From the NCBI GenBank assembly GCA_009787345.1, contig WRGF01000206.1, forward strand, positions 1 to 32,998: a stretch of DNA of 32,998 bases, read 5' to 3'. A model generated the notes under the pieces. The model was not told the DNA's origin and searched no databases. It saw only the letters and a list, made by a program, of their open reading frames with translations. Shown in pieces: positions 1-32,998 of this stretch. Numbering within the stretch: the stretch's first letter is position 1; each line of letters starts with the position of its first letter. A program made the translations under genes and the position numbers. The stretch comes from Turicibacter sp. (lineage in GTDB: Bacteria; Bacillota_I; Bacilli_A; MOL361; Turicibacteraceae).

Positions 1-80
1 ACACTAGTGCGGTTCCAGTTGAAAACCAAATTAAGTTGACCCGCCACAACCGGGATGGTCTGCGTTCCTGATGTTGCCAT
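1..80 (-). CDS. Partial structural protein, N-terminus only
   Basis: The first 26 codons of a minus-strand gene that runs off the left edge. Translation begins MATSGTQTIPVVAG. The ATG at 78-80 is preceded by an AGGAGTG ribosome binding site that lies in the gap after the Tal-like gene. It follows the Tal-like gene in the late operon, so a baseplate, fibre or other distal tail protein is likely from position alone. Too little sequence is present to assign a family. Confidence 0.7.
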   Translation of the reverse strand, partial: MATSGTQTIPVVAGQLNLVFNWNRTS

Positions 81-93
81 TATTTCACTCCTA

Positions 94-1740
94 TCATGGT
101 AACGGTGGCTTTCTGTAAAAACTCAAATTCCCATTGGGTCTAGGTTGGAAACGGAAGTTTCCCAAATCCAATGAATTGTTGATGGTAGCGTCATTGATGA
201 AAAGTCGGTCATTGGAAACGTAAGCCACTTCAATGCCGTTGTTGAAAAAACTCAATTTGTCGTTGGTTATCTGAACTTCCATCGGCTCCCCGACTGCCCC
301 AATATGGATGACCCCATTAATGAAGCGGATGTATTTGCTCTGCTCATGGAAGGAGTTTTCAATTTCCCCTTCCACAATCTGGGTGATGTAAGTGTAGTTC
401 TCAAAGATAAAGTTGAAGCTGTTGGAATCTTGGACATACAATGTCCTTTCCCCTTCCCACCACTCAAAAAAATCATTCCAGTTGATGGTCTGGTTCCCGA
501 CTTCCATTTCAATTTTGTTTTCAAACACCCGAATCATTGCCCATAGCTTCTTGATGGTATTCCAAGAAGTCACCGTTGAGCCGTTGGTTTGGTTGCCGAT
601 TTCTGTCACCACTTTGGCAAGCCCATTCCTGACACCGTTGAAGGAGAAAGTGCCGTAATCGGAACCCAAGGTAAGGACGTTGTTTTCAGGGTTCAGTAAA
701 TCCGTTTCCAATTTGATGACCAATAGCCGTCCTTCACTGGTCGGGGTTTCAAAGTCAACGTATTCAAGGAAACGGAACTGGTCGGCTGTGTAGCCCGCCT
801 TTTCCAAATCAACGGCTGTCAGGGAGAGCTTATGAAGCTCGGAAGTCGCATCCACCAAATATTCCTTGGCTTTTCTGAAAAGGTTGTCAGGTTCGAACAC
901 ATCATCCCAAACCACCGTTTTTAAGATGAAGCCGTATTTTGCCACTGCCACAGGGTCTTGGATGTAGTCGAACCCAGTGGGGTTCACGGTTTCAATGGTG
1001 ACACGCTTGTTCTGTGCGTCCTCCACTTGGTGTTTTTCACCGTCTGAATCTTCTTCCCCAAACTCCCCTTCGGGTTCGATGGAAGCCCCCAAAGGGACGA
1101 TAGCCGTGCAAATATCCTCACCCCTTTGCTCCAGTTTCAAGTCAAGAAGGTTTTCAAAGGTAATGCGTTGGGTGCTCAATAGATTCGTATCAACCAACCA
1201 ATCCAAAGTAGCATTTCCTGCGGGGTACCTCATCCGTAGGAAGCCCCCAAGGAGTTTCAGGCACTTTTCCTCAACGACATTCCAAGTGCTCGGGTAAGTG
1301 GAATCCGCCCGCCAGATGAAGTCGTTGACATCCGTCACGGTAACAGTGCCCAAGGCAATCCTTTTATTTGTCGGAACTTGGGCATTGTGTTGGTCAAGCA
1401 ACATTTTGAAATACGGAACGACCCCGCCCGCATAATCGTAAGGGCGGACAACGGTATCATTGAGGTAAGCCAGAACCCCTTCGCAAGTCACCGTCATGTT
1501 ATTGAACAGGTCGTATTCGATATTGATAACCCGCATCCGTCCCATCAAGAAGGCATTGTCGTAAAGCTCCACAATCGAAGTCAGCTTTTTAAAATCGTCA
1601 TAAAAGGGGTGAACCGTTGGCATGGTAAATGTCAAGTTCTCTGCCATGTTCATTTCCTGATGAAACTTGGCATCAAGCAAGGCAAATTCCTCAATGTCAG
1701 GGGTGTAAAAGATTTGTCCGTCCAAACGTAGGGAATACAT
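94..1740 (-). CDS. Tail-associated protein (Tal-like, prophage endopeptidase tail family)
   Basis: 548 aa, the tail-tip protein that follows Dit. The N-terminal ~100 residues fit the phage minor structural protein N-terminal region: early YTPDIEEF, then LTFTMPTVHPFYDD, then VTCEGVLAYLNDTVVRPY, a stretch typical of the gp18/Tal beta-rich hub domain. The middle (about 110-390) resembles the prophage tail endopeptidase family, including a RITFENLLDL segment. Residues after about 390 form a short beta-rich tail, so the protein is shorter than many Tal proteins that carry peptidoglycan hydrolase domains; I see no lytic domain. Its start overlaps the stop of the Dit gene (TAATG), which suggests translational coupling. 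The role is inferred from family and gene order: central hub of the baseplate contacting the cell surface. Confidence 0.85.
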   Translation of the reverse strand: MYSLRLDGQIFYTPDIEEFALLDAKFHQEMNMAENLTFTMPTVHPFYDDFKKLTSIVELYDNAFLMGRMRVINIEYDLFNNMTVTCEGVLAYLNDTVVRPYDYAGGVVPYFKMLLDQHNAQVPTNKRIALGTVTVTDVNDFIWRADSTYPSTWNVVEEKCLKLLGGFLRMRYPAGNATLDWLVDTNLLSTQRITFENLLDLKLEQRGEDICTAIVPLGASIEPEGEFGEEDSDGEKHQVEDAQNKRVTIETVNPTGFDYIQDPVAVAKYGFILKTVVWDDVFEPDNLFRKAKEYLVDATSELHKLSLTAVDLEKAGYTADQFRFLEYVDFETPTSEGRLLVIKLETDLLNPENNVLTLGSDYGTFSFNGVRNGLAKVVTEIGNQTNGSTVTSWNTIKKLWAMIRVFENKIEMEVGNQTINWNDFFEWWEGERTLYVQDSNSFNFIFENYTYITQIVEGEIENSFHEQSKYIRFINGVIHIGAVGEPMEVQITNDKLSFFNNGIEVAYVSNDRLFINDATINNSLDLGNFRFQPRPNGNLSFYRKPPLP

Positions 1741-2393
1741 TATAACCTGACCTCCCTAAATTGCACCGTGATAGCCGTCGTTCCCGCTGTCCTAGTGAGA
1801 ACAATGCTTCCATTGGCGGGTATTTTGAAGTCTGAAAATTTCCATTGCCCTGTTGTCAAGGTTCGGGTCGTTGTCCCCCCACCTGTGTTGGGGTAAGAAA
1901 TTGTCACCGTTCCTGTGGTAATCACCAAAGGGATAGCGTTCAAGGAACCACCGTTAGTGATGGTTGTTGAAGCCCCATTGAACGTTTGGCTCTTCTGGGT
2001 CAAGCGGTAAAAGAAGGGCTTGCAGATGAACTCCAGAAGGATTTCTCCGTACCCTTGCCACGGCTTAAATGAAACGTTGCACCGCCCTTCCAGTTTCCAA
2101 GTAGGGTCGTTGTTGAAAATCAGGTCAACCTTCTTGCCGTGCAAGTCGAATGCCATTTCGTTGCATTTTTGGATATAGTCCAAATGTCCAATTTCAAAAA
2201 AGACGGTCATTTTCACCGTCCTGTCTCCGTATAATGGTTCGCCAGTCAGGCTCTCGGATAAGTCCAAGGAACCGTGGTTGGCGGGTAAGTCAATTAATTT
2301 TTGCTTAATCGGTGGCGGGTCAAGGGAAATATCCTGACCCAGATAACCACCGTAGGCTGAGAGCCATTTTCCGTTAAGCGATACGTCCCTCAT
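1740..2393 (-). CDS. Distal tail protein (Dit)
   Basis: 217 aa, placed between tape measure and Tal as in most siphoviruses of Gram-positive hosts. The N-terminus (DVSLNGKWLSAYGGYL, then GEPLYGDRTVKMTVFF and a FDLHGKKVDLIFNNDPTW segment) fits the Dit/Sipho_tail belt domain. The C-terminal ~70 residues are Thr/Gly-rich beta sequence (TITNGGSLNAIPLVITTG, then TLTTGQWKFSDFKIP), matching the galectin-like second domain of Dit proteins. Dit hexamers form the platform joining the tail tube to Tal and receptor-binding proteins. AAAGGAG precedes the ATG. The length is close to the short, classical Dit form with no inserted carbohydrate-binding module. Confidence 0.85.
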   Translation of the reverse strand: MRDVSLNGKWLSAYGGYLGQDISLDPPPIKQKLIDLPANHGSLDLSESLTGEPLYGDRTVKMTVFFEIGHLDYIQKCNEMAFDLHGKKVDLIFNNDPTWKLEGRCNVSFKPWQGYGEILLEFICKPFFYRLTQKSQTFNGASTTITNGGSLNAIPLVITTGTVTISYPNTGGGTTTRTLTTGQWKFSDFKIPANGSIVLTRTAGTTAITVQFREVRL

Positions 2394-2443
2394 AAGATTT
2401 CTCCTTTGCGAATACGATTGGATAGCTTTTTAAGTCGTAACCA

Positions 2444-5374
2444 TTAAGTCGTAACTCCCCTATTCGCCAATCTGTTATTACTCTGCAACCCCTTGTCAAT
2501 CGGCTTGACCACTTGACCCACCAAAGCACCAGTGTCCAAGATAACTTTCATTTGCGCATTTTCTTTCCTTAGCTCCCTGACTTCTGTAATCAGTTCCCTT
2601 AGCAAGTCGCTGTTTTCTCCTTGACCCATCTGGTCTGAAATTCCTTTGCCGATTCCCGCTAGGACATCGGGCTTCAAAGGGATGACTGCTTCAGCTCCTG
2701 ATTCACCAAAACCTTGGAAAGAACCGTTGGCAAATCCTCCAATGGTTGCTTCATTGAAAATCCCGCCTTCTGCATTCCAAGAGAGTGAGATATGGGGCAA
2801 TTTAGGCAAATCTTTGACCGTCCAACCACCCATTGAAAATGTGGGGATTTTGATTTTTCCGAACAAGTCAGCAAAAGCGTTTTTGATTTTGTCTGAAATC
2901 TCTTTTGCTTTGTCCCAGATTCCTGTGATTTTGGTTTTAATGCCGTCAATTTTATTGGAGATGGTTGCTTTAACAGATTCAAAAATGTTGCTGATTGTCG
3001 TTTTGATGTTATTGAAAATCGTTGAAACTGTTTCTTTGAGCGAGTTGAATTTGCTTTTGATACCCTCCACAACGGCGGTTACTTTTTCTCTAATCCAATT
3101 TACAACAGGCTCAATGATGTTGGTTTTAATAAAGTTCCAAATAACTTGGATTTTATTTTTGAAGTTCTCCCATCGTGATTTCAGGTAGTCAACCATGGCT
3201 CCGATTTTTTCCTTAATCCAGTTGACTACTGGTTCGATGATGTTGGTTTTAACGAAATTCCAGACAGTTAACACAATATTTTTGTAAAACTCCCAAGCAT
3301 TTTTGAAATAAGTCATCAATTTCTCGAAAACAACTTTAATCCTTTCAACCTCTGGCATGATGATTTTATCAAGGATGAAATTCCAAACCGCTTTACATAC
3401 ATCCATGATGAAGTTCCATCCATAAGCAATTCCGTTCCAGAGGGTTACAAGGATGACCAAAATAACTGTGACAACAACGGTGACTACGGTCTTCACGACT
3501 TCCCAAACCGTTGTCCAGAAAGTAATCAGGATGTTCATATAAACCTTGAACGCTGTGACGATTCCGTTCCAGATGGCTTCAAAGTAAGGCTTGACAGCTT
3601 CCCAAACGCCTTTGATTTTGTCCCAAGCTGATGAGAAGAAGCCTGTAATGGCTTCCCAGACACTTGAAGCCACTCCTTTTAGCCAATCCCAAAATGCACT
3701 TGCAACTTTCTTGATGTTCTCCCACATATTAATGAAAAAGTTTCTGAACCCTTCACAATGATTCCAAAGATAAATAAAGCCTGCTACCAATGCGATAACG
3801 ATTGCAACCACAATAATTATCGGATTTGCCATGAGCACACCCCAAAGGGATTGAAGCCCGCCCATCAATGTCCCGACACCTGTTTTCAATAATCCGAATA
3901 CGGCGTTTAGTCCTTTAAATGCTTCTATGGCTTGTTTGATTTCACCCATTTTCGACATAACACCGACAGCAACACCGAATGCAACTGTCACCCCAGTAAC
4001 TACACCGAGTAAAACTCCAAGGACTGTATGCAATAAACCACTTGAATGCTTCCACGCTTCAAACAACCCGACAATAAGGGCACCCAATGCAATCAATGGC
4101 GCCAAAGGAATCATCAAGGCGACAAAACCGCTCGCTAATGAAGCGATGGCAGGCAAACACATCGCACCAACAACGATGGCAATATCTTCAATGATACCGA
4201 ACAAATCTCCTCCATTGTCTATCCATGCCCGAAACTTATCTAGGATTTCAGAAATTTTATTGACCAACGGCTCCATGAGCGGTTGTAATTTCTGCCCAAT
4301 AGTGAGTTGCAACGTTTCCATAGTAGATATTAGTTTTTCACAGGCACCTTTCCAACCTTGTGTTAAAACGTTAGCAGTTTCTTGGGCATAATTCAAATCG
4401 TCCAAGGTATACATATACCCCTCGATTCCTTCTGCTCCTTCATCCATCATTGCTGTGGCTATTTTCATAGATTGTGCACCGAATAAGGTAGTCAAAGCAC
4501 TGTTTCGTTCTTCTTCTGAAAGCCCTGTAAATGCACCTTTAAGCATATCTGCTATTTGAGTAATATTCTTCATAGAACCGTCAGAATTGTAAAGTTCCAA
4601 GTTATACGCTTCCATGACTTTTTGAGCCTGACCTGAGGGTGACACCAATTCTGTAAACATTTGCGTTAACCCAGTTCCCGCTTTTGTCCCATCAATCCCA
4701 TGCTTGGCTAACATTGCCAACGTTCCGGCAGTCATATCAACGGTATTTCCGTATAATGAAAGTGTTGAACCGCAATATTTTAGCCCTTGCATCATGTCAT
4801 CAACCGTCATTGTGGATTTGTCAGCGGAAGATGTCATAACATCCATGACGTGCGAGGTATCCTCTACACCCAAACCAAACATAGAATTGACTTTGATTAA
4901 ATCATCTACTGATTCACCTAAGTCTTTATTGGTAATAATAGCGAAGCTACTGGCTCCGTTCATCATTCCCAACTGTTCGGTAGCTGTTAAACCCGCACGG
5001 CTCATTGATAAGTACCCCTCGGCGATATTATTAGCATTGAATTTTGTATTACTGGCTATTTCCTTTGCTTGTGCATCTAATTTTTTCTGTTCTTCCGCAT
5101 TGGCTCCGCTGATATGCGATACCATGTTCATAGTGCGCTCATAATCCCCCGCCATATCCAAGGCACCTTTTCCGTAAATGGCAAGTCCCGCTCCAATACC
5201 AGTTGCCCATTTCAAAACGGTCGTACTTTTTTTTGTCATGACATCGAACGAATTGTTAAGATTAGAAGCCACTTTCCCGCCCGTGGCGGACAATGATTCC
5301 AATGTTCCTTTAGCTTTGTCTGCTCCCTCGATAGCAATTCTACCTGCGATAGAAAATGATTCCATAAGTCCCAT
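2444..5374 (-). CDS. Tail tape measure protein
   Basis: 976 aa, the longest gene here, with the composition of a TP901-family tape measure protein. The N-terminal ~350 residues contain the conserved phage tail domain (DYERTMNMVSHISGANAEEQ, later GTKAGTGLTQMF and LFGAQSMKIATAMM). Residues ~390-540 hold several long hydrophobic segments, and ~540-830 are rich in regularly spaced Trp/Phe with long alpha-helical character. The C-terminus (VIPLKPDVLAGIGKG) is the usual Gly-rich end. The known rule of about 0.15 nm per residue would give a tail of roughly 145 nm (inference). The gene has a GAGGGGGTGA ribosome binding site and, unusually, a minus-strand terminator just upstream, and it is separated from the tail chaperones by about 2 kb of accessory genes. 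An ATG three codons further in is an alternative start. Confidence 0.95.
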   Translation of the reverse strand: MGLMESFSIAGRIAIEGADKAKGTLESLSATGGKVASNLNNSFDVMTKKSTTVLKWATGIGAGLAIYGKGALDMAGDYERTMNMVSHISGANAEEQKKLDAQAKEIASNTKFNANNIAEGYLSMSRAGLTATEQLGMMNGASSFAIITNKDLGESVDDLIKVNSMFGLGVEDTSHVMDVMTSSADKSTMTVDDMMQGLKYCGSTLSLYGNTVDMTAGTLAMLAKHGIDGTKAGTGLTQMFTELVSPSGQAQKVMEAYNLELYNSDGSMKNITQIADMLKGAFTGLSEEERNSALTTLFGAQSMKIATAMMDEGAEGIEGYMYTLDDLNYAQETANVLTQGWKGACEKLISTMETLQLTIGQKLQPLMEPLVNKISEILDKFRAWIDNGGDLFGIIEDIAIVVGAMCLPAIASLASGFVALMIPLAPLIALGALIVGLFEAWKHSSGLLHTVLGVLLGVVTGVTVAFGVAVGVMSKMGEIKQAIEAFKGLNAVFGLLKTGVGTLMGGLQSLWGVLMANPIIIVVAIVIALVAGFIYLWNHCEGFRNFFINMWENIKKVASAFWDWLKGVASSVWEAITGFFSSAWDKIKGVWEAVKPYFEAIWNGIVTAFKVYMNILITFWTTVWEVVKTVVTVVVTVILVILVTLWNGIAYGWNFIMDVCKAVWNFILDKIIMPEVERIKVVFEKLMTYFKNAWEFYKNIVLTVWNFVKTNIIEPVVNWIKEKIGAMVDYLKSRWENFKNKIQVIWNFIKTNIIEPVVNWIREKVTAVVEGIKSKFNSLKETVSTIFNNIKTTISNIFESVKATISNKIDGIKTKITGIWDKAKEISDKIKNAFADLFGKIKIPTFSMGGWTVKDLPKLPHISLSWNAEGGIFNEATIGGFANGSFQGFGESGAEAVIPLKPDVLAGIGKGISDQMGQGENSDLLRELITEVRELRKENAQMKVILDTGALVGQVVKPIDKGLQSNNRLANRGVTT
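3091..3260 (-). repeat. 41-codon direct repeat inside tape measure gene
   Basis: Two near-identical segments begin at 3091 and 3214 on the plus strand, 123 bases apart, encoding KTNIIEPVVNWI twice followed by [KR]EK. A period of 41 residues with recurring Trp positions fits a duplication of a tape-measure helical unit, a known way in which tail length changes. Confidence 0.75.
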
Positions 5375-5394
5375 AAGTCACCCCCTCTGGACAT

Positions 5395-5418
5395 AAAAAA
5401 AGACGAACATAGTCGTCT
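5395..5418 (-). terminator. Intrinsic terminator just before the tape measure gene
   Basis: On the minus strand a 6-bp stem AGACGA / TCGTCT with a 6-nt loop is followed by a run of T. It lies about 20 bases before the tape measure start codon. It would end transcripts from the accessory island and could reduce tape measure transcription unless a phage antiterminator or readthrough operates. The stem is short, so efficiency is uncertain. Confidence 0.6.
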
Positions 5419-5446
5419 AAAATTTTGAAATTTAAAAACTAAAAAG

Positions 5447-5478
5447 TTGTCATCTTTTGTCATTGTCAGTCATATACT
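5447..5478 (+). promoter_or_regulatory. Possible promoter region for the 30-aa peptide
   Basis: A good -10-like TATACT lies at 5473-5478, upstream of an AAGGAGG (5484-5490) and the hairpin that hides the ribosome binding site. TTGTCA occurs three times upstream (5447, 5457, 5463), but none is 16-18 bases from TATACT: the closest useful spacing is 20. The repeated TTGTCA may be a weak -35 or a protein-binding repeat. The assignment is tentative. Confidence 0.35.
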
Positions 5479-5501
5479 GTATTAAGGAGGGCATAAGAAA
5501 A

Positions 5502-5522
5502 CACCTCCGAAGAAGGGAGGTG
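5502..5522 (+). promoter_or_regulatory. Hairpin sequestering the ribosome binding site of the 30-aa peptide
   Basis: CACCTCC (5502-5508) pairs perfectly over 7 bp with GGAGGTG (5516-5522) across a 7-nt loop. The second arm contains the GGAGG ribosome binding site, 8 bases before the ATG at 5529, so the mRNA should be translationally closed. A second AAGGAGG at 5484-5490 could compete for the same CCTCC and open the structure, or serve as a ribosome standby site. On the opposite strand the same hairpin is followed by TTTTCTT and can act as the terminator of the antisense RNA. Confidence 0.75.
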
Positions 5523-5528
5523 CATCCT

Positions 5529-5621
5529 ATGAAGCATCTTCTGATATTCATGATAATTCTAGTATTCTTCCTTGACACGGCGGAACTAGAATTTATCGAA
5601 GCGATAGCCAAGGCTATCTAG
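5529..5621 (+). CDS. 30-aa membrane peptide, candidate type I toxin
   Basis: A plus-strand ORF in the middle of a minus-strand late operon. It encodes 30 aa: a single hydrophobic helix (KHLLIFMIILVFFL, residues 2-15) followed by an acidic amphipathic tail (DTAELEFIEAIAKAI). It has a near-ideal ribosome binding site (GGGAGG, 8 bases from ATG), but that site is buried in a perfect 7-bp hairpin. It has its own intrinsic terminator four bases after the stop and is covered by a predicted convergent antisense RNA. These traits together match type I toxins of Bacillota (TxpA, BsrG/BsrE, Fst types), which insert into or perturb the membrane. I do not recognise the peptide itself as a named family. 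A small phage membrane protein without an antitoxin is the main alternative. Confidence 0.6.
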   Translation: MKHLLIFMIILVFFLDTAELEFIEAIAKAI

Positions 5622-5624
5622 CGG

Positions 5625-5652
5625 AAAGCCACCCTTGCCGGGGTGGTTTTTC
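5625..5652 (+). terminator. Intrinsic terminator of the 30-aa peptide gene
   Basis: CCACCC (5629-5634) pairs with GGGTGG (5641-5646) around a 6-nt loop. The stem extends by a G-U and three A-T pairs, with the T-run at 5647-5651. It begins four bases after the stop codon and works on the plus strand. Confidence 0.85.
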
Positions 5653-5659
5653 CTTTACT

Positions 5660-5690
5660 AGTATATGCAGTGAATGGGCAGATATGTAAA
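5660..5690 (-). promoter_or_regulatory. Candidate promoter for antisense RNA
   Basis: On the minus strand TATACT (5660-5665) is preceded by TTTACA (5685-5690) with a 19-bp spacer, or TTACAT with 18. Five of six -10 bases match TATAAT. It lies downstream of the Excalibur gene and points toward the 30-aa peptide locus. Confidence 0.45.
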
Positions 5691-5698
5691 CAGAAGTC

Positions 5699-6442
5699 TT
5701 ACTCACAGCCCCATCCGTCATTATCACGGTCAAATTTTGGTCTATAAGCGGGATGGTCAGCAGGAACTCCGCTAGGGAAGTCTACCCTAAGTTCTGTGCA
5801 GTTTTGGTACTCCCTAAAAACTTCTACCTGCGGTTCGGGTTCTGGAATGGGGTCAGGCTCTTGAATCGGTTCAGGAGTTGGGGCTGATTCAACTTGGACA
5901 AAGGGTTCAGGTTCTTCTTCTACCTGTACCTCGACTGCTTGCATCGTTTGTTGTTGTACTGGTTGTGCATTTTGAGTAGTAGTTTCTTCCGGCTCTTCAA
6001 CCACTTCTTCAATGACATTTTCAACGACTTCTTCCGGTTCTTCAATATTTTCTTCGGTGATTTCCTCAACATCTTCAACAGGTTCTTCCTCTATTTTTTC
6101 TTCCTCTTTCACCTCAAATGTTCGTGAACCACTCACAGGGTCGTTAGCAATATCAACGCCCACTGCCCCGCCCAAAAGTATAAAAATTCCTAAGACAGTT
6201 AAAAATTTGTTGCTATACTGCTTTTTGATTGGATACCATGTAATGATACCTATTTTCCTACCTATTGCATAGACAATTAATATAATTCCTATAAAGACAC
6301 CGAACCCCTGTAATGGCGAAACGAGCGCTAAGATAATGGGAAAGATAAAGAACAACCATAAAAGCCATTTCAAAAATGTTTTTCTTTTTTTCTTTCGGGG
6401 TTTTGGCTTTATTTTTTCCATCTCTTCCTGTAAGTTGGGCAT
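5699..6442 (-). CDS. Membrane-anchored Glu/Pro-rich protein with C-terminal Excalibur domain
   Basis: 247 aa. The N-terminus is strongly basic (KPKPRKKKRK, residues 12-21), followed by hydrophobic segments at about 25-42, 47-67 and 80-98. A long acidic, Glu-rich region (110-155) and a Pro/Glu-rich spacer (172-206) lead to a C-terminal Excalibur domain at 212-247: NCTEL, GVPADHPAYRP, then the calcium-binding-type DRDNDGWGCE with paired Cys215 and Cys246. Excalibur domains are extracellular calcium-binding modules, so the tail probably faces outside the cell with the spacer crossing the wall. Such a gene is not a virion component of standard siphoviruses. A lysogenic-conversion or superinfection-exclusion role is conceivable (inference). 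It stands alone between terminators, so it probably has its own promoter, which I could not define. Confidence 0.75.
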   Translation of the reverse strand: MPNLQEEMEKIKPKPRKKKRKTFLKWLLWLFFIFPIILALVSPLQGFGVFIGIILIVYAIGRKIGIITWYPIKKQYSNKFLTVLGIFILLGGAVGVDIANDPVSGSRTFEVKEEEKIEEEPVEDVEEITEENIEEPEEVVENVIEEVVEEPEETTTQNAQPVQQQTMQAVEVQVEEEPEPFVQVESAPTPEPIQEPDPIPEPEPQVEVFREYQNCTELRVDFPSGVPADHPAYRPKFDRDNDGWGCE

Positions 6443-6540
6443 CGCAATCCCTCATTTCTTAGAAAATTAACTACTTCAAATGATATGAGGGATGAGATGA
6501 CTTTATGACATAAAACGTTTTCTTAATTCATATCTTTTAA

Positions 6541-6578
6541 TTGAAGGCACATCCTCATCCAATAAAACAAGCCTTCAA
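6541..6578 (+). repeat. 8-bp inverted repeat upstream of the 44-aa gene
   Basis: TTGAAGGC (6541-6548) and GCCTTCAA (6571-6578) are perfect inverted repeats separated by 22 bases. They end right at the G-run ribosome binding site of the plus-strand 44-aa gene. The structure could be a 5-prime leader hairpin controlling translation or an operator. The surrounding stretch 6443-6594 is AT-rich, with no other gene seen. Confidence 0.55.
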
Positions 6579-6594
6579 GGGGGGGGTGGAGCTT

Positions 6595-6729
6595 ATGCGA
6601 CACTCTAGCAAAAGCCTAAAGAAAGCAAGCCGTGACTTACGTAACGGCAAATCTTCTGGAGGTAAGAAATTGGCTGACCATCGGTGGGCAAATCACCGCT
6701 GTTATCCGGTCTTAACATTAAGGGAGTAG
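6595..6729 (+). CDS. 44-aa basic protein of unknown function
   Basis: A plus-strand ORF counter to its neighbours. It encodes 44 aa, very basic in its first two thirds: RHSSKSLKKASRDLRNGK, then SSGGKKLADHRWANHR. It is rich in Lys, Arg, Ser and His, with no hydrophobic segment. A G-rich ribosome binding site (GGGGTGGAG) lies five bases before the ATG at 6595. The reading frame is open further upstream, but that part lacks a ribosome binding site and crosses the inverted repeat, so I reject the longer form. The stop codon is part of a strong plus-strand terminator, which supports a real transcription unit. The composition suggests nucleic-acid binding (inference). I do not recognise a family. 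Confidence 0.55.
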   Translation: MRHSSKSLKKASRDLRNGKSSGGKKLADHRWANHRCYPVLTLRE

Positions 6730-6748
6730 TTACGGCTACTCCTTTTTT
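6723..6748 (+). terminator. Intrinsic terminator of the 44-aa gene
   Basis: GGAGTAG (6723-6729) pairs perfectly with CTACTCC (6736-6742) around TTACGG, followed by six T. The TAG of the 44-aa gene is inside the stem. Confidence 0.9.
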
Positions 6749-6754
6749 GCAATC

Positions 6755-6774
6755 AAAAAAGAGCGTTTCCGCTC
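6755..6774 (-). terminator. Intrinsic terminator after the MazF-like gene
   Basis: On the minus strand GAGCG, loop GAAA, CGCTC, then six T, with extra G-U and A-U pairs below the stem. It starts four bases after the stop codon of the 132-aa gene. It faces the plus-strand terminator at 6723-6748, so the two units converge and stop back to back. Confidence 0.8.
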
Positions 6775-6777
6775 CCT

Positions 6778-7176
6778 CTATAAATTATCCACTATCGCTT
6801 CAATAGGTATGTTCAATTCTTCAATAAATTTCAAGAGTTTTTGAAATGGCTCTGGGTTCATTCTCCCAATGACTTCAAAGTCAATTTTTTCTTTTTTGAA
6901 AAAATAAAATTGTTCTGTCTTGACAAAGCCATCTTTGCCGTTGTTCGGATTTGTCAGTAAGTCCCCATTTTTCACTTCAAAATTGCCACGGAATTTTAAC
7001 TTCTTTTCTCGTTGCTGTGGATTTTTGAAAGATGACATGACATTGCAAACCATATCATAATCAAGACTTGAAATTTTTCCATCCTTGTCGTTGATGACTA
7101 CAAAGGAGTGCCTACCGATTAATTTGTCACCGTGCTTATAGTTTTCAACGATTAAAATATCTCCCGCCTTACACAT
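6778..7176 (-). CDS. PemK/MazF-like protein, candidate toxin
   Basis: 132 aa. The start CKAGDILIVENYKHGDK, followed by GRHSFVVINDKDGKI, resembles the opening strands of the PemK/MazF fold (GDI/GDV, then VV[IL] followed by Asp/Asn). Downstream are YDMVCNVMSSF and GKDGFVKTEQFYFF, consistent with a compact beta-barrel with helices. MazF proteins are ribosome-independent mRNA endonucleases. I cannot confirm the catalytic Arg/Thr pair by eye. It overlaps an upstream acidic 54-aa gene by 8 bases, has no internal ribosome binding site of note, and is followed by a terminator: the layout of an antitoxin-toxin operon. Alternatively it may belong to a phage family only related in fold. Family assignment is moderate. 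Confidence 0.55.
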   Translation of the reverse strand: MCKAGDILIVENYKHGDKLIGRHSFVVINDKDGKISSLDYDMVCNVMSSFKNPQQREKKLKFRGNFEVKNGDLLTNPNNGKDGFVKTEQFYFFKKEKIDFEVIGRMNPEPFQKLLKFIEELNIPIEAIVDNL

Positions 7177-7333
7177 CTTCCTGCTCCTCTACCCACACAT
7201 CTGTGATAATAATTTTCGCTTTCCCACTCAATACTTCTTCTGACCAGTCAATCGGGGTCACATCTTTTAGGGCTTCCTCTGTGGAAATAAAACGCACTTC
7301 TCTTGTTTTTAAAAATTCCTTCATATCGAACAT
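7169..7333 (-). CDS. 54-aa acidic protein, candidate antitoxin
   Basis: 54 aa, beginning MFDMKEFLKTREVRF and ending IIITDVWVEEQEDV. It is acidic, with the C-terminal dozen residues dominated by Glu and Asp as in small type II antitoxins whose tail wraps the toxin. AGGAGGTG precedes the ATG at an ideal distance. The stop overlaps the start of the PemK/MazF-like gene by 8 bases, so the pair is translationally coupled, antitoxin first. I see no obvious DNA-binding domain. The upstream promoter at 7396-7424 serves only this pair. The function is inferred from context. Confidence 0.55.
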   Translation of the reverse strand: MFDMKEFLKTREVRFISTEEALKDVTPIDWSEEVLSGKAKIIITDVWVEEQEDV

Positions 7334-7395
7334 CCCAACACCTCCTTGACGGCTTCGTAGATAGTATATGTCATTTTGCGAGTTTAATTGTCTTT

Positions 7396-7424
7396 ATTAT
7401 ATCATTTTTATTTTAGTGGGGCAA
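7396..7424 (-). promoter_or_regulatory. Strong sigmaA-type promoter of the candidate TA pair
   Basis: On the minus strand TTGCCC (7419-7424), a 17-bp spacer and a perfect TATAAT (7396-7401) preceded by TGA (extended -10). It lies right after the tail chaperone stop codon and 63 bases before the 54-aa gene. It gives the pair expression independent of the late operon. Confidence 0.8.
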
Positions 7425-7430
7425 GGCATT

Positions 7431-8056
7431 TTAAGTCGGCTTAAATCCATTCAAAATATTCTGGCTATCGTTCACAACCCTGTCCACACGCTCTTTGTCC
7501 ATCCCCGATTGTTTGACCTTAGCCGTGTGACCTACGACTTGCTTCTTCCAGTCCTCATAGTTTTTATCTGCCTGTGAAGCTAAATACATTGACCACAGCT
7601 TATCTTCATTCATGTCGTTGTACATTTCCTGAATGGCTTCCAAGAAATCCCCTTCAAATGCCGTTTCTAGCCATTTTAAGGGGTCATGGTAGCGTTTGAA
7701 TAAGTCATTGGTAAATTTACTTACTCCGATTTCAGCAATGCACTGGCACGCTCGATAGCCTTGGAAAAACCCGGTTGTTTCACATATGCTCCCACTAGGT
7801 CGATGAAGTCACCCAAGTCTAGGGCGCTGATTTCCGGCAAGGAAAGGTCTGACCCTTTGGCAAGGAGTTGGTAAATCTCATGCTCGCATTTATCCAAGTT
7901 TCCTAAGATAGTTTGAATCATCATGACCCCTAGTGCTTGTTGGTTGTCCCCCGCTGACTTGATTAATTCTGGGAGTGATTTGAGGTCGATTTTAGATACG
8001 ACTTTAGTTAGTAAAAAGAGGTCGCTTGCTTGCAAGCCCTTAAATTTAAATTCCAT
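7431..8056 (-). CDS. Tail assembly chaperone gpGT, -1 frameshift product
   Basis: Predicted 208-aa fusion made by a -1 ribosomal frameshift at GGGTTTT (7766-7772). After codon 97 of gpG, translation would continue as FQGYRACQCIAEIGVSKF and run open to the stop at 7431. The T part includes NDLFKRYHDPLKWLETAF and ends VVNDSQNILNGFKPT. This is the gpG/gpGT organisation of lambda-type long-tailed phages, in which the two chaperones coat and load the tape measure protein in a defined ratio. No separate start with a ribosome binding site is visible for the T part, which supports frameshifting. Downstream, the tape measure gene is displaced by 2 kb of accessory DNA. Confidence 0.8.
7721..8056 (-). 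CDS. Tail assembly chaperone gpG
   Basis: 111 aa, MEFKFKGLQASDLFLLTK to SALLKSE. The size, the helical Asp/Leu-rich composition and the position between tail tube genes and tape measure fit the tail chaperone G family of Bacillota siphoviruses. AAAGGAAAG precedes the ATG. It ends in the zero frame 45 bases past the slippery site. gpG is not part of the finished virion: it binds tape measure protein during tail assembly (family knowledge). Confidence 0.8.
   Translation of the reverse strand: MEFKFKGLQASDLFLLTKVVSKIDLKSLPELIKSAGDNQQALGVMMIQTILGNLDKCEHEIYQLLAKGSDLSLPEISALDLGDFIDLVGAYVKQPGFSKAIERASALLKSE
7766..7772 (-). other. Programmed -1 frameshift heptamer GGGTTTT
   Basis: On the minus strand the gpG frame reads CCG GGT TTT TCC, so G GGT TTT matches the X XXY YYZ slippery pattern. 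Five T in a row follow GGG. The -1 frame then stays open for 111 codons. I see no clear downstream pseudoknot, as in lambda G-T, where the heptamer alone is the main element. Confidence 0.85.
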
Positions 8057-8081
8057 AATATCTTTCCTTTCATTTTACAAC

Positions 8082-9317
8082 CTAAATAAATGCCATTTCA
8101 AATTGAACCTGACAATTCCCGTTAGTCGCTGATGTCAGGTACGTAACGCCCGCTTCACATAATTCGCTAAAAAACATATGAACAGCTACGTTACCGCCCG
8201 GGTCATAGTTCATTATAATCGCCCCATCCATTATAACACCACTAGGCCCTGCCCCCGATGTTATAATACGCAATTCGGTGATGGGGTCAATAATGATTAA
8301 CAACTGAAAAAAACCTTGGTCTAGGATGTCAATCACAGGGACGAAAACACCTTGCCCTGTAAAAAATAGTTTGGCTTGTGGCGTTGAGATTCCGACATTG
8401 GTTACGAAGCCTGAACAAAAGAAAGGCTTATTTTTGTAAGTTTCCAAATCAGAAGGCAACAAGATGCCGTCAGCGTAAACGTGCAATCTTTTCATCAGTG
8501 TCCCCTTTGTCATAACAAAACTACCGTTGACTTTGCGGGTAACAAAATCCCCCATCGTCAACGATTCCCTCGGGATTGACTTTAACATACCCGAAATGTC
8601 AACCGTGGCGATTGGATACGAGTAGCCTGAAACGTTTTGATTCATGCTGATAATTTTAGTCGTTTCATTAAAAGTCGCTTCGTTGATGTAAGCGGGCAAC
8701 TGAACCGTTTTTACGATGTTGTTCCCGTTGTAAAAATAAAGGTTCCTCCCTAACAAAGTCACATCCGTAAAACTCACTTCATTGGCAAACTGTGCCAAGC
8801 TAACCTCCTTCACAACAACCCCTGTAATGTCGTAGAATTTCAAAATATTTTCATCCAAGCGGACATTATGATACGCTTGACCGCAATGGGTTTCACAAGC
8901 ATCCAAGCGGATTTCATGCTCTGCCCCTAGCTTTTCAAGGGCATCAATTTTGGTCGTGTGTTCAGCCACCTTGATTTGAAGGTAGCTGACATCCGTTTCG
9001 ACACCGACTAACAAGGGCGAAAGGTCAACGTAGCCCAACAGGACGCTCTCATGGTAAAAGCGTAAGTTATTCCCTGTCAATGTCAGACCCGTGATGAAGT
9101 TCCCCAAATCCCCGATAATCGTTTGGTTCACCAAGGAAGCCAGTGACACGGTTTCCACGAGAATATCATCAAGGTCGTAAAATTCCAAGGTCGTTCCCGC
9201 CAGTTCGCAACGTTGGAATGCCCCTTTGAAGGAATCAATCAGGTCGAACATTTCTTGTTCTTCGATGGTCGAGAGGGCTTCAAAGTAGCTTTGCAAAGTA
9301 ATTGTATCTTGTTTCAT
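8082..9317 (-). CDS. Fibre-like virion protein with FY repeats
   Basis: 411 aa between the major tail protein and the tail chaperones. The first 65 residues (STIEEQEMFDLIDSF, then AFQRCELAGTTLEFYDLDD) match the N-terminus of the 627-aa upstream neighbour, so both probably share a docking domain. The N-terminal half contains at least four ~24-residue units of the form L-x-G-x-x-L-x-F-Y followed by V-x-x-V-x-L (starting near residues 39, 78, 153, 188), separated by a short coiled coil (KVAEHTTKIDALEKLGAEHE). Such FY units are common in trimeric phage fibres. The C-terminal half (240-411) is beta-rich and may be a receptor-binding or decoration head. The exact role is unknown. An ideal AAGGAGGTG precedes the start. 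Confidence 0.6.
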   Translation of the reverse strand: MKQDTITLQSYFEALSTIEEQEMFDLIDSFKGAFQRCELAGTTLEFYDLDDILVETVSLASLVNQTIIGDLGNFITGLTLTGNNLRFYHESVLLGYVDLSPLLVGVETDVSYLQIKVAEHTTKIDALEKLGAEHEIRLDACETHCGQAYHNVRLDENILKFYDITGVVVKEVSLAQFANEVSFTDVTLLGRNLYFYNGNNIVKTVQLPAYINEATFNETTKIISMNQNVSGYSYPIATVDISGMLKSIPRESLTMGDFVTRKVNGSFVMTKGTLMKRLHVYADGILLPSDLETYKNKPFFCSGFVTNVGISTPQAKLFFTGQGVFVPVIDILDQGFFQLLIIIDPITELRIITSGAGPSGVIMDGAIIMNYDPGGNVAVHMFFSELCEAGVTYLTSATNGNCQVQFEMAFI

Positions 9318-9329
9318 GTTGTCACCTCC

Positions 9330-11213
9330 TTAGAATGAACCCCAGATTCTGACGCTTCTCGGCACAAGGGTGTTTGGCACTTGTGTGCCGTCCAATGAAA
9401 ATAAAACAATTCTGAACCTTTGGTTGCTTGCTGATAACGCCGTTTTCCAAATGTATGAATCCCCCGCACCTATATGGACAAAAGTAGTCCCTTGACCCGA
9501 ATAAACAAGTTGGGCTTCCTCTGGGTTATGGGTATGCTCCCCGAACGCTTGAGTTTGCCCTCCTGATGGGTTATCAAACAAAACGCTTACCAACAACCTC
9601 CGCCCTTCGTTCATGGCATTTAAAACGGTCGAATTTAAAATATCCATATTGATGGCAATGCCAAGCGGGCTGACATTCCCAGAAGTGTAAGTCGGGTAGG
9701 GTGCATCTTGCAACTGAACCCATTGCGGAACATTCGGGTCGCCAATGCGTACCCATCCATTTGAATCCGCTTGGCTGATTCCAATAATCCCAAAGCTACT
9801 ATCCGGGGTGAATGTGTAGCCCCATCCATCGAAGTTAAATGACACGTTCCGCCAATACATCCCATCTTGGCAAGTAATCCTTTGGATGGCTCTGCCATTG
9901 CTAGGGACGTTTTCCTGAATGTTTCCTGACGTGATGTTGACCTCCAATACAAAGTGTTGTTTTTGCATACTTACTGGAGCATTATTCCAATATGACGGGT
10001 AGCCGTTGACCATGGTGCAGACACGCTTCATTGGGGTTACCGTACCATACATGAAAAAATTACTGTTGAAGTCAAAGTATGGGGTACTGAAAGTGTAATC
10101 GTTCGGAATGCTAATCTCGGATGTTGTCAACAACCGCTTCCCGCTATAAAGCCTAACATCATTGATATTATCTTGCGGTGAATCTTTGAAGTTGACAAGC
10201 CAGTCCAGTAACTCACCGTAGGAACGAAAACTCACATGGCTAAAATTGTAACTCGGGTCGTTCCAATCCTTGCCCCCGTATTTAAAAGTTATCTGGGCTT
10301 GATTTCCCCAACCTGAAAAGTTGACACCGTAATTAGACAGCTGTTTCCCTCTCAACATGATATCCCCAACGGGTGCTCCCACAACATCTACCCAAAAAGG
10401 AAAGTCATAAAGTTCCCCTGAATCATTGTTATACCAACCACTTTTCTTGGTGACTAGCATATCAATGTAAATGGTCAAGTTGGTCGTGGATGGGTCGTAC
10501 TCCCATGCAACCCCTTCCCCCACTTCGATGACCAAATCCCTGATTTCTCCAAGGTATTGTAGGACTTCACCCAATTCGTCTGGTGTGTTCCCTTCCAAAA
10601 CATCCAATCTGCCCTCTGCATCGTCCAAGCGGTCAGTAATGTCCGAAAGGTCAGGCTTCAGGTCACTTAAATCCACGGAACTAACAATGGTATGGAAGGA
10701 ATCGTACATTTCTACCACATTGCCGTTGAGTTCCAGAAAATAAGGGAGCTTCTTAAATTCGTCCTCCATCAAGTCCATTCTATCGGTGAATGTCGTGTGG
10801 TCGGTCATAATCTGGGAAAAATCGCTGTTAATCGTTGAAATGTCATCCTTAATTTCCTGAATGGAACTGCTGTAACCGTTGACCTGTGTTTCCAAGTCGC
10901 CCACCCGAGTTGACAGCATGGCAACCAAAGGGTTCAGGTTCACCACGTCCACCAAGACCCCAGAAGCGTAAAACTCCAACATCTGACCATTTAGCATGGC
11001 ATGGGTAAATGAACCGCTCCCGATTAGTGAGGAAAGGTCGATTTGATATTCGGGGTTATTGTCCAACCCATAAAAGGTAATGATGGAACCCGCTAGGGTG
11101 CATCTATGGAAGGCACATTGAAGGGAATCTACCAAGTCAACCATTTCAAATTCTTCGATGGTCGAACCGCCTTTGAAGTATCCCTTTAACACATCTGATT
11201 GTTGTCTAGGCAT
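9330..11213 (-). CDS. Large fibre-like virion protein, candidate receptor-binding or tail decoration
   Basis: 627 aa. The N-terminus (STIEEFEMVDLVDSL, then AFHRCTLAGSIITFYGLDN and a second unit MLNGQMLEFYASGVLVDVVNL) is paralogous to the 411-aa neighbour. Residues ~95-235 are helical and coiled-coil-like, with heptads (VGDLETQVNGYSSSIQEI; ITDRLDDAEGRLDVLEG), interrupted by another FY unit. The C-terminal ~390 residues are rich in Trp, Tyr, Phe, Gly and Asn with beta character (SGWGNQAQITFKYGGKDW), typical of carbohydrate-binding tail modules. This architecture of dock, coiled coil and globular head suggests a trimeric fibre. The location just after the major tail protein is odd for a baseplate fibre, so decoration of the tail tube or neck is possible. 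The family was not recognised. AGAGGTG precedes the ATG. Confidence 0.6.
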   Translation of the reverse strand: MPRQQSDVLKGYFKGGSTIEEFEMVDLVDSLQCAFHRCTLAGSIITFYGLDNNPEYQIDLSSLIGSGSFTHAMLNGQMLEFYASGVLVDVVNLNPLVAMLSTRVGDLETQVNGYSSSIQEIKDDISTINSDFSQIMTDHTTFTDRMDLMEDEFKKLPYFLELNGNVVEMYDSFHTIVSSVDLSDLKPDLSDITDRLDDAEGRLDVLEGNTPDELGEVLQYLGEIRDLVIEVGEGVAWEYDPSTTNLTIYIDMLVTKKSGWYNNDSGELYDFPFWVDVVGAPVGDIMLRGKQLSNYGVNFSGWGNQAQITFKYGGKDWNDPSYNFSHVSFRSYGELLDWLVNFKDSPQDNINDVRLYSGKRLLTTSEISIPNDYTFSTPYFDFNSNFFMYGTVTPMKRVCTMVNGYPSYWNNAPVSMQKQHFVLEVNITSGNIQENVPSNGRAIQRITCQDGMYWRNVSFNFDGWGYTFTPDSSFGIIGISQADSNGWVRIGDPNVPQWVQLQDAPYPTYTSGNVSPLGIAINMDILNSTVLNAMNEGRRLLVSVLFDNPSGGQTQAFGEHTHNPEEAQLVYSGQGTTFVHIGAGDSYIWKTALSASNQRFRIVLFSLDGTQVPNTLVPRSVRIWGSF

Positions 11214-11228
11214 CGTTTCACCTCTTTC

Positions 11229-11267
11229 AAAAAAAATAGGGCATTACTCGCAATCGGTAAATGCCCT
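11229..11267 (-). terminator. Intrinsic terminator after the major tail protein
   Basis: On the minus strand AGGGCATT (11267-11260) pairs with AATGCCCT (11245-11238), extended by two pairs past a one-base bulge, then TATTTTTTTT. It would make the highly needed major tail protein mRNA more abundant than the downstream fibre and chaperone genes. Confidence 0.85.
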
Positions 11268-11318
11268 GAAAAGTAAATAGGTAACTCCCATCATGAATAA
11301 GCCAAATACCAGTTCCAT
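11244..11318 (-). CDS. 24-aa peptide coupled to the major tail protein
   Basis: The ATG overlaps the major tail protein stop (TAATG) and encodes MELVFGLFMMGVTYLLF followed by RAFTDCE: one short hydrophobic helix and a charged end. It has no separate ribosome binding site, so only reinitiating ribosomes would translate it. Its stop codon lies at the start of the 3-prime arm of the terminator hairpin, so a translating ribosome would cover the 5-prime arm and disturb termination. It may be a leader-peptide-like regulator or a chance ORF. Confidence 0.4.
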   Translation of the reverse strand: MELVFGLFMMGVTYLLFRAFTDCE

Positions 11319-11890
11319 TATTGTGGCAAGTAAATCTGATAAGGGATGTAGTTGAGATTGGCTTGTGCAATCGGGGCTACCCCTTTAAATTCCACCTCGT
11401 AAGTTGCGTTTTGTTTATCCTGTGGGCTAAATTCCAATGCGCCTAGACAAATAGCATTTTGTAGGATGAAGATAATCGGCTTGTCTGCTGACGTTTTTCC
11501 AACAAAACCAATGTTTTGCAAATAGTCGGAAGCTGATAATTGGGACTTGGAAGTGTAGACCCTGTGAACCCCTGCCACGCTTAGGGCGGTATCTTCCACT
11601 AAATGGAGAATGTCAGTAAACTGAGTGTTGCTAAACTCCGTCACAGTGGCTTTAATGGATGCTTCTTCGCCCACCTTGAATACCAACCCTTGAACGGATA
11701 CGGTCGCACCGTCAATCTGTGGTTCGAAGTATTCGGGCTTGAAAGATACTGTCCCGCCCCCAGAGGTTGCTCCTAGGATGGTTCCGTTCCACCCGGTGCC
11801 GTCATAAGCTAAGTCTTTATAAAATGTCCCCGCCCCTAGAACAAGGTTCTGTGGCGTATTTGCCGTAATCCCGTGATTTGTAATAGGCAT
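11318..11890 (-). CDS. Major tail protein (tail tube)
   Basis: 190 aa. The Gly/Thr-rich start (NTPQNLVLGAGTFYKDLAY, TILGATSGGGTVSFKPEY), then the GATVSVQGLVFKVGEEASIK segment and a C-terminal NATYEVEFKGVA, fit tube proteins of Gram-positive siphoviruses with the gpV/Hcp-like beta-barrel. Gene order agrees: it follows the tail terminator and connector genes and precedes the chaperones. Hexamer rings of this protein stack around the tape measure protein. A strong GGGAGG ribosome binding site and a terminator directly after the gene fit high expression. Confidence 0.8.
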   Translation of the reverse strand: MPITNHGITANTPQNLVLGAGTFYKDLAYDGTGWNGTILGATSGGGTVSFKPEYFEPQIDGATVSVQGLVFKVGEEASIKATVTEFSNTQFTDILHLVEDTALSVAGVHRVYTSKSQLSASDYLQNIGFVGKTSADKPIIFILQNAICLGALEFSPQDKQNATYEVEFKGVAPIAQANLNYIPYQIYLPQ

Positions 11891-11902
11891 TTAAATTCCT
11901 CC

Positions 11903-12256
11903 CTAAATCTCATATTTTGAATAGATGAAGCTGAAATAGCAATCTTGCCGTTTTAACTCTAGGTCGCCTGTCGGAACGGCTTGGCTATTGTCGTAAGTGA
12001 TGAATAGCGTTTCGCCGTTGTCCAGTCGCCTATAATCCGTAAATATCCGTTTCAAGTCGTTTTTGAGGTCAACCAGTTCCGATTGCTTCCCTCTGGTAAA
12101 TAGGGTCAGGATGATTTGCCCTTTGGTCAGGTTATCCTCGAAGGTATAGGTTTCAAAGATTTCTGAAACGATGTAAGGATATTGCACGGTTTCCGTGAAC
12201 TCTTGGAAATTGTAATTAAAGTCCTGTAATTCCAATGCTAGGGTTTCCAGTATCAT
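11903..12256 (-). CDS. Tail terminator / tail completion protein
   Basis: 117 aa, MILETLALELQDFNYNFQEF to CYFSFIYSKYEI. The size, the position directly upstream of the major tail protein, and the pattern of an N-terminal helix, a central IILTLFTRGKQSEL strand-helix and a C-terminal strand with YFSFIY fit the gpU/gp17-type tail terminator family. That protein caps the tail tube and joins it to the head. Its start overlaps the previous gene by four bases (ATGA). The assignment rests on gene order and size more than on a signature motif. Confidence 0.65.
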   Translation of the reverse strand: MILETLALELQDFNYNFQEFTETVQYPYIVSEIFETYTFEDNLTKGQIILTLFTRGKQSELVDLKNDLKRIFTDYRRLDNGETLFITYDNSQAVPTGDLELKRQDCYFSFIYSKYEI

Positions 12257-12660
12257 TTAAAATCCGCTCCCAGTGATTGCCCCCGCTTGATGATGGCACC
12301 TTTCTTTTCCATGTAAGCACTGTAAAGCATCCGCTTAGGTTTTGTCCCTTTGGTAAAGACCCGTTTCCCTGTTTTGGGGTCAATATAGACCCATCCGCCT
12401 TGTCTTCCGTCATGGTTCAAGGCATAGTCCCCGGTACCCATCTCTAACCAAATGGCGTACTCCAAGGGGCTTCCAACGTAGTATTCAAACTTGTTTACCC
12501 GCTGTACCGCCCATGAGCCTTTGAGTTGCCCGGTATCCACTGGGGTTCTTTTAGCTGTAGCATCCTCAACCTCAGAACACGCTTCAATCAGGAAGTTTTC
12601 CAAAGCGTGCTCTAACTGGCTAATCACCATAGCGCTGTTGTCTTTAAATTCAACACTCAT
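12253..12660 (-). CDS. HK97 gp10-like head-tail joining protein
   Basis: 135 aa. The sequence RTPVDTGQLKGSWAVQRV, followed by EYAIWLEMGTGDYA and GWVYIDPKTGKRV, is the signature of the HK97 gp10/minor tail protein family: the TPVDTG...S motif, then Y...E.GTG, and a C-terminal PKRMLYSAYMEKK helix. These proteins act in the neck at the head-tail junction. AAGGGGTGA precedes the ATG. It overlaps the next gene by four bases. Confidence 0.85.
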   Translation of the reverse strand: MSVEFKDNSAMVISQLEHALENFLIEACSEVEDATAKRTPVDTGQLKGSWAVQRVNKFEYYVGSPLEYAIWLEMGTGDYALNHDGRQGGWVYIDPKTGKRVFTKGTKPKRMLYSAYMEKKGAIIKRGQSLGADFK

Positions 12661-12671
12661 TTTGTCACCCC

Positions 12672-13019
12672 TTATGGAGTTACCAATTTCAGGGCGATTT
12701 CATAATGAACGCCCCAAAACTGCACATCGTCAATTAATAAGATGTCGTATTCCTTTCCCCTACAAATGAATTTTAATTCGTGCACAGGGTACTCCAATGG
12801 GAAGTAATCGCAATAAAAGACATGGGTGGATTGCTCCATCTTGCCCTTATAGCTGATTCTTTCCGTCTGTTCGTCCTGAAAGTCAAGGATACCCCAAATG
12901 TCCGCTATGTCCGTCCATATAGGCTCGTTTTCCCCTCTTGCGGTTCTGGCATCTTGCTTCCTTTTAAATGTCCCTTGGATATTTGGCATGATGTTAGGCA
13001 ATCTGGGTGTGTGGTGCAT
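12672..13019 (-). CDS. Head closure / head-tail adaptor protein
   Basis: 115 aa from the ATG that overlaps the previous stop (TGATG); an upstream GTG at 13028 would add three residues. The sequence TFKRKQDARTARGENEP, then DIWGILDFQDEQTERISY and a C-terminal KEYDILLIDDVQFWGVHYEI, resembles the SPP1 gp16/HK97 gp7-type stopper family in size, the central 'ERISYKGKMEQSTHVF' region and order. It closes the portal channel before tail docking (inference from family). Confidence 0.65.
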   Translation of the reverse strand: MHHTPRLPNIMPNIQGTFKRKQDARTARGENEPIWTDIADIWGILDFQDEQTERISYKGKMEQSTHVFYCDYFPLEYPVHELKFICRGKEYDILLIDDVQFWGVHYEIALKLVTP

Positions 13020-13564
13020 CAGTGCCACACCCTTTTGTACATATCTAAGCTTTTTAGGATGTCGGTCGGGTAGCCTAATAAATATTTGCTCTGCTCATCG
13101 CTCGGTTTCCAATATTTCACTTGGTGCCGTCCTAGAGTTTCGCTTTCCACATCCCCGCCTGTCGCTCCGTCCGTCCCTTTTGTCAGCTTCCATCTTAGTA
13201 ACTTTTCCGCACAGTCAATCACTGGGTATGGGTATTTTACCAGTGTCGCCAGATTAAACGGTTCTTCAAACAAAGGATAATCCACCTCCGTCCAATCCGT
13301 GCCTACCGTCTGAACGACGTACAAGCCCTGATTGATGGATTTTGTTATCTGGATGGTATCGCCTTCACGGATATACCTTGAATCCCCTAGTAAGCCTGTT
13401 GTGGTGCTTTCAGCCGTGAATCTTGCCCTACGTTCTTGAAAATTATTGTTCGTGTATTCCCTGATGGCTTCTTCAATCACTGCTAGTTCCCAAGCAATCA
13501 GATTCAAATCAATGGAAGCAAATTCAGGATTCTTGATGATAAAATCGGCGGGTGATAGAATCAT
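13019..13564 (-). CDS. Head-tail connector (adaptor) protein
   Basis: 181 aa. The helical N-terminus (SPADFIIKNPEFASIDL, AVIEEAIREYTNNNF) and an internal beta insertion (GDTIQITKSINQGLYVV) resemble SPP1 gp15/HK97 gp6-type adaptors that form a ring under the portal. It follows the capsid genes directly, the usual place for the adaptor. The C-terminal GGDVESETLGRHQVKYW is a common end of this family. It overlaps the stopper gene by one base. Confidence 0.7.
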   Translation of the reverse strand: MILSPADFIIKNPEFASIDLNLIAWELAVIEEAIREYTNNNFQERRARFTAESTTTGLLGDSRYIREGDTIQITKSINQGLYVVQTVGTDWTEVDYPLFEEPFNLATLVKYPYPVIDCAEKLLRWKLTKGTDGATGGDVESETLGRHQVKYWKPSDEQSKYLLGYPTDILKSLDMYKRVWH

Positions 13565-13573
13565 ACCATCACC

Positions 13574-14407
13574 CTATAAATGCCGAACTAAAATGGCTTT
13601 GTCTGGATTTGTTAAGGCGACTGCGAAGATAATGTCCGCTGAAATTTCGTAGCTACGGTTCTTTACTACCCGAGCAACTTCAATGTTTAAATCCCGCTTC
13701 AAGAAAATGGAAACGGCTTTGCTGTCGTTTTCAGACACTGGCAAGCAAACCATGTTGTTTTGGTAAAGTGTTCCCGCCTTCACCACGTTTTCGCTTGGGA
13801 TGATGTGAACACCCGCTAAGGCACCGATTTCGCCTTTCCACTTGGCTTCGTATTCATTGGCAAAGATGGAACGTGGCTGATTGGCGAAAGCCGGGTACTG
13901 GTCTGGATGAATGAAAAGGACTTTTTGGGAACTCAACTGATTCGGAAAAGTTGCGTTTGTATTCACTAAGGAAGCGAAGGTTAATGCCGTTCCCGCCGGG
14001 TAGGCATTGGGTGTTGCGTTCAGGGCTTGGATAACTGATTTTTCCACTGTCACTGCAATCGCTGTCGCTAATTGCTGTTGGATGATTTCCTCAATGTCCC
14101 TGTCACCTGAAATTATCGCTTCGTCTGAAAAGGCAATCCCCACTGTGGTTTTCTTGATAATGGTCTTTTGGGTGCTGTGGCTTAAAGCGTGCATGGTAAT
14201 GAATTGCCCATCGTCCATGGTACTGGGTGTACTGGATTCCCCTATAAAGTCATATTCAGGTAAGGTCACTTCATCACCCGGTCGCCCTACTAAGGTCGTG
14301 AACACATCCGCAAAGGGGACTAAATTCAATTCCTTGACGAGTGCCAACATCACGTTACCCGCATTCACGGACGGTCTTAATACATCTGTTCTGGTCGTTA
14401 ATGCCAT
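13574..14407 (-). CDS. Major capsid protein paralogue B
   Basis: 277 aa. It is homologous along its length to the 291-aa gene at 14880-15755: both contain TTLVG.PG near residue 40, a GVAFSDEA[IL][IL]SG segment near 100, KVL[FI]IHP near 165, GEIG..AG near 195, and the C-terminal KR..N.E..R[VI]VKNR..EI[ST]AD.IF. This is the pattern of the HK97-fold coat protein group found in many Bacilli siphoviruses with a GP20 scaffold. The A-domain and E-loop regions differ. CGGAGGTGA gives strong translation. Two full-length coat genes in one phage are unusual. See the linked finding. Confidence 0.85.
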   Translation of the reverse strand: MALTTRTDVLRPSVNAGNVMLALVKELNLVPFADVFTTLVGRPGDEVTLPEYDFIGESSTPSTMDDGQFITMHALSHSTQKTIIKKTTVGIAFSDEAIISGDRDIEEIIQQQLATAIAVTVEKSVIQALNATPNAYPAGTALTFASLVNTNATFPNQLSSQKVLFIHPDQYPAFANQPRSIFANEYEAKWKGEIGALAGVHIIPSENVVKAGTLYQNNMVCLPVSENDSKAVSIFLKRDLNIEVARVVKNRSYEISADIIFAVALTNPDKAILVRHL

Positions 14408-14420
14408 GGTTTCACCTCCG

Positions 14421-14867
14421 TTAAGGAATAAATTTAGGGGTTGGCTTTACGACATCACTTTCCCCAATCAATGATTCTGCTACCGTGAAAAAGCCGTTTA
14501 GCCTAAATTCTTGGCTGATGACCCCGCCAGTGTAGGTGACTACCACTCGGTAAACACCCTTATCCGCTACGGTCACTTGTTGCAAAAATAGTTCTTTCAA
14601 TTCTTCAAAGGTTTTGTCATCGTACAATAAAACACCATTCTTATAAAATTCAATCTGGGTCATACGGTTTTGGTACGAACCATCCAATATGGTCACACCT
14701 ACCGTTGTTCCCGCTAAATAGACGGTCAAGCCTGATACGGTCTGCCCCATCTTTTCGCCCACAATCAGGATTCTGGGGATGAAGTCAGACGTGTCTAAAT
14801 CTTCATTGCCCCTGTCCCTTTTGATGACCTGTGGCTTGTATACGTTGGGTCGCTTAGTTAATGCCAT
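14421..14867 (-). CDS. Capsid decoration / Ig-like head protein
   Basis: 148 aa between the two coat genes. A charged N-terminus (ALTKRPNVYKPQVIKRDRGN) precedes a beta-rich domain from about 50 to 135 (TVYLAGTTVGVTILDGSY, VADKGVYRVVVTYTGG) that reads like an immunoglobulin-type fold; DKGVYRVVVTY resembles the D-x-G-x-Y-x-V/C motif. Small Ig-like proteins beside coat genes usually decorate the head surface or form head fibres. AGGAG precedes the start. The N-terminal MALTKR/MALTTR similarity with coat B is short and may only reflect related translation starts. Confidence 0.6.
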   Translation of the reverse strand: MALTKRPNVYKPQVIKRDRGNEDLDTSDFIPRILIVGEKMGQTVSGLTVYLAGTTVGVTILDGSYQNRMTQIEFYKNGVLLYDDKTFEELKELFLQQVTVADKGVYRVVVTYTGGVISQEFRLNGFFTVAESLIGESDVVKPTPKFIP

Positions 14868-14879
14868 TCAAATCAGCTC

Positions 14880-15755
14880 CTAAGCATTGAACTCGCATAC
14901 ACGGATTGAGGATGGATTGGTTACTACAACGTTGAAAATCTGGTCTGCTGTGATTTCATGAGTACGGTTTTTGACAATTCGTTCGTATTCAACGTTGACG
15001 TTTCTTTTCATAAATAGGGTCAAAGCGGGGGTATTGATTAAGAAAGCGTTGGAATCTTTCTCCGTTTGTTCGGTGCTTAGGCGAATCATGACGCTGTGAT
15101 ATTTGCCCGCTACCAAAGGGACAGACTTGGAAACCATAACACGGCAACCCGCAATCTGCCCAATCTCTCCGTTTAGGATAACTTCTTTCGGGTATTTGTC
15201 AGCGGAAAGGAAGTTCGGGTCTTTCCTTAGTTGGGTACGTTGCTTTGGGTGGATAATCAAGACTTTGTTGGTTTCAAATTCTTCTTCAAAATCGTCAATC
15301 GCATCAATCACCCCTTCATAGCCGACTGGATTTGCTAGGGTGGTAATGTGCGGTGCGTTGGCTTGGATTTCCTCCATAGCGTCATGGTCAATTTTATGAG
15401 CCATTGCAAGGGTCACTTGCCGTTCCCCCTCTGCTTGCGGGTTTCCATAACCTGACAATAGCGCTTCATCAGAAAATGCAACCCCGACTGCAATTTTACG
15501 GATGGTGTATTCTTTGGTTTCATAGCTTAATGCCCGTGTGTCGATGTCTTGTGCTTCTGCTGAATCGTCTGCCATGCCGATATAGTTCCACACTGGGTAT
15601 TTGATGGTATTGCCGGGAATCCCCACTAGTGTGGTATCCACTTGGCAAAATGGGGTGATTTGCAAAGCGTGCGGTAGCACTGCTGATACTTGGGCTTGTA
15701 ATACCTCCGGTAGTAATACGTCCCCATCTTTGACTAAAGTAATTGAACCTGCCAT
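14880..15755 (-). CDS. Major capsid protein paralogue A
   Basis: 291 aa, directly after the scaffold gene, the normal place for the coat protein. The N-terminal VLLPEVLQAQVSAVLPHA, then VDTTLVGIPGNTIKYPVW, KIAVGVAFSDEALLSGYG, NKVLIIHPKQRTQL and the C-terminal VKNRTHEITADQIFNVVV are typical of the HK97-fold coat group of Bacilli siphoviruses. There is no N-terminal prohead-protease delta domain and no protease gene is visible, consistent with a separate scaffold. CAGGAGAGTG precedes the ATG. The paralogue at 13574-14407 shares the same motifs in the same order. Confidence 0.9.
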   Translation of the reverse strand: MAGSITLVKDGDVLLPEVLQAQVSAVLPHALQITPFCQVDTTLVGIPGNTIKYPVWNYIGMADDSAEAQDIDTRALSYETKEYTIRKIAVGVAFSDEALLSGYGNPQAEGERQVTLAMAHKIDHDAMEEIQANAPHITTLANPVGYEGVIDAIDDFEEEFETNKVLIIHPKQRTQLRKDPNFLSADKYPKEVILNGEIGQIAGCRVMVSKSVPLVAGKYHSVMIRLSTEQTEKDSNAFLINTPALTLFMKRNVNVEYERIVKNRTHEITADQIFNVVVTNPSSIRVCEFNA

Positions 15756-15771
15756 TTATTTCACTCTCCTG

Positions 15772-16395
15772 TTAATCATGAATTAGTTTGTCGAACAATG
15801 GGCGGTCGTCCCTGAATAACTTAGCCCGCTCCTCATAAGATAAGCGGTGGAACTCATCCTTGGTCAGCCCCGCTTGTACTTTGTCGCCGTCCTTCAATTC
15901 GTTGACGATGACTTCTTTTTTCTTCTCATCCTCAAAATGGGAAGGGTACTGCTTTTTGATTTCCTCTGGGTCAAAGCCTGTCAGTTCTCCGCTTTCGCTT
16001 AGCTTTACATCTGCGTTTAACGTTTTGAATAATAAGAAGTCGATGCTGTCTGCTTTGGCTTTTGCGGTCAATAGTGCAAACCTCGCTTCGTTTTGTAACT
16101 TCAACCGTTCGTTTTCAGCTTGCATTTTGGTTACTGCCTGTTCGTAGGAAGTGACCTTTAATTTCAAGTCATCGGATTCCGTAGCGGATTCTTTAAATGA
16201 AAAAATCAGCTTCTTGGCTTCCTCCAGTTCTTTCTTGGATAATTCGGATTGCTCTTTGAGTTTTGAGTACCTAATGTCCAAATTTTCTTCCCCGGCGGTG
16301 TGGATGTTATTTGCCTTCATTGCGTCCAAAAAGGCTTTAATCTTATCCTCGCCCGCTTCTCCGAAATGCTCCACTAACAACTGCATTAAGTCCAT
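15772..16395 (-). CDS. Capsid scaffolding protein (GP20 family)
   Basis: 207 aa, highly charged and mostly coiled coil: YSKLKEQSELSKKELEEAKK, then LKLKVTSYEQAVTKMQAENE, followed by RFALLTAKAKADSIDFLLF and a C-terminal acidic/basic region. This matches phage minor structural protein GP20 (PF06810), the assembly scaffold of Bacilli siphoviruses. It guides coat assembly and leaves the prohead. Position immediately upstream of the coat gene supports the call. A TAGGAGGG ribosome binding site is present. Confidence 0.9.
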   Translation of the reverse strand: MDLMQLLVEHFGEAGEDKIKAFLDAMKANNIHTAGEENLDIRYSKLKEQSELSKKELEEAKKLIFSFKESATESDDLKLKVTSYEQAVTKMQAENERLKLQNEARFALLTAKAKADSIDFLLFKTLNADVKLSESGELTGFDPEEIKKQYPSHFEDEKKKEVIVNELKDGDKVQAGLTKDEFHRLSYEERAKLFRDDRPLFDKLIHD

Positions 16396-16465
16396 TGTGA
16401 CCCTCCTAACGCTTTTTTACATGGTTGCTCCATGGGATTCGAGTTTTAACGACTGCCTCTGTCGA

Positions 16466-16654
16466 TTATTCCTCACCTGTTCGGATGGTGCAAGTAAATT
16501 CGTCATCCTCATAATAGTGCGACAAAATACCATGCGTCCGCATAACGTCCTTAACGACTTCTTCCATATGGTCTGCGTATGCCATTGCTCCGTTATATTT
16601 CATCGTCTGGACGATTGCCACGAATAGGGTAATGGCAAAGATTAAAACTGACAT
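16466..16654 (-). CDS. 62-aa single-pass membrane protein
   Basis: Begins MSVLIFAITLFVAIVQTMKY, one transmembrane helix at residues ~2-17, followed by a soluble acidic tail (DHMEEVVKDVMRTHGILSHY, then EDDEFTCTIRTGEE). The ATG at 16654 has AAAGGGG upstream; a longer frame starting 10 codons earlier would begin inside the terminator and lacks a ribosome binding site. It lies between that terminator and the scaffold gene. A membrane protein among head genes is not part of the standard module. Function unknown. Confidence 0.6.
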   Translation of the reverse strand: MSVLIFAITLFVAIVQTMKYNGAMAYADHMEEVVKDVMRTHGILSHYYEDDEFTCTIRTGEE

Positions 16655-16674
16655 ATTTACTGCCCCTTTCCATG

Positions 16675-16700
16675 AAAAAAGCACCTACGTTTGTAGATGC
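16675..16700 (-). terminator. Intrinsic terminator between head-morphogenesis segments
   Basis: On the minus strand GCATCTAC, loop AAAC, GTAGGTGC (8 bp with one G-U), then six T. It follows the 85-aa gene downstream of the MuF gene by about 40 bases. Scaffold and coat genes downstream must rely on readthrough or another promoter. Confidence 0.85.
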
Positions 16701-16741
16701 CCATAATTATTCAGCTATTGCCATATGGTTTAATGTAGGAT

Positions 16742-16999
16742 TCAATACCATATTCTGGTTGCTTCCATCTTAAAGTTTCCGTTTCGTTCGAATTCTTCAA
16801 GCAAAGTGACCGCCTTCCAACCGAACCATTTAAAGTCATCTTCGGTTGGGATTCTAGTAAAAACAACCGATTCCGAACGGTCTTTTTTTCCAAAAAAGAA
16901 TTTAATTTCGCCTTTATTACTATCGTCTTTATATCCATTGACAAAATATTCATAGATGGCGAAAATCGGGTTGATTTCCTTCATTTTTATGACTACCAA
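16742..16999 (-). CDS. 85-aa protein, candidate immunity protein for the MuF C-terminal domain
   Basis: Start chosen at TTG (16999), nine bases after GGAGG. A GTG at 17008 would sit directly on the ribosome binding site, and the first ATG (MKEINPIF) is 23 bases away. The protein begins VVIKMKEINPIFAIYEYF, continues IKFFFGKKDRSESVVFTRIP and FKWFGWKAVTLLEEFE, and ends ATRIWY. Small, mixed alpha/beta, with many aromatic residues. It starts about where the MuF gene stops and is followed by a terminator. That is where immunity genes of MuF polymorphic toxins are found (family knowledge). Its sequence is not recognised. Confidence 0.5.
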   Translation of the reverse strand: MVVIKMKEINPIFAIYEYFVNGYKDDSNKGEIKFFFGKKDRSESVVFTRIPTEDDFKWFGWKAVTLLEEFERNGNFKMEATRIWY

Positions 17000-17004
17000 T
17001 TTAA

Positions 17005-18405
17005 TCACCCTCCTTTTATTTTGTCAATTTCACGGCTATAATTGTAAAGCCTTTCCGTTTCTCTATGTGCTTCCGCATACCCCATGCCATCTGCCATTAA
17101 GATTGATTCATACATTTCATGCTCCAACATGATAAGGTCGTCGGCTTGGATTTCCTTTCCTTCTCTCATCCGTTGCCAACTATTCGCCATGTAAAAATCT
17201 GGATAAAATCGCTCTAATCCATTTTCCAATTCATATTCATTGATAAAAACATGATTATAGACCAGCTCAATGGCTTTTTCACTATTGCCTGTATTTTTAG
17301 CAATGGTCGATATTTCCAACGTTTTATCACGGTTCCTGACTTCATCATAATAAAGTCTGGCATGGTCATCCCTTTTTTGTTGCGTGGGGTCGTTTTTATC
17401 ATTCAAAGCCCCTGAAACCGCTCCGCTATTATTATATGCCAAATCCGTGCCTTGTAATCTCAAAATATCCTTTTGTTTTTCTGCCACTTCATCCGCTTTT
17501 TTCAAGAACTTGACTTTGTAGTCTGCATAGGTCATGCCGTCAATAATCTCGAATACACCCGGTTCTACTTCTGCCAATCGTGAACTTATTCCACCTTCTA
17601 AAGCCCATCTTGCCCGGTTATTGGATGAACACCGACAGTTGATGTCCTCGCTCGCAACTCCGAATAAGCGGGGAGCCATTCCCCTAGCACCGCTTGGGCT
17701 TTCAAAGTTATCTTCGATTTCTTGCACTTGTTGGTCTAATGCTTGATGGGTGGGGCGGGTCTTGGCATCTAGGAAACTGTTCCATTGCTTGACTATATCT
17801 GCCCCTTTGCTTTTGAAGTCCCTTGCCACATACATTTTCCCCTCGGATTGAGCACGCCCGCCTTCGGTGCGGGCTATCCGGTAGGAACTGTTTAGGGATT
17901 CCCCTGTGACCCGTGATAGGTTCTTGGCGACTTCGATATATGGCAAGCGTTGGTTGATTCCCTTGATGACCTCAACCCCTACTGACTTCTTGAATGTGTT
18001 CATGTCCCTTCCTACACGTTGTGCCATTGTCCATCCCTCTACGGTTCTAGTCGCTACGCTGACAACCTCTGCCGGGTTTATCGGTGTCATGATGGGGATG
18101 CCTTGCTTGTTCAGGGAATAATTAGCCCCGATATGGGAGGTTTCATAAGTCTGGGTCACAAAATCATAAAGGGTGTCATAAGTCCCGCTGTGCAATTTCT
18201 CAACGATGGCTTCTATCTGCCGTAGGGCTTCCAGTCTGTATTGCAACTGGTACTGGACACTTTGTGTTTGTTCCCGCTGTTGGAGTTTCAGCACTTCCCT
18301 TTTGATGTCCCTTAATGAGAGCGTGTAAAGCCTTTCTAGGGCTTTCAGGGCTTGTTTTTCTTCCCTTAGTAAAATACCCTCGATTTCTTTTTCAACGTCC
18401 GTCAC
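17005..18405 (-). CDS. MuF-type minor head protein with C-terminal extension
   Basis: 466 aa, about 150 longer than SPP1 gp7. Residues 1-140 are helical; 145-265 form the MuF/SPP1 gp7 head morphogenesis domain, with IARTEGGRAQSEG (177-189), DAKTRPTHQALD (213-224) and the closing NCRCSSNNRARW (256-267). Residues 270-345 link to a separate C-terminal domain (346-466): ARLYYDEVRNRDKTLEIS, a central helix KAIELVYNHVFINEYEL, and DDLIMLEHEMYESILMADGM then YAEAHRETERLYNY. The latter (LxHExxE...EAH...YNY) reminds me of C-terminal domains of bacterial polymorphic toxins. MuF fusions of this type are known in temperate phages. GTG start with GAGGGGG upstream; follows the portal directly. Confidence 0.85.
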   Translation of the reverse strand: MTDVEKEIEGILLREEKQALKALERLYTLSLRDIKREVLKLQQREQTQSVQYQLQYRLEALRQIEAIVEKLHSGTYDTLYDFVTQTYETSHIGANYSLNKQGIPIMTPINPAEVVSVATRTVEGWTMAQRVGRDMNTFKKSVGVEVIKGINQRLPYIEVAKNLSRVTGESLNSSYRIARTEGGRAQSEGKMYVARDFKSKGADIVKQWNSFLDAKTRPTHQALDQQVQEIEDNFESPSGARGMAPRLFGVASEDINCRCSSNNRARWALEGGISSRLAEVEPGVFEIIDGMTYADYKVKFLKKADEVAEKQKDILRLQGTDLAYNNSGAVSGALNDKNDPTQQKRDDHARLYYDEVRNRDKTLEISTIAKNTGNSEKAIELVYNHVFINEYELENGLERFYPDFYMANSWQRMREGKEIQADDLIMLEHEMYESILMADGMGYAEAHRETERLYNYSREIDKIKGG

Positions 18406-18408
18406 GGC

Positions 18409-19842
18409 TTATTCCCCCTCATACAAGAGGGATTCACTCGCTTGGTTCAAGTCCAAGGTCGCCTGTTGCAAGGATTCCACGTTGATTTCCGAAACGTCAA
18501 TATCCAATTCCTCGCCAATCAGTTCCAGTACCTTTTGTTCCCCTAGAATGGAAGTCAGGGAAAGGAACGTATTGACCCTAACTTGTTGCTTGTCAGCTAG
18601 GGTCTTTTCAATGTTGGCATTGTCCGAATCGTTGGTGATGATGTTCCGCTCGAAATTAATAGAAATATCCGATATGGTATAATCCGTGTGCAATTCCTTG
18701 TTGATTTCATTGACTGCTATTTCTGCCAGTTCCAACAATAACCGCCGTAGTTGGGCTTCCAATCGGTTGCACCTTAAATCCAATAGAGCGTAGCGGGACT
18801 TGATGACTACGTTGGTGATGTTCCCATCACCGACTTGTCCACTATTGAAGCCGAAGCCGAATTTGTAAATATTTTGTTGGTCTAATTCCAATTTGATTTT
18901 TCGGGCTTCATAGGGGATTTCCACTCGGATGACATCCATCCCGCCGTTTTCGCCAACCCCAATGATTTTCTTGGTCTTGATGTTCGCTTGAAGTTCATCC
19001 AGATTTGTCCCAGTGTATCCCTTAACCAAATAAATAGCACTGGCAAAGTCCTGTAAATCGTTGGTCAGGCTACACGCCATGGTATCGTAATCGTCTATCA
19101 GCGCCTTGGTGCGCTGTATATCGGATTCTCTGTCTTTGGTATTGTCCACTCGGAAAAAGGGAATAGTGTCAAACACATCGTAAAAGAGCCGTTCGCCTTC
19201 TTGGAATAAAATGTGGGGTCGTGGGTTGAGCAAAATGTCCGTATAGGTTTCCACATCGCTTCCACGAAGGATAAAGAAATACGTTGCCTTATCGTCCCAG
19301 ACTTCAATGCGGGTCACTTCTTTTAACTTCCCATCCTCGTCCTTTTCATAATCGCCATAAAAGCGGATGACATAATCCACGTTGTCACTGGCTACCTTGG
19401 CGGGGATTTCAAAGGTATTCATTGCCCCCGCAAACTGAAAGGCGCTTTTGCCGTCCACATCCATGAACTGGTAAATATACGCTGACCCTTCCACTTGCAA
19501 GCCTGTCAGCAACTCCCTTAACTGGTGCTTGAAAGCATCACCAAAATAATAATCCAATGCCCGGTTCAATTCCTGATGGTCGCTTTCTACTAACCGCCCC
19601 TTGCCTGACATCAAATAGTCAGTCGCTTGCTCGACAAGCTCTCTAAAGAATGGATGGCTAATGGTTACATTGCTCCTGAACGTGTCTGGCTGTAACAAGC
19701 CGTCCGTATCGTAATACATAGGGGTGTAACTCAAAATCTCATGCTTGCCGTTGTAATAATTGACCCCGACTTCTGCTTGCTTGTAAAAATCTGACCGCTT
19801 ATGGTTTTCGATAAATGTTTTGATTTCATCGTTTTTTAAAAT
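18409..19842 (-). CDS. Portal protein (SPP1 gp6 type), probable AUU start
   Basis: 477 aa if translation starts at ATT (19840-19842). The frame has an in-frame TAG just upstream of the ribosome binding site and no ATG, GTG or TTG until a TTG 36 codons later. Those 36 codons encode the conserved portal N-terminus (LKNDEIKTFIENHKRSDFY, then VNYYNGKHEIL), and GGGAGGT sits 7 bases before the ATT, so the short form is unlikely. Later motifs include SYTPMYYDTDG, a central DYDTMACSLTNDLQDFASAI and FGFGFNSGQVGDGNITNVVI, all typical of the SPP1 gp6/PF05133 group. The dodecameric portal is the DNA gate of the head. Confidence 0.88.
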   Translation of the reverse strand: MLKNDEIKTFIENHKRSDFYKQAEVGVNYYNGKHEILSYTPMYYDTDGLLQPDTFRSNVTISHPFFRELVEQATDYLMSGKGRLVESDHQELNRALDYYFGDAFKHQLRELLTGLQVEGSAYIYQFMDVDGKSAFQFAGAMNTFEIPAKVASDNVDYVIRFYGDYEKDEDGKLKEVTRIEVWDDKATYFFILRGSDVETYTDILLNPRPHILFQEGERLFYDVFDTIPFFRVDNTKDRESDIQRTKALIDDYDTMACSLTNDLQDFASAIYLVKGYTGTNLDELQANIKTKKIIGVGENGGMDVIRVEIPYEARKIKLELDQQNIYKFGFGFNSGQVGDGNITNVVIKSRYALLDLRCNRLEAQLRRLLLELAEIAVNEINKELHTDYTISDISINFERNIITNDSDNANIEKTLADKQQVRVNTFLSLTSILGEQKVLELIGEELDIDVSEINVESLQQATLDLNQASESLLYEGE

Positions 19843-19854
19843 AGTCCCACCTCC

Positions 19855-21147
19855 CTAAACTAGCCAAGCCGATTTGCCCCACAGTTCCCGCAAAATGGAA
19901 GCTAAACTATCGGGGCTATCATCGTGCTCTGCTTGTTCCGTATAGTCTAAAATCTCATTGATATATTCCATGTCCGTGGCTTCCAAAAAGTAGATGTCAT
20001 CCCAATATTGCCTTAGATAAGTCGATATTTTAACGAACTTGTTCGTATTTTCGTGATAGTCCTTGCATGGAATCCCAATTTTACGAAGTTCCCTCGTGGA
20101 ATACCCCTTGTCACTGTTCAGTTCCATGTAAACCGTGCCAATTTGATATTGCTCATGGTAGGCTTTGACCTCTTTCATGCAATCTTGGATATGCCTGTTC
20201 CACCGTTTCCCAAATACCAAAATCTTTCCATGGTATTCGTGGTTGGGCTTTGTGGGGTCTGGCTGATGATATTTCTTGATAAGGGTGTAGGCGGTGCCGT
20301 CCCCGCTATTGGAGTAACTGGCATCAATGTGACCGTTCCCACCAAGCAATAGCTTCCCATCCTTGAAAAAATTGGGGTTGGTAAACATGGCATCCACATC
20401 CGCTATGTGCTTCAACTCGTAGTTGGCACTAAACAAAGATGGGGTCATCTTCCGCCTGATTTCTTCTAGCTTGTCCCGCTCAATCAACCCAGTTTCGTAG
20501 CAGTCGTACCTTTTAACGTTGGGCATCATCGAAATGGCATCCTCTTTGTGCCAAGGCGTGCCTGTATTGAATATCCTCCCGCCCCGGTTCTTGATGTTCT
20601 CTAGTTCCATATAAGAAAGTTTAATCAAATCCCGTTCTGCCTTTGAAAACCTATCCCTCGTATTGACAATATCATCCGTAAAAACAAAGTCGGCGTGCTT
20701 CCCGGTCATGGATGTTTTAATTCCTAAGCCAAGTAGTTGGGAATGCCCTTTGTTGCTTGACTGTAAATTGGTGGTTATCGCTTGGGTTGACCGCTCGATT
20801 TGAACTACTTCCACCCCGTAGATGATTTTCGTCAGTCGTTGGATGATTTCTGATTCCAAGGACTTTGACACTTGCTTGATGGTTTCCTTAACATCGTCAT
20901 CCGTTTTTCTGATGAAAATAATGTTTTGGTTGGGGCGGATTATCATCAATAAGGCAATGGCTATCGCTAGGCAAGTGCTCTTGCAAGACCCACGGTGAGC
21001 CAACAAGGTCACATCGTCTGTTTCCAGTAACATCAACTTCAACCACTCGTTTTGAAGCTCTGTCAAGTCCCTAAAGCCTAGTATGTGACCAATTTTATAA
21101 GGGACTTCGATGATTTTTCTCAATACCTCTTGCTGTTCGCTAGTCAT
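19855..21147 (-). CDS. terL: Terminase large subunit
   Basis: 430 aa from the ATG that overlaps the small-subunit stop; an upstream GTG would add three residues. The ATPase domain carries a variant Walker A, AHRGSCKST (about 50-58), and Walker B FVFTDDI (about 160), followed by RIFNTGTPWHKEDAISMM, the coupling motif region. The C-terminal nuclease half has HIDASYSNSGDGTAYTLI (first catalytic Asp), YMELNSDKGYSTRELR, and DDSPDSLASI (last acidic cluster), as in RNase H-like terminase nucleases. It cuts and pumps DNA into the prohead. The window order terS-terL-portal-MuF-scaffold-coat is standard. Confidence 0.95.
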   Translation of the reverse strand: MTSEQQEVLRKIIEVPYKIGHILGFRDLTELQNEWLKLMLLETDDVTLLAHRGSCKSTCLAIAIALLMIIRPNQNIIFIRKTDDDVKETIKQVSKSLESEIIQRLTKIIYGVEVVQIERSTQAITTNLQSSNKGHSQLLGLGIKTSMTGKHADFVFTDDIVNTRDRFSKAERDLIKLSYMELENIKNRGGRIFNTGTPWHKEDAISMMPNVKRYDCYETGLIERDKLEEIRRKMTPSLFSANYELKHIADVDAMFTNPNFFKDGKLLLGGNGHIDASYSNSGDGTAYTLIKKYHQPDPTKPNHEYHGKILVFGKRWNRHIQDCMKEVKAYHEQYQIGTVYMELNSDKGYSTRELRKIGIPCKDYHENTNKFVKISTYLRQYWDDIYFLEATDMEYINEILDYTEQAEHDDSPDSLASILRELWGKSAWLV

Positions 21148-21556
21148 CTGAATCACGCTTGCTTAAAAAATCTTCAATTTCTTTGGAGGTTTCAACCACT
21201 GGCTTGGAAATTTCAATCCGTTCAATGGCTTTGTTGCCACTGACCTCCTGAATGAACTTCACGGCATTCATGTCGCCTTTTAAAGCCTTCAAGCAAACGA
21301 CAGACAGGATTGCCATTTGATTGTCCATATCCTCAACTTCGATTCCTAGTGTTTGAGCCAACTTGATTTTCGTTTTTTCATCCTGAAAATCGTTGTTCAA
21401 GATTTTAATCATGGCATCCTTCATGGATATTTTTCTTCGCCTAGCTTCCCCGCTTCTCCTACCCGCTTCCCTCGCCCATTCGGGGTCTTCTGCGAATCCG
21501 CCATATCTTAAATTTTTCTTTCGTTTTTCTAATCCGTCAATTTTATCACCGTCCAC
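21140..21556 (-). CDS. terS: Terminase small subunit
   Basis: 138 aa from the GTG at 21556, eight bases after GGAGG. A GTG three codons earlier overlaps the ribosome binding site and is unlikely. The N-terminus is basic (GLEKRKKNLRYGGFAEDP, REAGRRSGEARRRKISMKDA), consistent with DNA recognition, followed by a helical oligomerisation region (MAILSVVCLKALKGDMNAVK) and a C-terminal acidic tail (EIEDFLSKRDSDD). This composition and position match small subunits of Bacilli siphoviruses. It overlaps terL by 8 bases. Confidence 0.8.
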   Translation of the reverse strand: MDGDKIDGLEKRKKNLRYGGFAEDPEWAREAGRRSGEARRRKISMKDAMIKILNNDFQDEKTKIKLAQTLGIEVEDMDNQMAILSVVCLKALKGDMNAVKFIQEVSGNKAIERIEISKPVVETSKEIEDFLSKRDSDD

Positions 21557-21606
21557 TTTATTCACCTCCCTAACTTCTGCAAACGTTTAATCGCTTGTTT
21601 TTTGCA

Positions 21607-21612
21607 TATAAT
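21607..21612 (+). promoter_or_regulatory. -10 element for the plus-strand 144-aa gene
   Basis: A perfect TATAAT lies 20 bases before the ATG at 21632. The -35 region is weak (CGTTTA at 17-bp spacing), but TG occurs three bases upstream of the -10, near the extended -10 position. The spacing predicts a leader of about 13 nt that contains only the AAAGGGTGAT ribosome binding site. Confidence 0.6.
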
Positions 21613-21631
21613 AGAGTGAAAGGGTGATGCT

Positions 21632-22066
21632 ATGATAATCGAATCTTTGGAAGTGACTTCCAATTTCCAATATTTATGGCTCAAAAAAGTGGTGGATGTT
21701 GACCTCACCAAACATTGCGCCAAGTGCCTAATCGGCACTTACTCTGACCACGTGAATGCCAAGGATAAATCTTTCCACGACATTGAATTGCCAGACGGAA
21801 TCTATTACTTATGTGGGGTCGCTTATCCTTACCGCTATGAAAATAATTTCCATCTGGCTTTTCGCCCCAGAAAGGGACATACCATCGACTATACCGATAA
21901 CGGCATCCATGTCATCATCAAGGACGCTTGGGGATTGCCTTTTTCAACGGATGACGTTTCCCCTTTTTTATCCAATGGGGAGCCTTGCAAAACGTATGAC
22001 AAAAAGACATATTACACGTGTCGTAACTATCAATTTGCCCATCTCTTTGATAAACAGTTGCGTTAG
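21632..22066 (+). CDS. 144-aa plus-strand protein of unknown function
   Basis: An independent gene facing the other way between terS and the ParB-methyltransferase gene, with its own -10 box, ribosome binding site and terminator. It begins MIIESLEVTSNFQYLWLKK and contains a KHCAKCLIGTY Cys-x-x-Cys, then IELPDGIYYLCGVAYPY, RPRKGHTIDYTDNGIHVI and a C-terminal CKTYDKKTYYTCRNY. Five cysteines, mixed alpha/beta prediction, no signal peptide or membrane segment. I recognise no family. Its autonomous expression unit is the hallmark of a moron gene, so expression from a prophage is plausible (inference). Anti-phage defence or host modulation are possibilities only. Confidence 0.75.
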   Translation: MIIESLEVTSNFQYLWLKKVVDVDLTKHCAKCLIGTYSDHVNAKDKSFHDIELPDGIYYLCGVAYPYRYENNFHLAFRPRKGHTIDYTDNGIHVIIKDAWGLPFSTDDVSPFLSNGEPCKTYDKKTYYTCRNYQFAHLFDKQLR

Positions 22067-22084
22067 CCCTTCGGGGCTTTTTTT
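22065..22084 (+). terminator. Intrinsic terminator of the 144-aa gene
   Basis: AGCCC, tetraloop TTCG, GGGCT, then a T-run (22078-22084). The stem starts inside the TAG stop codon. The minus-strand ParB-methyltransferase gene ends within the T-run. Confidence 0.92.
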
Positions 22085-23471
22085 ATTTGAATCCGTTCAT
22101 TTCCAAAATGGCTCTGACCAATTTTTCATGCTTGTTGTGTTTGAATCCGTTCGGATACTCCATGTTAAATTCAGTTTCTAAGGCTTGGCGGTAGCGGGCT
22201 TCCTCTAGTTTCTTGGGCTGACGGCAGACGGCAAATAATTGGGTGCCATTCTCCTTCCCAATGGTCACTTCATCAAAATACTTTTCCAAAAGCGTTCTTA
22301 GGCTTGCCTTGTTATGAAATTTTTGTTTGGTCACAACCCCCTTTCGGAAGGTAATGGAATAATTGTCAGCATCGAAAAATTCAATGAATCGCCTATGCTC
22401 CCGTTTCTTTTCCAGATTGCACTGGGCTTCTATGGCTTCTAGGTTCCTTGTCCCAGTGTAAAAGGTGCCGTCCGCATCCAACAAAGCATTGCACGTTGTC
22501 AGCACAAAATCTTCAAACTCGTTATTAATGACCGAGTTAATGACTGAATCTAAGACTACGGCATCAAATCCGCTCTTGCCCGGCATTCGCTTCACTTGCT
22601 TTTCCAATGCCGTTATATGACCCACAATAGCCCCTATATCAAACGTTTCCTTGCCTATGTGCTTGAAGTATGGTTCGTATCCTAAGGCTTTCAGCCCCTT
22701 CTTTTGTAGGTTCTGGATGTAAAACATCTTCCCCGCCCCAAAGTCCATGATGGTCTTATCTGGGGAAAGGTTCGGCAAGACGTAGTTTTCATACAACCGT
22801 GAATGGATGCTTTTCCCATCCCTTGACATCTGGCAATGGGTCTGGACGTAACTCTTGTTGCAAATCTCATCGTAGTAATAAGCCCCATAATCGTAATTGA
22901 TATACCGCTTAAATTCCTCCACCAATCCATCTGGCATGACGTACACCCATAATGCTCGCTTCAAAAGATGGACGCAAAAAGCATAGTCCGAATTGTGCAA
23001 AATATTCCCATCGCTGTCGATGATGCACGAACCAAAATCGCCGTTCTTATTGATTAACTGGCAGATTTCCTTGACGTAGGATGCTTTCGGCTTCTTGATG
23101 ACCTCGATTTCAAAATGTTCCACCTGCATGAATCCGACACAATTCTTAGCCGTCGCCTTGATTTTGCAAATCCCAGTTTCCGTTTCAATGCTGTTGTGCA
23201 TAAGGTTGTACCGGATTTCATCGTGAAGGCTGATTTTCTTGTCCAATAAAAACACTGGCGTTTCTTCAATCCCAACCGCCGTCATGGCTTTGGTTCTCTG
23301 GTGTCCCGCTACTAGCGTCCCATCTTGGTTGACGATGACTGGCTTGCACACGCCGAATGTGCTCAAAGAATGCTTCAAATCCTCGAATCGTTCGGGTGTG
23401 ATTCTTCGTGGGTTATAATCAGCGGACTTTAGCCTACTCACTGGATAGCTTTTGATAAATGTAGTCGGCAT
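22083..23471 (-). CDS. ParB-like domain fused to SAM-dependent methyltransferase
   Basis: 462 aa. Residues ~8-75 form a ParB/Srx-like N-terminal domain: DYNPRRIT, LKHSLSTFGVCKPVIV, then GTLVAGHQRTKAM, in which GHQR replaces the GERR/GHxR box. Residues ~85-235 are an unassigned linker domain with several Cys. A class I methyltransferase fold follows: motif I IMDFGAGKMF (241-250), GYEP at 264-267 (acidic residue after strand 2), FDAVVLDSVIN near 300, and FYTGTRN near 338. No DPPY or NPPY is present, so it is not a standard adenine or N4-cytosine DNA methylase; the target is unknown. It overlaps the upstream ParB gene by one base (TAATG), so they probably act together. Confidence 0.75.
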   Translation of the reverse strand: MPTTFIKSYPVSRLKSADYNPRRITPERFEDLKHSLSTFGVCKPVIVNQDGTLVAGHQRTKAMTAVGIEETPVFLLDKKISLHDEIRYNLMHNSIETETGICKIKATAKNCVGFMQVEHFEIEVIKKPKASYVKEICQLINKNGDFGSCIIDSDGNILHNSDYAFCVHLLKRALWVYVMPDGLVEEFKRYINYDYGAYYYDEICNKSYVQTHCQMSRDGKSIHSRLYENYVLPNLSPDKTIMDFGAGKMFYIQNLQKKGLKALGYEPYFKHIGKETFDIGAIVGHITALEKQVKRMPGKSGFDAVVLDSVINSVINNEFEDFVLTTCNALLDADGTFYTGTRNLEAIEAQCNLEKKREHRRFIEFFDADNYSITFRKGVVTKQKFHNKASLRTLLEKYFDEVTIGKENGTQLFAVCRQPKKLEEARYRQALETEFNMEYPNGFKHNKHEKLVRAILEMNGFK

Positions 23472-24046
23472 TACTCAAAACCCCCTATTAACTCCTCCAA
23501 GAAGCCATACAGCACGCCGTTAGCATTTAAGTAGCTTTCCAGTTGAGCGTCCAGAAAGCACTCCAAATCCGCCGTGAGCGGTATCCGCCACTTTTTGAAT
23601 TTGATATGGGCTTCACGTTCTTGGGTCAAATCATCCTCGTAATCCTTTTCGATTTCCAGTTCATCAGGCAACTCCAAGTCGAATCCGAAAACGCTCATGT
23701 CAATGTCGGCGATTCCGTCCAGTTCCTCCAATAATAAATCCACGTTCCATGAAGCCAATTCCCCGACTTTGTTATCAGCCAAGCGGTAGGCTTTAATCTG
23801 CTCGTCCGTCAATTCCTTGGCGACTAGGCACGGGACTGGCTCGCTCCACTTTAGCCTTTTCAGTGCCAAGTAGCGAGTATGTCCGCATACGATGACGTTG
23901 TTTTTGTCTACGATAATCGGGTTCCTAAACCCAAATTCTTGGATGGAAGCCACAACTTCATCAACGGCATCTTGATTGAACCGTGGGTTATTTTCATAGG
24001 GTTTCAGATTCTTCAAAGGTAAAAAGACCAATTCATCTTTTGCCAC
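23471..24046 (-). CDS. ParB-like nuclease-domain protein
   Basis: 191 aa. The N-terminal ~90 residues are a ParB-type domain: LKPYENNPRFN, VVASIQEFGFRNPIIVDK, then VIVCGHTRYLALKRLKW with the GHTR box, and LTDEQIKAYRLADNKV, the segment that follows it in phage and plasmid ParB-methyltransferase proteins. The C-terminal 100 residues are acidic and helical, without a methylase domain. The role in phages is not settled. Position beside terS and a second ParB-methyltransferase suggests DNA modification or packaging-site functions. GTG start with AGGGAG upstream. First gene after the 24.07-kb terminator. Confidence 0.8.
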   Translation of the reverse strand: MAKDELVFLPLKNLKPYENNPRFNQDAVDEVVASIQEFGFRNPIIVDKNNVIVCGHTRYLALKRLKWSEPVPCLVAKELTDEQIKAYRLADNKVGELASWNVDLLLEELDGIADIDMSVFGFDLELPDELEIEKDYEDDLTQEREAHIKFKKWRIPLTADLECFLDAQLESYLNANGVLYGFLEELIGGFE

Positions 24047-24064
24047 TCGGCTCCCTCGCTTTCC

Positions 24065-24120
24065 AAATAAAAAGGGCTGACCGTAGCCAACCCTGACACG
24101 GATTGCCGTGCCTTCCCTTT
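24065..24120 (-). terminator. Structured terminator closing the early region
   Basis: On the minus strand hairpin 1 is GGCACGG, CAAT, CCGTGTC. Hairpin 2 is GGGTTGGC, TACG, GTCAGCCC, followed by TTTTTATTT. Two G-U pairs in hairpin 2 would be C-A mismatches on the plus strand, so the structure is specific to minus-strand RNA. AAAGGG at 24115-24120 can alternatively pair with the CCCTTT of hairpin 2, which would open the terminator. It separates the late regulator gene from the ParB and packaging genes. Confidence 0.8.
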
Positions 24121-24143
24121 ATATTATTGCTACTTGTCAAGCA

Positions 24144-24554
24144 TCACCGATAACCTTCCTTTTCCAACATTTCAAAGGCGATTCCCAACACCTCCCTGAC
24201 CAAAATGACCGGGCATCTCAATTCATCCGCTACGCTTCTGGCATTCAATCCATCCATGAAATATAGCTTGAACACTTGCCGACCAAATTGGCTTTCGTAC
24301 TTCTCTACCAGATTTTCCACCAATCCAATGACCCGCCCTAATTCCCTTGCCTTGTCGTGGGTCTGAATGAACTGCCATTTCAATTCCTCTTTTCGAATAA
24401 GGTACGTTTCCGCCGGGGCTTTAGATTTTTGAATGGCATTCTTAGGGTCTAGTATCGCATATTCATTTTTCTTCATCTGCTCTTGAAGTCGTTCCAGTCG
24501 TTTGCCTAATTTATACTGTTCCTCAACTGCCCGCTGATAATGGAATTTTCCCAT
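24144..24554 (-). CDS. ArpU/sigma-like late transcription regulator
   Basis: 136 aa from the second ATG (AAGGGG six bases upstream); an ATG two codons earlier lacks spacing. The N-terminal two thirds are helical and charged (KLGKRLERLQEQMKKNEY, ELGRVIGLVENLVEKYES). The C-terminal ~35 residues form a helix-turn-helix like sigma-70 region 4: FKLYFMDGLNARSVADELRC then VREVLGIAFEMLE. Proteins of this size at the end of the early operon, next to the terminase genes, are ArpU/RinA-type activators of late transcription in Bacilli phages. No late promoter motif could be defined downstream. It overlaps the MazG-like gene. Confidence 0.7.
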   Translation of the reverse strand: MGKFHYQRAVEEQYKLGKRLERLQEQMKKNEYAILDPKNAIQKSKAPAETYLIRKEELKWQFIQTHDKARELGRVIGLVENLVEKYESQFGRQVFKLYFMDGLNARSVADELRCPVILVREVLGIAFEMLEKEGYR

Positions 24555-24828
24555 CCGCATCCCCTTCTTTGATTCGCTTGTCTAAGCGTTTCAGTTTCTC
24601 AAACAACATGTCCTCAAAGTCGCCTTCGTCAATATCGTAAATCATTTCTATCTGTCGGCACATGATGTAAACGTCAACCAACTCTTCCAATAGCCCTTCG
24701 GTTTTCCCATGAATCAATAACTTGGTCAATTCTTTCTGCAATTCTGCCAGTTCCTCAATGGTTTGGATGGTCTGCTTTTCTTTTCCGTATTTGCAAATGG
24801 CTCTCGGTAATACATCGTAAAGAATCAT
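24523..24828 (-). CDS. MazG-like nucleotide pyrophosphohydrolase
   Basis: 101 aa, all helical. The motif TIEELAELQKELTKLL, followed by EGLLEELVDVYIMCRQIE, gives the ExxE...E(x2-3)D metal-binding pattern of the MazG/all-alpha NTP-PPase superfamily. Such phage enzymes hydrolyse NTPs or dNTPs, clean the nucleotide pool, or lower alarmones. GGAGGGG lies five bases before the ATG. The C-terminal ~15 residues are coded over the start of the late regulator gene. Confidence 0.75.
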   Translation of the reverse strand: MILYDVLPRAICKYGKEKQTIQTIEELAELQKELTKLLIHGKTEGLLEELVDVYIMCRQIEMIYDIDEGDFEDMLFEKLKRLDKRIKEGDADGKIPLSAGS

Positions 24829-24840
24829 CTAACCCCTCCA

Positions 24841-24900
24841 TTAATAGCAAATTATTGATAAGACCGTCAAAGCTATAAAAATAACGAAGATAACACACAT
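24841..24900 (-). CDS. Possible 19-aa hydrophobic peptide
   Basis: MCVIFVIFIALTVLSIICY in a 130-base gap before the MazG-like gene. It is one transmembrane-like helix. The only upstream purine tract is GGAG 13 bases away, so translation is doubtful. Reported because the whole ORF is hydrophobic and the gap has no other gene. Confidence 0.2.
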   Translation of the reverse strand: MCVIFVIFIALTVLSIICY

Positions 24901-24958
24901 GATGTTTTATAAAACTCCAAGATGGTGACACTGGCAAACAACTTCCCTAACCCATGAA

Positions 24959-24980
24959 TAGAGCCGAATTTTCGGCTCTA
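24959..24980. repeat. Palindrome 1, CCGAATTTTCGG family
   Basis: TAGAGCCGAA and TTCGGCTCTA, 10-bp arms around TT. Not followed by a T-run in either direction, so not a classic terminator. The same core recurs at 25017, 25091 and 27802. May be an operator or simply a repeated coding segment (it reads AENSA in one frame). Confidence 0.6.
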
Positions 24981-25016
24981 CTTAACCCTAACTGATTTTC
25001 TACAAATAAGAGGGGA

Positions 25017-25030
25017 GCCGAATTTTCGGC
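25017..25030. repeat. Palindrome 2, GCCGAATTTTCGGC
   Basis: GCCGAA, TT, TTCGGC. It lies 41 bases inside from palindrome 1, within the decayed Rha-like frame. Confidence 0.6.
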
Positions 25031-25090
25031 ATACTCCATTTGTTCGATAATTTCCATAATTGCTTCCAAAAGTCGATGCTATGAATAGCC

Positions 25091-25102
25091 CCGAAAATTC
25101 GG
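25091..25102. repeat. Palindrome 3, CCGAAAATTCGG
   Basis: CCGAA, AA, TTCGG, the same core read on the other strand, inside the Rha-like N-terminal fragment. Confidence 0.5.
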
Positions 25103-25243
25103 ATGTATCCAAATCAGCGATAATCTCGGTGATTTTTTCCAAAACATGATAATGTTGTTTCCCAAAATCCTCTGCGACTACCCGACTGCTTACCACTGGT
25201 TGACCTTCAAAAGTGATTAAGTTGCACATATTGATTTCCCCTT

Positions 25244-25669
25244 TCAAATGCCGGTGCGATTAATGTCAAACCCATCTACCCTGATTAAAATGCCTGATTC
25301 TTCGTGATAAAGTTTTGTCAAATTCAACTGTGCTATCTGTCCATCATCGTACCAAAACCCTAAATCCGTCATCACATCCAATATCAGTTTTGCCGTGTTG
25401 TCCAAGTCTGGTCGTGTCATTTTAAAGGCTAGCGGGGACTTCCCTTTTGCCATTGGGTATTGGATTACTATATCCACCCTTACCGCCCCATTTAGGGGCT
25501 TTATGGGTGTGTGGGGCGCTATTCCTAGCTTATAAATTTCTTTGGCTTCACTCACTTTGCTTTTTTCGAAGAAATGGGGCTTTCCTTTGATGACTTTAAC
25601 TCCTTTTTGTTGGGCTGTAGCTGACGGAATTTTATCTAATGGAACGAAGAATCTAATTGAGCCTGTCAC
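25244..25669 (-). CDS. rusA: RusA-family Holliday junction resolvase
   Basis: 141 aa from the GTG at 25669, five bases after GGAGGAGGT. A frame extension to 25711 lies over the previous gene and lacks a ribosome binding site. The N-terminal SIRFFVPLDKIPSATAQQKG and the key motif MTRPDLDNTAKLILDVMTDL, then WYDDGQIAQL, carry the conserved Asp residues (RPDxDN, DDxQ) of RusA endodeoxyribonucleases. RusA dimers cut four-way junctions made during phage recombination and replication. It acts with ERF, SSB and the HNHc protein of this block. Confidence 0.9.
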   Translation of the reverse strand: MTGSIRFFVPLDKIPSATAQQKGVKVIKGKPHFFEKSKVSEAKEIYKLGIAPHTPIKPLNGAVRVDIVIQYPMAKGKSPLAFKMTRPDLDNTAKLILDVMTDLGFWYDDGQIAQLNLTKLYHEESGILIRVDGFDINRTGI

Positions 25670-25910
25670 GGTTGACCTCCTCCATTCTCCATCCGACTGT
25701 TTTAAATCCACGTTTGATTTTCTCCACTGCTATCAATTCCAAAGTGTCCGCCCTGTTCGGGCTGTGAAGTAAGCCGTTTGCCAGAATGAGCATATCCCCT
25801 CGTTGCATTTTAAAAGGAAGCCCGCAAACATTGGTTGAACCGTTGCCATTGATAATATTTCGATGAATCTGAACCATTCCCAAAGGCATTTGATGATAAT
25901 GGATTTTCAT
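25653..25910 (-). CDS. 85-aa protein of unknown function
   Basis: MKIHYHQMPLGMVQIHRN to GWRMEEVNRDRLN. A compact, probably beta-rich first half (NVCGLPFKMQRGDMLILAN) and a basic C-terminal helix. It overlaps both neighbours by 4 and 17 bases, so it is part of the early operon. No family recognised. Confidence 0.6.
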   Translation of the reverse strand: MKIHYHQMPLGMVQIHRNIINGNGSTNVCGLPFKMQRGDMLILANGLLHSPNRADTLELIAVEKIKRGFKTVGWRMEEVNRDRLN

Positions 25911-26074
25911 TTCAACTCTCCTTCGATAAAACGTTTGATGGCATTGAACTCTGGCACTGATAAATTTAACTGCTTGTCTTGAATCTCATCATAAATCCGA
26001 ATGATAGGGAATCTCTGATGGTAATCTATCTGCACCCATACATGGTTTATTAGGTCAATCCATTCGTTTTCCAT
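25907..26074 (-). CDS. 55-aa protein of unknown function
   Basis: Starts at MENEWIDLINHVWVQIDYHQ (AAAGGGGAAG six bases upstream) and continues LNLSVPEFNAIKRFIEGELK. A frame extension of six codons begins inside the ribosome binding site and is rejected. Small, acidic, mixed alpha/beta. Overlaps the next gene by four bases. No family recognised. Confidence 0.6.
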   Translation of the reverse strand: MENEWIDLINHVWVQIDYHQRFPIIRIYDEIQDKQLNLSVPEFNAIKRFIEGELK

Positions 26075-26125
26075 TTTTTCTTCCCCTTTCAAGGGTCATC
26101 ACCAAAAGTGAGGGTTAAACCCATT

Positions 26126-26800
26126 TCAAAATGGTAAATCCATTTTTCGTTGCCGTTCTGTTTGTCTAATTTCAAAAGCTAGGTTTGTTCTAGGTGTCCA
26201 AATAGCAATTAGGTCTAAGCACTCATCGAAATTCTTCCGTGGCAATTCACCGTATCTAGGGATATGAAAATGGCGTTTAATGCTATCGTAACAATCTGAA
26301 ATTAATCGCTTCCTAAAATCTGGCAGTTTGGTAAAGGCATTGACAGCTTCTGAAATTGCTTCCTGAATTTGTCCTTTTTGGCTATGGGTAACAGTCATGG
26401 AATCCATCAAAAAGTTAAGCTTTTCTTCGTGTTCGTCAAGGACTTTATAGTGTAGCTTTAATTCTTGTTGTGGGGTTAACGTTTTTGGTGCTCTGGCTTG
26501 TTTCTCTACTTCAATGAAATATTTGCGAATTTTCTTTCCTTCTTCGGTTTTGGAGAGCATACATAAATGTTTAGCCATGTCTAGTGTTACCGCATAATCT
26601 TGGATTTCTTTTGTCCCACCATATTGATTTTGCTGTGTACCTCGAAGTACAGAGCTGTATTCTTCGCCTTCTTCAAAGATTCCGAAATTTTGTTCCACCC
26701 ATTTGCTAAATCTGTTTTTAAGTCCTAGTCCCTCATGCAACTCCCTTGCTGATACTACCTGTTGTCCATTTTCCTCAATGATATTAATAAGCCCGGTCAT
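26126..26800 (-). CDS. AntA/AntB antirepressor with ORF6C domain
   Basis: 224 aa from the ATG near 26800. Residues ~10-90 match the AntA/AntB antirepressor domain: QQVVSARELHEGLGLKNRF, WVEQNFGIFEEGEEY, YAVTLDMAKHLCMLSKTEEG. Residues ~120-215 resemble the ORF6C C-terminal domain (IQEAISEAVNAFTKLPDF, SIKRHFHIPRYGELP). Antirepressors bind and inactivate the phage repressor to trigger induction. The C-terminus MDLPF is like the last residues of the SSB protein encoded next to it; see findings. AAAGGGG precedes the start. Confidence 0.85.
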   Translation of the reverse strand: MTGLINIIEENGQQVVSARELHEGLGLKNRFSKWVEQNFGIFEEGEEYSSVLRGTQQNQYGGTKEIQDYAVTLDMAKHLCMLSKTEEGKKIRKYFIEVEKQARAPKTLTPQQELKLHYKVLDEHEEKLNFLMDSMTVTHSQKGQIQEAISEAVNAFTKLPDFRKRLISDCYDSIKRHFHIPRYGELPRKNFDECLDLIAIWTPRTNLAFEIRQTERQRKMDLPF

Positions 26801-26814
26801 ATTGATTTCCCCTT

Positions 26815-27222
26815 TCAAAATGGTAAATCTAGTCCATCGTCACCAACGCCGTTGGCATAACCATAAGTCGGCAAATTATCGAAATACTGGTCAACATCCT
26901 TTCCTAAATTCGAAGCGGGCTTGCTTTCCGCCTTGCCAGTGTAATGAATGCTAAACACGTTGATTTGAAATTTCCGGTGCTTGATACTGTCCTTCTCCCA
27001 TTCGTTGACGTTGATTTTCCCGGTAACCGCAATCAGCGACCCTTTCCCTTGATATTTGCATAAATTTTCAGCTGTCGCTTTATGGCACACGCAATCTATA
27101 AATAACGCTTTATCCCGTCCATCATCCACAGCTAGTGTGAAATATGAGTATGCCCCGCCGTTCTGGCTGTGTCTCAATTCTGGGTCTTTGGTTAACCTCC
27201 CCAATAACTGGCAACTGTTCAT
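26815..27222 (-). CDS. ssb: Single-stranded DNA-binding protein
   Basis: 135 aa. The start MNSCQLLGRLTKDPELRHSQ, then YSYFTLAVDD, ALFIDCVCHKATAENLCKY and GSLIAVTGKINVNEWEKD, is the OB-fold of bacterial-type SSB. A flexible linker leads to the acidic tail GDDGLDLPF, which recruits partner proteins. It coats ssDNA in phage replication and recombination. Overlaps Rha by four bases and ends in the sequence that also carries the ribosome binding site of the antirepressor. Confidence 0.95.
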   Translation of the reverse strand: MNSCQLLGRLTKDPELRHSQNGGAYSYFTLAVDDGRDKALFIDCVCHKATAENLCKYQGKGSLIAVTGKINVNEWEKDSIKHRKFQINVFSIHYTGKAESKPASNLGKDVDQYFDNLPTYGYANGVGDDGLDLPF

Positions 27223-27929
27223 TTAAACAACCCTCCCAACAATCCCAATTCCATTTGCCCCTTGACGGCATCCATAATGAATACCCGTCCTTTCTCTGTC
27301 CATTTTAAGATTTGCCCACGTTCGTTAATTTCATAGTCACAATATCCGTTAGCGATTAAGTGTTCATATTTTGCGTAGGGATACCATGTCCCTGATTTCT
27401 TGAAAATAATTCCTTTTCTATTCAGGATTTTGTTTAACTGGGTAGCATTGATGCCTAAATCTTTAGCAATGTCTGTGGTGGTTTTTAATGCCGGACTGTT
27501 GTAAATTTCATCATGTCGGAGTGCTTTGGCTTCATACGCTAAGCAAATTTTCTTTTCTTCTATCCATCGTTCCGCACGTTGCACTGGGTCATCAATCATG
27601 TAAGAATCTAGCGGGACTATCGTGGTGCGTAACCGGGCTTCCATTCTGTTAAATGCTTCGATGTACTTGATTTTAAATTCGTCCGCTTCTCTGCCATTGA
27701 ACCCCATCACTAGAAATGAAAATCCATCACGGGTCATCAAGTATTCAGTATAGGTGTTCCCTCGGTGTTCAAATTCGGATTCGATGAACCAATTTTTAAC
27801 CACCGAATTTTCGGTAGTTAACTTTTCCCTAATTGCATCCATTACATGGTTATGACGTTTCCCGAAATCCTCTGCCACCACTCGACTGCTTACTACCACT
27901 TGACCTTCAAAAGTGATTAAGTTGCACAT
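27219..27929 (-). CDS. Rha-family regulatory protein
   Basis: 236 aa from the ATG at 27929 (AAGGGAG nine bases upstream); an extension to 27968 has no such site. The Rha domain spans ~1-90: VVVSSRVVAEDFGKRHNHVM, ENSVVKNWFIESEF, EYLMTRDGFSFLVMGF, GREADEFKIKYIEAFNRME. The C-terminal half has a helix-turn-helix-like DIAKDLGINATQLNKIL and a wing (YCDYEINERGQILKWTEKGR), i.e. the phage KilA-C/antirepressor C-terminal type. Rha of phage 186/P22-like phages acts in regulation and host interference. A palindrome of the CCGAATTTTCGG family lies in its coding sequence. Confidence 0.85.
   Translation of the reverse strand: MCNLITFEGQVVVSSRVVAEDFGKRHNHVMDAIREKLTTENSVVKNWFIESEFEHRGNTYTEYLMTRDGFSFLVMGFNGREADEFKIKYIEAFNRMEARLRTTIVPLDSYMIDDPVQRAERWIEEKKICLAYEAKALRHDEIYNSPALKTTTDIAKDLGINATQLNKILNRKGIIFKKSGTWYPYAKYEHLIANGYCDYEINERGQILKWTEKGRVFIMDAVKGQMELGLLGGLFK
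27796..27821. repeat. Palindrome 4, 26-bp imperfect dyad in the Rha gene
   Basis: TTAAC-C-ACCGAA, TT, TTCGGT-A-GTTAA: 11 of 12 arm positions pair. It shares the CCGAATTTTCGG core with three sites near the truncated Rha copy. Large dyads in a coding sequence can be operators or RNA hairpins. Confidence 0.6.
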
Positions 27930-27986
27930 ATTAGCACGCTCCCTTATAGAAATAGGGTATTCTTTCACAAATCCGATAAATTTCAG

Positions 27987-28619
27987 TCATAGCCCCAACT
28001 CCCTTACCGCTTCTTTGGATAACTTGATTCCGTACACGTGGTACTTCTCTGCAAAGGTTTCCTGACCGCTTTGGTGGCTCTCTGAATGGTGCACCCTACA
28101 CAATGCCATTAATCTATGTCGGCTATGGTCGATGCTGTTCCTGTCCCTTCCTTGCCCCACTGCGTCCACATGATGCGCTTCCGCCTTGGCTCCACATATT
28201 GCACACTTCCTAAATTTCAAGCATAACCATAAATAATTCCCGGTGGATTTTGCCAAATCCGCCGTTTGGTGCGTGAGTGGCGCACCCAACTCAAACGCTG
28301 ATTCTAAGATATGTTCGATGAAGTTTCTAGCCGTTGTCATGTCCGTAGTGCTTAGGCTAAACCAGTCGCAATCGTTTTGTATGACAAAATCACATTTATA
28401 GTAGTTTATCAAAAATAGCGGGTCATGACCTGTAAATTCTGAAATGTCTTTGAGCATGGCATAAATCATCTTCCGTTGAGCTGAACTTATCCGCCTTCCA
28501 TCATCGAGTTTAATTTCCCCTGTGGCTGTTTGTAAGGAATAGGGTAGCGGGCTATCTAGCCTAGCTACCACCCAAACCCCTGAATCGTTCTCCGTGTAAT
28601 CGAAAATTTCAATCCTCAT
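27987..28619 (-). CDS. HNHc nuclease (phage recombination-associated)
   Basis: 210 aa. The N-terminal ~130 residues (YTENDSGVWVVARLDSPLPY, RRISSAQRKMIYAMLKDIS) are the conserved front of the phage 'putative HNHc nuclease' family. The C-terminal nuclease contains CAICGAKAEAHHVDAVGQG with the HH pair, a middle SRHRLMALCRVHHSESHQSG completing the HNH zinc/metal site, with CxxC and C..HH ligands. The family usually lies beside ERF or RecT genes, as here, and is thought to act in recombination. Overlaps ERF by four bases. Confidence 0.85.
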   Translation of the reverse strand: MRIEIFDYTENDSGVWVVARLDSPLPYSLQTATGEIKLDDGRRISSAQRKMIYAMLKDISEFTGHDPLFLINYYKCDFVIQNDCDWFSLSTTDMTTARNFIEHILESAFELGAPLTHQTADLAKSTGNYLWLCLKFRKCAICGAKAEAHHVDAVGQGRDRNSIDHSRHRLMALCRVHHSESHQSGQETFAEKYHVYGIKLSKEAVRELGL

Positions 28620-29233
28620 TTACTTGGCTTCTTGGACAAAACTTCGATAACCTGAATCACTTGGGCAGATGTTAAATCGTCTAAATTTAGAGTTTTGAAA
28701 GTGGATGAAATCCATTGAACGACTGCCTTTTCATCGACATCTTTTTTACGGATAAGTTCCTCGATTTCCTTTCCTCTGTTGGCACCTGTTGCCGGGGTCG
28801 CTTCTTTAATCGGCGGTGCGGACTGCGATGACTTCTTAGGATTCTGGTCTGCTCCGTCTACTTGGTCGCATTCTACGATTTCAAATGCCATGAGCCATAA
28901 GTAACGCCTGCAATACGTTGTCGTTGCTCCGCTGTTTTGGATTGGATTCTTGGCGGTGACACTCATGTAAACGGGATGAATGAAACTGATAAAATCCTCT
29001 GGCTTGTCGCTGTCGATAATTTTTAGGGTCATGTATTCCGGGCTGTTATCGTCCCGATAGTCATAGGATGTTACTGAACATAGTCCGTGTTTTTCTAACA
29101 GGTGCATCATGACCGGGATGAAGTCACCAAGCTCGAAATATTGATAGCCTTGATGCTTATTAAGTCCTGTTTTCTTAATCGGCTTTTCCACAAATTCTGC
29201 TCTAGCACGTTGGAGTTTTTTATAAACGCTCAT
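28616..29233 (-). CDS. erf: ERF-family single-strand annealing protein
   Basis: 205 aa. N-terminal domain: KKTGLNKHQGYQYFELGDF, LLEKHGLCSVTSYDYRDD, NPIQNSGATTTYCRRYLWLM and AFEIVECDQVDGAD, the ERF signature (GxxxTYxRRYxLxxxxxI then D..DGAD). A Pro/Ala linker separates a C-terminal helical region (LIRKKDVDEKAVVQWISS). Anneals complementary ssDNA in phage recombination; partners here are SSB, RusA and HNHc. GGGGAG precedes the ATG. Confidence 0.92.
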   Translation of the reverse strand: MSVYKKLQRARAEFVEKPIKKTGLNKHQGYQYFELGDFIPVMMHLLEKHGLCSVTSYDYRDDNSPEYMTLKIIDSDKPEDFISFIHPVYMSVTAKNPIQNSGATTTYCRRYLWLMAFEIVECDQVDGADQNPKKSSQSAPPIKEATPATGANRGKEIEELIRKKDVDEKAVVQWISSTFKTLNLDDLTSAQVIQVIEVLSKKPSK

Positions 29234-29286
29234 TTCATTTGCTCCCCTCGTATAGCTTCACTTTGATTATAGGGCGGAAACTTCAT
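29230..29286 (-). CDS. Possible 18-aa leader peptide before ERF
   Basis: MKFPPYNQSEAIRGEQMK with AGGGG seven bases before the ATG, ending in a 4-base ATGA overlap with the ERF start. The coupling geometry favours a translated leader, but so short an ORF can arise by chance. The remaining gap 29287-29444 holds a hairpin AAAGCCC/GGGCTTT (29336-29355) with a weak ATTTTG tail on the plus strand, and no gene that I see. Confidence 0.3.
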   Translation of the reverse strand: MKFPPYNQSEAIRGEQMK

Positions 29287-29444
29287 CGTGTGCCCCTAGA
29301 ATTTTCAAGTTTCTTAAAATATTTGAAAGCCTTTTAAAGCCCGCTAGGGGCTTTATTTTGCCTGTCCACTATCATGGGTCGTTTTACTCTCCAAAATCGC
29401 TCTAGGATACCTTAAAATCGTTTTCAATGGCATTTCACGTTTAA

Positions 29445-30215
29445 TTAAAAGGGGCAACTGTAATAGTTGGTATCTTCCTTCAATTCCCCTGTGGCTGTTT
29501 TGTAGAATCCGTCAGGCACTTCGTGGGTCTGGCGGGACTGGTTCAAGTAACTTTCCATCTTCGTTCCGAAAAGCGTTTCGGGTCTAAGGTACTGGCTCAT
29601 GTCTGGCTTTAGGAGCCATTCGGCTGTTTTGGTGTCGATGACCGTTTTAAAGTCCTCGACCGTGAAGCCCTCTTTAAGTCGGGCATTAATTTTGGTCTGG
29701 GTCGCCTTTGAAGTCGCTTTGAACTTCTGACCCGTTTTGAGGTTTAAGTAATCCACGATTTCTGAAAAATGGGCGCTGTCGGTGCCAACCGACAATGTAT
29801 TCTTTTTAGTTATTAAATTAGTTATTAAGTCTTTGTTATTTACTGCGTCACTTTTGCCGTGGGGGTCATAGCAACTATGCGATGAGGTTTCTGGCAAAAC
29901 TGCTATGAGGGTCGTGTCATTTTTGACGTTAGGTTTTAGAGGGAAAATGCGTCTTTCCTTTACCACGTTCGTACCATCTTCGTAAATCAATTCCCGCTCC
30001 AACCATCCGTTATTTTCTAATGATTCTAATGCCCGCTGTATGGTGCTAATACTTGTACCGTACAAATCTGCTAACGCCTTATTTGAAGCATAACAATAGC
30101 CTTTTTCGTGCGATAAGCCCAATAATTCTGCGTAAATCACTTTATCTGACCATGATAATTTCTCATCGTACCTCACTTCACTTGGCAAAACGGTATAACC
30201 TATTGGTTTTTTCAA
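29445..30215 (-). CDS. HTH replication-initiator protein (phage O-like / replisome organizer)
   Basis: 256 aa. The N-terminal winged helix (GYTVLPSEVRYDEKLSWSDK, YASNKALADLYGTSISTIQR, ALESLENNGWLERELIYED) is the helix_turn_helix domain of phage replication proteins. A low-complexity centre (about 95-145) is followed by the conserved phage C-terminal domain (VDYLNLKTGQKFKATSKATQ, NARLKEGFTVEDFKTVID, YLRPETLFGTKMESYLNQ), seen in replisome organizers that hand over the helicase. It overlaps the helicase loader by four bases. Origins of such phages commonly lie inside this gene, and dyads and AT-rich repeats occur in the central part. Confidence 0.85.
   Translation of the reverse strand: MKKPIGYTVLPSEVRYDEKLSWSDKVIYAELLGLSHEKGYCYASNKALADLYGTSISTIQRALESLENNGWLERELIYEDGTNVVKERRIFPLKPNVKNDTTLIAVLPETSSHSCYDPHGKSDAVNNKDLITNLITKKNTLSVGTDSAHFSEIVDYLNLKTGQKFKATSKATQTKINARLKEGFTVEDFKTVIDTKTAEWLLKPDMSQYLRPETLFGTKMESYLNQSRQTHEVPDGFYKTATGELKEDTNYYSCPF
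29777..29935. other. Candidate replication origin inside the initiator gene
   Basis: From left to right: a 7-bp hairpin TGTCGGT/ACCGACA (29777-29794), two direct copies of TTAGTTATTAA (29806-29816 and 29818-29828) in an AT-rich stretch, then GC-richer dyads: TCATAGCA (29866-29873) with TGCTATGA (29901-29908), CATAG/CTATG (29867-29879) and GTCA/TGAC (29916-29927). The coding sequence here is the variable linker of the initiator, the usual site of phage origins with iterons beside an AT-rich unwinding element. Not proven. Confidence 0.45.
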
Positions 30216-31240
30216 TTCTCCACGTCCTTTGTCCGATAATTTTTCTTTTTGTCATATTTGACGGTTACAAAATATTCCCCCGCCTTTTCTATCATTCGAC
30301 CTGAAACGGCTTCGTTTAATTCCAAAAGTTGTTCGGTTTTCATCTCCGTGCTGATAATAGTGATTTTGTCTGTTGCATACCTCCGATTAATCAGCCGGAA
30401 TAAAATGGTCATGTCGTAGGAACTGCTTTGCCCTTTGAATAAGTCATCAATGTAAAGCACTGCAACGTTGGCATATTCATCCATCAAAGCCATTTGCCTG
30501 TCCAGTGGAGTGTCTTTGTACGATGCCATGAAGTCCGGGTATACCAAATATTTTGTGGCATAGCCGTTGGCGGTAATGTAATTGGTAACGATACTGCAAA
30601 TGAGGGTTTTACCTAAGCCCGACTGACCTGAAAACAAAAACCATTTTCCTTCCTGCCAACCTTTTTTGGTGTAATCACTTGCTTTGTCGAAAATATACTG
30701 TTGATATTTTTCGGTCACTTGATAATCGCTGAATTTTAAATCCGTCAATTTCCCTAAATTGCTTTGTTGATTCTGCTTCTTCACGCTTCGTTGTTGGACG
30801 CACCCGCACACCGTCCATCCTGTAAGCCCTGTATGTGTCTTTGTGACGCTTTTAGCTAGTGTCGTGTGTACATTTTCTGGGGCTACCCTTAAAACGTCCT
30901 TGTAGGCTTTTTCTATGTCTAGGTGCTGATAAAACCCAAGTTTGTTCTTGCAAATCTGGCAGTCGTAGCCATCGCCTAAATCCCAATGGCGTTCACCCTC
31001 GTGCCGTAAACTTAATTCATCCAGTTTTTTCAAATCGGCGGTTTCGATTTCCCAAAAATCCAAGCTGTCCATGTGGCGGTTGAAAATCTCATCCAGTTCC
31101 GCCTTGTGCTCCTTAATACATTCACCGATGGATTTCATGGGTGGAAGTTGTGAAATTGTCGCATCTGTCTTTTTGTCCAATCGGTCTTTTTGCATTTCTT
31201 CTAAAATTTTTACCTTACTTATTAATTCTTGTTCGGTCAT
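30212..31240 (-). CDS. DnaC/DnaI-like helicase loader ATPase
   Basis: 342 aa from the ATG preceded by GTGGGGA. The N-terminal ~90 residues are helical. Cys pairs CQIC (about 94-97) and CGC (about 145-147) probably bind zinc, as in DnaI-type loaders. The AAA+ domain has Walker A GQSGLGKT (about 205-212), Walker B AVLYIDDLF (about 260-268), a sensor segment KITIISTEM and an arginine-rich SGRMIEKAG. It loads the replicative helicase at the phage origin with the initiator protein coded downstream. Longer than bacterial DnaC (about 245 aa), similar to DnaI with its N-terminal helicase-binding domain. Confidence 0.92.
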   Translation of the reverse strand: MTEQELISKVKILEEMQKDRLDKKTDATISQLPPMKSIGECIKEHKAELDEIFNRHMDSLDFWEIETADLKKLDELSLRHEGERHWDLGDGYDCQICKNKLGFYQHLDIEKAYKDVLRVAPENVHTTLAKSVTKTHTGLTGWTVCGCVQQRSVKKQNQQSNLGKLTDLKFSDYQVTEKYQQYIFDKASDYTKKGWQEGKWFLFSGQSGLGKTLICSIVTNYITANGYATKYLVYPDFMASYKDTPLDRQMALMDEYANVAVLYIDDLFKGQSSSYDMTILFRLINRRYATDKITIISTEMKTEQLLELNEAVSGRMIEKAGEYFVTVKYDKKKNYRTKDVEN

Positions 31241-31253
31241 CAAATCCCCACTT

Positions 31254-31282
31254 TCCCCCAGAAGGGGAGGGGCTATTGCCCC
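31254..31282 (-). promoter_or_regulatory. Tandem GC hairpins before the helicase loader
   Basis: Two adjoining hairpins on the minus strand: GGGGC, AATA, GCCCC (31282-31269), then TCCCC, TTCTG, GGGGA (31268-31254). No T-run follows, so not a classic terminator. The G-rich ribosome binding site GTGGGGA lies 10 bases further on and could pair with the C-tracts, so a translation-control leader is possible. Confidence 0.45.
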
Positions 31283-31474
31283 TTAGTAATCCCAATCCCG
31301 GTCATAGTCACTGCTGTAAAGGTTCACTTCCAAATCGGTGATTTCGTTGTCATTGTTTTTTAGAATGTCCGGGATAAGTGCGTCCAGTTTTTCGCACGCT
31401 TCTTCTTCGGTGTGAGCGCCGACGATGATGGAACCTTTGGTGACAATGGTAAAGTTCAGTTCATAACTCCTCAT
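31283..31474 (-). CDS. 63-aa acidic protein of unknown function
   Basis: Starts at MRSYELNFTIVTKGSIIVGA (GGGGAGG upstream) and ends EVNLYSSDYDRDWDY. An extension upstream lies over the 111-aa gene and is rejected. It is acidic, with a strand-helix-strand look (HTEEEACEKLDALIPDIL). No family recognised. Its stop is the last codon before the tandem hairpins. Confidence 0.65.
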   Translation of the reverse strand: MRSYELNFTIVTKGSIIVGAHTEEEACEKLDALIPDILKNNDNEITDLEVNLYSSDYDRDWDY

Positions 31475-31476
31475 GG

Positions 31477-31812
31477 TTATTTCCTCCCCTTCGTGGATGC
31501 TAACAATGCCCCCGCTTTTAGTCCCTGAATAAATCCTAACATGAAAGCGATAATGAAGATGATGAGGGCGACTTGCAAGCCTTGCATGGGGGTGATGCCC
31601 CAAGGCATTTTTTTGATGGCTTCCTTAGCTGTTCTCTTGACTGCTTCCCTTCTGATGGTTTGAGTTACTTTTTGTTTGATGGGTTTGGCAACCACTTCTT
31701 TTAACGGTTCTGCTAATGTGAATGCTCTGCCCGCTCCTCCCCTTAGCGGAGCATCTCCGAAGTACTTTGTACTGCTTTCCCTTGCTAATACCATCCAATC
31801 CAAATTATCCAT
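31477..31812 (-). CDS. 111-aa protein with one C-terminal transmembrane helix
   Basis: From the ATG with AGGAAGG upstream. The N-terminus (DNLDWMVLARESSTKYF) is followed by a basic helical stretch (KPIKQKVTQTIRREAVKRTA) and a transmembrane segment (LQVALIIFIIAFMLGFI, about residues 82-98) ending in a short basic tail. Probably a membrane-bound early protein. Unknown function. Three bases separate it from the next gene. Confidence 0.65.
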   Translation of the reverse strand: MDNLDWMVLARESSTKYFGDAPLRGGAGRAFTLAEPLKEVVAKPIKQKVTQTIRREAVKRTAKEAIKKMPWGITPMQGLQVALIIFIIAFMLGFIQGLKAGALLASTKGRK

Positions 31813-31823
31813 GGCATCCTTCC

Positions 31824-32105
31824 TCAATTCATCAATAGGGCATCGTTTTTGTAAATCTTGTCGTGAATGTCCCAGATTTCCAACATCGTCACTGGCTTAT
31901 CCTCAATCACCCTTTCGTAAAAATCCAGTAGCTTTTGAGTGTCCCACCCGACATTTTTCCGAAATACCACATAATCGTTAAAGGTCACGCATAACCAAAA
32001 CCTCACATCATCATTGGCGGTGGAAACGTCCCAACTACTTGATAAAATCCTGACCATTTTATTCGGTGCATAATCGTAAGCCATCACTGTCCGCTTGCTT
32101 GCCAT
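31824..32105 (-). CDS. 93-aa protein of unknown function
   Basis: MASKRTVMAYDYAPNKMV, then DVRFWLCVTFNDYVVFRKNV and a helical C-terminus (KLLDFYERVIEDKPVTMLEI). Mixed alpha/beta and aromatic-rich. GGGGGGGAG precedes the start. The N-terminal half is similar in style to the 68-aa neighbour (strand-rich with W and Y), but I cannot show homology. Confidence 0.65.
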   Translation of the reverse strand: MASKRTVMAYDYAPNKMVRILSSSWDVSTANDDVRFWLCVTFNDYVVFRKNVGWDTQKLLDFYERVIEDKPVTMLEIWDIHDKIYKNDALLMN

Positions 32106-32116
32106 AGGCTCCCCCC

Positions 32117-32323
32117 CTAGTCCCTTGGATGACGGTTCATGAAGAAGTGTTCGAATGCATCGTTGGCTTTAGCATAGCTCTGATATAGCTTATCAGATTC
32201 TGGTTTGTCGGAACCGCCACGGTAGGTACATACCCAGTAGTTGAACCCATTGCCTGACATGATGACTTCCACGAGGTCTTGACCTTGGTAATATTTGAAA
32301 CTGGCTAAGTTCTTAACGAACAT
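32117..32323 (-). CDS. 68-aa protein of unknown function
   Basis: MFVKNLASFKYYQGQDLVEV, FNYWVCTYRGGSDKPESD, ending AFEHFFMNRHPRD. Small, probably beta-beta-alpha, aromatic-rich. GGGGAG precedes the start. No family recognised. Confidence 0.65.
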   Translation of the reverse strand: MFVKNLASFKYYQGQDLVEVIMSGNGFNYWVCTYRGGSDKPESDKLYQSYAKANDAFEHFFMNRHPRD

Positions 32324-32325
32324 GG

Positions 32326-32592
32326 TTATCGCTCCCCTTTTTTGATTAATCTCAATTTCTGGCTACCCGCTTCGGGCTTGTCGGTTAAACCTTCCATGGA
32401 ATCTTCGGCTACCATGTCCCAGTAGGCATCTAGCCCGACTTTGATAAATACCTCCATCAAGTCCATTTCAAACGCTCCCCTTGGAACGTCAATGCCATAT
32501 TTCTCCCAAATCGTTTCTTGGACATTGTCCACCGCACGTTGCACCGACTCGTATAGTTCTTCTGATAATGTGACTGCTATTTCCCTACTCAT
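32326..32592 (-). CDS. 88-aa protein of unknown function
   Basis: From the ATG that overlaps the stop of the previous gene (GATGAGTAG). A GTG three codons earlier is an alternative. SREIAVTLSEELYESVQRAV is a possible RHH-like or helical start; the rest is acidic and helical (DMVAEDSMEGLTDKPEAG) with a basic end KLRLIKKGER. No weighty match to a family. Translational coupling is likely since the ribosome binding site is weak. Confidence 0.6.
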   Translation of the reverse strand: MSREIAVTLSEELYESVQRAVDNVQETIWEKYGIDVPRGAFEMDLMEVFIKVGLDAYWDMVAEDSMEGLTDKPEAGSQKLRLIKKGER

Positions 32593-32815
32593 CAAAATCA
32601 CCGTCCATATCGTAGAATTTTTTCGGGATGTTAAAATTCACTTTCATGGCTTTTCCCCTTAAGTGGTGGACTTGGAAGAATAATGCCCATATCAAAATCA
32701 CACCGATATACTTAGGGTAGATGAATAAATACCGTTGCCCGTAGGTCATGAGCCACATGACGCTAACGTCTGCTAAATCGTACTTTTTTTGTAAACGCTC
32801 CTTGTCACTTTTCAT
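32585..32815 (-). CDS. 76-aa membrane-associated protein
   Basis: A basic start (MKSDKERLQKKYDLADVSVM), one hydrophobic segment (YLFIYPKYIGVILIWALFF, about 29-47), then a short soluble tail (KVNFNIPKKFYDMDGDFDE). An internal ATG for the last 20 residues has its own AAGGGG ribosome binding site, so a separate short product is possible. Overlaps the upstream gene by 11 bases. Unknown function. Confidence 0.55.
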   Translation of the reverse strand: MKSDKERLQKKYDLADVSVMWLMTYGQRYLFIYPKYIGVILIWALFFQVHHLRGKAMKVNFNIPKKFYDMDGDFDE

Positions 32816-32998
32816 TTAACCTTGCCCCCATCCTTCTCCTAATGTCTTGCGCTCTGCGGTATAATGCCCGCTTGTTGACCCCTAGAATTTCTGCGATTTC
32901 TGCATAACTATATCCGTCCGCCATTAATTGGATAAGTTCCTTATTGGCGGGCGTTGTCGCCCGACTGTTCAAATATTCTTCGATGATGCCTTCTAACT
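32805..32998 (-). CDS. Partial HTH protein (sigma-70 region 4-like)
   Basis: The C-terminal ~63 residues of a gene that runs in from the right edge. NKELIQLMADGYSYAEIAEI then LGVNKRALYRRAQDIRRRM is a helix-turn-helix of the sigma region 4/LuxR-like type, ending in a basic tail (GARLNEK). Early phage genes of this type are often regulators or origin-binding proteins. It overlaps the next gene by 11 bases. Confidence 0.7.
   Translation of the reverse strand, partial: LEGIIEEYLNSRATTPANKELIQLMADGYSYAEIAEILGVNKRALYRRAQDIRRRMGARLNEK

Follow-up and report, generated by a model that had tools for sequence, protein, structure and literature searches.

Short genes for hydrophobic peptides are readily passed over in normal annotation, and the question raised here is whether one of them is the toxin of a type I toxin-antitoxin system. 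The window, meaning the whole stretch of DNA analysed, is a phage-type contig of 32,998 bases (C206) from a 3.1-Mb genome; the same contig is present in IMG/VR. Its structural genes lie on the minus strand, with the capsid and head genes to the right. Between the tape measure gene (2444–5374, minus strand; PhageMin_Tail, E = 7e-39) and two tail chaperone genes (7721–8056 and about 7431–7700), a 30-codon membrane-peptide gene is present on the plus strand, as the original prediction had described (ORF MKHLLIFMIILVFFLDTAELEFIEAIAKAI, 5529–5618; stop codon 5619–5621). The features of the locus are collected in Table 1.

Table 1. Features of the candidate module, in window coordinates
Feature	Position	Strand	Evidence
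Second minus-strand terminator, AGACGAC..GTCGTCT-like stem followed by a T-run	5401..5418	-	Terminator scan
Predicted sense (toxin) promoter: GTCATCT, 15 nt, CATATACT	5449..5478	+	Motif recurrence; same box in L024
SD-like AAGGAGG upstream, where the mRNA is predicted to begin	5484..5490	+	Minimum-energy fold; GGAGG or near-GGAGG similarly placed elsewhere
Predicted antisense RNA antitoxin, about 159 nt, spanning ORF, start codon and SD	5495..5653	-	Six other loci with 154–180 nt
Dual-use hairpin, CACCTCC-GAAGAAG-GGAGGTG	5502..5522	both	Folds; terminator scan; six further loci
Alternative fold hiding SD and start codon, pairing with GCATCTTC (codons 2–5, 5534–5541)	5509..5546	+	Mainly the window copy
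Toxin-like membrane peptide, 30 aa	5529..5621	+	Homologues C60 and C140; window–C60 codon-position pattern
Sense terminator (GGAAAGCCACCC..GGGTGGTTTTTCC)	about 5623..5653	+	Fold; counterparts in relatives
-10 region predicted for the antisense RNA, TGCATATACT (start near 5653)	5660..5669	-	Same box at relatives

Recurrence of the layout at seven loci

The peptide has no family match in Pfam, NCBIfam or PHROG, as anticipated from its appearance, and the module has none in Rfam. When the peptide was compared with the genome to which the window belongs, a second match, a weak one, was obtained on contig C60 (E = 0.76), where the whole plan could be read: CATATACT, GGAGG, AAAAAACACCCCC-loop-GGAGGTG, ATG, a 32-residue peptide, GCCACCC..GGGTGGTTTTT, and, in the reverse orientation, GCATATACT. 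The viral contig L015 has the C60 copy too. A third copy, on contig C140, was found only by the protein profile built from these two peptides (E = 1.9e-4), and the hairpin, T-tail, promoter boxes and terminators on the right strands were seen after the profile match. The C60 and C140 peptides are 40% and 37% identical in amino acids to that of the window.

Another phage contig (L024) was found by the promoter and hairpin pattern, the hydrophobic ORF and the terminator being seen afterwards. The hairpin pattern also identified a rumen metagenome-assembled genome in a collection of 84,980 species genomes. An adjoining second copy came from a generic detector (the first pair being L035a and L035b), and a third in the same genome (L191) from an RNA model; in L035b and L191 the consensus antisense promoters came to light only after the copies had been identified. 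The rumen bacterium has three versions, with peptides of 20–23 residues. A promoter-like box, a hairpin over the Shine-Dalgarno sequence (SD), a short hydrophobic ORF and a predicted T-tailed antisense RNA ending in the hairpin are common to all seven loci (C206, C60, C140, L024, L035a, L035b and L191), and the maximal hydropathy over 15 residues is 1.9–3.05 in every detected copy. Recurrence of the peptide and of the two-strand anatomy is what a type I locus predicts; its presence at independent loci supports the original proposal, at the level of sequence. The group with 30–32 residues and the rumen group with 20–23 residues may share the plan only, and not descent.

The detector, defined as an SD in a hairpin with a T-tailed antisense plus a short hydrophobic ORF, gave no hit in 9.9 Mb of shuffled strand-bases and none in 1.0 Mb of other phages with related tape measure genes. 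Among 395 genomes of the class, searched with the pattern and RNA model R2, the module was found in the genome of the window contig only; the class search rests on R2, since E-values of model R1 reflect mere sequence likeness. Phages searched at the nucleotide level with the modules of the window and L024 gave no match, and among 58 loci of tape measure relatives the module was in L024 itself only (L051). Several candidates were rejected. Nucleotide matches of L035 in phages are short and partial and look like AT-rich noise. The matches L013, L014, L021–L023, L025, L026, L029–L050 (except L035 and the known members), L141 and L145 fit the pattern by chance, as either the ORF or the antisense parts are missing. 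Weak RNA-model matches at C140:2997, elsewhere in the same genome and in six other genomes of the class are not modules.

Codon comparison bears on the peptide itself. Between the window and C60 genes, 17, 21 and 6 of 30 codons agree at codon positions 1, 2 and 3, respectively (p ~1e-4), different codons are used at 8 of the 12 identical residues, and other frames align poorly. The pattern points clearly to coding selection on the peptide, a feature of the type I class. Synonymous bias among homologues, whose absence would have counted against the original prediction, was found for this pair; selection is weak between C60 and C140 (p = 0.02), and none was detected between the window and C140 (p = 0.25).

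One hairpin on two strands

The hairpin described in the original prediction was confirmed. Its perfect 7-bp stem joins CACCTCC (5502–5508) to GGAGGTG (5516–5522), with -11.8 kcal/mol when folded alone. On the plus strand the 3' arm holds the toxin SD (GGAGG, 5516–5520). On the minus strand the same hairpin is a listed terminator with the tail TTTTCTTATG (T-run 5501–5498), in line with the TTTTCTT pointed out earlier. In the fold of lowest energy, that CCTCC is paired, as proposed, with the second AAGGAGG, at 5484–5490, and the SD shifts into a second hairpin with codons 2–5. The upstream AAGGAGG could thus compete for CACCTCC with the true SD; it could also offer the ribosome a standby site. 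Whatever the length of the transcript, the SD is hardly ever left free in the predicted ensemble, its partner being either CACCTCC or codons 2–5. Fold stability relative to shuffled sequences is z = -4.5 for the mRNA and z = -4.1 for the antisense strand. The downstream anti-SD element is inconsistent in C140, L024 and L035.

The hairpin was found again at all six further loci. One position is unpaired on the sense strand in four of the seven copies, each time as C-A. The same position is G-U on the antisense strand, so that the antisense stem as drawn is free of mismatches at every locus. The antisense hairpin is the more stable at six of the seven loci, and a T-tail is present at all. This suggests a terminator selected on the antisense strand while the SD keeps its A on the sense strand. 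The rule is only suggestive, because some copies came from mismatch-tolerant patterns and covariation is not significant: both the patterns and the detector permitted this mismatch, which makes for a partial ascertainment bias, and the discovery of C140 did not depend on it. Covariation of the hairpin, a check named at the outset, did not reach significance in a formal count over the six sequences. If upheld, the asymmetry between C-A and G-U would offer a sequence-only way to tell which strand's hairpin is selected.

Three terminator-like sites were found between 5300 and 5900, all on the minus strand, against 0.4 ± 0.7 in shuffled sequences. Two of them lie on the operon strand between the chaperone and tape measure genes (5522–5495 and 5418–5401), as would be expected of a late-operon attenuator placed before the tape measure gene, with the plus-strand ORF incidental. 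Such an attenuator is very improbable given that C60, C140 and L035 have the hairpin in contexts that are not related, each time with a small ORF, and that the ORF shows coding selection.

Promoters, terminators and the predicted antisense RNA

For a type I module, each strand should carry its own transcription signals. The predicted sense -10 box is TATACT at 5473–5478, with a start near 5485. The motif GTCATNT-N(14-16)-CATATAMT occurs three times in the 3.1-Mb genome, two of them at these loci, and not once in the reversed control; with so few occurrences, GTCATNT-N15-CATATAMT was rejected as a general, sporulation-sigma-like promoter of the host. On the other strand, the promoter-like TATACT that had been reported is present at 5665–5660. 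The antisense box reads GCATATACT in C60, TCATAAACT in C140 and GCATAAAAT in L024, and convergent CATATACT promoter-like boxes stand on both sides of the window unit. Both window promoters lack a canonical -35 and a generic sigma-70 scan calls neither, so that the case for them depends on conservation across loci; the -10 boxes of the window group are convincing as promoter candidates through conservation only.

The rumen copies have stronger signals. A perfect TTGACA/TATAAT is found at the place of the antisense promoter in L035a, L035b and L191 (TTGACA-17-TATAAT in L191). Over 1.8 kb of L035, the only four promoters matching TTGACA/TATAAT at 12 of 12 positions are those assigned to the sense and antisense strands of its two copies, and the antisense terminator lies over the SD in both. 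No other single observation argues as strongly for the reality of the plan as this promoter set, the predicted antisense signals being unmistakable there.

The intrinsic terminator said to follow the gene is seen in the fold. It is missing from the output of a simple terminator scan, probably owing to partial pairing of its T-run; the same scan does report the counterparts in two relatives. GCCACCC..GGGTGGTTTTT is found 3' of the ORF in C60 and C140 too, and L024 has a related terminator. The predicted antisense RNA measures 154–180 nt at the six other loci (L024 by hand). An antisense RNA gene with its own promoter and terminator is thus predicted from these signals.

The position of the sense terminator also bears on whether the ORF could be a leader peptide regulating a downstream gene. 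Each rumen copy is followed by a small DNA-binding-like gene on the same strand, as a leader would be. The terminator is directly 3' of the stop codon in the window, C60, C140 and L024, and the next gene is on the opposite strand in the window and L024, which leaves a leader function with hardly any probability.

Genomic context of the copies

The contigs that carry the copies are of phage or other mobile type. In the window and in L024, the module lies between the tape measure and tail chaperone genes, against the late operon. The C60/L015 copy is in a different phage region, near antirepressor/terminase-type genes, and the C140 copy has a skipping-rope RNA and a gene for an ImmA-like protease close by. 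With this varied placement the module behaves as mobile cargo. The position in the window, originally considered unusual, is less odd than it seemed: the spot between chaperone and tape measure genes serves as a moron site both here and in the phage of L024, which has the module there too.

Other genes were observed at these sites. In the window, 6778–7176 (minus) encodes a PemK/MazF-like protein (PF02452, 21.9 bits, slightly short of the cut-off of 23.1); with the small ORF upstream (start near 7313) it probably forms a type II toxin-antitoxin pair, which shares the moron site with the module. Another moron, at 5699–6442 (minus), encodes a protein with a membrane N-terminus, a long acidic repeat and a C-terminal Excalibur domain (PF05901, E = 2e-11). 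CATATACT and CATATCAT boxes are present at about 7364–7374 (minus) and 6488–6520 (minus), before the PemK-like pair and the Excalibur gene; the extra genes therefore seem to own promoters of one type. The terminator at 5401–5418 (minus), just before the tape measure gene, is odd in a late operon unless antitermination operates. In L024, an HSDR_N protein (1972–3078, plus; PF04313, E = 6e-16), with a type I restriction domain and the rest of the enzyme absent, is encoded between the tape measure gene and the module. The skipping-rope RNA (RF02924, 56.5 bits; L018:1169–1243, plus) lies about 200 nt upstream of the C140 module promoter.

In the rumen genome, a small CRISPR-like array (L035:5157–5389) is found between the two adjoining modules, with a 37-nt repeat, TACCTACAATAGTAGGCATTTAAGGTAGTTATTAGAC, in three good copies and one degenerate at a spacing of 64–68; the reverse complement of the repeat has a Cas12a-type look by eye. 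Type I toxin-antitoxin pairs adjoining CRISPR arrays are known in C. difficile (PMC6563280). Each rumen module is then followed by a paralogous gene for a small, DNA-binding-like protein of 62 residues (MEDIKKRN.. family; L035 4459–4647 and 5850–6038, minus; L191 about 984–1172, plus), with no confident Pfam match.

The presence of several other morons at the same spot could also mean that the peptide, as a small membrane protein, serves the phage in some other way (superinfection exclusion, holin-like function or lysogenic conversion), regulated by antisense RNA and not part of an addiction module. Short hydrophobic phage peptides of many functions exist. This alternative is unlikely: placement differs among the window and L024, C60/L015 and C140, the C-termini of the peptides vary widely, and type I toxins typically combine tight hiding of the SD with an antisense gene across their full ORF.

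Proposed mechanism

With high probability, the locus is a moron of a phage or prophage and forms an autonomous type I toxin-antitoxin module. The plus strand would give a short mRNA (about 5485–5653) for a single-helix membrane peptide of 30 residues. As the SD would be hidden twice, by the upstream CACCTCC and by the downstream element in codons 2–5, little peptide would be made from the intact mRNA. On the minus strand, a separate promoter just beyond the sense terminator would give rise to an antisense RNA of about 160 nt, running back over the ORF, the start codon and the SD to stop at the very palindrome that locks the SD. The sense-antisense duplex would block initiation and feed a double-strand RNase. 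Were the element lost, a short-lived antisense RNA would disappear first, and peptide made from the remaining mRNA would damage the membrane. We infer transcription of both strands, toxicity, the RNA stabilities and the role in maintenance of the element; by analogy, prophage maintenance is the likeliest role here.

The orientation against the late operon suggests a further link. Late minus-strand transcription would add RNA complementary to the toxin mRNA, so that the toxin may be quieted during lysis, a proposal open to experiment. Late transcription may itself need antitermination to pass the terminators at 5522–5495 and 5418–5401.

A wider proposal is advanced tentatively. One palindrome may have two jobs, as lock of the toxin SD and as terminator of the antitoxin, the C-A pair loosening the lock while its G-U counterpart spares the terminator. 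The plan is found in two groups with sequence-unrelated peptides, one in phages of this bacterium and another viral contig, the other in the rumen bacterium, where two copies flank the CRISPR-like array; it is possible that they belong to a wider unrecognised class. For type I systems, which are hard to find because their genes are too short for normal annotation, the locus would add an uncatalogued peptide family and a searchable two-strand signature.

Comparison with known type I systems

The original prediction held that TxpA/RatA, BsrG/SR4 and Fst use the same tricks. The likeness stands for the short membrane toxin, the cis antisense RNA and the association with mobile elements, and BsrG also has its SD in a stem. 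It fails for the geometry of the overlap: the RNAs of TxpA/RatA, BsrG/SR4 and Fst (RNA I/RNA II) overlap at their 3' ends, whereas here the antisense runs through the SD. The TxpA/RatA and Fst layout, in which the antitoxin leaves the SD uncovered, was found at none of the loci, the predicted antisense running through the SD at each. No sequence match to Fst, TxpA or other catalogued toxin families was found, nor any Rfam match over the module.

In C. difficile, CD0977.1/RCd11, CD0956.3 and their relatives are prophage-borne, with toxins of 34–47 residues, and help prophage maintenance (PMC7699646, PMC6563280). Several copies per genome, a convergent gene pair and similar promoters on both strands are shared with the present module. 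Compared by description, these toxins have a hydrophobic N-terminus and a positively charged tail, whereas the window peptide has a charged/polar tail that is not basic.

The predicted mRNA, with its upstream and downstream anti-SD hairpins, also recalls aapA/IsoA. In aapA3 of Helicobacter pylori an upstream anti-SD masks the SD at first, and one within the ORF, downstream, does so later (PMC6733600). The likeness is confined to the SD hairpins predicted for the window, whereas the published regulation of aapA/IsoA includes a 5'-3' long-distance interaction and 3' trimming. The predicted antisense here extends over the ORF, start codon and SD. IsoA spans less of its gene.

The closest anatomy is that of ibs/Sib of E. 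coli. Both have a very short hydrophobic toxin in several copies per genome. Sib covers the ibs ORF and ribosome site (PMC4147584), and the predicted antisense RNA (5653–5495) spans the ORF (5529–5621) and the SD (5516–5520) alike. The differences are the length of the window peptide (30 residues) and its tail, carriage by phages, and, possibly, an antisense terminator that is at the same time the SD hairpin. The rumen peptide MIKIIILIVVFIILLSGFAY presumably resembles Ibs peptides, judged by eye, and is taken as a lead only. Membership of the Ibs family was not found: the window, C60, C140, L024 and rumen peptides have no Pfam or NCBIfam match, such short queries being a weak test. Because the sequence features of type I systems are present, no catalogued family matches, and the layout is not that of TxpA/RatA or Fst, the module very probably represents a new toxin-antitoxin family, although a dual use of the hairpin may have gone unnoticed in systems already described. 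It would combine an ibs/Sib-like layout with a hairpin that serves both strands.
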